Of a stretch of 42,895 bases of DNA, positions 1 to 42,895 are shown piece by piece (the stretch's first letter is position 1; the number at the start of each line of letters is the position of its first letter). Under the pieces are notes generated by a model, which made no database searches, had not been told where the DNA came from, and saw nothing but the letters and a program-made list of their open reading frames with translations. The position numbers and the translations under genes are program-made. Location of the stretch: IMG/VR virus record IMGVR_UViG_3300033064_001110, positions 1 through 42,895 of that record; one strand, written 5' to 3'. The stretch comes from a virus.

Positions 1-172
1 AAATATTTGACGAACACCATCGGAAATATTGTCACCGTCATGGTACATGCTATGGCTCGAAAGGATGTCTTTGATTTTGCCTACCTCTGCCCGGTACTGA
101 GCAGTGATTCCTTCGAGTAATCTGTTTTCCGCCTCTTTGCTTACCGGGGGTATCAGGTCAGGATCGATCTGT
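1..172. repeat. Left copy of the terminal overlap (circular junction)
   Basis: These bases recur at 42724-42895 in the same orientation with six substitutions and no gaps. The repeat lies inside a single open reading frame that continues across the junction, which is what a circular assembly, or a circularly permuted genome, opened at an arbitrary point would give. It is probably not a functional terminal repeat, because it cuts a gene rather than sitting between genes. Subtracting the overlap gives a unit of 42,723 bp. Confidence 0.9.
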
Positions 173-291
173 ACCTCTTGGCTCTTTAAATAGACCTTGC
201 ACTTTGTACAATCCCAGTCCCTTATAGGGTTATCATATAGGCACCATGCCAATATCCCACCTTCTTTTGCGTACTCACATTTCCTTTTCAT
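1..291 (-). CDS. N-terminal part of a 559-residue coiled-coil protein with a Cys motif (continues at 42723)
   Basis: The ATG at 291 follows the ribosome site AGGAGGGG and overlaps the TGA stop of the DnaC-like gene (ATGA). The frame stays open through base 1 and continues at the right end of the window. The first 97 codons carry four cysteines, including a CTKC pair near residue 35, which suggests a small zinc-binding head before the long helical body. Joining both parts gives a protein of 559 residues. Position 48, the first in-frame ATG in the right-end copy, is residue 82 and should not be taken as the true start. Function is unknown. It is cotranscribed downstream of the replication genes. 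Confidence 0.8.
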   Translation of the reverse strand, partial: MKRKCEYAKEGGILAWCLYDNPIRDWDCTKCKVYLKSQEVQIDPDLIPPVSKEAENRLLEGITAQYRAEVGKIKDILSSHSMYHDGDNISDGVRQIF

Positions 292-995
292 CTTCCCCTC
301 CTGTCAGGTCCGGTTATTAAAATCTCCTTACCGTCTTCAGTCAATCCTCGAAGCCTGCTCATAAGCGATTCAGTCGCCAGGCCATAGCTCTTTTTTTCTC
401 GAAACCATTGCGCCGTAAACTCCGAACCGATAACCAGGCTCTTGCTTTCGTCCCGTTCCATCCGGTCTATCGACTCGACCATCCACCGCTTGAATTCATC
501 CTTGACCAGCTTCGGACTTATTTCCTCATAGCCGAAGTCATCGATACACAAAATATCGGAGCTGCCTGCCCAGTTTACAATTTTTCGCCCCGTCTCCCTG
601 ATCTCTTCCGGCTGGTCAAAGCTCGGGAATATCCGGGAAAGGTATCGACAATTGATGTAGGCTGGCCTTTTGCATCGCTCCAGGGCGTCACCAATGGCGA
701 CAGAAATCATGGTAGTCTTTCCACACCCTGCCACCCCGTAAAGCCAACAGGCGCGAGAATTGGAATCCTCGGATAGTATTCCTTGTAGTTCCTTGAGTAT
801 CGAGTGCGGTATTGATTCAATATTGATGTTATCTGGCAGTCCCGCAATCCCCATCAATCGAAGATACATCGCAAGCTCTCGGGTGTTTCGATGCCGGTCA
901 AGTGATGCCGCTCGCTTGCTTTCCTCAGCTTCCACAGCTTCGAGTTCGGCGGCTGGCATTGGTTGTTTTATTCCGAGGTCGTCTAGTAATCCCAT
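288..995 (-). CDS. DnaC/IstB-like AAA+ ATPase, probable helicase loader
   Basis: This 235-residue protein has a Walker A motif (GVAGCGKTT, about residues 87-95), a Walker B motif (ILCIDDFG, about 148-155), a likely sensor-1 Ser/Glu pair near 191 and an MSRLRG arginine-finger motif near 212-217. These are the marks of the DnaC/DnaI/IstB family, whose members load the replicative helicase onto single-stranded DNA. The ATG at 995 is preferred over the TTG at 1016 because AAGAGGG sits just upstream. It follows the initiator-like gene by 10 bp, the usual initiator-loader order in phages. No phage helicase is visible, so I infer that it loads the host helicase. IstB-type transposition helpers are an alternative, but no transposase is present. 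Confidence 0.85.
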   Translation of the reverse strand: MGLLDDLGIKQPMPAAELEAVEAEESKRAASLDRHRNTRELAMYLRLMGIAGLPDNINIESIPHSILKELQGILSEDSNSRACWLYGVAGCGKTTMISVAIGDALERCKRPAYINCRYLSRIFPSFDQPEEIRETGRKIVNWAGSSDILCIDDFGYEEISPKLVKDEFKRWMVESIDRMERDESKSLVIGSEFTAQWFREKKSYGLATESLMSRLRGLTEDGKEILITGPDRRGR

Positions 996-1005
996 TGTAT
1001 CCCTC

Positions 1006-1935
1006 TTAAAATCCAAGTTTGATCTCTTCTGGCTTCCGGCGGCTGGGCGGTATCCACCCGCTTTCCAAAAGAACGAGGCTGTATTTGTTCGCCCACTTCT
1101 TAGGACCGAATATCGTCGCCAAGTTCAGGTTGCTTTTCCCGCCCGTGGTCTGTTGCACCCACCATTTTGACTCTGCCAGGTTGTCTATTAGATCAAGAAA
1201 GTAGGTTTCCACGTCTTCGGGCGTCAGATCCGGGAATTTCGGCACGCCCTTTCTGACTTCTGCGATCCTGGAAAGAAGCATTCTCGCTGGCGCTGTCGGT
1301 TTACCTGCTAGAATTCCAGCGTCAAGGGCGGGGGTCTTTCCGTTGCAGATGTTCTTTACGTGCTTTTCAATTCGCTTGCAGACTTTTGAAACGATATCGA
1401 GATCAAATGTGGCGTCGGGCGTTAGACCGACTATATCTTGAGACTGGGAATGAGCCTGAGTCTGAGACTGAGAATAGCTGTGAGAATGTTTGGAGTTTGC
1501 AGGGGAAGTATCGTGAGAGTTTGTATCGTCGCAAGCTATTAGTTTCTCTTGCTTTATCTGTGGGTTCACGCCTTCAGAAGTGAGAATAGAAGGTGAATTA
1601 TCGGATAGTGTTGTACAGCTTACAAACCCACTTTGTGCAGGTAACAAACCCACTTCGTGCGGCAAAGATAACAGCTTTCTTGTCTTTGCATCTCCGATTG
1701 AAATGATAATACCAGCATTCAAAAGAGCGCCTATTGCATCACCGATGGCCTTATGAGTTGCCCTGTCTGTTTTTCTTTTTATCCCTATTGACGTTGCTAT
1801 AATCTCATAGCTTACACGCCTCGGTCGTTTGGCTAGGAAGGGAATAAGATAAGCACCCACACAAAAATGATAGGCTTTTATTTCGCCTTCAATCCTAGCC
1901 TTGTAGAGCTTCTTTATAGACACTTCTATCGTCAC
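1006..1935 (-). CDS. Probable replication initiator protein (winged-helix type, lambda O-like role)
   Basis: This 309-residue protein starts at a GTG that overlaps the stop of the ribbon-helix-helix gene (GTGA). The first 110 residues read like a winged-helix DNA-binding domain: basic helices, then a GDAIGALLNAGIIISIGD segment resembling a recognition helix and wing. Residues of roughly 145-166 form a Ser/Gln/His-rich low-complexity linker. A C-terminal helical domain ends in a WWVQQTTGG...IFGPKKW segment, similar in style to the helicase-interaction regions of phage initiator and DnaD-like proteins. The assignment rests mainly on position directly before the DnaC-like loader. If correct, an origin may lie within the gene, possibly in the repetitive linker DNA around 1440-1500; this is inference. 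Confidence 0.6.
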   Translation of the reverse strand: MTIEVSIKKLYKARIEGEIKAYHFCVGAYLIPFLAKRPRRVSYEIIATSIGIKRKTDRATHKAIGDAIGALLNAGIIISIGDAKTRKLLSLPHEVGLLPAQSGFVSCTTLSDNSPSILTSEGVNPQIKQEKLIACDDTNSHDTSPANSKHSHSYSQSQTQAHSQSQDIVGLTPDATFDLDIVSKVCKRIEKHVKNICNGKTPALDAGILAGKPTAPARMLLSRIAEVRKGVPKFPDLTPEDVETYFLDLIDNLAESKWWVQQTTGGKSNLNLATIFGPKKWANKYSLVLLESGWIPPSRRKPEEIKLGF

Positions 1936-2081
1936 TTCTTAGCTCTTGCCTTGGATCTCTTTTCTTTTTTGATGCCTTCCCTGAGATACTTGTCAATGAG
2001 CCTGTTTATTAACATTCCCTTTTCCTTTGCTATGTCTACTATCTCTTTGTGAGTATCATCTTGAAGCTGTGCCGGTTTCAT
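1932..2081 (-). CDS. Small ribbon-helix-helix (Arc/CopG-like) DNA-binding protein
   Basis: This 49-residue gene has an ideal ribosome site (AGGAGGAATA before ATG at 2081). The sequence begins with a short beta-strand stretch (AQLQDD), then a helix (HKEIVDIAKEKG), a turn with GM, and a second helix (LINRLIDKYLREG), followed by a very basic tail. That order is the ribbon-helix-helix plan of Arc, CopG and ParD antitoxins. It is the first gene after a consensus promoter, and 10-bp direct repeats overlap that promoter, so autoregulation of the replication operon is likely. The stop overlaps the GTG of the initiator gene. No toxin partner is seen next to it, so an antitoxin role is less likely. Confidence 0.7.
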   Translation of the reverse strand: MKPAQLQDDTHKEIVDIAKEKGMLINRLIDKYLREGIKKEKRSKARAKK

Positions 2082-2097
2082 TATTCCTCCTATCCAA

Positions 2098-2127
2098 TCT
2101 CTATAAACGATTATACACCACTATACA
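2098..2127 (-). promoter_or_regulatory. Candidate operator: three 10-bp direct repeats over the promoter
   Basis: Read on the minus strand from 2127 the sequence is TGTATAGTGG, TGTATAATCG, TTTATAGAGA, three units in exact 10-bp register that cover the promoter spacer, the -10 box and the start region. One helical turn between units would put all three on one face of the DNA. Ribbon-helix-helix proteins commonly bind direct or inverted short repeats, and the first gene downstream encodes one. Binding has not been shown. Confidence 0.5.
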
Positions 2128-2137
2128 ATATTGTCAA
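2110..2137 (-). promoter_or_regulatory. Sigma70-type promoter for the replication operon
   Basis: On the minus strand TTGACA (2132-2137) is followed after 16 bp by a perfect TATAAT (2110-2115). The -35 box contains the TGA stop of the upstream 66-residue gene (2134-2136). Transcription would begin near 2103, about 20 bases before the start codon of the ribbon-helix-helix gene, and run into the initiator and DnaC-like genes. Confidence 0.85.
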
Positions 2138-2334
2138 CCCTTTTTAATGTATGTCTTGCTATTGTCTGCCGGGTCAGATCCGAAGTGGAACTTGACACCC
2201 AGCTTGGCCTGCTTGGTGGATTCCTTTAGCCAGTCGATGTAGAGATCATATGCGATATTGTTTGAGATGCCATCGCGTCTGTTTTTCTTTAGCCACTCTA
2301 TGAACTCATCTGCCTTGCTAGGCTTGCGTCTCAT
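2134..2334 (-). CDS. Small hypothetical protein, basic and helical
   Basis: This 66-residue protein starts at the ATG at 2334, which overlaps the stop of the preceding zinc-ribbon gene (ATGA) with AGAGGA upstream. A longer in-frame start exists at 2382 but lies inside the preceding gene and lacks a good ribosome site. The sequence has a helical N-terminal half (ADEFIEWLKKNRRDGI) and a second amphipathic helix (AYDLYIDWLKESTKQAKLG). I do not recognise the family. A small DNA- or protein-binding regulator is possible, but nothing in the sequence proves it. Its stop codon is embedded in the promoter of the next operon. Confidence 0.6.
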   Translation of the reverse strand: MRRKPSKADEFIEWLKKNRRDGISNNIAYDLYIDWLKESTKQAKLGVKFHFGSDPADNSKTYIKKG

Positions 2335-2540
2335 TGTTGATCCTCTGATTTCACCAAACCATATTGTCGCGTGTTGTTGCATGAATTACATGCGAACATG
2401 TCTAAATCCAATTTTACTCCGCGAGGGCCTATCCTTACTGGTGTCTCAACAAAGAAATGGTTTTCAGGCCCTCCACATTCTTTACAATCAAGCACGGCAT
2501 CTGAATTTCTATTCCTAGATCCATTCAATTTCTTAATCAT
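2331..2540 (-). CDS. Small zinc-ribbon protein
   Basis: This 69-residue protein has two CxxC pairs, CKEC near residue 19 and CNSC near residue 51, separated by about 30 residues. That is the spacing of a four-Cys zinc ribbon. AAGGAGGG precedes the ATG at 2540. It is translationally coupled to the next gene. Such ribbons occur in nucleic-acid-binding and protein-binding phage proteins, but no specific function can be read here. A 12-codon frame with its own ribosome site lies upstream at 2552-2590; I do not call it a gene. Confidence 0.65.
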   Translation of the reverse strand: MIKKLNGSRNRNSDAVLDCKECGGPENHFFVETPVRIGPRGVKLDLDMFACNSCNNTRQYGLVKSEDQQ

Positions 2541-2598
2541 CTCTTCCCTCCTTAAAATACGCCTCGGGTTCCGTTTATTCTTCTTAGCATGATTCTCC

Positions 2599-2868
2599 TT
2601 AAAGGCTGCTGAATATTGGTCCTTCTTCTACAAATTGTTTCTCATGGGATCTCTTCAAGTGAAGATCAAATTCGCGGGTGGCCAGTCTTGCGGAACTGTC
2701 GTATTTAAATTCCAATACAGGTAAGTCAGGACCGAATGTGTAGTCAGGATCATAATTATCGGTTGCAGTTCCAGACATAACTTGCCAGTCGGCATCACTG
2801 TGGATTCTAAATTGAACCCTGTAAACATGCTCTCCACCATTCGAATTCTTGAGTAATTGGTATTGCAT
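2599..2868 (-). CDS. Hypothetical 89-residue protein
   Basis: AAGGAGGG lies at normal spacing before the ATG at 2868. The protein is rich in beta-type segments (VYRVQFRIHSDADWQVMSG, FKYDSSARLATREF) followed by a short charged helix. No family is recognised and no catalytic motif is seen. A stem-loop (2896-2934) sits just upstream of its ribosome site and may influence expression. Confidence 0.6.
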   Translation of the reverse strand: MQYQLLKNSNGGEHVYRVQFRIHSDADWQVMSGTATDNYDPDYTFGPDLPVLEFKYDSSARLATREFDLHLKRSHEKQFVEEGPIFSSL

Positions 2869-2895
2869 TTTTCCCTCCTTAAAAGTTTAGTTAAT

Positions 2896-2934
2896 GCCCC
2901 TGCCGCCATCCAGGTAGCATTAGACGGCAGGGGC
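2896..2934 (-). other. Perfect 10-bp stem with a 19-nt loop
   Basis: GCCCCTGCCG (2896-2905) is perfectly complementary to CGGCAGGGGC (2925-2934). On the transcribed minus strand the hairpin is followed by ATTAACTAAACTTTT, which has no continuous U tract, so a standard intrinsic terminator is doubtful. It lies in the 166-bp gap (2869-3034) between two genes and could act as a processing signal, mRNA stabiliser or weak terminator. The rest of the gap (2935-3034) shows no gene and no convincing promoter. Confidence 0.6.
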
Positions 2935-3034
2935 TCCAGGTTTAACGTGGCCTTTAGTAAAAATAAACCTCGAAGTAATGGGGTTAGATAATGACCACGA
3001 AAGAACAATGCCACAAGCTAGGCTGGGCTTCGAA

Positions 3035-3400
3035 TCAATATCCTTTGATGATCTTGGCTATCATATCTCCGATGGTGTATCCGTTGGCCTTGGTGAGGCT
3101 CTCCGCCGTCATCTTCGCAAAGGTTTTACCCATGTCCTTTCCGATCTGATTAAATGATGGAAGGAGCCCTTTCACCAGAGCAGCCTTGAGGTTGGGGAGT
3201 TCCTCTTTGACCAGTGGCATCACATCTTCCTTCATGAACCGCTGCATCTCCGAGGCTACATGGTCCGTTACCTGATCTTTGATTGTCTCAAGGATATTAT
3301 ATTTCAATCCTTCGATGATCTCAATCTCGGCTTTTTGTTGGGCTTCCTTCATGATCTTGTCATAATCAATCTTGAAGTCTACTTTCTTTTTGTCGCTCAT
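3035..3400 (-). CDS. Hypothetical 121-residue charged helical protein
   Basis: The start at 3400 follows AGGAGGGCAAA and overlaps the stop of the resolvase gene (ATGA). The protein is Lys/Glu/Met rich and predicted almost wholly helical, with an N-terminal charged segment (KIDYDKIMKEAQQKAEIEI), a central amphipathic part and a C-terminal ITKANGY-like turn before the last helix. No family is recognised. It may act with the RuvC-like protein, with which it is coupled, but this is only positional. No gene follows it for 166 bp, so it probably ends this transcription unit. Confidence 0.6.
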   Translation of the reverse strand: MSDKKKVDFKIDYDKIMKEAQQKAEIEIIEGLKYNILETIKDQVTDHVASEMQRFMKEDVMPLVKEELPNLKAALVKGLLPSFNQIGKDMGKTFAKMTAESLTKANGYTIGDMIAKIIKGY

Positions 3401-3951
3401 TTTGCCCTCCTAAGTCTTCGGTAATATTCCATCTGGTTATGCAGATACCACATGATGTTGATAGCATCTGCTTCGTCATCATTAGCCACCAAGCCTTGCT
3501 TATCTAGCTTGGCATTGGCTGTCATGACGCTTCTTTCCTTGAGTCTATTCGGCTCTGTCTTCGTATTCCTCGCAATCCCTAACATTGCCCCATGCCATAC
3601 ATCCGGGTTGATTCTGAGACACTTCACGCGCCCTGAGAGTATATCCTTGACATCTCTCTCAATAGCAGCCACAGCCGCTTGATGTGCTTTAGCCATACCC
3701 CTTACCATGTGAGGGGTATACTCAGAGAGCATAACAAAATAACCATCATACTCCCTGAGCTTGTCGAGGATGGGACCCATGCGGGTTATCTGTCTGGAAT
3801 AGTAGGCCAGGATAGTGCCATCTGCTTGAGCAAAACAGATGCCTGTAGATGTTATCGATGCGTCAAGGCCGATTAAGATAGGGTTGTCATACCAGTATGG
3901 TTTCATTCGCGTCATGGTATCGATTAGTTTTGCTTCGCTTGCCATCTTCAT
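3397..3951 (-). CDS. RuvC-like Holliday junction resolvase
   Basis: This 184-residue protein has the RNase H-like layout of RuvC-type resolvases: an N-terminal strand with GLDASITSTGICF (catalytic Asp at about residue 30, followed by the Ser/Thr-rich turn), a second acidic residue at E77 (LSEYTP), and a C-terminal NDDEADAINI motif (Asp 159 and 162). These acidic residues bind two metal ions and cut four-way junctions. In phages such enzymes resolve branched DNA before packaging. The ATG at 3951 is chosen because it overlaps the stop of the upstream micro-gene (ATGA) and has GGGAG before it; the longer start at 3999 has no ribosome site. Confidence 0.8.
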   Translation of the reverse strand: MKMASEAKLIDTMTRMKPYWYDNPILIGLDASITSTGICFAQADGTILAYYSRQITRMGPILDKLREYDGYFVMLSEYTPHMVRGMAKAHQAAVAAIERDVKDILSGRVKCLRINPDVWHGAMLGIARNTKTEPNRLKERSVMTANAKLDKQGLVANDDEADAINIMWYLHNQMEYYRRLRRAK

Positions 3952-4025
3952 TTGACTAGCTCCCACATGGCCGCAAGGGCGATGAATACGATTATCCATG
4001 TTGGGTATAGGTCTTTGTAGTTCAT
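3948..4025 (-). CDS. 25-residue single-span membrane microprotein
   Basis: This tiny frame links two larger genes with ATGA overlaps at both ends: its ATG at 4025 overlaps the stop of the Lar-like gene, and its TGA at 3948 overlaps the ATG of the resolvase gene. AGGAG lies 8 bases before the start. The peptide has a short polar N-terminus (MNYKDLYPT), a hydrophobic span (WIIVFIALAAMW) and a charged end (ELVK). The double coupling argues that it is translated. Function is unknown. It could also serve only as a coupling leader for the resolvase. Confidence 0.6.
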   Translation of the reverse strand: MNYKDLYPTWIIVFIALAAMWELVK

Positions 4026-4318
4026 AGTCCCATCTCCTGTTTTATCTCCATTATTTTAGCTAGGATTTCTTTCTGGCCTTCAATTCCCTTTTGCCTTACG
4101 TAGTCGACCCTTGTTTTCTGGTCTACAACTTCAGCGTTTAATTTATTCTCTATGGGGCGGTGGTTCCATGTCTCATACTCATGTTCATAGATTGCACTTG
4201 GCATACCCATCAACTTGCAATCCATCTTGTGTTGTATAATCTGGTAGCTTTCTTTCCCTTCCCTGTGCGGCATTGGTGATGGTACGGCTCCACAGAATGG
4301 GCAAGGTTTCAACTCCAT
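4022..4318 (-). CDS. Lar-like (restriction alleviation family) zinc-ribbon protein
   Basis: This 98-residue protein opens with ELKPCPFCGA and has a further Cys near residue 34 and a WNHRP box near residue 51. The LKPCPFCG...WN.R pattern is that of the Lar-type restriction alleviation family, small phage and prophage proteins; Rac-prophage Lar modulates type I restriction. The C-terminal 45 residues form a charged helix not required by the family. Many members of this family have no tested function, so anti-restriction activity is a hypothesis. Start at 4318 is internal to the 3' end of the upstream 52-residue gene. Confidence 0.65.
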   Translation of the reverse strand: MELKPCPFCGAVPSPMPHREGKESYQIIQHKMDCKLMGMPSAIYEHEYETWNHRPIENKLNAEVVDQKTRVDYVRQKGIEGQKEILAKIMEIKQEMGL

Positions 4319-4467
4319 GATTCATCCTCCCTGCTGTCTATCATATCCTGACAACTTTGGCATATGGTTGATTCACCTTCGTACAGCATGGCCCCACAGT
4401 AAGTGCATACACAGACATCATATTGGGCAAGCTGGGTTTCAGATAGGTGGATGGTGTAGGTTTCCAT
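4309..4467 (-). CDS. 52-residue zinc-ribbon microprotein
   Basis: The ATG at 4467 overlaps the TAA of the previous gene (TAATG) and the stop at 4309 lies 10 bases inside the Lar-like gene. The protein carries CVCTYCG near residues 19-25 and CQSC near residues 36-39, a compact four-Cys knuckle, flanked by acidic segments. It is the third in a row of four tiny Cys-rich proteins. No family is recognised. Overlaps on both sides and the conserved style of the motif support a real gene. Confidence 0.65.
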   Translation of the reverse strand: METYTIHLSETQLAQYDVCVCTYCGAMLYEGESTICQSCQDMIDSREDESWS

Positions 4468-4607
4468 TAGTCTTCCATCCTTTCCTTGCGCTCATTGTCG
4501 CCTGCCACACCTGATATGCATTGCTGGCAGAAGTAGGAATCAGGATCATAATCGACGGCATCACATCCACCGATGGGGCAGTCTTCTTTCTTATCATCTT
4601 CAATCAT
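4467..4607 (-). CDS. 46-residue Cys-rich microprotein
   Basis: AAAGGAGG at ideal spacing selects the ATG at 4607 rather than the upstream in-frame ATG at 4661, which lies in the preceding gene. Two Cys pairs (CPIGGC near 10-15 and CQQC near 27-30) could bind one zinc. The remainder is strongly charged (N-terminal DDKKED, C-terminal NERKERMED). Function is unknown. It overlaps both neighbours, so the group is probably translated as a coupled set. Confidence 0.65.
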   Translation of the reverse strand: MIEDDKKEDCPIGGCDAVDYDPDSYFCQQCISGVAGDNERKERMED

Positions 4608-4803
4608 TGCTGTCCTCCTTTGGATTGAATCGCCCATCTTCAACAGCTCGTAACCCTTCAACCATCGTTACAGCATCAAGCCACGGACACCCACCATTGT
4701 ACTCGCAAATGCCCTCTTCTTTATTGTTCCAAGGACAAGGACCACACCGATCATAAGAGGGGAGTTGAACCCATTTTACTAGTGTTTCCATTATGCTATC
4801 CAT
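4600..4803 (-). CDS. 67-residue four-Cys protein
   Basis: The ATG at 4803 overlaps the stop of the NTPase gene (TAATG), with AAGGAT upstream. The cysteines lie in CGPCPW (20-23) and in a C...NGGCPW segment (33 and 39), so a zinc or iron-sulfur site is possible. The C-terminal part is an acidic helix. I do not recognise the family. A second in-frame ATG at 4791 cannot be excluded as the start. Confidence 0.6.
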   Translation of the reverse strand: MDSIMETLVKWVQLPSYDRCGPCPWNNKEEGICEYNGGCPWLDAVTMVEGLRAVEDGRFNPKEDSND

Positions 4804-5981
4804 TATTCACCATCCTTAATATCAACATCTTCAACCGCTCCCAGTGGGATGTCTTCTGGTTCTGGTTCATACAGGTCTTCCGCTTCACCTGCTAAAAGCT
4901 TTTCGATGTTCTCGGGGTAGGAAAGGATATGTTTGATTCGGTCCTCACCTTCCAAGAGCTTATCAACTCCCATGCCTTCAACCTTCTTCCAACCTGAAAC
5001 ATTGAAGACAGCTTCAAGAATAAGCACCTTTGCTTTCTTTTCCTTCGCTGAAGTTGATGGGAAAGCCTTTACCATCTGGGCCTTGATCTCTTCAAGCGCT
5101 TCCTCTTTGTTGCGCTTCCTCATGAAGTGCAGGTTTGTATCTGTGCCATCATCTATTAGGTTGCTACTGTCTCTGGTCCGATCATATACCTTGTGATCAC
5201 CACCGATATTAAGAGAATCAAAACAGGGTTTAATATCAGGCCATCCAATGAGAACAAATGCATCTCCGTTGATGTTCCGGCTTCTATCCTTCAGGCATTG
5301 CGCTACATGTATTAGCCTGCTGTTTTTGGTCTTTCTTTTAATGGTTTCCTGGATAAGCGGGATGGTGTTTTTGATATCATCGAATTGACCGGAGTTGTAC
5401 TTGTGCAATTCAAATAGGAATGAAAGCTCATAAGCAAAGTTCTTTTCAGCCTTCATTTTTGTCCCGTCAATAACCATCTCTCTCTTGCCACGGTCGTTTA
5501 CCTGGGACTGGTAGGTGTCTGCCCTTCTGCCACATACTATGATATGACACTTGGAATTTAAAACAGGATCAACCATCTTTTCATTCCATATCTCTTTTAT
5601 CCGCGGCCAATCCTGTATTTGAATCTGTCCATACTTTGACTTCTTTCTATTCTCTTCCACCCACTTGTCCCAGAAGTGAGTGATTGAATCAATAACAAGG
5701 ATAGCGCCCGACTCTTCAGTCTCAGATATAATAGACGGCACATCATTTAGCGCCTTTGTCTTTGATTGAAAAAGGTTGTACCCTCTTTCCCTTAGTTCCT
5801 TGACAAAGAAGTCAGACCCGCTCTCTGTATCTGCTGCAAATATCTTCTCGGTTCCGATGATATCCGCAATGTTTGGTGCGAGTTCTGACAGTGCAAGATA
5901 CGTCTTACCAGTACCAGGATCACCGAACAATCCTATCTTGATGTACGCTACCGTGTTCTCTGCTGGTTTGAATAGTTCCAT
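4803..5981 (-). CDS. RecA-like P-loop NTPase (AAA_24/Sak4 type)
   Basis: This 392-residue protein has Walker A GDPGTGKT (residues 20-27) and Walker B ILVIDS (94-99), with a polar HIIVCGRR strand near 146-153 that fits a sensor position. The layout matches the phage nucleotide-binding proteins grouped as AAA_24 or Sak4, RecA-related ATPases linked to single-strand annealing or recombination. The C-terminal 90 residues are acidic and end in a disordered tail (EPEPEDIPLG). The ATG at 5981 is chosen because AAGGAGGGG precedes it; the longer frame to 6164 runs through the upstream gene. A RuvC-like resolvase encoded downstream supports a recombination or repair role. No annealing protein or exonuclease partner is recognised. 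Confidence 0.7.
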   Translation of the reverse strand: MELFKPAENTVAYIKIGLFGDPGTGKTYLALSELAPNIADIIGTEKIFAADTESGSDFFVKELRERGYNLFQSKTKALNDVPSIISETEESGAILVIDSITHFWDKWVEENRKKSKYGQIQIQDWPRIKEIWNEKMVDPVLNSKCHIIVCGRRADTYQSQVNDRGKREMVIDGTKMKAEKNFAYELSFLFELHKYNSGQFDDIKNTIPLIQETIKRKTKNSRLIHVAQCLKDRSRNINGDAFVLIGWPDIKPCFDSLNIGGDHKVYDRTRDSSNLIDDGTDTNLHFMRKRNKEEALEEIKAQMVKAFPSTSAKEKKAKVLILEAVFNVSGWKKVEGMGVDKLLEGEDRIKHILSYPENIEKLLAGEAEDLYEPEPEDIPLGAVEDVDIKDGE

Positions 5982-5991
5982 GCTCCCCTCC

Positions 5992-6342
5992 TTAAAGTGT
6001 TTTACTCGCTTCCGATAACATCGCATGCCATCTGTAAAAGCCGTGGAATGTCTCACCACAATCCATTGAGCACATGTCAAGGATGCCCTCGCCGTCGATA
6101 AAATAATCCTTACAATTGGTACAGGATTCAATGATGATCCCGGCCATGTCTGACACCTGCTCAAGAAACTGAATCACTGCCGAGTCTGCAAGCTGTCTGG
6201 ATTCTATCCGGTCGCTTGCTCCACCCATTGCCATCAAGATTACAGCTTGTGGTAACTGGTGATAAGTGACAATGACAGAATAGTAGTCATCTTGGATATC
6301 AGTCCTAACCCATAGTCTACAACTATCTTTTGTGTGTTCCAT
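5992..6342 (-). CDS. Hypothetical 116-residue protein with Cys cluster
   Basis: AAGGAGGAGGGA precedes the ATG at 6342. The first 50 residues are mixed beta segments. A helical middle leads to CTNCKDYF and CSMDCGE pairs near residues 74-95, which may bind a metal. It is the first gene after a promoter at 6373-6401 and lies 10 bp before the NTPase gene. No family is recognised. A helper of the NTPase is possible from position only. Confidence 0.6.
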   Translation of the reverse strand: MEHTKDSCRLWVRTDIQDDYYSVIVTYHQLPQAVILMAMGGASDRIESRQLADSAVIQFLEQVSDMAGIIIESCTNCKDYFIDGEGILDMCSMDCGETFHGFYRWHAMLSEASKTL

Positions 6343-6372
6343 TCCCTCCTCCTTTTGAATGATCGAAGCTAT

Positions 6373-6401
6373 ATACTACTCTTGCTCTTTTGTTTTGTCA
6401 A
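6373..6401 (-). promoter_or_regulatory. Sigma70-type promoter for the recombination and zinc-ribbon genes
   Basis: On the minus strand TTGACA (6396-6401) is followed after 17 bp by TAGTAT (6373-6378), which matches four of six positions of the -10 consensus. The TAG of this box is also the stop codon of the upstream HTH-like gene. Transcription would start about 25 bases before the start codon of the 116-residue gene. Confidence 0.7.
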
Positions 6402-6669
6402 CTTGTTTCATCGCGTCATTGTATATGCTGGGACCGTCACCCACTTCCACCCGCGCAAGCTCAATCTTGAATTCTTCCGGGCCGTGCTCTTCAATGAAGA
6501 TGTCTATCAAATGGAATAGGAGCTTGATACGGAAGCTTAAAGAGTAGTTCTGATCATTGGTGATGTACTTGACCCAGCGCATTGAAGAGTGCAGGGCTTT
6601 GGCAAATTGCCGCTTGGATTCGTAACCTAGCTTGATGCGGATTTGTTCTATTTTAACCTGTGGTTCCAT
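6376..6669 (-). CDS. Small putative helix-turn-helix protein
   Basis: In this 97-residue protein, residues 7-37 (IEQIRIKLGYESKRQFAKAL, then a turn and SSMRWVKYITND) resemble a Cro/CI-type helix-turn-helix, with the LGYESKRQFAKAL part matching the first two helices. A helical, partly hydrophobic middle (IKLLFHLIDIFIEEHG) may dimerise. AGGAGG lies 11 bases before ATG 6669, slightly long. A regulator of the adjacent promoter at 6373-6401 is plausible, but there is no second gene forming a lysogeny switch. The assignment is tentative. Confidence 0.5.
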   Translation of the reverse strand: MEPQVKIEQIRIKLGYESKRQFAKALHSSMRWVKYITNDQNYSLSFRIKLLFHLIDIFIEEHGPEEFKIELARVEVGDGPSIYNDAMKQVDKTKEQE

Positions 6670-6704
6670 CTGTGTCTCTTCCTCCTGTGCTGCCCCATGT
6701 GGAG

Positions 6705-7004
6705 CTATCCTTGTTTGTCCATTTCCTTTTTCATATCTTCAACTGCCTTATCATCGAACATATCCCGAAACCACGCCATCGGTGCATTCTCATCAATCCA
6801 CTTGAGAGCGATTGGGCGAAGTTGAATAGTCCAAAGTATGTACATGTTGTCGGGATATCCCCCTTCGTCCCGGTCCCATGTGATGTCATAATCGGGGACA
6901 AGATTGTCAATCTCTGGAATAGCGAGATCCATTACAACTACCGCCTGATCTGGCAACATTCCATTATTTTCTAGATATTGTTCAAGTCTTTCTCGGGCAT
7001 TCAT
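6705..7004 (-). CDS. Hypothetical 99-residue acidic protein
   Basis: AAAGGATAAGAAG precedes the ATG at 7004. The protein is acidic, with an N-terminal helix (NARERLEQYLENNG), a central aromatic stretch and a C-terminal Asp/Lys-rich helix. No domain is recognised. A UUCG hairpin lies in the leader between this gene and the upstream repeat-protein gene. Confidence 0.6.
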   Translation of the reverse strand: MNARERLEQYLENNGMLPDQAVVVMDLAIPEIDNLVPDYDITWDRDEGGYPDNMYILWTIQLRPIALKWIDENAPMAWFRDMFDDKAVEDMKKEMDKQG

Positions 7005-7026
7005 CTTCTTATCCTTTCGCTGTGCT

Positions 7027-7040
7027 GCCCCCGAAGGGGC
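7027..7040 (-). other. UUCG tetraloop hairpin in the intercistronic leader
   Basis: The minus strand reads GCCCC-TTCG-GGGGC with a C(UUCG)G closing pair, an exceptionally stable RNA tetraloop. It sits 7 bases after the stop of the beta-helix repeat gene and about 20 bases before the ribosome site of the next gene. No U tract follows, so I favour mRNA stabilisation or processing over termination. Confidence 0.6.
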
Positions 7041-7046
7041 GGGGGG

Positions 7047-7499
7047 TTAGACTTTTTCACCAAAGATAGTATCCATCAGCATATTGAGAGTATCAACACA
7101 ATCAGGAGCATCACTATCAAGCCGCGTAAGTTCTTCGTTGCTCATGTTGCGCCACTCTTCGATGGTGAACACCTTGCAGCCTATCATCATGTGACTGTCT
7201 GATACCGTGATTGACCAAGGCAGTAGGCCAGATATCACAAGCGTTTCTTTTGTGGCTTCGGCAGATCCAGACACGCTGGCATATCCAAACACGCGGGCAG
7301 ATCCAGACACGCTGGCAGATTCAAACACGCTGGCAGATCCAAACACGCTGGCATATCCAGACACGCTGGCAGATCCAGACACGCGGGCAGATCCAGACAC
7401 GCGGGCAGATTCTGCTACCCATCCGCCTTTTGAACCATCTGGATTTTTGTGTCGATGTGCTTCTACTTCTCCATTGCCATCATTGAAATTATGTTTCAT
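7047..7499 (-). CDS. Hexapeptide-repeat (left-handed beta-helix) protein
   Basis: In this 150-residue protein, residues of about 28-79 consist of six-residue steps of the type ARVSGS, ASVSGY, ASVFGS, the signature of a left-handed parallel beta-helix as in LpxA-type and many phage hexapeptide-repeat proteins. The flanks are non-repetitive: a polar N-terminus (HNFNDGNGEVEAHRHKNPDG) and a C-terminal 70-residue domain. No acyltransferase catalytic residue is evident. AGGAGAGGGAGACAG lies before ATG 7499. It is the first gene after a near-consensus promoter. Function is unknown; similar short repeat proteins are common in phage early regions. Confidence 0.7.
   Translation of the reverse strand: MKHNFNDGNGEVEAHRHKNPDGSKGGWVAESARVSGSARVSGSASVSGYASVFGSASVFESASVSGSARVFGYASVSGSAEATKETLVISGLLPWSITVSDSHMMIGCKVFTIEEWRNMSNEELTRLDSDAPDCVDTLNMLMDTIFGEKV
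7261..7404. repeat. Eight tandem 18-bp units inside the beta-helix gene
   Basis: Eight units of the form GCAGATCCAGACACGCTG follow one another without gaps, differing at only a few positions (A/T at 4, C/T at 7, G/A at 10, T/G at 17). Each unit encodes two hexapeptide rungs. A ninth, decayed unit begins at 7405. Near-identity at DNA level implies recent expansion or homogenisation and potential length variation. Confidence 0.9.
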
Positions 7500-7539
7500 C
7501 TGTCTCCCTCTCCTAAGTTTTCATTGTTCAACTGTCCTT

Positions 7540-7568
7540 AGTATATGCATTTTATGCCCCCTTGTCAA
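7540..7568 (-). promoter_or_regulatory. Strong sigma70-type promoter downstream of the lysis genes
   Basis: TTGACA (7563-7568) and TATACT (7540-7545) on the minus strand are 17 bp apart. An inverted repeat, GCAT-AAA-ATGC, sits in the spacer and could be an operator. A run of seven Ts on the minus strand lies just upstream of the -35 box, after the stop of the lipoprotein gene, but has only a weak 4-bp stem before it, so termination of late transcription here is uncertain. The remaining gap (7500-7620) holds no gene. Confidence 0.85.
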
Positions 7569-7620
7569 CAAAAAAACGCTATTTATTTACGATTATATGT
7601 AGCCTGTTGTTATTGCTTGG

Positions 7621-8034
7621 TTATTCGGTGGGGATTGGGATGCCTAATATCTCTATATCAACATCTTTATCACGTCCCTCTACTTCAATCAACTGCATCC
7701 CTTGGAAGTTGGCTTGACATATCCAGTCAGTAAAAACACTCTTGACTAAATTATTGCTCACAGTAGAGCATGATACGTTCATGGTGTACCAGCGCAAGTC
7801 CTCATCCTGCCAGATGATATCCGTCTCAAGTGCCGCGGCTAGACGAAGGATATCCGCTGTGCCTGGTACGGGCTTCCCTGGTATCAGGGAACTGATGGAA
7901 TCTGGCATGGAAACACAGCTTGTCAGCATGATGATAAGCAGGACAGCCGGTCCACCCTTTTTAAACAGTTTGCCGATAGCGTTAATCAGCATAGAGATAG
8001 CCGTGATAATCTTTGCAATGCCTTTAGGTTTCAT
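7621..8034 (-). CDS. Putative lipoprotein in the lysis cassette (spanin-like position)
   Basis: This 137-residue protein begins with a basic, amphipathic 27-residue stretch, then a hydrophobic span (PAVLLIIMLTSC) that ends in a lipobox-like LTSC with the Cys near residue 40. The mature part is soluble and acidic. AAGGAGG fits the second of two adjacent ATGs (8034) better than the first (8037). It follows a holin-like and an endolysin gene, where phages of diderm hosts place their spanins. No coiled-coil partner or C-terminal membrane span is present, so it is not a typical Rz/Rz1 pair or unimolecular spanin. The stop at 7621 lies before a promoter gap. Confidence 0.55.
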   Translation of the reverse strand: MKPKGIAKIITAISMLINAIGKLFKKGGPAVLLIIMLTSCVSMPDSISSLIPGKPVPGTADILRLAAALETDIIWQDEDLRWYTMNVSCSTVSNNLVKSVFTDWICQANFQGMQLIEVEGRDKDVDIEILGIPIPTE

Positions 8035-8464
8035 CATGCCTCCTTAGTATAAAGTCTACACTCTTCTTTACAGCTACCTTAACGCGCCTGTGTGGCCTCA
8101 TATCCCATCTAGCCTTGTTACCCCTCACGTCAACATGGATGCGGTTGTAATAGCGGCCTATGCCACCCTCTCGAAAGTCATCTATCATGCAGGCTCTAGC
8201 GAACATATCAGATTCTTTCATGCCTTTTATTTTGATATCTACACCATCACAATAGGGCGGGGTATGTCTACTATTGGGGGATGCATTCTTTACAGTGGCG
8301 TTATGCGCCTTGCATCTCAAGGGGCCACTAATGGTAATGGGTCGGCCTGCTATTTCCCTTAGCCCTTCTAAGGCTGCTACAAGCTTAGTACTAGGGACAT
8401 TGAGACCACAGCCGCACTTGCAAACAAATTCCCAGTGACTAAAATGTTGGCTAAGATCACCCAT
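8024..8464 (-). CDS. Endolysin, M15-type zinc peptidase
   Basis: This 146-residue protein matches the small peptidase M15 (VanY-like, Peptidase_M15_3) family across its length. It starts with SQHFSHWEFVCKCGCG, typical of the group. Zinc ligands are predicted as H67 in SRHTPP, D76 in GVDIK and H110 in RIHVDVR, and SGPLRC near residue 46 is the conserved substrate loop. Family members cut peptide bonds in peptidoglycan stems. There is no signal peptide, so export would depend on the holin-like protein encoded just upstream. It overlaps both neighbours (8 and 11 bp). AAGGA lies 9 bases before ATG 8464. Confidence 0.85.
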   Translation of the reverse strand: MGDLSQHFSHWEFVCKCGCGLNVPSTKLVAALEGLREIAGRPITISGPLRCKAHNATVKNASPNSRHTPPYCDGVDIKIKGMKESDMFARACMIDDFREGGIGRYYNRIHVDVRGNKARWDMRPHRRVKVAVKKSVDFILRRHDET

Positions 8465-8810
8465 CTTTCATGTCCTTTTCCATATCACCCTTTACAAGCT
8501 GACCTATCTTATTGATGCTCTCCTGTGATTCTCCATTAAATATCGGCGCATTCTCTAAGTTCTCCACTCGCTTATCTAGTCCTAACATGTGCTCAGACTG
8601 TACTGCACAAGTCAGATTGAGGGCTACTAGGGTTTCCTTGATGGAGCCAATGTCATCTCCTATCTTGTCAACTGATGCCATGTATTTCTTGGCTTTCGAA
8701 TAAACAATGTAGACACCAAGGCCAAGTGCCCCTCCACCTCCGCCGACACCACCCAGCACTTGATAGAGTAGGCTTGATATTTCCTTGGCCGCTTGAACTT
8801 CGGGTTGCAT
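8457..8810 (-). CDS. Holin-like single-span membrane protein
   Basis: This 117-residue protein has one predicted membrane span near residues 16-38, unusual for its glycine run (LGGVGGGGGALGLGVYIVY), followed by a basic KAKKY and a long amphipathic, coiled-coil-like domain. The membrane anchor plus helical cytoplasmic or periplasmic domain resembles XhlA-type lysis proteins with the order reversed. It sits directly before the endolysin, overlapping it. GAGGAATC precedes ATG 8810. Holin action is inferred from position and size; a second holin is not seen. Confidence 0.55.
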   Translation of the reverse strand: MQPEVQAAKEISSLLYQVLGGVGGGGGALGLGVYIVYSKAKKYMASVDKIGDDIGSIKETLVALNLTCAVQSEHMLGLDKRVENLENAPIFNGESQESINKIGQLVKGDMEKDMKDG

Positions 8811-8816
8811 GATTCC

Positions 8817-9641
8817 TCACTTGGGGATGGTGGTTAAGACTAGACCGGGGTAGGTAGTTATTGCATCGGTTGGGTTATCCATTACTTTTCCGCCTGAGTC
8901 TTCCTGTAAAAACCATAGCACAAGATATCCAGGTTGACCATTCTTTCCCATCTCTATTCGTTTGTTTCGGATATCCTTATCAGAGTCTAAATCAATCTGC
9001 ATTTCTACAAGCGCATATGCTGCAGGATTTGTGCCCGTGTCGCTCTCTATATCAGACGTTGCAATTTCCCTTGTAAAATCCCAGTCTTCATATAGAGACA
9101 TTTTAAATGATGTGTCCGTGTTGGCATCCCCGCTTTTAATTGCTAGTCTCATTCGAATATATGGTGAATAGATTCCAGGGAAAACAACTATCTTCTGAGA
9201 TGGCACAAAGTCAAGTTGATAGAATCCAGATGCTGCCACAAGTTCGGGAGTCTCTCCCCACATATGCCGGGGTTGTAACATTGGCAAGGGTTGAAAACCA
9301 TCAGGTTCCACGTCTCCTTGAAAATAATCATCTATATCGGCCAATACTATTTCTGTGCCGTCTGGCTCAAACATACATCCCCTTGGGTATGTATCGGCCC
9401 ACCTGAGATAAGCACCCGTCGGGCGCTTGCTATTCCCTGCCCAATCTTTTCCGATATGATTAAAAGCATACATGCCCGCTGGCTGTGGTCCATCATCGAA
9501 AGGCGATGCGTTGTTATATGCATATGCCAACCAATAAGCGTTTGAATACAGATTCTGCATGGATGCCGAATATGCATCCATACCGACTGACCATAGTCGC
9601 TCATCTTGTGCGGCAAAATCTGTGGGGATAATGTTTGACAT
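8817..9641 (-). CDS. Putative tail fibre or receptor-binding region protein
   Basis: This 274-residue protein is rich in aromatic residues and beta-strand patterns, typical of phage tip and fibre proteins. An N-terminal helical segment (ERLWSVGMDAYSASMQNLYS) may attach to the tail, and the C-terminal half forms a beta-domain. It is the last structural gene before lysis and starts next to the divergent lipoprotein gene. AACAGGATATCA precedes ATG 9641. No catalytic motif is seen. A receptor-binding role is inferred from position. Confidence 0.5.
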   Translation of the reverse strand: MSNIIPTDFAAQDERLWSVGMDAYSASMQNLYSNAYWLAYAYNNASPFDDGPQPAGMYAFNHIGKDWAGNSKRPTGAYLRWADTYPRGCMFEPDGTEIVLADIDDYFQGDVEPDGFQPLPMLQPRHMWGETPELVAASGFYQLDFVPSQKIVVFPGIYSPYIRMRLAIKSGDANTDTSFKMSLYEDWDFTREIATSDIESDTGTNPAAYALVEMQIDLDSDKDIRNKRIEMGKNGQPGYLVLWFLQEDSGGKVMDNPTDAITTYPGLVLTTIPK

Positions 9642-9663
9642 TGATATCCTGTTCTGCTAGCCT
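9635..9663 (+). promoter_or_regulatory. Candidate plus-strand promoter for the lipoprotein gene
   Basis: TTGACA (9635-9640) is followed after 17 bp by TAGCCT (9658-9663), preceded by TG one base upstream as in extended -10 promoters. The -10 box itself is poor. An alternative is TTGTGC (9606-9611) with GATAAT (9627-9632) at 15 bp. One of these could give the only plus-strand gene its own transcript. Confidence 0.35.
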
Positions 9664-9682
9664 TTTAATCAGGAGGTGGCCC

Positions 9683-9985
9683 ATGAAACTTTTAATTACA
9701 TTGATTATCTTGGTTACTGGATGCGGCACAGTCTCTCTCGATGGAGACAATCTAACAGACTGCGACACGGGAAATACTATTTATTACTCTGTTGACAGGG
9801 GAGTTGGCGCATACTGTCTCGGATCAACAAAGATGTCCGTACTTGAAGATGGTTCATATCAATGCTATTGGCCATGTGCTAGAGATAGAAATGCTCCTGA
9901 TCCCGAAAGGTGCCAACATATAACAGTAACATTCGTTAATGCCCGTCTTGATGATAGTATTATTGAGTATTCCCCCGGCTGTTAA
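9683..9985 (+). CDS. Small disulfide-rich lipoprotein, likely moron (the only plus-strand gene)
   Basis: This 100-residue protein has a classic lipoprotein signal: KLLITLIILVTGC with the acylated Cys at residue 14. The mature part has six further cysteines (27, 45, 61, 65, 77, 100), enough for three disulfides, so it should fold outside the cytoplasm. AGGAGGTGG is at perfect spacing to ATG 9683. It is inserted opposite to all other genes, and its TAA overlaps the TAA of the neighbouring tail gene (TTAA). Known parallels are small phage lipoproteins that block receptors or DNA entry, such as T5 Llp, encoded next to the receptor-binding gene. Exclusion or host-surface change is therefore a reasonable hypothesis, not a demonstrated one. 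Confidence 0.8.
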   Translation: MKLLITLIILVTGCGTVSLDGDNLTDCDTGNTIYYSVDRGVGAYCLGSTKMSVLEDGSYQCYWPCARDRNAPDPERCQHITVTFVNARLDDSIIEYSPGC

Positions 9986-11043
9986 TATTCAATGCCAGCC
10001 CAAACAGCAGGGTGTGGAATATCATTGTCAGGATCATGAAACCAGAGTATAGCATTGTCTTCATTTCTGTCTTCTTGAACTATATCAGGATGTGTTTGAA
10101 CAACAGCCGCTTCAATAACAAAATGAAGTACCGCCCTTGCCGCATGTGTTGATGGTATTTCCCATTCTAATTCGTACCATTTAAACTCACCTGCATCTTT
10201 GCTTTCCGATGCGGGTATCGGAATAGACTTACCCTCATCATATCCACCTGCATTTGTTTCTGATAGGTGAACATTCCAAAGCTCTCTATTTGAACTGGTG
10301 ACTGTTTCAACTTTGACATTTTCTGTATTTATAACATCAACAGTTGCACACATCTGAAGCCTTACTAATACTCTTTTTGCATCACCATATGCAGGAACAT
10401 CTAATGAAAAGCACCTGAAGAAATGTGCATCATCATCTCCAAGGCTATTTGCTATAATGCTCATATTGCAATAATGGTAAAAATCATCCGTCGAAAAAAT
10501 AGGCACGGGTGATGACATCGGGTTATATAACATAACGGTTGAAGCACCAGCCGCATCTATTGTAAAAGGTGCAATTAGATATTTATGGTCCCATCCTTTA
10601 ATGGTTATATATGTCCTTTCATCATTAGTGCCATCAAGTGTTAAAAGAACATCTGTACCAACCCACCAAGTAGAGCCACCAAGTGCATCAATAGCCTCCG
10701 TTGATCTATTGACTATTGCGTTATCTCCAAGTGTTCCAGAAAAACTAGACTGGGTTAATGGCGCAACTGCGACTCGCCTATTTATTGCTCCGGTTCCTGC
10801 ACCCGGAAGATATGGGCTAATCACAGATCCAATAACAGTACCAGACACAAGCGGTATATCCGGTCCTAAGTTGTCTCCATGATCATGACCAGATACCGCG
10901 CCAGAACCAGCCCAGTCAACACCATCGGCGCTTCGCTTTATCCAGTTGACCGACTCTGCAACTTGTGCAACTTCAGGTCCAATGATTCCGCCAAAGAATT
11001 CACTTGTCGCAATATCATAGAATGTAGCTTCATCAGCAGCCAT
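9982..11043 (-). CDS. Putative tail tip or fibre protein with a GHDH motif
   Basis: This 353-residue protein has an N-terminal helical segment (AQVAESVNWIKRSADGVDW), then VSGHDHGDN near residue 51, a metal-binding style motif common in phage tail proteins, and a large beta-rich remainder. The upstream gene product has a matching N-terminal arrangement with VTGHRHARSDD, so the two are probably divergent relatives in the anchoring region. ATG 11043 overlaps the upstream stop (TAATG). It converges on the lipoprotein gene. The exact tail position is unknown. Confidence 0.5.
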   Translation of the reverse strand: MAADEATFYDIATSEFFGGIIGPEVAQVAESVNWIKRSADGVDWAGSGAVSGHDHGDNLGPDIPLVSGTVIGSVISPYLPGAGTGAINRRVAVAPLTQSSFSGTLGDNAIVNRSTEAIDALGGSTWWVGTDVLLTLDGTNDERTYITIKGWDHKYLIAPFTIDAAGASTVMLYNPMSSPVPIFSTDDFYHYCNMSIIANSLGDDDAHFFRCFSLDVPAYGDAKRVLVRLQMCATVDVINTENVKVETVTSSNRELWNVHLSETNAGGYDEGKSIPIPASESKDAGEFKWYELEWEIPSTHAARAVLHFVIEAAVVQTHPDIVQEDRNEDNAILWFHDPDNDIPHPAVWAGIEY

Positions 11044-11819
11044 TAGTAATCCGTTCTCATGCTGGCAACGTTGTTCGTGTAGCTAATTCCTGTTTGATCA
11101 GAGTCCCAATGTTCAGACCATCCATCAGCAGAGTGCAATCTTACTGTGCCTGATCCAGCTGGTATGGTTATTGTAAAGTAGAAGTCACACCATCCAGTCA
11201 ATCCGGCAACATCTGAGATGTCTATAATAAGATTAGACCATTCGGTCTGTCCTGCTTCTAGTGCTGTCGGATCTGGAGGTGGCGGTGTAGGAGTTGCTTC
11301 TGATACTGTCACACCATCCCCATCAAGGGTTGCCGTCAATGTCACCGTATCATCCCACTGATTATCAACCCATATGGAAGGACACACAAACTTTTCACAG
11401 TCTTGTACTATGAAAACAGATACCTTTGAAACTTCATATTTTGCCACTACATTGTACCCATATTTTCCATCGGCTATTACCACTAAACCAAGAGAATTTG
11501 TTCTCCAATAAACAGCTTGCGGCAGACCACCCCACGATGCTGAATAGCTATTCTTTAACATCCAATTTCCGACATGGGTGTTGTTCACCCTGTCAATATG
11601 CTCGCTATCATCAGACCTTGCATGTCTATGGCCTGTAACCGACTGGGATTGATTGGGTGAAATGTCATCATCTGCCAGATGTTCCCAGTATGTATGATTG
11701 GCTTCCGCCATTCGATACACCATGTCAGCAGATAAAGGATCATCTGCATCAACCTCAATGCTATCGATAGGCATCAGGTTATCAACGTCTGACTTAATCG
11801 GGTAAGTTGGTCCTGACAT
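11043..11819 (-). CDS. Putative tail tip or fibre protein with a GHRH motif
   Basis: In this 258-residue protein, an N-terminal helix (VYRMAEANHTYWEHLADD) leads into SVTGHRHARSDD, parallel to the neighbouring 353-residue protein. Beta-rich sequence follows, with a proline run (TPTPPPPDP near residue 180) acting as a hinge before a C-terminal beta-sandwich-like domain. ATG 11819 overlaps the stop of the large tail gene. Two cysteines near 140-146 may be structural. It is likely part of the tail tip complex. Confidence 0.5.
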   Translation of the reverse strand: MSGPTYPIKSDVDNLMPIDSIEVDADDPLSADMVYRMAEANHTYWEHLADDDISPNQSQSVTGHRHARSDDSEHIDRVNNTHVGNWMLKNSYSASWGGLPQAVYWRTNSLGLVVIADGKYGYNVVAKYEVSKVSVFIVQDCEKFVCPSIWVDNQWDDTVTLTATLDGDGVTVSEATPTPPPPDPTALEAGQTEWSNLIIDISDVAGLTGWCDFYFTITIPAGSGTVRLHSADGWSEHWDSDQTGISYTNNVASMRTDY

Positions 11820-14800
11820 TATCCCACCATCGGCACGTAATCATGCCCGTCATCGTCTGCCGCTCCAAGCTTTCCGCTTGAGTCGGCAATATAAGCGAAG
11901 TCCTGTAAGTCAACCGCTCCGACAGTATCGTATGCGGCTGCAACTAGAATATCGTTAGCGGCCGGGGCCGTACCGGGTGCGCCTGCAAGTCCTAGCGTTG
12001 CGCTCCCACCGGCCCACTGCGGTATAGCAGATCCATCAAGCGTAATTGCAATCGGTCCACCTGATATTCTACCCGCTACAACCTGTTTTACCAACATCGA
12101 ATCACTTGGACTTAGAATATCTGGCAGTTCCAATCCGTTGACTTGGTTCCACCAATCATTCTGGGAGATTGTTATCTGCGGCACTCCTGCATTATAGGAT
12201 GTAACCTTTGCTGAAAAGTTCCAGCCGGGGAAGTTGCCCGTTGGCTGTGGCGAAAGTCTAAGTTCTGCTGTTTTATTTTCAAGGTTCTTTCTATATTCGA
12301 CTACCGAGAAGTTAGCAGACAGACCTCGCGTGCCATCACCTATCGGCAATTGGCTATGAACCAATGAAACCCGATCACCAATCTTTACATCCTCTACATT
12401 ATCCAATGCAGTTGCAAGCCTGACTTGATATAGAAACCTGCTGAATCTGGTAGTGATATCAGTTGATAGCATAACCAACCAAGTATCAAAGTCCGAAAAC
12501 TCCCTGACTGAAGATGTCGAACCATAGTAGTATCCAGCATCAAGACTAGCTACAGATTCAGCAGCTTGAAAGAACCTATTCTTTTCTTGGCTGTTGTTTA
12601 GAATAAGTTTGTTTTCAAACTCACTTGAACCCGGTCTTTTTCCAAGGTCAACGATCATCCTCTGTACTCTGGCATCCTCTACCCATTCTATGGTGGGAGG
12701 GTTGCTGGCCAGCAGATCATTTTCAACTAATGTATGTTCTGCGTTTTGATGCTTGAGAATAACCGCAAATCGGTTGATTGCAATCTTACCGTCATTATCC
12801 ACATATAGAAATGCGTTCAAAGGTTTGACTATATTGGTACAGACATCACGGTATGATTCATCTGCACCCGATATGGCTAGGAAGGAATGGTTCGCATTCG
12901 TCGGAGTGCGCCATTGTATTTCCTCGAATGATGCCTTGTTTACTATATCTTCTGGAATGAACAGCGAAACATCTGGTAGGGTTTCCATAGTCCATATGAT
13001 ATCATTGTCATCGATGCCTAGCAGCCCCGCTAACCACTCGAAAGGCGTTAGGGGTGTCAGTATATCATTTGCGTCGATAAAGTCGCTACAGGCTATCTCT
13101 GCAATCCCTGAGCCTGTACTGTGGCTTTCTTTCTCGGTGCCAAATTGACCACGTACACAATCAGTTAAACGGGGTACAGATATCTTGGTTACTGCTGCAC
13201 CTGCAACATGGGTTGCGGCTGTCGTTCCCATGCATGCACGAGTGCATCCCGTAAAGCCATCATACCATGAAGTTCCACCCAAAAGCCTACCAAGATAAAT
13301 AACTTCTGAGCCAACCTCGATAAAGTCACCTTCAGCGAATCCGGTTGTATCATCGAGGTAGACTTCCTCTTGTGTTACTGAATCAATACCCTGTCCAGCA
13401 TCAAGAGTATCACTTGCGGCATCGCCCTCATCTACTTCGCCATATGAAATTATCTCATCATCAATTTGTACATAGTCGGAGTTTCCGAAGTCTTCAGCAC
13501 CTTGAAGATTAAGAAAAGCTGTCTCAAGCGGGATGTCAACAGACATTGATCCGATACCTGTTGATATTGGATCTGGCAATTCAATGGTTTTTACTCGGTG
13601 GTATCCTGGTCCCTCCGGTCCACTGTAATAATCTTCTTCAAGATCAAATCCCAGCCTAGGCAATGCATCATTTGTATCACCATGAATAAACCATACTTCG
13701 GGAGCGTATCCAATAACAAACGAAATTTTGTAATCTTCAGATACGGTTGCCTTTTCAATGTTTAGGCTTGCTCTATCATTATTCGCAGTTGACCAATTGT
13801 CAAAGGCTTCATTACATGCCCTATGAAACTCAAAAGCGATATGACCGGCCTGTGGGTTTTCATTTGGTTCGGTATCATAGATTCCTGGTTTTAGCCTAAC
13901 ATCAACGCTTCTATTTGATCCAAGGTGATCATATGCCCATGCCACGGAGAATAAAGTGTCGCCCGTATCTTTACCATTCTTCTGTTTCTCTGAAAGCACA
14001 AACTGTTTAGCCACTTGACCTGCAGTGAGGATCCCGGCAAACGTAGAATCCAGCGCCGATAAAGTACCCTCTACAAATACATCATAAGTCGCAAGGTTGT
14101 TTCCCGGAGTCCACTGGCTTATGATCCCACCGTAAATGATGTTACCCGATAAGTCCTGTACCTGTAGCCACCTACCCCGGAGATTCGGCATATAGTCGTA
14201 GAAGGTCGTACCATCGTCATGTGGCCTAGCTTGGGTGTTATTCTGGCCTCTGGATACTCCTGTTAGTTGATCCGCTGCCTTGCCTGACCATGTAACGCAT
14301 TCCCTGTCTAACCAGCCTGTACCATTACTATCAAATTCATCACCATCAACTAAGTCTATTGTGTTCTGGCTGTCAGTTATGGCACCGTCAAGGGTAGTCG
14401 TATTCTCAACCTGGTTAGGTTCAAAGTTCTCTGTGATCCAATTGTCAATATCAACCAACACAAGATCAAGCGAATCATCTTGGGTGACCCCATCCCTCAT
14501 GTCTAGGGATTGGCTAACCCCTTCAGGGAAAGCATTCTGGTCTAAGTACCAATAAGGTATTTCATTCTCCGCCCCCTCAATCACAATCGAGAAAGGCTCA
14601 TGGGATGCGCTCTGCTCCCTGAAGTAGACGGCACCTAGAGCAGCATCTATCCCCGCTTCTGTGCTCTCAAGGAAGTATGCGCCATCAGGAGCGTTCAATT
14701 TGAATTCTAGGTAGTCTGCATCGGTATCCGGTCTTTTCGCGCTTACAAGGGATGTGGTATCCGCTACCCATGCCGCCCCATTCCAATACTTTGTATCCCA

Positions 14801-14914
14801 GTTGGCTAGCTCTTTAATATCGGCCCACTGTTGATCTGTAGCACTACCCGTAAAGGTAGCCCTAAAGACTCCCTTGCCGATACGGACGGCTGTACTTTGT
14901 ATGGAGATGGTCAT
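11819..14914 (-). CDS. Large tail protein, probable tail tip / central hub component
   Basis: At 1031 residues this is the largest gene product in the window. It lies downstream of the tape measure among tail genes, where siphoviruses encode the hub or central fibre. The sequence is beta-rich throughout. Repeated sub-motifs such as SNDYVQIDDEIISYGE, GDFIEVGSEVIYLG and DSNGTGWLDRECVTWSG look like copies of a small beta-domain that binds virion partners. The C-terminal 100 residues are Gly/Ala rich. Start by ATGA overlap at 14914. No lysozyme or peptidase motif is seen. I do not recognise a gene-J-type protein at sequence level. Confidence 0.6.
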   Translation of the reverse strand: MTISIQSTAVRIGKGVFRATFTGSATDQQWADIKELANWDTKYWNGAAWVADTTSLVSAKRPDTDADYLEFKLNAPDGAYFLESTEAGIDAALGAVYFREQSASHEPFSIVIEGAENEIPYWYLDQNAFPEGVSQSLDMRDGVTQDDSLDLVLVDIDNWITENFEPNQVENTTTLDGAITDSQNTIDLVDGDEFDSNGTGWLDRECVTWSGKAADQLTGVSRGQNNTQARPHDDGTTFYDYMPNLRGRWLQVQDLSGNIIYGGIISQWTPGNNLATYDVFVEGTLSALDSTFAGILTAGQVAKQFVLSEKQKNGKDTGDTLFSVAWAYDHLGSNRSVDVRLKPGIYDTEPNENPQAGHIAFEFHRACNEAFDNWSTANNDRASLNIEKATVSEDYKISFVIGYAPEVWFIHGDTNDALPRLGFDLEEDYYSGPEGPGYHRVKTIELPDPISTGIGSMSVDIPLETAFLNLQGAEDFGNSDYVQIDDEIISYGEVDEGDAASDTLDAGQGIDSVTQEEVYLDDTTGFAEGDFIEVGSEVIYLGRLLGGTSWYDGFTGCTRACMGTTAATHVAGAAVTKISVPRLTDCVRGQFGTEKESHSTGSGIAEIACSDFIDANDILTPLTPFEWLAGLLGIDDNDIIWTMETLPDVSLFIPEDIVNKASFEEIQWRTPTNANHSFLAISGADESYRDVCTNIVKPLNAFLYVDNDGKIAINRFAVILKHQNAEHTLVENDLLASNPPTIEWVEDARVQRMIVDLGKRPGSSEFENKLILNNSQEKNRFFQAAESVASLDAGYYYGSTSSVREFSDFDTWLVMLSTDITTRFSRFLYQVRLATALDNVEDVKIGDRVSLVHSQLPIGDGTRGLSANFSVVEYRKNLENKTAELRLSPQPTGNFPGWNFSAKVTSYNAGVPQITISQNDWWNQVNGLELPDILSPSDSMLVKQVVAGRISGGPIAITLDGSAIPQWAGGSATLGLAGAPGTAPAANDILVAAAYDTVGAVDLQDFAYIADSSGKLGAADDDGHDYVPMVG

Positions 14915-15339
14915 TGATAATTTATTGCGCCTGTATTTATTCTTTCGGCCCCATTGCCTGCATGCTTATTTATTAGACTTATTATTCGTCTGGCCTCTAG
15001 GTGTTTATCTCTCTTTATTCTATCCTGAAGTTCTTCATCCGTTATCGTTCCTAGCTGTGCCTTTGATCTGAATCTGCGCCAGAACCTAACATCATATTTC
15101 ATCAGCATCTTTACAATCTGCCAAGCCCTTGCAAGTTCTGCCTCTAATATCTCGCATCTTATTTCTACGCTGTCTATTTTATCGGTGTCGTTACTTCCCC
15201 TTGTATCCTCAACTATCTTCAATGCTTCCTGCATTGTCTGGTGGTATCCAAGATTAACCGGAGTTGTTTTTTTGTGCAATATTTCTAATGCCGCATCATA
15301 CTCTTCCTTTGTGACAGTCTTTACTTCTAATCCCATCAT
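14911..15339 (-). CDS. Hypothetical 142-residue basic helical protein
   Basis: AAGGAGGGGA precedes two adjacent ATGs (15339 and 15336); the second has better spacing, the first is given. The protein is helical, with a coiled-coil-like centre (EIRCEILEAELARAWQIVKMLM) and a basic region (RFWRRFRSKAQLG). A C-terminal NKHAGNGAERINTGAI segment recalls, loosely, the end of the tape measure. Function is unknown; a tail assembly helper is possible from position. Confidence 0.5.
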   Translation of the reverse strand: MMGLEVKTVTKEEYDAALEILHKKTTPVNLGYHQTMQEALKIVEDTRGSNDTDKIDSVEIRCEILEAELARAWQIVKMLMKYDVRFWRRFRSKAQLGTITDEELQDRIKRDKHLEARRIISLINKHAGNGAERINTGAINYQ

Positions 15340-15347
15340 TCCCCTCC

Positions 15348-16064
15348 TTAATCCTTAACAATAAAAGCTATCTGAAAATCCCAAAGCCCTGAATTATTCC
15401 CCCGTCTCTGTGGGGATAGAACCGAGTTAGATCCGTAGTCTATCACAAGCTGATTCATCCTCTCGCTTGCGTTATCGCTAACTAGTCCCTCCCAATCAGA
15501 TACGTAATAAAGATCATTCCCAGCAAAAGCACTATCCCAGATATCTCTACCCACAGACGCAAGTTCATCAGTTACCCCATTCCAGGCTATGGTACGCCTT
15601 CTAAGCGTTGAGTTTTGACTGATGCTTGTACTGCCATCAACAGAGACAGCAGAACCAGCACGGGCCGATATGGGGCCTAGAGTGTCTAAGCCTACTCCGG
15701 TTGCAACAAGAGTATTCTTGACCTCACCTGTGGAAGTTTGACTTGATGCCGCGCCTGTAGGCAAAGTGTCAAAGCCAAATTGCGCCCACCCGTCAACGTC
15801 GAGGATGTAGAATGTTGCTACACCTACCAGAACCTTGACTGTTACTCCGTAGTCGCTGGTATCATCGGCCTGAATAGTGACAGTGAATGTAGCTTGAACA
15901 GTCTTGAGTTGTACTTCGAGCTCTTCACATAGCTCCTCAATGGTCGGATAGGTAGCCGCCGTCAATGATAGGGCTTGAGCTCCACCACCATAAAATATTG
16001 ATACTGTATTGTTTGCAGCAGTCACCGTGATGGGTGCCATTAGTGCGGCGTGTCCTGAAGGCAT
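15348..16064 (-). CDS. Tail protein, paralogue of the 16835-17533 product
   Basis: This 238-residue protein matches the 232-residue product of 16835-17533 in layout: an N-terminal beta-hairpin then a helix (TIEELCEELEVQL versus DETSDIVTALDG), a central FGFDT versus LGYDT box, and a C-terminal SVLSPQRR...LWDFQIAF versus SVLTQR...YWTLQLRL. This is an alignment by eye. Both probably build the tail tip or distal tail. The start at 16064 directly follows the TAG of the previous gene; M9 is an alternative. Confidence 0.55.
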   Translation of the reverse strand: MPSGHAALMAPITVTAANNTVSIFYGGGAQALSLTAATYPTIEELCEELEVQLKTVQATFTVTIQADDTSDYGVTVKVLVGVATFYILDVDGWAQFGFDTLPTGAASSQTSTGEVKNTLVATGVGLDTLGPISARAGSAVSVDGSTSISQNSTLRRRTIAWNGVTDELASVGRDIWDSAFAGNDLYYVSDWEGLVSDNASERMNQLVIDYGSNSVLSPQRRGNNSGLWDFQIAFIVKD

Positions 16065-16265
16065 CTATTCTTTACCTGTGATAATCAGCAGCCACTCTTT
16101 CATGATTGCCCTTAGAACATCTTTCATGTCCGGCGTGTCTTCTATGGGTATATCGCCATCTATGTATCCCTGTATTGTTGACACTGGAACAACGTGCATA
16201 TTTCCATATGAGTCACGAATGGTTAAGTGTTCCCTATGGTCAGCAAGGACTATTAAGGACTCCAT
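16065..16265 (-). CDS. Hypothetical 66-residue protein
   Basis: The start at ATG 16265, just after the stop of the 35-residue membrane gene and behind GGTGGTGAT, is preferred over 16322, which lies inside that gene. The N-terminal half looks like a small beta-barrel (ESLIVLADHREHLTIRDSYG), the C-terminal half a helix. Function is unknown. It belongs to a run of very small genes between two paralogous tail genes. Confidence 0.55.
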   Translation of the reverse strand: MESLIVLADHREHLTIRDSYGNMHVVPVSTIQGYIDGDIPIEDTPDMKDVLRAIMKEWLLIITGKE

Positions 16266-16266
16266 A

Positions 16267-16374
16267 TCACCACCCCATCGAATCAAGAAACATGTTGATA
16301 AAATACAGCGCCCACCATCCAAGGCAAAGGGCTATGAGGACTAGGATAAGGGCGTTTTGTTTGTGGTGGGTCAT
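16267..16374 (-). CDS. 35-residue single-span membrane microprotein
   Basis: The ATG at 16374 overlaps the stop of the upstream membrane gene (ATGA), and its TGA lies one base before the next ATG. The peptide has a short basic N-terminus (THHKQN), a hydrophobic span (ALILVLIALCLGWWALYF) and a short tail. Tight coupling and the clean membrane segment support translation. Function is unknown. It follows another N-terminally anchored protein, so the two may act together at the membrane. Confidence 0.6.
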   Translation of the reverse strand: MTHHKQNALILVLIALCLGWWALYFINMFLDSMGW

Positions 16375-16598
16375 TGGTCTGTAAAAAAGCTGACGTTCGG
16401 AGTGCAATCACAGCTAGTTGTGGTTAGCGTGAATCCACCTTTTTCATCAGTATCCCAATGCATGTTGTTCATCAGATCCCTAGCTTTTTGCATTTCAATT
16501 ATTTCGTTCTTCAACTGAATCTGCTTAATGGTAAGAATCGTACTTATGGCGCTTGTTAAAATCATAATGCCGCACGCTATATAAATTGCCAGTTCCAT
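16371..16598 (-). CDS. 75-residue membrane-anchored protein with a Cys pair
   Basis: AAAGGAGGGGCT precedes ATG 16598. The N-terminus is a membrane span (LAIYIACGIMILTSAISTIL), followed by a charged helix and a C-terminal segment with CDC. No lipobox fits well. This is unusual inside a tail gene block, where soluble proteins are expected. A role in host takeover, exclusion or an auxiliary holin is possible. Confidence 0.6.
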   Translation of the reverse strand: MELAIYIACGIMILTSAISTILTIKQIQLKNEIIEMQKARDLMNNMHWDTDEKGGFTLTTTSCDCTPNVSFFTDQ

Positions 16599-16619
16599 AG
16601 CCCCTCCTTTACGCAGCCC

Positions 16620-16838
16620 TTAACCTAAGCTGCCACGATTAAACCAACCTGAAATAAAAGCATCGGCCATCACGACCAACGCTAATGAAGGCTTATCAAA
16701 ACATACTTGATAAAGCCCAGTCTCTTTACATTGTTCAATGCGTATATTTCCATAATCACGATCCTGTTGAGGTGAAGTCGCGAATCTAATAAACGACTCT
16801 GCAAGTTCTTTCTCATCAACCTTCATTGCAATATTCAT
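16620..16838 (-). CDS. Hypothetical 72-residue protein
   Basis: TGAGGGCAGC precedes ATG 16838, which overlaps the stop of the tail paralogue (ATGA). The protein has a helical N-terminus (EKELAESFIRFA), two beta segments (NIRIEQ, YQVCF) and a C-terminal amphipathic end (ALVVMADAFISGWF). No family is recognised. Confidence 0.55.
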   Translation of the reverse strand: MNIAMKVDEKELAESFIRFATSPQQDRDYGNIRIEQCKETGLYQVCFDKPSLALVVMADAFISGWFNRGSLG

Positions 16839-17533
16839 GCTGCCCTCAGTCTCAACTGAAGAGTCCAGTATCGATACTTGTTTACAGTCCTTTGGGTCAA
16901 TACACTTTGACTACCTTCGATCATGCTTTCATCTAGCTTGTATTGCCCAATCTGTGAGGCCGAATCATTGACCGTAATTAAGGCCCCGGCTCCTGCTAGT
17001 CCATACCATGCTTCAGTCGCTATCCTTTGGGTATCGTCAATATACAGATGGCTAAATCCTTGTGTAGTCAGGTTTGCTATGGGTATCTGCTTGATGCCGC
17101 CTTGAAGTCCTATCGCCTGTTGTACGATGGTTTGTCTGCCCTCTTGGGTCTTCTCGTTGATAACGTCTAGCCATATGGTATTTGATGGGTAGTTTTCTGC
17201 CGTGAATTTTATACCTGCAGCATGTGTTTCTGTTGTGTCATATCCTAGCAAACCCCACAGATTGTTATATAGGGCAGCATTAGAAGAGCTTGTAGAATCG
17301 TAGAATAGCGGTGTGAATATACCAACAGCAGAGCACGCCACCTTGCCTGTAGTGGAGAGTGTCCAATTCAATGACGAAACGCCGTCTAATGCAGTAACGA
17401 TATCGGATGTTTCATCATAGTCAGTGGCGGGGATAGTATCGGTATGTGTCACAGGTCCGGCAGTAGTATATTTTAGAGAGACATTCCCGAATCCATCAGC
17501 ACTTAGGCTCTGTTGGGCGTGGAAGTTAATCAT
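16835..17533 (-). CDS. Tail protein, paralogue of the 15348-16064 product
   Basis: In this 232-residue protein, the start at 17533 is chosen because it overlaps the upstream TAA (TAATG); the ATG at 17563 lies in the previous gene and lacks a ribosome site. The sequence is beta-rich and shares the box order described for its paralogue, ending in YWTLQLRLR. Its place just after the tape measure cluster fits a distal tail or tip component. An enzymatic role is unlikely, since no conserved catalytic motif is visible. Confidence 0.55.
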   Translation of the reverse strand: MINFHAQQSLSADGFGNVSLKYTTAGPVTHTDTIPATDYDETSDIVTALDGVSSLNWTLSTTGKVACSAVGIFTPLFYDSTSSSNAALYNNLWGLLGYDTTETHAAGIKFTAENYPSNTIWLDVINEKTQEGRQTIVQQAIGLQGGIKQIPIANLTTQGFSHLYIDDTQRIATEAWYGLAGAGALITVNDSASQIGQYKLDESMIEGSQSVLTQRTVNKYRYWTLQLRLRAA

Positions 17534-17802
17534 TATGGTTTTCTTGCAAGGAACTTTGCACATTCAGGAGTCATTAGAAAGCCCTCTCCGTCATCTGCTG
17601 GTCCGTCATATGGAGGAACAATTCCAGCGTTTCTAAACACGCCGCTTGATTCTATGTTGTATTCGAAGTCACCTTCATTGCTAATGGCTGCAAGTAGTTC
17701 TTTTGAAGCTGTTACCTTTTGCACGTTGACCGTCTGACGCTTTGTCCATCTTCCAACTAGAAAGCCAGCTAGCATGAATAGCGGTATTGATAAGAGTTCC
17801 AT
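17533..17802 (-). CDS. 89-residue protein with an N-terminal membrane span
   Basis: AAGGGGG fits the second of two ATGs (17802) best. The N-terminus ELLSIPLFMLAGFLVGRW is a probable membrane anchor or uncleaved signal. The soluble remainder is mixed and ends FLMTPECAKFLARKP. It is the second gene after a promoter at 18065-18093. Function is unknown. It is one of several small membrane proteins in this tail block. Confidence 0.6.
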   Translation of the reverse strand: MELLSIPLFMLAGFLVGRWTKRQTVNVQKVTASKELLAAISNEGDFEYNIESSGVFRNAGIVPPYDGPADDGEGFLMTPECAKFLARKP

Positions 17803-18047
17803 CATTCCCCCTTGGCTGCTCTGTAGCCCCATTTGAAATCAATGAATGCGGACCTAAGCATATATAGTGTGTCCTTATCCGTGTCGCCGAATATATCTAT
17901 ACAATACATCTTTGAATCACAATCCGTCCGCACCCATTCGCTTGACTCTATGCTGCTTAGAAGAATGCCATGATGGTCTACAAGATGCTTAAGAAAAAAT
18001 AACGAAAGGCTCTTGCTTGTGGTATTGCCTATATAATTCTTATCCAT
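17802..18047 (-). CDS. Hypothetical 81-residue protein, first gene after an internal promoter
   Basis: TAGGAGGTGGATC selects ATG 18047 over an upstream start at 18074 that overlaps the promoter's -10 box. The sequence has a helical N-terminal half with HLVDHHG and a C-terminal alpha/beta segment with two cysteines. No family is recognised. Its own promoter implies a level of expression different from the upstream tape measure gene. Confidence 0.6.
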   Translation of the reverse strand: MDKNYIGNTTSKSLSLFFLKHLVDHHGILLSSIESSEWVRTDCDSKMYCIDIFGDTDKDTLYMLRSAFIDFKWGYRAAKGE

Positions 18048-18064
18048 GATCCACCTCCTAACCC

Positions 18065-18093
18065 ATAGTACCAAAGGAGGGTGGGCTTGTCAA
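18065..18093 (-). promoter_or_regulatory. Internal promoter after the tape measure gene
   Basis: TTGACA (18088-18093) is followed after 17 bp by TACTAT (18065-18070) on the minus strand. The TGA stop of the tape measure gene (18090-18092) is part of the -35 box. The predicted start point lies just before the ribosome site of the 81-residue gene, so the leader would be very short. Confidence 0.65.
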
Positions 18094-19796
18094 GTCTGAG
18101 CTACAGCCCTACGGTCAATCCTTGGAGCACCCTTGCCAGAATGTTTGTTGATTAGCCCGTTGATGGTTCTAGCGGTATCCTGGCCACCCACTACGCCGTT
18201 GATGTTAAAGATGATGGTTTGCGTACCCGAGTCCTCTCTATCTTCCCTAGGGGTCAATGACGGCACTCCTGTGGCACTTGCTCCACCGCCTAGAGGGGCT
18301 CCGCCACCAGGGATGGCAGCGCCGGACGCATTAGCTTGACCTTCGCTTCGGAGAGATGAAGAAGCAGCCATCATTACACCACCCGCAATCGCCAGCGCAA
18401 TACCACCGGCAATTGCAGCATATGGATTCATGGATTGAATAGCTAATAATCCAATACCATATGCAACCATTGCAGCGCCAACCTTAATTGCAAACTGGCC
18501 AAGTAAATCCAAAACAGATGCGAGTAATGCAGATCCATGTACTTCTTGTTGAAACATCATTTGCCCTAATGTTTCCCCAAACATGACCGACAGTTGAAGA
18601 TACCCATTCATTAATGAACTATTGACAGCCTGGGCAATGCCCATGCTACCTCTGCCATATTCTTCTTGCGCTGCTAGCCGCTTCTGTAATTCGTCTTGTT
18701 CCATCTCAGTTATGCGCTCTGCCTGAGACTGTGCAAAGTCAAATTCAATATCACGCTGCTGCTGTTGACCACGTTCGAAGAATCCCATGTCGCCTTCAGG
18801 ACCTGCACCCGGTTCTTGTCCAATGAATCCTAAACCAGCTATTCTTTCAGCTTCAGACTGGACAGGCTTTAACTCTGCCGTCTTCTTCGCTTCTTTTAAT
18901 TCGGGCAGTGGCGGCGGCTCAATTATATTTGGCACCAGTGGCTTAACCTGTGTAATGATTCCAAAAAATTCTGGTAGCTCATTCCACATCTTTGCTACGT
19001 CTTCTACTACCTCGGTCATTTCCTTTAGAATAATATTAAGAACGGCAGAATCATTTATAGTCGCTGCAAAGTCTGATTTTAAATTGCCAAGGGCTACCCC
19101 TAGTTTGTCATATTTATCAGTTGCTAAAACAATAGCTTCGGTACTATCACCATGCTTTTCTGCTAGCGCGGCAACCAATACCTCTTGAGTTTTGAGCGCT
19201 CTTTCTGTTCTGGTTAAAGTTCCGTTTAGTTTCTCAAACTCTTCAACCTCCGCTGCTACCTCATCGGCCAACTCACCAAATACCCTGCGAAGGGATCTTG
19301 CATTACCACTAGCGATAGCTGCTGATACACTTGATTCAATTGTTTCAAATGCCTGCCCGGTTTCCTTGCTGGCATCCCTCATCTCTCTCAGTAGGAGATT
19401 GACGCCTTCGGCATTGGTTCCAAATCTAGCAAGCGTGTTAGCAAACTTCATTAAGTCCGTATCGGTACGAGTAAAATTGACAGACTTTCTAAAGTTATTC
19501 ATTGACGTTGCAAGGTTGCCGAAGTTCTTTACAGCAGCCTCGCCTAGCATCTTGTCAACAGCGCCTTCACGGCCAAGTGCTGAGACCTCTTTCATTATCT
19601 TAACAACAGCCGCAAGCGCAACGCCAACAGCAACAACACCGATGGCTAGTTTTTTATAATCGGTGGCTCCCTTTTTTGCTCCTTCACTAGTGGCATCCTT
19701 GAGTTTCTTAGTATTCTTTTGGGCCTTCTTCAGATCGGGATTAAGGGTATCGGTAGTCCCTAAGTCCACTTTAAGTGTTGCGTCTTTTTTAGCCAT
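18090..19796 (-). CDS. Tail tape measure protein
   Basis: In this 568-residue protein, a basic N-terminal coiled coil leads to a hydrophobic span (LAIGVVAVGVALAAVV, about 50-65). A long helical body follows, then a Gly/Ala-rich membrane-like zone (about 430-485), a Gly/Ser linker and a C-terminal FNINGVVGGQDTARTI...GAPRIDRR segment like those at tape measure ends. It follows the two chaperone frames, the invariant order in siphoviruses. By the usual rule of about 0.15 nm per residue the tail would be near 85 nm. The ribosome site is poor and the start overlaps the chaperone frame, so coupling is likely. It is short for the family. Confidence 0.85.
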   Translation of the reverse strand: MAKKDATLKVDLGTTDTLNPDLKKAQKNTKKLKDATSEGAKKGATDYKKLAIGVVAVGVALAAVVKIMKEVSALGREGAVDKMLGEAAVKNFGNLATSMNNFRKSVNFTRTDTDLMKFANTLARFGTNAEGVNLLLREMRDASKETGQAFETIESSVSAAIASGNARSLRRVFGELADEVAAEVEEFEKLNGTLTRTERALKTQEVLVAALAEKHGDSTEAIVLATDKYDKLGVALGNLKSDFAATINDSAVLNIILKEMTEVVEDVAKMWNELPEFFGIITQVKPLVPNIIEPPPLPELKEAKKTAELKPVQSEAERIAGLGFIGQEPGAGPEGDMGFFERGQQQQRDIEFDFAQSQAERITEMEQDELQKRLAAQEEYGRGSMGIAQAVNSSLMNGYLQLSVMFGETLGQMMFQQEVHGSALLASVLDLLGQFAIKVGAAMVAYGIGLLAIQSMNPYAAIAGGIALAIAGGVMMAASSSLRSEGQANASGAAIPGGGAPLGGGASATGVPSLTPREDREDSGTQTIIFNINGVVGGQDTARTINGLINKHSGKGAPRIDRRAVAQT

Positions 19797-20115
19797 GATC
19801 TTTTTTGGCCTTATCTAATCTCTGTCTCTCAACTTGATTATCAAGCTTCCTCAGAAGTCTCATTGCATCAACGTATCTTGCTGGGTGTTCGTGGAATCCA
19901 CGACTATACGGGAGGATACCGTTTTTGTAATCGGCATATAAGGAGAAAGCATCATCGCCATTGATGATCACTAGGGTTTGACGTTCTGCAAAACACAAGG
20001 GGCATTCAGTAAGGACATATTCTATATCCTTGGTAGCCCCTTCGTATGGGTAGTGGCCCTTGCTGCCGTGTCCTATATGGGCGGGATGTTCTGAAGAAAG
20101 GACACGGAAGGCCAC
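19789..20115 (-). CDS. Tail assembly chaperone, downstream frame (gpT-like extension)
   Basis: This 108-codon frame begins at GTG 20115, overlapping the TAG of the first chaperone frame, and has no good ribosome site. It is in the -1 frame relative to the upstream gene and is joined to it in frame if ribosomes slip at A AAA AAC (20121-20127). The product would be a fusion of about 243 residues, the counterpart of lambda gpGT, which binds the tape measure and tail tube protein during assembly. Contents include a CPLCF motif and a basic C-terminus (DNQVERQRLDKAKKDHG). Separate initiation at the GTG by coupling remains possible. Confidence 0.75.
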   Translation of the reverse strand: MAFRVLSSEHPAHIGHGSKGHYPYEGATKDIEYVLTECPLCFAERQTLVIINGDDAFSLYADYKNGILPYSRGFHEHPARYVDAMRLLRKLDNQVERQRLDKAKKDHG

Positions 20116-20519
20116 TATGAGTTTTTTAGTTCGTCCCTATTGATCACGCAGCGTTTGACGATAGCAGCGCCGATGCTGATCATTTCACCGTCTGACAGTC
20201 CACTCTTTTTGATCCATGACTTACTCACAAGCCCAGCCTTTAAAGACTTTGAATCAGTCCACGGCTCACCGTCCCGCTTGCCTACGTTCTCGATGCGTTT
20301 GGTGTGACGCCTGAAGGCTCTAAGCAGCATAGGATAGCCACCACCATTCATGTATTCCATGCGGTCTTCAATATCAGGCTCATTGCAGACATACCTGATA
20401 AGCTCTTTACCGTCCTGTGCTACAAGATGGGACGGATCCCAGTCCTCAAGATACGTGATGTAATCCGAACTCTCGATGTCCAGCGCCGGATCTGGTTCCG
20501 AAAAAAGTACAATGCTCAT
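20115..20519 (-). CDS. Tail assembly chaperone, upstream frame (gpG-like)
   Basis: This 134-residue protein starts at ATG 20519 behind AAGGAGGGGTA. It lies between the tail tube and tape measure genes, where gpG-type chaperones are found. The sequence is acidic at the N-terminus and helical later, with a basic middle (RAFRRHTKRIENVGKRDG). It ends ELKNS, and the last codons CTA AAA AAC contain a correctly phased slippery heptamer two codons before the TAG. Most ribosomes would terminate to give this short form. No sequence family is recognised; the call rests on position and the frameshift. Confidence 0.75.
   Translation of the reverse strand: MSIVLFSEPDPALDIESSDYITYLEDWDPSHLVAQDGKELIRYVCNEPDIEDRMEYMNGGGYPMLLRAFRRHTKRIENVGKRDGEPWTDSKSLKAGLVSKSWIKKSGLSDGEMISIGAAIVKRCVINRDELKNS
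20121..20127 (-). promoter_or_regulatory. Programmed -1 frameshift site A AAA AAC
   Basis: In the zero frame the codons are CTA AAA AAC TCA TAG. The heptamer A AAA AAC is the X XXY YYZ pattern most efficient in bacteria. After a one-base backward slip the frame continues CTC ATA GTG GCC into the downstream chaperone frame with no stop. The site lies just before the zero-frame stop and upstream of the tape measure gene, as in lambda G/GT and most siphoviruses. Confidence 0.85.
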
Positions 20520-20528
20520 TACCCCTCC

Positions 20529-21755
20529 TTATGTTTGATCGCCGAAAATTGTAAACGTCCATTCTTTGATATCTTCAGCAGGACGTAAAGGTTTGATTTC
20601 TAAGTCCCAAGCCATGATGCCGTTGACATCGCTCTTTGTCCTGGTCATTATCTGGCAACGCCTGAGAGAAAGCGCCGCACTATTTGGGAATGTTCCCATC
20701 GTAGTCATCCACGCGAACTCCGTACCATCGTCGTAATATGACTCCGGCAGGAACGTCAACTCTGGATCATCCATTACCGTCACTGTCAGCATAGGTCCAC
20801 GTTCTGTTAGTATCCATTGGCCCCTTGCATTGGTTGAGCATGCGTTGGTATTTTCAGACCATACCAAGCCAGTATCGAAGCTCATGGAGGCCATCGCCAC
20901 AGCTACACCATCAACGGTGGAACAAGATCCATTAACGCTAATGGAGTTGGCCTGAGTCGGGATAGCAGAAGCGCCACCGGCTACAGTGATATATGGCGCT
21001 GCATCATCCGCCCTTGCTTTGGAGTCTGCTAGCATGTCCCACTGTAACTGCCAGAATGCGCCTGGGTCTGTCCCTACTGCACCCGCTATGACCAGGTTAC
21101 CTAAACACCCCGCCACGGTATCAACGATTGAATCCGTCCCTGTAGGGATGATTGAGTTTGCAACGATTGAAACCGAAGTGCCTCCACCGTCAATGGGTGT
21201 GATGTCTGTTCCAGCGTACATGATACCATCGTCTGTCGGTTGAACACTGATGGCGTCAACAGTGTAGAGCGTTGCACTTACGCCTGCTGATATAGATTGC
21301 ACTTGGCCCACTTCAGGAGTAGCTGTCCCATTGTAAGATACTGCAAGAATATCACCCACGGCAGGATCGTCGCCATCATGCTGCAATACGGTTGTGGTTG
21401 AAGATGCCGCTGTAAGCCCCTCAGACGTTCCTGCTGATGCCGTAACACATGCTGCTAGCAGATCATCATACTGAGGGTTTAGATCCGCCACAGAGCCGTC
21501 TGCGTTGGTATCGGTGCCACCCATGAGAGCAAGAGAGAGTTTAGCCGTTGCTGATTTTGTGCCCTGCTCAAGTTGCCCACTCATCATATCCGCTCTGCTC
21601 AGATTCAGATCAATCTGCTCAGTAGTGCCGGTCAGCTCCAAGCTATCATCCACCGGTTGGATCTGCTGATAGTCTGCGTCTGTAGTTCTCGCAGTTCCAA
21701 AGGTTGCCTCATCGGCGACGAATACATCAAACTTATTACTTGGATACCTGCTCAT
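20529..21755 (-). CDS. Major tail tube protein
   Basis: This 408-residue protein precedes the chaperone pair, the standard position of the tail tube gene. The first 90 residues (a KFDVFVADEATFG start, later SATAKLSLALMGG) and the last 130 residues have the alternating beta pattern of tube proteins. The middle contains Ser/Thr/Gly-rich repeats with ISVNGSCSTVDGV, suggesting inserted Ig-like or decorating domains, which explains the length above the usual 150-300. Start overlaps the previous stop (TAATG). Abundance is expected to be high. Confidence 0.7.
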   Translation of the reverse strand: MSRYPSNKFDVFVADEATFGTARTTDADYQQIQPVDDSLELTGTTEQIDLNLSRADMMSGQLEQGTKSATAKLSLALMGGTDTNADGSVADLNPQYDDLLAACVTASAGTSEGLTAASSTTTVLQHDGDDPAVGDILAVSYNGTATPEVGQVQSISAGVSATLYTVDAISVQPTDDGIMYAGTDITPIDGGGTSVSIVANSIIPTGTDSIVDTVAGCLGNLVIAGAVGTDPGAFWQLQWDMLADSKARADDAAPYITVAGGASAIPTQANSISVNGSCSTVDGVAVAMASMSFDTGLVWSENTNACSTNARGQWILTERGPMLTVTVMDDPELTFLPESYYDDGTEFAWMTTMGTFPNSAALSLRRCQIMTRTKSDVNGIMAWDLEIKPLRPAEDIKEWTFTIFGDQT

Positions 21756-22264
21756 TAGATTGCCTCACTTGTGTCTACGATCATGGTTATGATGGTTTGC
21801 AATGTGTTTATCGTTGTAACGGAAGTCCCTTTAAGCGTAGCCACTTCCTCTGTAGTCTCTGTAAATGTGGCAGAATCAACCTCTATAAAGTTGACGCCTG
21901 TTACCCTGTTTGAATCTAGTCTCAATGTGTCGAGTATTTGTTGTGCATCGGTTGGGACCACATCACGCCGCAATACTTTATCAGTGGTCAATGTATAATT
22001 TATTGCTAGGTCGATAGTCCATCGGTAGTTTTGGATATTGGTACATTCAACAAAACCCCCTGGTTCAGGTGGTGCCATGTTGGCCCAATTCAAACGTCGT
22101 GTTATTCCCTTTTTGGGATCACCCTTTAATTGATCAATGGTGTAGGCATCCACAAATAGATAGTCTCTCTGATACGTAGACCCGGCAGGCTTGTAAGGGG
22201 TAAGGGCTTCGATGTCTGTTTCCCATGCCGTAAGTTGATTTGAAAATACTGATTTGGTGGTCAT
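21755..22264 (-). CDS. Probable tail terminator / minor tail protein
   Basis: This 169-residue protein starts at 22264 by ATGA overlap. It lies between the head-tail joining gene and the tail tube gene, where tail terminator (gpU-like) genes are found. The sequence begins with helices (FSNQLTAWETDIEAL) and ends with beta strands (VNFIEVDSATFTE, NTLQTIITMIV). No distinctive motif is visible, so the call rests on size and order. Confidence 0.5.
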   Translation of the reverse strand: MTTKSVFSNQLTAWETDIEALTPYKPAGSTYQRDYLFVDAYTIDQLKGDPKKGITRRLNWANMAPPEPGGFVECTNIQNYRWTIDLAINYTLTTDKVLRRDVVPTDAQQILDTLRLDSNRVTGVNFIEVDSATFTETTEEVATLKGTSVTTINTLQTIITMIVDTSEAI

Positions 22265-22953
22265 GGCATTAGCAAGTGAGTGGTGTTATCTAAAGTACCG
22301 TCTGTTATCTCATCCTGATCAAGGTCAACAGAAAGCCTTCCCTTTGCACCATTGAGTCTGGTCATGTATTTGTTGGTATAGTACAAAGCTGTATCACCTG
22401 AAGGATCAACCCTTGACCATAGCCTCGCGAGGACCTTATATTTCAAGGCATTATTCAAAGCATCTTTATCAACGATCATGCCAGCAACCAGGGGAATAGT
22501 ATCTTCCCTCAGATCAATCCGCATAGCCCACTCGGCGTTCGCAATCTCTGTAACAAAGGTAGTGGTAGTATCATCTTGAAGCTCATCGATCATGGGTGAT
22601 TCGTTCTCGATATCCGTTGCAGTAACATTACTTTTCCAAGGCTCTTTAACAACTGCAAACTCCGGCCATTGATACTGCACCACGCTTGAAGCGGTCCACG
22701 ATATCTTTGCTCTATACCAATCGCCAACCGTGCTAACGGGCCAATCTCCGACTGTGGTGGTATCTAGGGTATAGGTAAGTCTCTTGTTGGTGTCATCCCA
22801 CGTCATAGCAGTAGCGGCTAAAATAGCAACCATAGAACTATCATAGATGGCAATGGTGGCTGTGGGATCTGAGGTAATGGCTACATTATTAGCACTCGCG
22901 GTATAGACGAAAAGGTTTGTAGCTTCGTTGTATTTTACCTCGTCTGTGTTCAT
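22261..22953 (-). CDS. Probable head-tail joining protein
   Basis: In this 230-residue protein, residues 1-105 form a beta-sandwich-like domain, and the C-terminal half is helical (MIDELQDDTTTTFVTEIANA, then DKDALNNALKYKVLARLWSRVD), reminiscent of gp6/gp15-type connectors in which helical bundles bind the portal. It overlaps both neighbours by 1-4 bp. The order (connector, tail terminator, tail tube) is consistent. Identification is by context. Confidence 0.5.
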   Translation of the reverse strand: MNTDEVKYNEATNLFVYTASANNVAITSDPTATIAIYDSSMVAILAATAMTWDDTNKRLTYTLDTTTVGDWPVSTVGDWYRAKISWTASSVVQYQWPEFAVVKEPWKSNVTATDIENESPMIDELQDDTTTTFVTEIANAEWAMRIDLREDTIPLVAGMIVDKDALNNALKYKVLARLWSRVDPSGDTALYYTNKYMTRLNGAKGRLSVDLDQDEITDGTLDNTTHLLMP

Positions 22954-23210
22954 TATTTGACCTTCTTCAGCTTGCCATCTATTAGCTCATAGCCTTCATT
23001 GATGTCTGCCGGGATATTTCCATCAAAGTCAACCACATCAAAACCAGCATTGCAGCCGCCTACTCTGAGGTGTTTGTTTCCCCATTCGTCAATCCGGTAT
23101 GCATTCTTGCCCTCAATGGAGATAGTTTCAGGAGCGGGGATTTTAATATCCACCACATCAGCAACTATCATCACTTTGTCAGAACCCTTCATTTTGATTA
23201 TCTTTTTCAT
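22953..23210 (-). CDS. Hypothetical 85-residue protein
   Basis: The start at 23210 overlaps the end of the beta-helix fibre gene (ATGA) and its own stop overlaps the next start (TAATG). The sequence has an N-terminal basic strand (KKIIKMKGSDKVMIVADVV), a central Gly-rich turn region and a C-terminal ELIDGKLKKVK. A compact beta fold is likely. It resembles no family I can name; a minor capsid or fibre-attachment factor would fit the position. Confidence 0.5.
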   Translation of the reverse strand: MKKIIKMKGSDKVMIVADVVDIKIPAPETISIEGKNAYRIDEWGNKHLRVGGCNAGFDVVDFDGNIPADINEGYELIDGKLKKVK

Positions 23211-25438
23211 ACTGTCGCCAATTCTCCGGTTTTGTTACCGGTCCCATTGTCATCAAGATTTGCCCCGTCACAGTCTCTACAACTTCCAGTGATTGAGTTG
23301 TAGTTGGAGCCTGCAAAGAAGTCTACACCATCAGATAGATTCGCCGTATCGTCTGTGATGTTTTGGATTGACACCACATAATCACTGTAATCGCCCTGAG
23401 AGAATAAACCCAAGTGGGATGATGCGTTTGTCGTTGCTATGCCTTCAAGTTTTATATTATGGGTGTTGTGGGTGCCGACAGTAATTACGGTTGCATATGT
23501 TGAGGTCGTGGTCGCTGCAATATCTTTTGCATATATTTTGTAGTTGTTATAGTTTCCTCCCAATGCTGCACAATATACCGCGCCGGCATGAGCATCACTG
23601 TAATCAGGGTCCAGCTTTATAAGGCATCCTGACAGGTCGTTTCGATCTCCTACTGATTCTATTATGCGATAAGTAAGCGCGCTATCACCCTTGCCTGCTA
23701 ACGTCAAATTCCCAGTTATGGTGATATCATCATTTGAAACTTGGAGCTTCTGGTCAACTGCTAGATTCATGACCACATGATCAAAGTGGATATTCTGCCC
23801 GTTTAATGCAATTGGATCAGTTGTTTCTGCATATGTTCCACGGGTAACAAAGATAGACTTATTTGCAGTTGCACCGGCCAGCCCTGCTGCAACCGTGGTA
23901 TAGTCACCCCCACCCGCTGCATCAACTATAACATCATAGGTCCCGCCAGTCATTGCATCGAGCGTATCAAATGCCAACTGGGAATTGACATCCGTTGCAG
24001 ACAGGTTGCCACTGAAGGCGCTGGCATCAATGGGTCTGGCGTAATAAGTGAACGTACCAGCTATCACATTGCCATCAGCGGCTATAATCTCATCATAAGA
24101 AGACGTAGCAGTCGCAGCGGTATTGACAAAGAATGCATAGCTTGCACCGGCTGCATCGGTTACATGGAGATGGTTGTATGATGCCTTAGTGCTTGATGCA
24201 GTATCACCCGCAAAGAAACCATAGGCAGTGTTATTCGTAGCAACAACATGGATGTCATTCCGTATGAATTCATGGCTTGTCCCTGTTCCTCCTATATACC
24301 CAAGTCCTACTATCAGTGTTGCATCGGGATCGGTAACAGAACAGGTGCAATCTGTCATATGCACATTTCCAGAGCTTGCCAGGTCAAGGCTTATCGAAGA
24401 CACTAGCGCAGCACCTGAGTTTGAAATTGTCAGTTCATGGAGCTTATCAAGATCAATTGTCCCGCCGTTTGCCGTTACAAACGCACCCTTCTGAGCTGTG
24501 CCCCCACATGCCCCGGTATGGGTGTAGGTGTGAGTTCCATCAATTACTTTTATCATGCCAGCACCGGTCAGCTTGCCTAAGCAAGGCTGTGATGCCGCAA
24601 CAATAGCAGCACTTGAAGTCATATCAAGGCCACAGTTTGCTAGAAAGATATCGCCTGTTGATCCTGTGACATTTGCAATTGCCGATGTAGCAGCCGTGAC
24701 GGATATGGTCATATCAAAGATATGGATGCCAGTCCGAGTGTTGAAGTCAATCACATTGGCGTCTGCCTGAGTAATGATGCAATTTTCATCACCACCCATT
24801 GCCCTGATGGTGATGTTATTGGCTGGGAATGTAACCGTCTCAGTATAGGTGCCAGGGTAGACAAGGACCGTCCCGCCCGCTCCAACTGCTGTTACAGCGG
24901 TTAGAATAGAGGTGTAGTCACCTCCACTTGTGGCAACTGTCGCCGTGGTGGCGGGGTCAAGCTTTGTAAGGGCTGTGGTATTTGTGGCAACATCCGCATG
25001 GTCTGCCCCGTTGCCTGTTCTATGGGTGTTATTCAATCCTACGTCAGCATGATCAGTACCGGCAGATCCTCTATGGGTGTCATTAAGCGCAACGTTGGCA
25101 TGGTCGGTTCCGTTGCTTCCACGATGGGTATTATTCAAACCAACGTCTGAATGGTCTGTACCGGCGCTGCCCCTGTGAGTGTTAGCTAGTCCAACGTCAC
25201 TATGATCAGTTCCCACACTTCCTCTGTGAGTGGTATTCAGGCCGATAGCGGTTGCTTGTGTGCCTATGTCCGTAAGGTCCACATCTGAATCTGGCACATT
25301 GATAACCCTAGTGGTGGACGGTGATACATCACTTACCTCAAACCGTGCCTTCTTGGTAGGATCGTCATCATCAAATATATCAAATATATCGTCTTCTGCA
25401 TCTTCGGCTGTTACTGACGGATAGTGTTGAACTGGCAT
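23207..25438 (-). CDS. Fibre-like protein: 17-residue repeats plus right-handed beta-helix
   Basis: This 743-residue protein has an acidic N-terminus with a KARFEVSDVSPSTTRVINVP segment, a module seen at the base of phage fibres. Residues of about 67-150 are five 17-residue repeats (THRGSxGTDHxDVxLNN). From about 165 on, Gly/Asn/Asp-rich strands, including two GGDYTS/T...G(A/V)-type starts (about 167 and 510) followed by VYPGTYTETV and VTRGTYAETT, indicate two pectin-lyase-like beta-helices. Such proteins bind or cut glycans. Position between capsid and tail tube genes suggests a head fibre or decoration rather than a tail spike, but this is inference. No ribosome site stands out. Confidence 0.65.
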   Translation of the reverse strand: MPVQHYPSVTAEDAEDDIFDIFDDDDPTKKARFEVSDVSPSTTRVINVPDSDVDLTDIGTQATAIGLNTTHRGSVGTDHSDVGLANTHRGSAGTDHSDVGLNNTHRGSNGTDHANVALNDTHRGSAGTDHADVGLNNTHRTGNGADHADVATNTTALTKLDPATTATVATSGGDYTSILTAVTAVGAGGTVLVYPGTYTETVTFPANNITIRAMGGDENCIITQADANVIDFNTRTGIHIFDMTISVTAATSAIANVTGSTGDIFLANCGLDMTSSAAIVAASQPCLGKLTGAGMIKVIDGTHTYTHTGACGGTAQKGAFVTANGGTIDLDKLHELTISNSGAALVSSISLDLASSGNVHMTDCTCSVTDPDATLIVGLGYIGGTGTSHEFIRNDIHVVATNNTAYGFFAGDTASSTKASYNHLHVTDAAGASYAFFVNTAATATSSYDEIIAADGNVIAGTFTYYARPIDASAFSGNLSATDVNSQLAFDTLDAMTGGTYDVIVDAAGGGDYTTVAAGLAGATANKSIFVTRGTYAETTDPIALNGQNIHFDHVVMNLAVDQKLQVSNDDITITGNLTLAGKGDSALTYRIIESVGDRNDLSGCLIKLDPDYSDAHAGAVYCAALGGNYNNYKIYAKDIAATTTSTYATVITVGTHNTHNIKLEGIATTNASSHLGLFSQGDYSDYVVSIQNITDDTANLSDGVDFFAGSNYNSITGSCRDCDGANLDDNGTGNKTGELATV
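24989..25240. repeat. Five tandem 51-bp units in the fibre gene
   Basis: Five units of 51 bp encode the 17-residue THRGSxGTDHxDV repeats. The protein copies differ at about four positions each, and the DNA copies have diverged more, so the array is older than the 18-bp array at 7261. Period is constant with no gaps. Confidence 0.85.
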
Positions 25439-25441
25439 TAT

Positions 25442-25741
25442 CTATCTCCTATGTCCCATAGCCAGCACTACAGCGGTGGCCCCTGCCATTGATGTAGTAA
25501 CAGCCCTGAGTTGGGAAAAGCTGTTCTCAATTTGATATAGTCCACTTACAGTATATGACTTAATCTCTGTCCAATTGCCTCCACCAATGCGAACCTGCAA
25601 GGCACAGGTAACAGTGCCTGTCAGGGTTACATCGACGTTCACGTATGGCCAGCGTCCAATCTCATGCTCTTGACCAGTTGCGTCAACGGCAGTGCTGAGG
25701 ATAGTTGTGTTTGCGGTCTCTTTAAGTACATAATTAGCCAT
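25442..25741 (-). CDS. Small beta-sandwich protein, relative of the fibre N-terminal domain
   Basis: This 99-residue protein can be aligned by eye with residues 1-95 of the 535-residue gene product upstream: TVTCALQV...GNWTEI against TITCIVQS...SIWNTEF, and LRAVTTSMAG against IRAVTSGESG. It therefore looks like a free copy of that domain. AAGGA lies 7 bases before ATG 25741. Given the neighbourhood it may decorate the capsid or cap a fibre. Confidence 0.6.
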   Translation of the reverse strand: MANYVLKETANTTILSTAVDATGQEHEIGRWPYVNVDVTLTGTVTCALQVRIGGGNWTEIKSYTVSGLYQIENSFSQLRAVTTSMAGATAVVLAMGHRR

Positions 25742-25770
25742 TGTTTTTCCTTCCGGCTTGAGCTACAAGG

Positions 25771-25796
25771 CAGGAGCCCGAGTTATCAGGCCCCTG
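25771..25796 (-). other. Intercistronic stem-loop
   Basis: On the minus strand CAGGGGCC and GGCTCCTG pair over 8 bp (one G-U) with a 10-nt loop. It lies in the 69-bp gap between the 535-residue fibre gene and the 99-residue gene, with no U tract after it. A role in mRNA stability, or in setting different expression of the two genes, is plausible. Confidence 0.5.
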
Positions 25797-25810
25797 GTTA
25801 CAGTTCAAGA

Positions 25811-27418
25811 TTAAGTCGGTGTGATCTCTTCAACTTCAAGATTGTTTGTTCCGGTTGGGGAAGACGGCACAGCGGAATAGTTACCAGAACTAATGGTATC
25901 CCACGGTCCACTTGTCCACCATTCCAGTGTACCGCCCGGTCTAAGGTCGGTTCCATTGGTTCCATCTCCAACCTTAATTTCAGTAGATGCGCTATCCGTC
26001 CATGGGCGCTGGATTCTCAAACCACTGAGTCCAGTTCCGGTTCCAACAGCAGTTGCCCCAATAGACGATACTGCAACGCTCGAATGTGCCGAAGCCAATA
26101 CGCGCGCAGTTCCGAATCTCTTTGCATATGCCATCAGCGAAGTTCCCGCTGTGGTGTCATCCTTATTGCCAATCACCATACCAATCTGCGTATTCGTTGC
26201 AAGATCAGCAGTGGGTAAGGCGAGGTCTTCAACAAGTGATTTGGCAATACCAACGATTGAAGTCCCGGCTGCAGTGTCATCTTTGTTACCGATAACCTGC
26301 CCAACTTCGGTATTAGTCGCAAGATCGGCTGTAGGCAATGCAAGATCCGCAACGATGCTCTTTGCGATACCAACCAATGATGTACCGGATGTCGTATCGG
26401 TCTTCATTCCGATCACTTCGCCGATGAGCAAGTTACCGGCTGCATCTTGTCCAGGCACCGCGACATCTAAGACAAGGCCATCTACCTTGCTCTCAATAGA
26501 CGTGGTGTCAACTTCAATCGCAGTGGTATCAACAAGGATAGCATCTGACACGGCATCAAGCGCGCCAAGTCTAGCGATAACAGAGCCAGCATCATTGTCT
26601 GCGTCCGACTTATTACCGACAACATCGCTCATCTGAGTGTTACCAGCGGCATCAGCAACGGCGGCTTCGATGTTGGTTGCAATGCCGTCAGCGACTGCAT
26701 CGGTAACCACAATAGCGGCTGCATTCTGTTTGGCCAGTGCAACCAGGGAAGTGCCAGCAGTGGTATCATCCTTGTTACCAACCACATCGGATACGTACAC
26801 ATTGGTAGCGGCATCAGCAGTGGCAACACCGTCATTCGTGGTGATGGCATCAATCGCAGCCTTATTGATCAGATTGAGAGAGTACAACGAATCACCGGCT
26901 GTTGAGTCGGTCTTGTTGCCGACTACATCCGATACGTATACATTTGTCGCTGCATCTGCCGTAGGTACTCCGTCATTCGTGGTGATGCTATCAATCAACT
27001 CATTGTTGAGCTGCAAGAGAGCCATTGCAGAGTCGCCACCTGAAGTATCAGACTTGTTACCGAGTACTTCATTGACCGTGGTATTCAATGCGCCATCGAT
27101 GCTGGGCACGTCAAGGTCAAGGGTGTTTTTGTCTGACAGTGCGACTGTGACTTTGCATGTTGGGGTGCCGCTCTCTCCCGAAGTAACAGCCCGGATATAC
27201 ATAACCGACTTGACGGACAGATCCTCTTGAGCATCTGCCGTCTTGCTGAATTCAGTATTCCAGATTGAGCCATCAGTTGAGGACTGCACAATACAAGTAA
27301 TTGTTACTGCGATATCCCAATCAATCGTACAATGGGTATATCTTGAGACATCTAACGCCTCCCCTGTAGTGGACACTGATACAGTATCCAGTAGGGTTTT
27401 AGAAATGGTAGCACTCAT
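25811..27418 (-). CDS. Fibre-like protein with seven GNK-type repeats
   Basis: In this 535-residue protein, residues 1-95 form a beta-sandwich-like domain shared with the 99-residue neighbour. Residues of about 115-430 hold seven copies of a VxGNKxDTTAGTSLxxxxK unit separated by helical or coiled segments of 20-50 residues. One copy has GMK instead of GNK. The C-terminal 90 residues form a different beta-domain (IQRPWTDSASTEIKVGDG). Trimeric fibre architecture is likely. AGGAGGTTAGCCT precedes ATG 27418. Position close to the major capsid gene suggests a capsid fibre. Confidence 0.65.
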   Translation of the reverse strand: MSATISKTLLDTVSVSTTGEALDVSRYTHCTIDWDIAVTITCIVQSSTDGSIWNTEFSKTADAQEDLSVKSVMYIRAVTSGESGTPTCKVTVALSDKNTLDLDVPSIDGALNTTVNEVLGNKSDTSGGDSAMALLQLNNELIDSITTNDGVPTADAATNVYVSDVVGNKTDSTAGDSLYSLNLINKAAIDAITTNDGVATADAATNVYVSDVVGNKDDTTAGTSLVALAKQNAAAIVVTDAVADGIATNIEAAVADAAGNTQMSDVVGNKSDADNDAGSVIARLGALDAVSDAILVDTTAIEVDTTSIESKVDGLVLDVAVPGQDAAGNLLIGEVIGMKTDTTSGTSLVGIAKSIVADLALPTADLATNTEVGQVIGNKDDTAAGTSIVGIAKSLVEDLALPTADLATNTQIGMVIGNKDDTTAGTSLMAYAKRFGTARVLASAHSSVAVSSIGATAVGTGTGLSGLRIQRPWTDSASTEIKVGDGTNGTDLRPGGTLEWWTSGPWDTISSGNYSAVPSSPTGTNNLEVEEITPT

Positions 27419-27421
27419 AGG

Positions 27422-27805
27422 CTAACCTCCTATCTGTTTTACATAGTTTTTTCGTGGCTCTTCTTTCATGTGCATCATGACAGAGATATGATTATCAAGG
27501 TGCTGGCCTGCAATCGCTGGCTTGATGCTTGGCCAGTATCGCTTCAGAAATTTCATCTTGGCTGCTCTGTCATCCTCTACCGATATCTCTGGCTTATAGA
27601 GTTCCGTCTTTCGCTCATACTCTGATGGATCCTTGGGCACTTTATTACCCCTTGCAATATCAGAACGACTGATAAGGATATCAATCAAAGTCTTCTGCCC
27701 ATCATGCAGGATAAGCACACCATTCTTATCGAACAGGTACTCAAACCCTCCAGACCTTACCGGAAAGTTCGGATACTCAGATTCGAATGCAATCATTTTC
27801 GCCAT
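27422..27805 (-). CDS. Hypothetical 127-residue protein in the head block
   Basis: AAAGGGGGGAGTC precedes ATG 27805. The N-terminal half reads as beta strands (GFEYLFDKNGVLILHDG), and the C-terminal half as basic helices (AAKMKFLKRYWPSIKPAIAG) with His and Met clusters (HISVMMHMKEEP). No family is recognised. A capsid completion or fibre-attachment role fits the position. Confidence 0.55.
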   Translation of the reverse strand: MAKMIAFESEYPNFPVRSGGFEYLFDKNGVLILHDGQKTLIDILISRSDIARGNKVPKDPSEYERKTELYKPEISVEDDRAAKMKFLKRYWPSIKPAIAGQHLDNHISVMMHMKEEPRKNYVKQIGG

Positions 27806-27816
27806 GACTCCCCCCT

Positions 27817-28185
27817 TTAAAGTGCGATGTATGCGCCGTGTGAGACGGCTGCATTTGCGACAGTGGAACTGACCTTCCAGTACTTGTAGCTATTGCCGGT
27901 TGCCGGATCCACGTGTGGCCCAATCGGAATATGCACCTGCCCAGTGGCGGTGTAGGCGGGGGTGGTGATAACAGTTACAAACGTGCTATCGTCAAGGCTG
28001 GCCTTGATTGCATACAATACCGTTCCTGTACTGGCCACCGCGCCGATATTGACAACCAACTGAGCGCCCTCGCGAAGTGGGCCAACCTCAACAGATGAGT
28101 GATCGGTGCTACCCGCAGCCTCACTTGCGTAGGTTACAAGAATCAGTTCTTCATCGTAAGAAGATTTTCCGTTATATTGTGTCAT
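27817..28185 (-). CDS. Probable capsid decoration protein (beta-sandwich)
   Basis: This 122-residue protein is encoded immediately after the major capsid protein, where decoration genes lie. The sequence is nearly all beta (AQLVVNIGAVASTGTVLYAI, YKYWKVSSTVANAAV). Its pattern resembles the 99-residue protein and the N-terminal domain of the 535-residue fibre, suggesting one fold reused three times. AAAGGATAATTAG precedes ATG 28185. Confidence 0.55.
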   Translation of the reverse strand: MTQYNGKSSYDEELILVTYASEAAGSTDHSSVEVGPLREGAQLVVNIGAVASTGTVLYAIKASLDDSTFVTVITTPAYTATGQVHIPIGPHVDPATGNSYKYWKVSSTVANAAVSHGAYIAL

Positions 28186-28200
28186 CTAATTATCCTTTCT

Positions 28201-29151
28201 TTAAGCTGCGGTAATGCCGCGAAGTCTGACCGCTACATTGGGCCGGAAGGTTGCGAATCCCATCTTCCATTGAAAGCCCCATTCTTTCTTGTAGGGACCG
28301 GAAGCAACGGCGGGTAACACTTCCATAGGCTTATTCTGAAGTCCAAAGAAGCCGTCAATGTCGAAGCGCACACCGTAGATAGATCCACAAGTGGTGCTCG
28401 TTCCAACTGTCTCATCAAAACCAAGAATCTCTGTACGGGCGCGTCCCTTACCGATGATCAAAATAGGAACACCTTCGAAGCTCAGAACAGGCTGGGTGAA
28501 TCCAATTTCATCCTGGTATTCAAGTTGGGATTGATTACGGAAAAGCTTCTTCAGTTCCCGTCTCATCGGTTTGGACATCAGGAGCGCATTAGCCCCGCCG
28601 TCAACCGCATCAACCAAGTCCTCAAGCATATCAACAGTGATGTTAGCGCCAACCGTTCCTGCCCCATCTGCGTTGATCAGGTTGGTGTCTGCACCACTCG
28701 TGACGGTCAGCTTTGAATTCAAGCCTTGAGGCTCTGCTGCGTCCGTGGTCGGTTCACCATCGAATAGCGCCAACTCAGCGGCATACATCATGGACTTAGC
28801 ATGCCCTTGAGCCTGCATGGTGATAGTGCCGGTCTTACTTCCCTGTGCCTCTGCTTCGCCTTGCTGCATGTTGTCAGCAAACAGACCCGCCCTCATGAGT
28901 GAGGTGCTCACAGCGTGCGGCTGGTATGTTGCCTTGGAGGTGTCCGGGTCTGTTGCGTTAATGCCTACCCAGTAGGAAGTTGGGAGTGTCAACTCTTCAA
29001 CCCACCCATAACTCCCTGTGGGAGCATTTACAAAACCCAATCGGTTAAGCACATCCGAGTTAGCCCGGAAGCGCTGGGCGAACATAGCCGCCTTATCTTC
29101 AATGTGTCCACCGTCCACTTGGTCGGCGAGTGTCATAACAACGTCTGCCAT
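28201..29151 (-). CDS. Major capsid protein (HK97-fold type)
   Basis: This 316-residue protein lies just after the scaffold gene. The N-terminal acidic helix region (DKAAMFAQRFRANSDVLNRL), the central ALLMSKPMRRELKKLF helix with the following FEGVPILIIG strand, and a C-terminal WGFQWKMGFATF strand pattern match HK97-fold capsids. The MSKPxRRELKKLxR...GVPIL combination is common in this class. Cleavage is not obvious and no protease gene is seen; a separate scaffold is used. AAAGG precedes ATG 29151. Confidence 0.8.
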   Translation of the reverse strand: MADVVMTLADQVDGGHIEDKAAMFAQRFRANSDVLNRLGFVNAPTGSYGWVEELTLPTSYWVGINATDPDTSKATYQPHAVSTSLMRAGLFADNMQQGEAEAQGSKTGTITMQAQGHAKSMMYAAELALFDGEPTTDAAEPQGLNSKLTVTSGADTNLINADGAGTVGANITVDMLEDLVDAVDGGANALLMSKPMRRELKKLFRNQSQLEYQDEIGFTQPVLSFEGVPILIIGKGRARTEILGFDETVGTSTTCGSIYGVRFDIDGFFGLQNKPMEVLPAVASGPYKKEWGFQWKMGFATFRPNVAVRLRGITAA

Positions 29152-29163
29152 CGTATTGCCTTT

Positions 29164-29817
29164 CTACATTTCTGACTCGAAAGCATTGGATGCTCTTTTG
29201 TCAATTAGTTTTAAACTAGTGTTTCCATCCTTGTCTTTAATTCCCGTCTTTCCACCTGGTCCTGGTACTGACATTTGGAGAGAGCGCCTGTGTTCTGTGG
29301 ATTGGAAGAAGTTGGGAGTTGATGTTCTGAGATGTTCTACCACCTCTTCTGCTGTCGCATCCTTGTCTTCAATCTTGCCCTTCAGAGCGCCTGACTCATC
29401 CGCTGCTAGTCCGTAGTCACCCAATGCTTGTAGGGCATAGTCTTCCATCTTTGGGTCAACAGCGGCTCGATTCAGCAGGGTCTTGATAGAGTGGGATACT
29501 TCAGCTTCTTTCAGCTTCAATTGATACTCGGCTTCAGCTTCTGCTTTGATAGTCTCCGGTTGAGTCTCAAGTGTGGCTTCAGCTTCTTTCCGTGCTGCCC
29601 TCTCCGTGTCTCGATCCTTGAAAGCCTTTTGGGCTTCCTTCTGCCAGTACGAATCACCGCCCGTAGTCGCGTCTTTAAGCTGCTTGTTCTCACCCGCCAA
29701 AGCATCAGCTTTGTTTTTGTGAGCCTCAATATCCGTTGAGTTCGCCGCCTTCAGATTCTCAATCTCTACCTTGTGGGTTGCCTTCAGGGCTTTCTCTTCT
29801 TCGTCCGTCAGTGCCAT
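29164..29817 (-). CDS. Capsid scaffolding protein
   Basis: This 217-residue protein starts at ATG 29817 behind AAGGA; an upstream GTG frame to 29868 lacks a ribosome site. It is highly charged, Ala/Glu/Lys rich and mostly coiled coil (residues 1-120), followed by a small helical region and a disordered Gly/Lys C-terminus (PGPGGKTGIKDKDGN). This composition and the position directly before the major capsid gene are typical of phage scaffolds, which leave the shell during maturation. No protease domain is fused. Confidence 0.8.
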   Translation of the reverse strand: MALTDEEEKALKATHKVEIENLKAANSTDIEAHKNKADALAGENKQLKDATTGGDSYWQKEAQKAFKDRDTERAARKEAEATLETQPETIKAEAEAEYQLKLKEAEVSHSIKTLLNRAAVDPKMEDYALQALGDYGLAADESGALKGKIEDKDATAEEVVEHLRTSTPNFFQSTEHRRSLQMSVPGPGGKTGIKDKDGNTSLKLIDKRASNAFESEM

Positions 29818-29888
29818 TGTCCATCCTTCCCAGCCTACAGCATCCGCCGTGACTGTACCCGTATCCACTCCGTGGGCGGGGTTGAGTG

Positions 29889-30230
29889 CTACTCCGTAGC
29901 TTGTTTAAAGTCGTTTCTTAGCATAACCAAAGCCAGGATAACATTCTCTTTTGATATGTCAGGGTCTGCGTACATATCCCTAGCTTCAGCGAATTCGTCT
30001 TGCGTAAACTCCCTTTCTGTTTCAGGGAGTGCGTTTCTATTTTCATTTGATTCATCTATGGGGTGTCCCTCAAGTGTGGATACCCTTTCCTTTAGTTTGC
30101 TTACCTCTTCCATTAGCTCTTTGATGTATTGGGCTAATGATTTGCCTTTAAATTCGAGTGTCGGAATATGTTTGAATTCATCCATGCATACATTCTCTGA
30201 TATAATTCCAGGTATTTTACTGTCATCCAT
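29889..30230 (-). CDS. Hypothetical 113-residue protein with central coiled coil
   Basis: AGGAGG fits the second of two ATGs (30230) better than the first (30233). A short N-terminal beta region leads to a coiled coil (AQYIKELMEEVSKLKERVS, about 45-66) and an acidic C-terminus with a helical EF-hand-like stretch that lacks a clear loop. It sits between the MuF-like and scaffold genes and may help assembly. No family is recognised. Confidence 0.55.
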   Translation of the reverse strand: MDDSKIPGIISENVCMDEFKHIPTLEFKGKSLAQYIKELMEEVSKLKERVSTLEGHPIDESNENRNALPETEREFTQDEFAEARDMYADPDISKENVILALVMLRNDFKQATE

Positions 30231-30239
30231 CATCCCCTC

Positions 30240-31136
30240 CTATTTGTTAAACCGTGCCAACTCTTCAGCAGTAGGCGTCCTGCCTAGTGCTCTGATATCT
30301 GATAGATTCTGTGGAGCTTTGAACTTGCCAAGCTCCCTGATCATTCGGCGCTGTTGGAGATTCGACTCCTTCAGTTTCAAGCCGGTCTTACCTTCGATCT
30401 TTTCAAAAGCCTTAAGGACTTTGCCCTCACCCTTACCATTGATCACAGCGCCGATGTCTTTGATCTTGAGGCCGGTCTTTGTGCCGCCTTTGGCGAGGTC
30501 CTTTTGGAAGCTCACCACCGGCCTACGTACGTCATTCAAAGTCACACCCTCTTGACGTAGCTTATAAAGCCCCACTACCTCACATTGACAGTGTGTGTCA
30601 CATACCGAAAATCCGCTCTTAGGTAGGCCCAGTTGGATGAACTCTTCATAAGTCGCCTTCATCCCATGTCTAACTATGCAGTCTTGACAGACATTGCCGC
30701 CGGCTGTAATCCACACATAAGGCGAAGTATCTCCGGTTGCTGCATCCCAATCAATGCCCGCTGCTTCTGCTTCTGCATTGATCCTCTGATACGCTCTAGC
30801 CTGTCCACCAAACTGATCGGCGTTCTGATCCACTCCCTGAAAAAACTGCCTGAAGGGACCAGAACTATCCGCTATCTGTTGATCCATCAGACCCACGGCG
30901 TCGGATAAAGCAGCCTCGCCGGATACCGTTGATATTCTCCCAGACCGTACCCATTCGGTCATTTGCTGCTCAAGGTCATCGAATAACATGTTGACGCTTG
31001 ATGCTGTTCTCTCTGCGAACTGCTCAGTTGCAAAGCCTACAGCGGTTTCAGCAGTGGCTAGGGGGTTAGTGCTGGCTATGGCTTCAAGGCCTTCCTGGAC
31101 TGTGAAGCTAACTTCTAAGCCTGCTCTATCAACCAT
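30240..31136 (-). CDS. MuF-like head morphogenesis protein
   Basis: This 298-residue protein carries the phage Mu F domain signature: WITAGGNVCQDCIVRHG (Cys 150 and 153, His 157) and SVCDTHCQCEVVG (Cys 179, 183, 185; His 182), a metal-binding set. The N-terminal helical part contacts capsid proteins in related phages; the C-terminal 90 residues are basic and may bind DNA. MuF proteins are minor head proteins that enter the procapsid with the portal. Its start is inside the upstream gene's 3' end (8-bp overlap), with a weak ribosome site. No toxin or polymorphic domain is fused at the C-terminus. Confidence 0.8.
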   Translation of the reverse strand: MVDRAGLEVSFTVQEGLEAIASTNPLATAETAVGFATEQFAERTASSVNMLFDDLEQQMTEWVRSGRISTVSGEAALSDAVGLMDQQIADSSGPFRQFFQGVDQNADQFGGQARAYQRINAEAEAAGIDWDAATGDTSPYVWITAGGNVCQDCIVRHGMKATYEEFIQLGLPKSGFSVCDTHCQCEVVGLYKLRQEGVTLNDVRRPVVSFQKDLAKGGTKTGLKIKDIGAVINGKGEGKVLKAFEKIEGKTGLKLKESNLQQRRMIRELGKFKAPQNLSDIRALGRTPTAEELARFNK

Positions 31137-31575
31137 GTGATTTCTTAAACTTATTCCAGTGGTTTAGGAATACCCATGCGTAAAAAGAACGTGGACTCTT
31201 GCCCTGGATCTTTGCGGGTATAGCCCAGTATCCATAATTCATATCGTCAAGGTAGCCAATCACATTCCATCTGGCAGGAGGAGGAAATATCCTCGCTGAA
31301 GTATTGCTTGTAAATATCGTCGTATACAGACTTGGATTCTTTAAGATGCCGGTCTTACCCCAAAGCGGCAAGTCATGGCCTTTGGCATTGATCGTTGATT
31401 GTTTATTCCGCTTCTGGGCTGTACCATCAGGCTTCTTGCGCTTGGCTATATTCCTGATGTTCTCAAGCTTGACCGCTTCCGAGATGTCTCTGACTACTGG
31501 TCGGTATAGCTTCTTACCTATGGTCGCATTCATCCGCTTTAGCAGCGGCGTTAATGTGTCTTTACCTTTTGCCAT
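31129..31575 (-). CDS. Putative virion morphogenesis protein (Mu gpG / gp10-like)
   Basis: In this 148-residue protein, a basic N-terminal region with KRKKPDGTAQKRNK is followed by LWGKTGILKNPSLYTTI, which resembles the 'xxGxLxxSl' box of virion morphogenesis proteins that complete the tail or the neck. The C-terminus is aromatic (FYAWVFLNHWNKF). Encoded between portal and MuF genes, a usual neighbourhood for this class in some phages. GAGGA lies 10 bases before ATG 31575. Moderately supported. Confidence 0.45.
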   Translation of the reverse strand: MAKGKDTLTPLLKRMNATIGKKLYRPVVRDISEAVKLENIRNIAKRKKPDGTAQKRNKQSTINAKGHDLPLWGKTGILKNPSLYTTIFTSNTSARIFPPPARWNVIGYLDDMNYGYWAIPAKIQGKSPRSFYAWVFLNHWNKFKKSHG

Positions 31576-31846
31576 TGACTATAGTATCCTCAAAGTCCTC
31601 AACCACACCGGGTAGTAAAGCCTCTCTGAATTCGGACTTAGCCTGATCATACCCCACCTGGTCTGCCGTGATAGCAGTCAGCATAAGGGCCGCAAGCTGC
31701 TCTGAATTAGCTGCGAAGTCCTCACGGATCTGATCGTTAAATAGAGTTCTGTTTTCTTTCTGCTTTACGGTCTCTTCAGCTATCTCAGTATAGAGGCTCT
31801 CAACTTGGGGTGTTATTTCCAGTTCCGGTTGTTTGTCGTCTGCCAA
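31562..31846 (-). CDS. Hypothetical 94-residue acidic helical protein
   Basis: It begins at a TTG (31846) with AGGAGG eight bases upstream and overlaps the portal gene by 47 bp in another frame. The product is acidic and helical (EEDFAANSEQLAALML-like content, ending FEDTIVNGKR). No family is recognised. The long overlap, the TTG start and the clear ribosome site suggest reduced, portal-coupled translation. Confidence 0.55.
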   Translation of the reverse strand: MADDKQPELEITPQVESLYTEIAEETVKQKENRTLFNDQIREDFAANSEQLAALMLTAITADQVGYDQAKSEFREALLPGVVEDFEDTIVNGKR

Positions 31847-33290
31847 AGGTCAAGCCTCCTGTGATGGGTGCAGTAGCAACCTGCAATCCTAGTGCAGCCA
31901 TTCTCTCGATAGCCTCTTCTTGAGTCAGATCGTTATCTCTCATGTAAAGAGTAACCTTGTTATGCAATCCAAGGGCTACATCAGCAGCATCAAGTTCCCT
32001 TTGCTCCATTGGGCTAACCTCAGATGTCGGATCGGGGAATGATGTTTTCTGAGTGCATCCCTTGAGTGCTTCGGCTCCTGGATAGTCAACCATGATAGCC
32101 ATTTCAACAAGCTTAGGGAATAGGTTATTATCCTCTACATCCCCATAATAAACGGCTGCTTTCTTACGTCTTTCTATCCGGGGCTTATCGTTCCAATACT
32201 TGGCGACTCCACTTTCGGGGGCTACGGTATCAGATGCGAATGATTGAGGTAATCCCCTTGCCTGTGCAAAGGTCTGCAATGCACCTCGCATATCCTCAAG
32301 ATAGTCTTGCGTCTTAGGTGCCCAGTCCAACGACTGCATGTTCTCAACACCGAAAATGATCGTCATAGGAGTGCTGCTTGGATTCGGGGCGTTGCTGTCG
32401 GTGAATACAGAATCAGGGGTGCTAGTCGTATACGGCTCCTGCTGCTTTACCCATATTACATACTGCCTGGAGGTCATGCGCCATGTTACGAAGTCGGCAA
32501 GTGTCAGTAAGTCTTGTGGTATCTTTCTAAATAGATCGCCCCGCTTAGCTGCCCTTGACTGTATATGTACGATGGGATAAGCTGTAATGTATTGTTCATA
32601 CTCTCCCATATCTTCAGGCTGCTTATCTTCCGGCAAGGCGTCAAAGTTTTCATCCGTTAGCCAAGCTGTGATGACATCCGGCTGGTCAAATCCAACCTCG
32701 GTACGAGTATACATAATATACTCAATCTCACTTTTTGGCCTGCTCTCAACCGAGTCAGTATTACTGGCGCTTCTGACGGCTATCTGTGAGCACTTATCGA
32801 GGACATCATGGAAGATCGGATCTTGCACCACTACCAACTCAGGAGCCTCTACAAGTTGTAGTTTCAGTTGCTTGCTTTTAAAGTCGGGTAGAATATTGAT
32901 GGTGCAGGTATTCAGTAAGTTATTCCACTCTTCAGACTGCTTTGTGATATCGTCGTATCGGGTGTCTTTTAGAAGCCTTTGATAAGTCTCCCACTTTGGG
33001 TCATCGGTCTTGACCGGCTCACCGTCAGCATCCATCAGAATATGGTCTGCGGAAGTCTCATGGACTGTGGAAAGCTGGTCAACAGTAAAGCGCACAATAT
33101 CCACAAGCTGTATATGCTTTTGGATGTAGGTGGCATTGATATCACCGTACATAGACTTTAGGCGCTCTTTGACAATATCCAGCCAGTCAGAGCCGTTCTG
33201 GAAAGCAGCTAATAACTTATCGGTCTCATCTTTCCAGTCCTTTGATAATTCCCGCTTGGCGTCTATGATGTTCTGGTTATGATCTATCAT
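31800..33290 (-). CDS. Portal protein
   Basis: At 496 residues, encoded after terL and before MuF, size and order fit a portal of the SPP1/HK97 class. An N-terminal helical crown region precedes a beta-rich wing (residues of about 130-240), and LADFVTWRMTSRQYVIW and YWNDKPRIERRKKAAVYYGD regions match the helical stem and clip organisation. The C-terminal helix (LTQEEAIERMAALGL) is followed by a Gly/Thr tail. AGGAAGC precedes ATG 33290. No fused domains are seen. Confidence 0.7.
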   Translation of the reverse strand: MIDHNQNIIDAKRELSKDWKDETDKLLAAFQNGSDWLDIVKERLKSMYGDINATYIQKHIQLVDIVRFTVDQLSTVHETSADHILMDADGEPVKTDDPKWETYQRLLKDTRYDDITKQSEEWNNLLNTCTINILPDFKSKQLKLQLVEAPELVVVQDPIFHDVLDKCSQIAVRSASNTDSVESRPKSEIEYIMYTRTEVGFDQPDVITAWLTDENFDALPEDKQPEDMGEYEQYITAYPIVHIQSRAAKRGDLFRKIPQDLLTLADFVTWRMTSRQYVIWVKQQEPYTTSTPDSVFTDSNAPNPSSTPMTIIFGVENMQSLDWAPKTQDYLEDMRGALQTFAQARGLPQSFASDTVAPESGVAKYWNDKPRIERRKKAAVYYGDVEDNNLFPKLVEMAIMVDYPGAEALKGCTQKTSFPDPTSEVSPMEQRELDAADVALGLHNKVTLYMRDNDLTQEEAIERMAALGLQVATAPITGGLTFGRRQTTGTGNNTPS

Positions 33291-33295
33291 GCTTC

Positions 33296-33526
33296 CTACT
33301 TATTCAGAGCCTCAGTTGTGAGCGCCAATATCTTACGGATTGCAGGTGTCTTCTTTTTCATGCTTCGGCAGATTCCGTCTATTTGGGCTAGAGCAGTGCG
33401 GTCGTCATGGTCAATCATGCTTTTTAGATGATCGACTTCAGCCCTCCTGATATCTTCCCCGTCTTTCTTGATGTAGATGCCCGGAAGGAATGCTCCCTCT
33501 GAGTGTCCTACTGTTAGGTCAGTCAT
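33296..33526 (-). CDS. Hypothetical 76-residue protein
   Basis: The start at 33526 overlaps the upstream stop (ATGA). The protein is helical and charged (AEVDHLKSMIDHDDRTALAQ), with a basic C-terminal segment. It lies between terL and portal genes. No family is recognised. Confidence 0.5.
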   Translation of the reverse strand: MTDLTVGHSEGAFLPGIYIKKDGEDIRRAEVDHLKSMIDHDDRTALAQIDGICRSMKKKTPAIRKILALTTEALNK

Positions 33527-33879
33527 GAAATAATTCCATCAAGTTTAAGGTCTTCTATGATGCCAACCAATACTGATCTTGCGCTCTTCATGGCTCGGTC
33601 TTTTCCCGTTTGCGTTGTCATGTCTGATATCTTTGGTTTGATTCCCCATAGCTTCAGCGTCTTCGATTGTCCACATTCATATGATGGGCTAAAGTGTCTA
33701 TCCCCATTCGTTGACACCACTTCATGCTTTGCTATCCAGCTATCATCCGGGCCTTTGATTATGTCAACATTAAGCCATGTAGATCTTGTAATCTGCCCAT
33801 CATACGCCTTTTGAGTTATACATATGTGACTATGAACAGACTCATCTTCACCTTCATTCCAATCAATCAAGTGTTCCAT
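33523..33879 (-). CDS. Hypothetical 118-residue protein
   Basis: TAGGAGGGGTAAG precedes ATG 33879. The N-terminal part is beta-rich with HSHICITQKA; the C-terminal part is helical and basic (KDRAMKSARSVLVGIIEDL). It follows terL by 10 bp. No family is recognised; a packaging accessory is conceivable from position only. Confidence 0.5.
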   Translation of the reverse strand: MEHLIDWNEGEDESVHSHICITQKAYDGQITRSTWLNVDIIKGPDDSWIAKHEVVSTNGDRHFSPSYECGQSKTLKLWGIKPKISDMTTQTGKDRAMKSARSVLVGIIEDLKLDGIIS

Positions 33880-33889
33880 CTTACCCCTC

Positions 33890-35236
33890 CTATTTAAAAG
33901 TCATTGCTTTAGGACTATAAGGCCATCGCTTAGCAAAGTAATAATCGGCTGCATCATGTGGATGGTCAACCACGAATTCATCTGAGGCGGGGTTAGGATC
34001 TTTGTGCTTCTTCCAAAGCCCCTCTTTGTTCGGGTCCCACCTGGTCTCACTTATTGATCTTATCAAATGCTTGCATTCTGGGCTTATGATGTATCTACCC
34101 TTTTCCAACATATTATTGACGGTGACTGCTCGGTTGCGTATTCTGAATGCCCCGGTGGCACCATCATTAGGCCGAACCAAGAGAGCAAAACCAGGCATGA
34201 CACCAAGGCTACGTCTAATAACGTCGAAGTCATTCTCTGTGCTCCGTGTGTCCCTATGCATACCCGATGGGTCACCATAGACCCTAACGCCTGCCCTGTG
34301 GCCTCTGTAGTCGTTCATGAACGTATCGCAGACATCCTGAGTCGATGAAGACTTGATGGCTATCTCATCGATGCAGTGGGTGATTATCGGGATCTTTGCC
34401 CGTTGCTGCTCATGGCTTTGGGGCTGCTCTTGGAAGATAGCGGCGTACATGAAAGAGACGTTAAAGTCAAATGTGATGTGAATAGGTAGACTTGGGCCAT
34501 AGGCTACATGATCCGATACGTTGCGGTCATTTCTGAATTGATAGTATACCGCCCCGGCTCCCAGGTTGCCCGTCCTGCCTTCAATGTAGACCTTCTGAGC
34601 TTCCGTATCGAAGTTATCACGAAGGTTGTCAACGTAGTCTGACGCTTCCCTAAGTAGAAATACGTTCTCATATGTTGGAGCAATAAGCCGCCTATTCTTG
34701 ATTGGGCTTTTCGACATTGGCCCAAACTTGCGGTCAATCCAACCGGGAGTCTCTTGGGGGTTGGTGGTTACAAGCAATCGCCTCTGATAGTTGGGCCAAC
34801 TCGGATCTCCCGGTCTTCTGAGTCTTGCCTCAACTTCCTTATACATCTCCCATGATAAGAGGCTTCCCTCTTCAATGTGTATCCAATTAAACTTGGTTGA
34901 GCGTACTTTCTTCTTATCGGCCTGTGAAAACCAGACTTCAGAGCCATTCTTGAAGTATAGGCGGTCAGGCTTAGACTTCCACCTGAGCACTTCAGAAGGT
35001 CTGACAATGTCTCGCCAATCTTCCTCTGTGGTGTCTGATACCATCTCCCTAGTGTGAGCACAGACAAGGCCCCTTGACCCTGGCCACTGTACCGCTTTGG
35101 CATATCCGAATAGTACCCCGGCGTATGTCTTGCCAGATCCAAAGCCACCCTGGTATACGCAAAGGTCTGTCTCTAAGTTATGGGTAGGGTTAAGAGCTTC
35201 GTATTGGGTCGGTAATAGGATTTGCTCTATAAGCAT
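33890..35236 (-). CDS. terL: Terminase large subunit
   Basis: This 448-residue protein has an ATPase domain with Walker A GGFGSGKT (residues 30-37) and Walker B WIHIEEG (118-124), followed by LLVTTNPQE, the coupling motif. The nuclease domain has the acidic triad of RNase H-like terminases: D257 in ITFDFNVS, D322 in VYGDPSG and D428 in DHPHDAADYY. It cuts and pumps DNA into procapsids. ATG 35236 is preferred to the GTG at 35239. The gene overlaps terS by 47 bp. Complete, with no inserted intein or intron. Confidence 0.92.
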   Translation of the reverse strand: MLIEQILLPTQYEALNPTHNLETDLCVYQGGFGSGKTYAGVLFGYAKAVQWPGSRGLVCAHTREMVSDTTEEDWRDIVRPSEVLRWKSKPDRLYFKNGSEVWFSQADKKKVRSTKFNWIHIEEGSLLSWEMYKEVEARLRRPGDPSWPNYQRRLLVTTNPQETPGWIDRKFGPMSKSPIKNRRLIAPTYENVFLLREASDYVDNLRDNFDTEAQKVYIEGRTGNLGAGAVYYQFRNDRNVSDHVAYGPSLPIHITFDFNVSFMYAAIFQEQPQSHEQQRAKIPIITHCIDEIAIKSSSTQDVCDTFMNDYRGHRAGVRVYGDPSGMHRDTRSTENDFDVIRRSLGVMPGFALLVRPNDGATGAFRIRNRAVTVNNMLEKGRYIISPECKHLIRSISETRWDPNKEGLWKKHKDPNPASDEFVVDHPHDAADYYFAKRWPYSPKAMTFK

Positions 35237-35726
35237 CACGCGCCTTTATAAGCTCTTCAGGTGTGGCTACTCTCATAATGACACTGATAGGCTCTGTTTC
35301 CTTGTCCTCATCGCCCTTGTTTATTTCGTGCTGTACTTTACGGGTATTGTTTATCTGCGCGCTTATGGTCGCTATGGATTGAATATCTATTGGGCCAAGC
35401 TGCATCGATATGAGCGCCATGAATACGGATGATAGCATTTGCAGGTGTTCATCAAAGTCGAGTATCTTGCATTCATCATTGCCGTAAGTTGTGCAAATAT
35501 TCTGTACACGCCTTTGGTGGGCTGTTATCTTACCGTTCTTTGATTGGTGTTCTGCCCTAGCCTTGACCCTGGCAGGGTCTTTGCTATGGACCATACAGAA
35601 GTCATCACCATCCAGAGCTTGTTTTTGGCATTGATTACCTGACTTAGTTGTGGCTTTACATTGCGGTTTCTTGGCACCCTCTTTCTTGCCAAGCTTAGAC
35701 CGCTGCTTTGCTTTGCCTTGTGCCAC
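35190..35726 (-). CDS. terS: Terminase small subunit with an N-terminal Cys/His knuckle
   Basis: This 178-residue protein starts at a GTG (35726) with AAAGG 9 bases upstream. The N-terminus is very basic and contains CKATTKSGNQCQKQALDG followed by FCMVHS, a C-C-C-H pattern likely to bind zinc. The middle is helical with HLQMLSSVFMALISMQ, probably the oligomerisation core, and the C-terminus would contact TerL. Order directly before terL supports the assignment. It should recognise the packaging site, which could lie in or near the leader just upstream. Confidence 0.7.
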   Translation of the reverse strand: MAQGKAKQRSKLGKKEGAKKPQCKATTKSGNQCQKQALDGDDFCMVHSKDPARVKARAEHQSKNGKITAHQRRVQNICTTYGNDECKILDFDEHLQMLSSVFMALISMQLGPIDIQSIATISAQINNTRKVQHEINKGDEDKETEPISVIMRVATPEELIKARDAYRANPITDPIRSS

Positions 35727-35909
35727 ACGTTAAAGCCTTTGATATTGTTGGTAAAATTGAAGTGTCGAGACTACCACCGCTTCCGAAGAAGGCCCGCAAT
35801 GGGTGTAAGAAGTAGCCCCGACATGACCGGCGGCTATGCGAACTTAGGAGGGGGGATCATAAGACGCGCGCCGGGTACTGCTGTTCAAATTTCTTACATC
35901 ATGTCTGAA
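35727..35909 (-). other. Structured leader upstream of terS, possible packaging-site region
   Basis: No gene is seen in this 183-bp stretch between the promoter and terS. On the minus strand it can form at least two hairpins: TAGCC(G)CCG...CGGGGCTA at 35813-35836, and CTTC-TTCG-GAAG at 35780-35791 inside a longer imperfect stem (35774-35802). A CCCCCCTCCTAAG tract near 35845-35856 is complementary to ribosome-binding sequences. A control element or a cos/pac site is possible. Confidence 0.45.
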
Positions 35910-35938
35910 ATTGTACCTAAATCTAACAGGGTTGTCAA
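35910..35938 (-). promoter_or_regulatory. Strong promoter for the packaging and structural operon
   Basis: TTGACA (35933-35938) and TACAAT (35910-35915) on the minus strand are 17 bp apart. It lies in the largest intergenic gap of the window, before terS, so it probably drives the packaging, head and tail genes. The near-consensus boxes imply host sigma70-type polymerase without need for a phage activator, although a repressor or antiterminator could act here. Confidence 0.85.
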
Positions 35939-35981
35939 TACTTTTCTTTCATGTTGCTTTCTTGTGTTCATTTTGTGGACA

Positions 35982-36350
35982 CTATTTTACCTCTAATCCA
36001 AAGTGTAGACACTCTGCACACCTGCCAAATGCATACCTCTCCCTGCTTTGGATGTATTCGACTAGTAGGTCGGCTCTTGCGTCTTGGCACATTGCTATCA
36101 ATTCTGGCAGCGATATAAAGCGATGATCTACACTAATGCCTGATCGTATTGTTCTTGCCCTATGGCATCTAGCGCACAGTGGCACACAATGATAGTCTGT
36201 AGAGTTACCCCCGCCCATCTTCTTTGGTGGCTCATGGTGGGCTACAACCTCCGAACTGTTGCATATTATGCAAGGCTTGGATCGGATGTATGCCAAGTAT
36301 TCGGGGCTCTTCTTTTTGGGGTGGAGTCCTAGGGGTGGGAGTGGTTTCAT
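35982..36350 (-). CDS. HNH endonuclease
   Basis: This 122-residue protein has CIIC (27-30), the AHHEPP core (H38, H39), TDYHCVPLC and CxxCH (59-63), the zinc-binding HNH layout (beta-beta-alpha metal) of phage nucleases. It lies immediately upstream of terS, as in many cos phages where the HNH protein aids terminase cutting. A further CAEC pair occurs at the C-terminus. AAGGAGGAACC precedes ATG 36350, which overlaps the previous stop. A homing role is less likely because no intron is seen. Confidence 0.8.
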   Translation of the reverse strand: MKPLPPLGLHPKKKSPEYLAYIRSKPCIICNSSEVVAHHEPPKKMGGGNSTDYHCVPLCARCHRARTIRSGISVDHRFISLPELIAMCQDARADLLVEYIQSRERYAFGRCAECLHFGLEVK

Positions 36351-36682
36351 GGTTCCTCCTTAACGATGGTATAAATTCTTTCCAGTGCATCAAAGGAAAG
36401 CCTTCCGTATTCAGCAGAATGCTTAAGATATGTGATAAGTTTTTTTCTTCTAGCGCAATCTCTATCTCTATCGTTTGCAAACCTCCAATGGTCAGCGCCT
36501 CTAAATCCTGAATCACTACCAACCTCACGCCCGTCCCTTATTCTTACCTTGTACGATACAACACCATAATTATAGATTGCAAACTTTTCAGTAACCCTTA
36601 CTATTTCCCTTATCTTTAATCCTTGGTAGTGGTCATCTAGTGCTATTTCGTCACCAACCTTGACGCCTTCAATTGAATTCAT
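36347..36682 (-). CDS. Hypothetical 111-residue protein
   Basis: The N-terminal 60 residues read as a small SH3-like or KOW-like barrel (VGDEIALDDHYQGLKIREIV, VVSYKVRIRDG), followed by a basic helical part (RDRDCARRKKLITYL). GGAGG lies 8 bases before ATG 36682. It is coupled to the HNH gene. A nucleic-acid-binding role is possible. No family is recognised. Confidence 0.55.
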   Translation of the reverse strand: MNSIEGVKVGDEIALDDHYQGLKIREIVRVTEKFAIYNYGVVSYKVRIRDGREVGSDSGFRGADHWRFANDRDRDCARRKKLITYLKHSAEYGRLSFDALERIYTIVKEEP

Positions 36683-36683
36683 A

Positions 36684-36749
36684 TCATCCCTCCTCTGGAT
36701 ACGGGGTAAAGTTCAATACTTCCTGACTCAATCTCTTGTATGGTTTCAT
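36684..36749 (-). CDS. Possible 21-residue microprotein
   Basis: The frame starts at an ATG overlapping the upstream stop (ATGA) and ends in a TGA one base before the next ATG, so it exactly fills the gap. The peptide, beginning MKPYKRLSQEV, is basic then acidic and lacks a membrane span. GGGTGG is the only ribosome-site candidate. It may only be a coupling leader. Confidence 0.4.
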   Translation of the reverse strand: MKPYKRLSQEVLNFTPYPEEG

Positions 36750-37159
36750 CCTAACACCACCCCATCAGGCTCCCGTATAAGCCCTCTAACCGACTCAATC
36801 TTGAGCAAGTATGATTCCAAGGGTTTAATGACTTCTTGCCTCCTGTTGTCATACGATGCCCTTGTGTACCCATTTAGTCCATTCTTCTTAGCTCCCTTGA
36901 ATTCAAAGCAAAGCATAATACACGTGGTCTTGTAGTCTCTCGCCTGCGCATGTCTATCACACCAATCCCTAACGGCCATATCCACGACCTTGAATGCTAC
37001 TGCATCCCCTGCCAACATTAGATCCTGGTTCTGTACTGCCGAGCGGTCTACCACTATCCGGTCCATTTGAGGGGTGCATGATGGTAGGTGTACGTCTGAT
37101 CTGTAGAGCAGTTGATGGCGATACCACTTGAGTAGGTCTTGGATGGTGTCACGGCGCAT
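36746..37159 (-). CDS. Hypothetical 137-residue protein, possible DNA-binding regulator
   Basis: GAGAAGGGGAATAG precedes ATG 37159. The C-terminal region (KNGLNGYTRASYDNRRQEVI) has the spacing of a helix-turn-helix such as the sigma-like domain of ArpU/RinA late regulators, and a helical N-terminal part carries an RDWCDRHAQ segment. Its place just before the HNH/terminase genes is where late-gene activators or antiterminators are often found. Resemblance is weak. Confidence 0.4.
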   Translation of the reverse strand: MRRDTIQDLLKWYRHQLLYRSDVHLPSCTPQMDRIVVDRSAVQNQDLMLAGDAVAFKVVDMAVRDWCDRHAQARDYKTTCIMLCFEFKGAKKNGLNGYTRASYDNRRQEVIKPLESYLLKIESVRGLIREPDGVVLG

Positions 37160-37399
37160 CTATTCCCCTTCTCCCGGTAGTGCTGCCCCTGGCATCCAGC
37201 AAATAACCTTTCGACCTACCCTCATTGTACTTCCATCTGGCATCCAGATATAAAACTCGCCATCGGTGCCAACATGCCCAGACATAATGGTTTGTCCGCA
37301 GCACAGTTCTGCAACGAAATGAATCGGCGTATCGCGTTCCGGGTCACCGTCCTTTGGAAAGATCCAGCCTTCAGGGGTACATGTGTGTTCTATCTTCAC
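37160..37399 (-). CDS. Hypothetical 79-residue protein
   Basis: It starts at GTG 37399 with GGAGGGAAGT directly upstream. The protein is beta-rich and ends in a Gly/Pro stretch (MPGAALPGEGE). It has CCGQ near residues 33-36. No family is recognised. Confidence 0.55.
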   Translation of the reverse strand: MKIEHTCTPEGWIFPKDGDPERDTPIHFVAELCCGQTIMSGHVGTDGEFYIWMPDGSTMRVGRKVICWMPGAALPGEGE

Positions 37400-37408
37400 A
37401 CTTCCCTC

Positions 37409-37624
37409 CTATCCCCTCAAAATAACATATACATTGGGGAGTTGTTCGAAGTCTCTGACTGTTAGTCCATGGTCAGCAATGTCTTCAATATCTCCCTTTT
37501 TCATAAGGTCCGCTGAACTTACCCAGTCATCAACATCATATTCACAATGATCGGCATTTGCAGTCCCAACAATTGCATCTTGCGGCATCTTTTTAAGCTC
37601 TTTGATTAGCTGCCTTACTTTCAT
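37409..37624 (-). CDS. Hypothetical 71-residue protein
   Basis: TAGGAGGGAATCT precedes ATG 37624. The sequence starts with a helix (KVRQLIKELKKMPQDAIVG), then an acidic centre (EYDVDDW) and an ILRG end. The opening resembles small phage proteins of the 'KVxxLIxxLxxxPxDAxV' type, which are common but of unknown function. Confidence 0.55.
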   Translation of the reverse strand: MKVRQLIKELKKMPQDAIVGTANADHCEYDVDDWVSSADLMKKGDIEDIADHGLTVRDFEQLPNVYVILRG

Positions 37625-37634
37625 AGATTCCCTC

Positions 37635-37949
37635 CTATCCCCTGAGACTATCAGCCTTCAGATCAAGTGCTAGTTGCTGGTCCCTCACATCGTCTGTATA
37701 GTCCTCATGGCTTTTCATGATAGATTGTACCCATTGCGCCTGTTTCGTGGAATAGAGCTTAGCCTGGTCGGTCTGAGTCTCGCTGTCGAAGTAGCCCGCC
37801 CAAGTTATTCGACCTTCCCCCGGCATGCATGAATAATCGAAGACAACGGAAGCTTGCAGCCCTTCGGGAGTCAGTTCAAGAATGGCCGTCACACGTTCCA
37901 GGTCATTGCGCCAGATCCTTTGTCCGTCTCTTTTCCAGTGCCTACCCAT
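37635..37949 (-). CDS. Hypothetical 104-residue protein
   Basis: ATG 37949 is chosen over 38090 because GGAGG lies just before it and it overlaps the upstream stop by 8 bp. The N-terminal part is basic (GRHWKRDGQRIWRNDLER), the middle beta-rich, the C-terminal part an acidic helix. No family is recognised. Confidence 0.55.
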   Translation of the reverse strand: MGRHWKRDGQRIWRNDLERVTAILELTPEGLQASVVFDYSCMPGEGRITWAGYFDSETQTDQAKLYSTKQAQWVQSIMKSHEDYTDDVRDQQLALDLKADSLRG

Positions 37950-38292
37950 TACGAGCCTCCATGATTCTTTTCTTAGAATAGATTGCTTCGAGTCCCCAGC
38001 AGTCAAGGCTATTTTCTTCTTGAAACAATGGACACGGCCAAGTATATGCGCCACACCCTCCAAGCTCTCGCCTGTTTTGAAAGTACCCAATTTTCGTTGC
38101 TATTCTTCCTGATATCTCGCCAGATCCAAACATAGCCCCGGCGGTGTCAATCTCGCATTCGGCCTCGCATGTCGCATCTGGATACCACCCGCCGCCCCAT
38201 ATGCCACAGGTCCAAGCGCATTTATCACAGTTGTTTGCCTTCCAGTCTGTATATTGACTGCCATTTGAAAACGGGCTTATTTGTCTACCCAT
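37942..38292 (-). CDS. Cys-rich hypothetical protein
   Basis: This 116-residue protein has about ten cysteines, among them NNCDKCAWTCG near residues 21-29 and CEAECEID near 42-48, then RIATKIGY and a CPLF pair. The arrangement resembles a family of Cys-rich phage proteins of unknown function that carry a CEIxxA...GxxxxxIAxxxGY pattern. It may bind zinc or an iron-sulfur cluster. ATG 38292 overlaps the upstream stop (TAATG). Confidence 0.6.
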   Translation of the reverse strand: MGRQISPFSNGSQYTDWKANNCDKCAWTCGIWGGGWYPDATCEAECEIDTAGAMFGSGEISGRIATKIGYFQNRRELGGCGAYTWPCPLFQEENSLDCWGLEAIYSKKRIMEARNG

Positions 38293-38744
38293 TATCGCCG
38301 CTCCTTTGCTTCCTCTATTTGTTCAGCTTCGGTTAGCTTGCTTCCCTCCTTGGCTTTGGCAATGGCGGATCTGGCTAATTCCAATCTCTGGGAAGTTGAC
38401 AGTATTAGCATGGAAACTTCGTCATCTTTTCCTTTTCCGATTGTCGCACCAAGCGCCTGAATAAAACACTCAGTTGGAACAATAAGCCCCTCGCACGCCT
38501 CCACCAACTCGGCTTTCTCTGCCTCAAGGCGCTTGACTTCGGCTAAGAGTTTGGGGGCATCGGCCATGAGATATGCATCTGCATCATTCAGTTTATTCCA
38601 ACCGCTATGCATTTCAAGTACCACATTTGATGCACATGCAACGGGTTCTTTTTCGGGTCCAATAACGATCAAGCAATCATTGACAGTTGGGCTTTCGATT
38701 GTCTTCCAAGGGAATGGCGTATGGCCTTTGTATCTATCACTCAT
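38292..38744 (-). CDS. Coiled-coil protein sharing modules with its two upstream neighbours
   Basis: In this 150-residue protein, ATG 38744 lies behind AAGGAGGGAGACC. The start region, beginning MSDRYKGHTPFPWK, resembles a class of early phage proteins opening with HTPxPW. The middle holds LEAEKAELVEACEGLI and the end SAIAKAKEGSKL, both repeated in the next two gene products upstream. It has lost the DHE ending and gained an extra acidic tail. Function is unknown. Confidence 0.6.
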   Translation of the reverse strand: MSDRYKGHTPFPWKTIESPTVNDCLIVIGPEKEPVACASNVVLEMHSGWNKLNDADAYLMADAPKLLAEVKRLEAEKAELVEACEGLIVPTECFIQALGATIGKGKDDEVSMLILSTSQRLELARSAIAKAKEGSKLTEAEQIEEAKERR

Positions 38745-39255
38745 GGTCTCCCTCCTTGGCTTTGGCAATCAACATCCTAGCTCTGTCATAGTCCAAAACC
38801 TTCGGAATGTTTTCACACCCTGCATTAGCATCTGCTGATATTGCAGCCCACACCCTCCATTGTTTTTCGTCCCAGTCAAATTCAATTTCAACGGGTACAT
38901 TGTCGCGGAACATGTCCTTGACTATATTGGCCGCTGGAACTTCTGCAAAAGGTTTCAATGCCTCCACTAACTCGGCTTTCTCTGCCCGTAACCGCTCGAC
39001 TTCGGCCTTGAGTCTACCGTTTTGATCTAACAGGTCTGGCGCTTTGGCGAATAGATCCTGATATTCTTCAGAGACTTGCATTGCAATAATCCACGGTTCA
39101 TCAACCATCCCATGAAATGCTGGTAATACTGTGCGCTGGAATCTCCTTTGACCTGTCTGAATACTCTGTTGATTTCTATGTCTCTCCACTGGCCTTGTTT
39201 CTACGGTGACAATGTTCGAACCCTTGACAGTCAATCTCTTTAGTCTATCACTCAT
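38737..39255 (-). CDS. Coiled-coil protein sharing modules with its neighbours
   Basis: This 172-residue protein starts at ATG 39255 with the same AAGGAGGGAGACC leader as the gene downstream. The module LRAEKAELVEALKPFAEV and the ending AKAKEGDHE recur in adjacent products. Between them is an acidic beta-like stretch (EIEFDWDEKQWRVWAAI). The N-terminal 60 residues are unique. Repeats of both coding and leader sequence suggest that the genes arose by duplication with replacement of the front part. Confidence 0.6.
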   Translation of the reverse strand: MSDRLKRLTVKGSNIVTVETRPVERHRNQQSIQTGQRRFQRTVLPAFHGMVDEPWIIAMQVSEEYQDLFAKAPDLLDQNGRLKAEVERLRAEKAELVEALKPFAEVPAANIVKDMFRDNVPVEIEFDWDEKQWRVWAAISADANAGCENIPKVLDYDRARMLIAKAKEGDHE

Positions 39256-39841
39256 GGTCTCCCTCCTTGGCTTTGGCAATGGCGGATTGTGCCACCTTGA
39301 CAACATCCTGAAAGTCTTCAACTATCGACTCTTCATTACGGGATTGGACATACCCCAAGTCGGCGTCTGTCATCAGAACAATTTTCTCACACACCTCCAG
39401 CAGGCTGGCTTTCTCTGCCCGTAACCTATCTTTTTCGATATCTCTAAATTCCCCTTCAAGCTCTGTGCATCTCTGCGCATCCTCAACTTGATGCCTTAGC
39501 TCTTCTTTCTCTGCCCGTAACCGCTCGATAATTTCGGATTGATCCCATATTCTTTGGGTCAATGAGTCGTATTCATAGTGTCTTTGAGAGACTTTCTTTT
39601 TGATATCTTCGTATTCCTCGCCATTTAGATTTATCATGGCATCGGCAACCTTGATATCCTTATCTCGATTCTTTACCTGCCTAACAAGCGTTGCAATTCT
39701 TTCGAGTAACCGCTCGTTCTCGGCCCGGTACTCACCTATGGTTTTCCCGCTTTCGTCCGCTGCTATTTCCATCGTGCAATCCTCACAGTCTCCACCGCAA
39801 GCAGTGGTGTCGTAGCAATCCACATCTGTTTTGTCACTCAT
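39248..39841 (-). CDS. Coiled-coil protein with an N-terminal Cys cluster
   Basis: In this 197-residue protein, ATG 39841 lies behind AAGGAGGCAGGGA. An N-terminal CYDTTACGGDCEDC cluster may bind metal. The rest is coiled coil with two LRAEK modules (about 130 and 160) and a C-terminal SAIAKAKEGDHE identical in style to the neighbours. It overlaps the preceding gene by 8 bp. Function is unknown. Confidence 0.6.
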   Translation of the reverse strand: MSDKTDVDCYDTTACGGDCEDCTMEIAADESGKTIGEYRAENERLLERIATLVRQVKNRDKDIKVADAMINLNGEEYEDIKKKVSQRHYEYDSLTQRIWDQSEIIERLRAEKEELRHQVEDAQRCTELEGEFRDIEKDRLRAEKASLLEVCEKIVLMTDADLGYVQSRNEESIVEDFQDVVKVAQSAIAKAKEGDHE

Positions 39842-40049
39842 TCCCTGCCTCCTTAGACGCTTCCGTATCTTCCTTGGTGTCATAGACGCAGCCATTTGCC
39901 CACTTGTAACCAGGAAGACAATTGACAATTCCGCTGCTATCACACGGAAACAAATCGTCGGATCTACACCCGCAGCTTATAATAGGCTCGCACAACCCAT
40001 CATACCCGTTATCCTTAAGCCACTGCTTTACAATTTGCTCGACGTTCAT
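39834..40049 (-). CDS. Cys-containing hypothetical protein
   Basis: This 71-residue protein starts at ATG 40049 behind AAAGGAGGTCCA with an ATGA overlap to its upstream gene. It has six cysteines (CEPIISCGCR, CDSSGIVNC and NGC), many in a compact middle, then an acidic tail. Disulfide or metal binding is possible. There is no signal peptide, which favours metal. Confidence 0.55.
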   Translation of the reverse strand: MNVEQIVKQWLKDNGYDGLCEPIISCGCRSDDLFPCDSSGIVNCLPGYKWANGCVYDTKEDTEASKEAGNE

Positions 40050-40354
40050 TGGACCTCCTTTGCACAGTCCTTGCAGTAGGGTTCGTTTGTTCCGTGGTCG
40101 AATACATCACAGGTTTCCAGGTGCATCAGCATTCCACAGCCTATGCAACGACAAGACTGATCGGTCATGACGACGAATGACGGATCGTATTCATTGTTAT
40201 TCAGCGAATGTGGTATACCCTGTAGGGCATAAGTCTTTTCGCGCTGATTGACGTTTGTAACTTCGGTGTATGACTCACCGCCGAAAGTTGCAAACACCCA
40301 TTCCCCTGCATCAAGCAAGGCCCGGATCTGTTTTAATTGTTCCTTGGTGTTCAT
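40046..40354 (-). CDS. Hypothetical protein with C-terminal zinc ribbon
   Basis: This 102-residue protein starts at ATG 40354 behind GGAGGGGAA (the longer frame to 40444 lies within the previous gene). The front half looks like a small beta-barrel, and the back half is a zinc ribbon (CRCIGCGML ... CDVFDHG ... YCKDCAKEV). Another member of the phage's large set of Cys-rich small proteins. Function is unknown. Confidence 0.6.
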   Translation of the reverse strand: MNTKEQLKQIRALLDAGEWVFATFGGESYTEVTNVNQREKTYALQGIPHSLNNNEYDPSFVVMTDQSCRCIGCGMLMHLETCDVFDHGTNEPYCKDCAKEVQ

Positions 40355-41007
40355 TTCCCCTCCAGTTCCTTGATACGGGCTAGGTAGGCGCGTTCTTTCA
40401 CGTCGAAGTCTATTAGTAGTAACTTGTACGAACACCCATTGCAATAGTTTTCCTCAAGTGCCTGTTCTCCTAAATATATATGGCGCTCTGACAACTTTGA
40501 TACCATCTCAATGGCGCTTGTTCCAACCACGTCCATTCCAGCATCTTCACAGTGTCTAATGCATGTAGATTCAACACGGTCCAGATTTTCACGCAGATCA
40601 TCATATTTTTCATTCATCTCAATTAGATCCGCCTTATATACATCCCTAACATCTGACAAATCCTTGATCTTTTGAAGTCTCTGTTTCGCAAGATGGTTTC
40701 TATTTTGGGTTTCCTGTCGTGACACTTTAAGTTGATTCTCAAGCTTGGCAATGTCTTCTGCGCTCATCCCTTCCCCCCCTTCCAGTTGCTTGTTGTAAAG
40801 ATGCCGAATATCTCCATAGACTTTTACAGGAACCTGATCCCTTCTGCCATTTTCCCAACACTCGGGACAAATATCAGTAGACCCGATAATGCGCCAGTCC
40901 CATGAAGCGGCAAGGTGCCTGAGTATATGCGCCGGTCGGTGCTTTGGGTGTCCACTCATGGGAAGTTTTGCGCCGCAATATGAGCACTTCAAGATAAGCT
41001 TAAGCAT
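40351..41007 (-). CDS. Zinc-ribbon plus coiled-coil protein with a possible internal start
   Basis: In this 218-residue protein, residues 1-60 contain CSYCG and CPEC, a four-Cys ribbon with basic and His residues between. The rest is a long coiled coil with a CNGC pair near the end. At 40767 an in-frame ATG (residue 81) is preceded by a purine-rich tract with seven Gs that could serve as a ribosome site, so a shorter 138-residue product may also be made. AGAGG lies before ATG 41007. Confidence 0.6.
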   Translation of the reverse strand: MLKLILKCSYCGAKLPMSGHPKHRPAHILRHLAASWDWRIIGSTDICPECWENGRRDQVPVKVYGDIRHLYNKQLEGGEGMSAEDIAKLENQLKVSRQETQNRNHLAKQRLQKIKDLSDVRDVYKADLIEMNEKYDDLRENLDRVESTCIRHCEDAGMDVVGTSAIEMVSKLSERHIYLGEQALEENYCNGCSYKLLLIDFDVKERAYLARIKELEGK

Positions 41008-41341
41008 CTTGTATTTCCTCTGATAGTTCGATCATCTTGACAGAATGCCGCAACGATTCAATCAAAAATTTTGCAGAGTTAGAATCCAATGATATTTCTA
41101 CAACCTTAGATTCGTCTTCCGGATCGCCTGCATATACCATAAGTCTAATTGGTCCTTCCCATCCGCAATGCTCAGAATCAGTGCGGACTGATAATGTCGG
41201 CGTGTTACCCTCATAAGCCATCTTGTCAAAGTCATTATCGGTCATCACCCTTGAGAATAGTGAGCATGTCCACTTTCCTTTTTCATCTTGCTCTGGTTCA
41301 TTGCAAACAGGAATAAAAGAGTCGTTTCCAAATACTAACAT
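41000..41341 (-). CDS. Hypothetical 113-residue acidic protein
   Basis: ATG 41341 is chosen for the AGGAG site upstream and the 7-bp overlap with the coiled-coil gene. The sequence is beta-rich in the middle (IRLMVYAGDPEDESKVVEIS) and helical at the end (AKFLIESLRHSVKMIE). No family is recognised. Confidence 0.55.
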   Translation of the reverse strand: MLVFGNDSFIPVCNEPEQDEKGKWTCSLFSRVMTDNDFDKMAYEGNTPTLSVRTDSEHCGWEGPIRLMVYAGDPEDESKVVEISLDSNSAKFLIESLRHSVKMIELSEEIQDA

Positions 41342-42895
41342 TTTGAATTCTCCTGTTCCTCTGAGCACTCTGTGCAATTCTCCCATTCTATTGCGTCAAT
41401 CTGTTCCTCAAGCTTCAGGATCTTTTGAACAAGAGCGTCTTGGACCGTCAACAGTTCCACCCGATCGTCTTGGATGCATGCGGATTCCTTGAGTTCCTTC
41501 ACCCGCTCACACTCCCCACAGTCAGGACCCGCTTTCTTGGCCTCTTCTATCTGCTGACGAAGTTCGGAGTTATCCTCCTTCAGTGCCGAAAGATATGCGC
41601 CCTTTTCACCTCGGGTATATCTCTGCCTGTAGTGCAACTCAGATTTTTTATGCCGATCAATTGCGTCTTTGTATTCTTCTAGCTGCTGGGTGAGGTCGGC
41701 AATCTCTAGTCTCAAATTGTTTCGCTCACCATATGCGCTGTCCCGGTCTTCCCTTAATTCTCCAATGGCCTTTCTGTTCTTTTTGTCTGCTTCCACGTGC
41801 ATGTCATTGGCGTCATGTAAAAGCCCTGATTCTTCCTTCCAGTTGTCCCGGTCTGCCTCCATCTCTTTTGGTTCCGTTTCTGTCTGGCTGTATAGCTTGT
41901 GCCAATCATCGGACTTGGTGGTCATCCTGGAAAGGGTGTCTTCTGTTTCTTCAAGCCGATATCTTGATCGGTCCCGGTCTTCTGTCATGGCCTGGAGATC
42001 GGCCTTGAGAGATTTTGCAGATTCTCCAGCTTTGATTCTAAGCCTATTTTCACACGCCAGAAGGCTATCCATCCGTTCAGATTCTGCCTTGTGATTGGCA
42101 TATATTTGCCCTGATATCTTCTGCTCTTCGATGAGTGATTTGATTCCATCGACTGTCTTGTCTTGTTCCTCCATGAATCCAGCATCTATCATTAACCTAC
42201 GATACTTGTTGTGCTCATTGATAAAATTCGTTCGTTCTTTACTGAGCCTTTCTATATGACCATCTCTGACTCCAACTCTGTCATCATTTCTAATTCGCAT
42301 TGCCTCAAGCTCTGTGGTCATAGTGGCAAGGTCTGACTTGAGCTTTCTGTTGACGGTTTTCATGTAGGCCACGCCGCCGGACTCGCCTTGTGCTTTTTTC
42401 AGTTCCGCTTGTGAGTTTGCAAGATCCTCAGTTAGTGTAGATATAGACACTCCCGATGACAGCGATATGCCCTCTAGTCGTTCCACTTCCTCGCGTGACT
42501 TTCCCCAACTTTGAATGGCCCACTCTACAAGATCTTCCGTTGACATGTTTGGGGAAAAGTCGCCTTCAATTGTGCTGTAGATAACACGCAGTGAATTCCT
42601 GACATCATATTTAAACGTCGTATGCTGGTCATATTGCCTTGTCGCGCGTTCCACTTCCGCCTTGAGTGCGGTCTCGCTTTCTAGTGTTGCGGCATATAGA
42701 TTCCTTGCGTCATCATGATATGCAAATATTTGACGAACACCATCGGAAATATTGTCACCGTCATGGTACATGCTATGGCTCGAAAGGATGTCTTTGATTT
42801 TCCCTACCTCTGCCCGGAACTGAGCAGTGATTCCTACGAGTATTCTGTTTTCCGCCTCTTTGCAAACCGGGGGTATCAGGTCAGGATCGATCTGT
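41335..42895 (-). CDS. C-terminal part of the 559-residue coiled-coil protein
   Basis: The frame is open to the window's right edge and continues at 172 on the left end after the circular join (start codon at 291). The body is almost entirely Glu/Lys/Arg-rich coiled coil with few breaks, and ends in CGECERVKEL and a CTECSEEQ pair, so metal-binding cysteines occur at both ends. A repeated LExTExxLxxM-like rhythm suggests a long rod. It could be a structural or scaffold-like early protein. SMC-like rods are similar in composition, but no ATPase heads are present. Confidence 0.7.
   Translation of the reverse strand, partial: QIDPDLIPPVCKEAENRILVGITAQFRAEVGKIKDILSSHSMYHDGDNISDGVRQIFAYHDDARNLYAATLESETALKAEVERATRQYDQHTTFKYDVRNSLRVIYSTIEGDFSPNMSTEDLVEWAIQSWGKSREEVERLEGISLSSGVSISTLTEDLANSQAELKKAQGESGGVAYMKTVNRKLKSDLATMTTELEAMRIRNDDRVGVRDGHIERLSKERTNFINEHNKYRRLMIDAGFMEEQDKTVDGIKSLIEEQKISGQIYANHKAESERMDSLLACENRLRIKAGESAKSLKADLQAMTEDRDRSRYRLEETEDTLSRMTTKSDDWHKLYSQTETEPKEMEADRDNWKEESGLLHDANDMHVEADKKNRKAIGELREDRDSAYGERNNLRLEIADLTQQLEEYKDAIDRHKKSELHYRQRYTRGEKGAYLSALKEDNSELRQQIEEAKKAGPDCGECERVKELKESACIQDDRVELLTVQDALVQKILKLEEQIDAIEWENCTECSEEQENSKC
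42724..42895. repeat. Right copy of the terminal overlap
   Basis: It matches 1-172 except at six positions (left-copy coordinates 79, 95, 113, 120, 141 and 142). Every difference is an A/T or G/C complementary swap. The reading frame stays open in both copies, but four amino acids differ (S to C, L to I, E to V, Y to F, left copy to right copy). The last 30 and the first 78 bases are identical. Confidence 0.9.

What the first reader, a model, noticed from the sequence alone, without database searches (positions are those of the whole stretch)
20115..20519. Textbook -1 frameshift site joining two tail assembly chaperone frames
The first chaperone frame ends CTA AAA AAC TCA TAG. The heptamer A AAA AAC is correctly phased, and a -1 slip enters the overlapping 108-codon frame without a stop, giving a fusion of about 243 residues just upstream of the tape measure gene. 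The downstream frame has no good ribosome site, only a GTG at the TAGTG overlap. The arrangement is known for lambda G/GT; the sequences themselves are not recognisable relatives, so it is a new example.
Basis: partly seen in the sequence, partly recalled or inferred. Interest (0 to 1): 0.7.

Follow-up and report, generated by a model that had tools for sequence, protein, structure and literature searches.

The report
Phage tail chaperone -1 frameshift site
This orphan phage almost certainly makes a short and a long version of its tail-assembly chaperone by letting a few ribosomes slip back one base at AAAAAAC, helped by a strong RNA hairpin; it is a clean new example of a widespread, well-known phage mechanism.

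Summary
On the minus strand, A AAA AAC (20127-20121) is in phase with a 134-codon ORF (20519-20115), and a -1 slip opens a 243-residue fusion ending beside the likely tape-measure gene. It encloses the first ORF's stop and the only nearby start of the second ORF, a GTG without a ribosome site, whereas the phage's four other one-base-overlap junctions use ATG with some Shine-Dalgarno pairing. The proteins have no detectable relatives, but phages with a related capsid protein carry a phased heptamer at the same place: 19 of 25 relatives by an automatic rule, against 9 of 519 other genes. Relative phiCbK was published with AAAAAAC as its chaperone frameshift site (PMC3556154). Termination-reinitiation at the GTG is the main rival, not excluded as a minor route. 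Verdict: real but ordinary, a new member of a known kind. Correction: tandem slippage predicts ELKN-LIVAF, not ELKK-LIVAF. No frameshifting was measured.

The parts
20115..20519 (-). ORF1, short tail assembly chaperone (lambda gpG-like role), 134 aa, ATG with strong ribosome site AAGGAGGGGTA
   Evidence: SD pairing -12.7 kcal/mol; codon usage of the phage
20121..20127 (-). slippery heptamer A AAA AAC, in ORF1 phase, ending 3 nt before the ORF1 stop codon
   Evidence: same position or heptamer class in capsid relatives
20115..20117 (-). ORF1 stop TAG, sharing its G with the ORF2 GTG
19789..20115 (-). ORF2, -1 frame extension (gpT-like part of the 243-aa fusion); 108 codons from the GTG, TAA 19791-19789
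   Evidence: codon usage in frame only; no ribosome site
20051..20117 (-). likely stimulatory hairpin: 5' arm 20117-20099, 24-nt loop, 3' arm 20074-20066 and 20060-20051 with a 5-nt bulge; starts 3 nt after the heptamer
   Evidence: -29.5 kcal/mol, z -5.5; 4 of 2000 synonymous recodings as stable
20529..21755 (-). probable major tail (tube) protein, 408 aa, immediately upstream; assigned by position only
   Evidence: no family or homolog found
18090..19796 (-). probable tape measure protein, 568 aa; its ATG overlaps the ORF2 end by 8 nt
   Evidence: weak matches to LIC12611 phage tail protein E 2.8e-4 and phrog_167 tape measure E 0.26

Best explanation
Most ribosomes translating ORF1 stop at TAG and make a 134-aa chaperone. 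A minority pause at a stable hairpin with AAA in the P site and AAC in the A site; both tRNAs slip back one base onto AAA AAA, reading resumes with CTC ATA GTG..., and a 243-aa fusion results. By analogy with lambda gpG/gpGT, the shared N-terminal part coats the tape measure protein and the added C-terminal part recruits major tail protein, so the slip rate sets the ratio needed for tail assembly. Shown here: phase, open frame, hairpin prediction, gene position, lineage-wide recurrence. Inferred: that slippage occurs, its rate, and the chaperone roles.
For: Phased heptamer inside the 19-nt overlap, about 0.005 expected. Hairpin just downstream. ORF2 has the phage's codon usage but its GTG has no ribosome site, unlike the four other one-base-overlap starts, which have ATG and -3.3 to -7.6 kcal/mol. 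Phased heptamer at the pre-tape-measure junction in 19 of 25 capsid relatives by rule, against 9 of 519 other genes, and 1 of 195 that have a comparable -1 extension. Nearest relative by shared genes, L105, has CTA AAA AAA TAG at the same place; L092 has CTAAAAAACTAA and its ORF1 is Pfam Phage_TAC_5, E 3e-21. RNA downstream of these sites is more structured than controls (mean z -2.7 against -0.8, p 1e-5). phiCbK, whose capsid protein is related, is reported to use AAAAAAC for its pre-tape-measure chaperone (PMC3556154).
Against: No homology of either ORF to a known chaperone, and none to the L105 counterpart of ORF1. In E. coli A_AAA_AAC is much less shift-prone than A_AAA_AAG (PMC5009743); the host is unknown. 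The 3-nt spacer is shorter than the usual 5-9 nt (PMC7618472) unless the first two A-U pairs open. The upstream AGGGA Shine-Dalgarno-like element is not significant: 16% of codon positions pair as well. Tape measure and tail tube assignments are weak.
Confidence: 0.9

Rival explanations
1. Termination-reinitiation: ribosomes stopping at TAG restart at the overlapping GTG (TAGTG), making ORF2 as a separate 108-aa protein; the heptamer is incidental.
For: One-base overlaps are common in this phage (four other junctions of this kind). Relatives L112 and L125 also have an ATG overlapping the ORF1 stop, and L125 has no heptamer.
Against: GTG and no Shine-Dalgarno here, while the four other one-base overlaps have ATG with pairing of -3.3 to -7.6 kcal/mol. 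The stop and GTG lie inside the hairpin stem. Most heptamer-bearing relatives have no start overlapping the stop. The heptamer would be a coincidence at about 0.005.
Confidence: 0.06
2. Transcriptional slippage: RNA polymerase adds or drops an A in the A6 run, giving mRNAs in the other frame.
For: A homopolymer run is present at the junction.
Against: A6 is short for efficient slippage (general knowledge). Relatives use GGGAAAC, GGGAAAG or CCCAAAC at the same place, which do not offer a long homopolymer but fit tandem tRNA slippage.
Confidence: 0.02
3. The arrangement is accidental or ORF1/ORF2 act in something other than tail assembly; the hairpin is a side effect of coding sequence.
For: No recognisable homologs; in raw stability 42 of 8564 windows of the contig are as stable.
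Against: Position between probable tail tube and tape measure genes, coding signature, recurrence in the lineage, synonymous null 4 of 2000.
Confidence: 0.02

Closest known systems
Lambda G/GT tail assembly chaperone -1 frameshift (Levin 1993; Xu, Hendrix and Duda 2004, cited in PMC5009743)
   Same: Two overlapping frames just upstream of the tape measure gene, phased -1 heptamer near the end of the first, second frame lacking its own good start.
   Different: Heptamer AAAAAAC instead of GGGAAAG; no sequence relationship detected; a strong hairpin right after the site.
phiCbK gp93/gp94 pre-tape-measure chaperone (PMC3556154)
   Same: Same heptamer AAAAAAC, same position, and the phages share a related major capsid protein.
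   Different: phiCbK is a much larger phage; chaperone sequences not matched to the window.
IMG/VR phage IMGVR_UViG_3300035701_000106 (L105)
   Same: Shares capsid, a connector-region protein and, more weakly, two other genes; its first ORF ends CTA AAA AAA TAG with an open -1 frame into ORF2 next to the tape measure gene.
   Different: Heptamer A AAA AAA; ORF2 has a GTG with a good ribosome site shortly after the stop; downstream structure not significant.
Pfam PF08890 Phage_TAC_5 (XkdN-like), found in relative L092
   Same: L092 ORF1 is a clear member and ends CTAAAAAACTAA before a -1 frame.
   Different: The window's ORF1 has no match to this family.

Membership tests
Tail assembly chaperone -1 programmed frameshift (lambda G/GT type) | Phased X_XXY_YYZ heptamer in the overlap of two frames | tested here: met
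   A AAA AAC at 20127-20121, phase and 19-nt overlap
Tail assembly chaperone -1 programmed frameshift (lambda G/GT type) | Second frame open in -1, coding, without a good independent start | tested here: met
Tail assembly chaperone -1 programmed frameshift (lambda G/GT type) | Location between major tail protein and tape measure genes | tested here: inconclusive
   Order and sizes fit and relatives agree, but neither neighbour is identified by strong homology
Tail assembly chaperone -1 programmed frameshift (lambda G/GT type) | Sequence or fold homology to a known chaperone family (not required for the mechanism: the frameshift is conserved despite low ORF similarity, PMC5009743) | tested here: inconclusive
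   No Pfam, PHROGs or NCBIfam match for either ORF; the single-sequence fold of ORF1 is uninformative, pLDDT 37, so fold homology could not be judged
Tail assembly chaperone -1 programmed frameshift (lambda G/GT type) | Recurrence of the site in related phages | tested here: met
   19 of 25 capsid relatives by rule
Tail assembly chaperone -1 programmed frameshift (lambda G/GT type) | Fusion product made at a low, fixed ratio and absent from the virion | not testable with these tools
   Needs infected cells or a reporter
Pfam Phage_TAC_5 (PF08890) | Profile match above cut-off | tested here: not met
   no match for window ORF1

The most novel reading that the evidence does not exclude
The hairpin does two jobs: it stimulates slippage at a weakly shifty heptamer and hides the ORF1 stop/ORF2 GTG so that ORF2 is made only as part of the fusion, and such structured sites are a trait of this capsid lineage.
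Probability: 0.2. Interest if true: 0.35.

Novelty: new member of a known kind. Interest (0 to 1): 0.2.

Why it matters
It gives functional labels to two orphan ORFs in a phage with almost no recognisable genes, and shows that slippery-site architecture identifies tail chaperones, and hence the tape measure gene, where homology fails. The lineage-wide excess of downstream RNA structure gives a testable set of natural stimulators. It does not change the understanding of frameshifting.

Tried and rejected
Homolog scans with ORF1, ORF2, the tail tube protein and the capsid protein alone found nothing in IMG/VR. The 27.8% match of ORF2 in jumbo Pseudomonas phages is E 0.08 or worse and was not used. 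The first capsid alignment was too diverse to scan; capsid plus Tripp worked. Terminase relatives did not contain ORF2. Upstream AGGGA as a dnaX-like Shine-Dalgarno stimulator: rejected as evidence, 16% of positions pair as well. Rfam: nothing meaningful. Single-sequence structure of ORF1: confidence too low to search. No DNA-level relative in the phage collection. A pseudoknot between the hairpin loop and downstream GGGGC was considered but not tested. The rule 'tape measure = longest ORF' picks the wrong gene in the window and in L110.

Full report
Observation. The window is a whole IMG/VR virus record of 42,895 bases whose structural genes run on the minus strand. ORF1 (20519-20115, 134 codons) ends GAA CTA AAA AAC TCA TAG. 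The heptamer A AAA AAC at 20127-20121 has the correct phase. The -1 frame is open from a TAG at 20139 to TAA at 19791-19789, and a slip gives a 243-residue protein. ORF2's only nearby start is a GTG that shares a base with the ORF1 stop.

Chance. In-phase canonical heptamers occur about 0.0008 times per codon in this window's ORFs, so about 0.005 would be expected in the six positions of the overlap. The -1 frame's 115 stop-free codons have a chance probability near 0.001, and ORF2 scores like the phage's other genes in its own frame and badly in the other frames.

Three bases after the heptamer begins a 10+9 bp hairpin with a 5-nt bulge and 24-nt loop (20117-20051): -29.5 kcal/mol, z -5.5, no dinucleotide shuffle as stable. 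Recoding ORF2 with synonymous codons gives a structure as stable in 4 of 2000 trials. By raw stability it is in the top 0.5% of 80-nt windows of the contig, so strong but not unique. The ORF1 stop and the GTG are both in its 5' arm. The spacer is short against the usual 5-9 nt (PMC7618472); if the two terminal A-U pairs open it is 5 nt.

Reinitiation. One-base overlaps occur at four other junctions in this phage, but those use ATG with anti-SD pairing of -3.3 to -7.6 kcal/mol; ORF2's GTG has +0.1. This favours frameshifting, though a minor share of reinitiation is not excluded; a few other starts in the phage, at 4-nt overlaps, also lack pairing.

Relatives. ORF1, ORF2 and the probable tail tube protein have no significant match in Pfam, PHROGs (best 0.098), NCBIfam, the phage collection or IMG/VR scans. 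The terminase and capsid protein are recognisable, and the capsid protein reaches Tripp, Rowa, Phishy, RpAliso, Mwe-JY26 and phiCbK-like phages. Capsid relatives fetched with a two-sequence alignment, together with those already held, were scanned at the junction before the tape measure gene. With an automatic rule and 85% de-duplication, 26 loci including the window were eligible and 19 had a phased canonical heptamer, none of the 19 being the window (for L003, whose tape measure gene is cut by the end of the locus, the annotated gene start was supplied by hand). The rule misses the window itself and L110 because it takes the longest ORF as tape measure; with the correct gene both are positive. 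L125 has no heptamer, and L107 and L121 no candidate. Among 519 genes elsewhere in the selected loci, 9 have such a heptamer in the last 45 nt, and among 195 with a comparable -1 extension only 1 does. Tape measure genes were picked by hand, hence the rule-based repeat.

Closest relatives. L105 shares capsid, a connector-region protein (E 3e-8) and weaker matches to two more genes; it has CTA AAA AAA TAG with the -1 frame running to its tape measure gene, which matches PHROGs tape measure profiles. L105 ORF2 also has a GTG with a good ribosome site about 38 nt after the stop, so a second route is possible there. L092 ends CTAAAAAACTAA, and its ORF1 is Pfam Phage_TAC_5, E 3e-21. Rowa and Phishy are deposited with joined chaperone genes. 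phiCbK is published with AAAAAAC (PMC3556154). RNA downstream of the sites is more structured than after other genes: mean z -2.7 against -0.8, p 1e-5. Structures downstream of phage sites had been noted before as frequent but not universal (PMC3483164).

Mechanism. The best reading is -1 programmed frameshifting giving a short and a long chaperone, as in lambda, where the ratio is about 30:1, gpG binds the tape measure and the T part binds the major tail protein (PMC5009743). In E. coli A_AAA_AAC is much less shift-prone than A_AAA_AAG (same source), so a strong stimulator makes sense, but the host and the rate are unknown. Tandem slippage after AAC is decoded gives ...DELKNLIVAFR, so the informative tryptic peptide is NLIVAFR; the ELKK form would come from P-site slippage.

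Limits. No frameshifting was measured. The roles of the neighbours as tail tube and tape measure rest on position and weak matches. The single-sequence structure of ORF1 was uninformative. The hairpin has no covariation test because no close relative was found.

Verdict. Real, correctly interpreted, and ordinary: a new member of a known kind. Interest is low, slightly raised by the hairpin and the clean lineage-wide recurrence.

Noticed in passing
window 11819-35239: Apart from terminase and the capsid protein (phrog_212, E 1.5e-31), almost no structural gene of this phage is recognised; it is a deeply divergent tailed-phage lineage whose capsid is related to those of phiCbK and Paenibacillus Tripp phages.
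   Followed up: partly
window 23207-27418: Two large ORFs (535 and 743 aa) with internal repeats (VGNKDDTTAGTSL-like and NTHRGSAGTDHADVGL-like) lie between the capsid and connector genes, an unusual place for fibre-like or decoration proteins.
   Followed up: no
window 19960-20043, minus strand: A second predicted hairpin follows the first in the 186-nt fold (z -6.4 for the whole region); a pseudoknot with the first loop is conceivable.
   Followed up: no
window 27446-27452, minus strand: Another in-phase AAAAAAC near the end of the 127-aa gene 27422-27805; its -1 frame stops after 17 codons, so probably not a programmed site.
   Followed up: yes
L105 17706-19487: Fibre-like protein with fibronectin-like and repeated kelch-like LYGGT-GKLYEWNG units directly downstream of the tail genes (by eye).
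   Followed up: no
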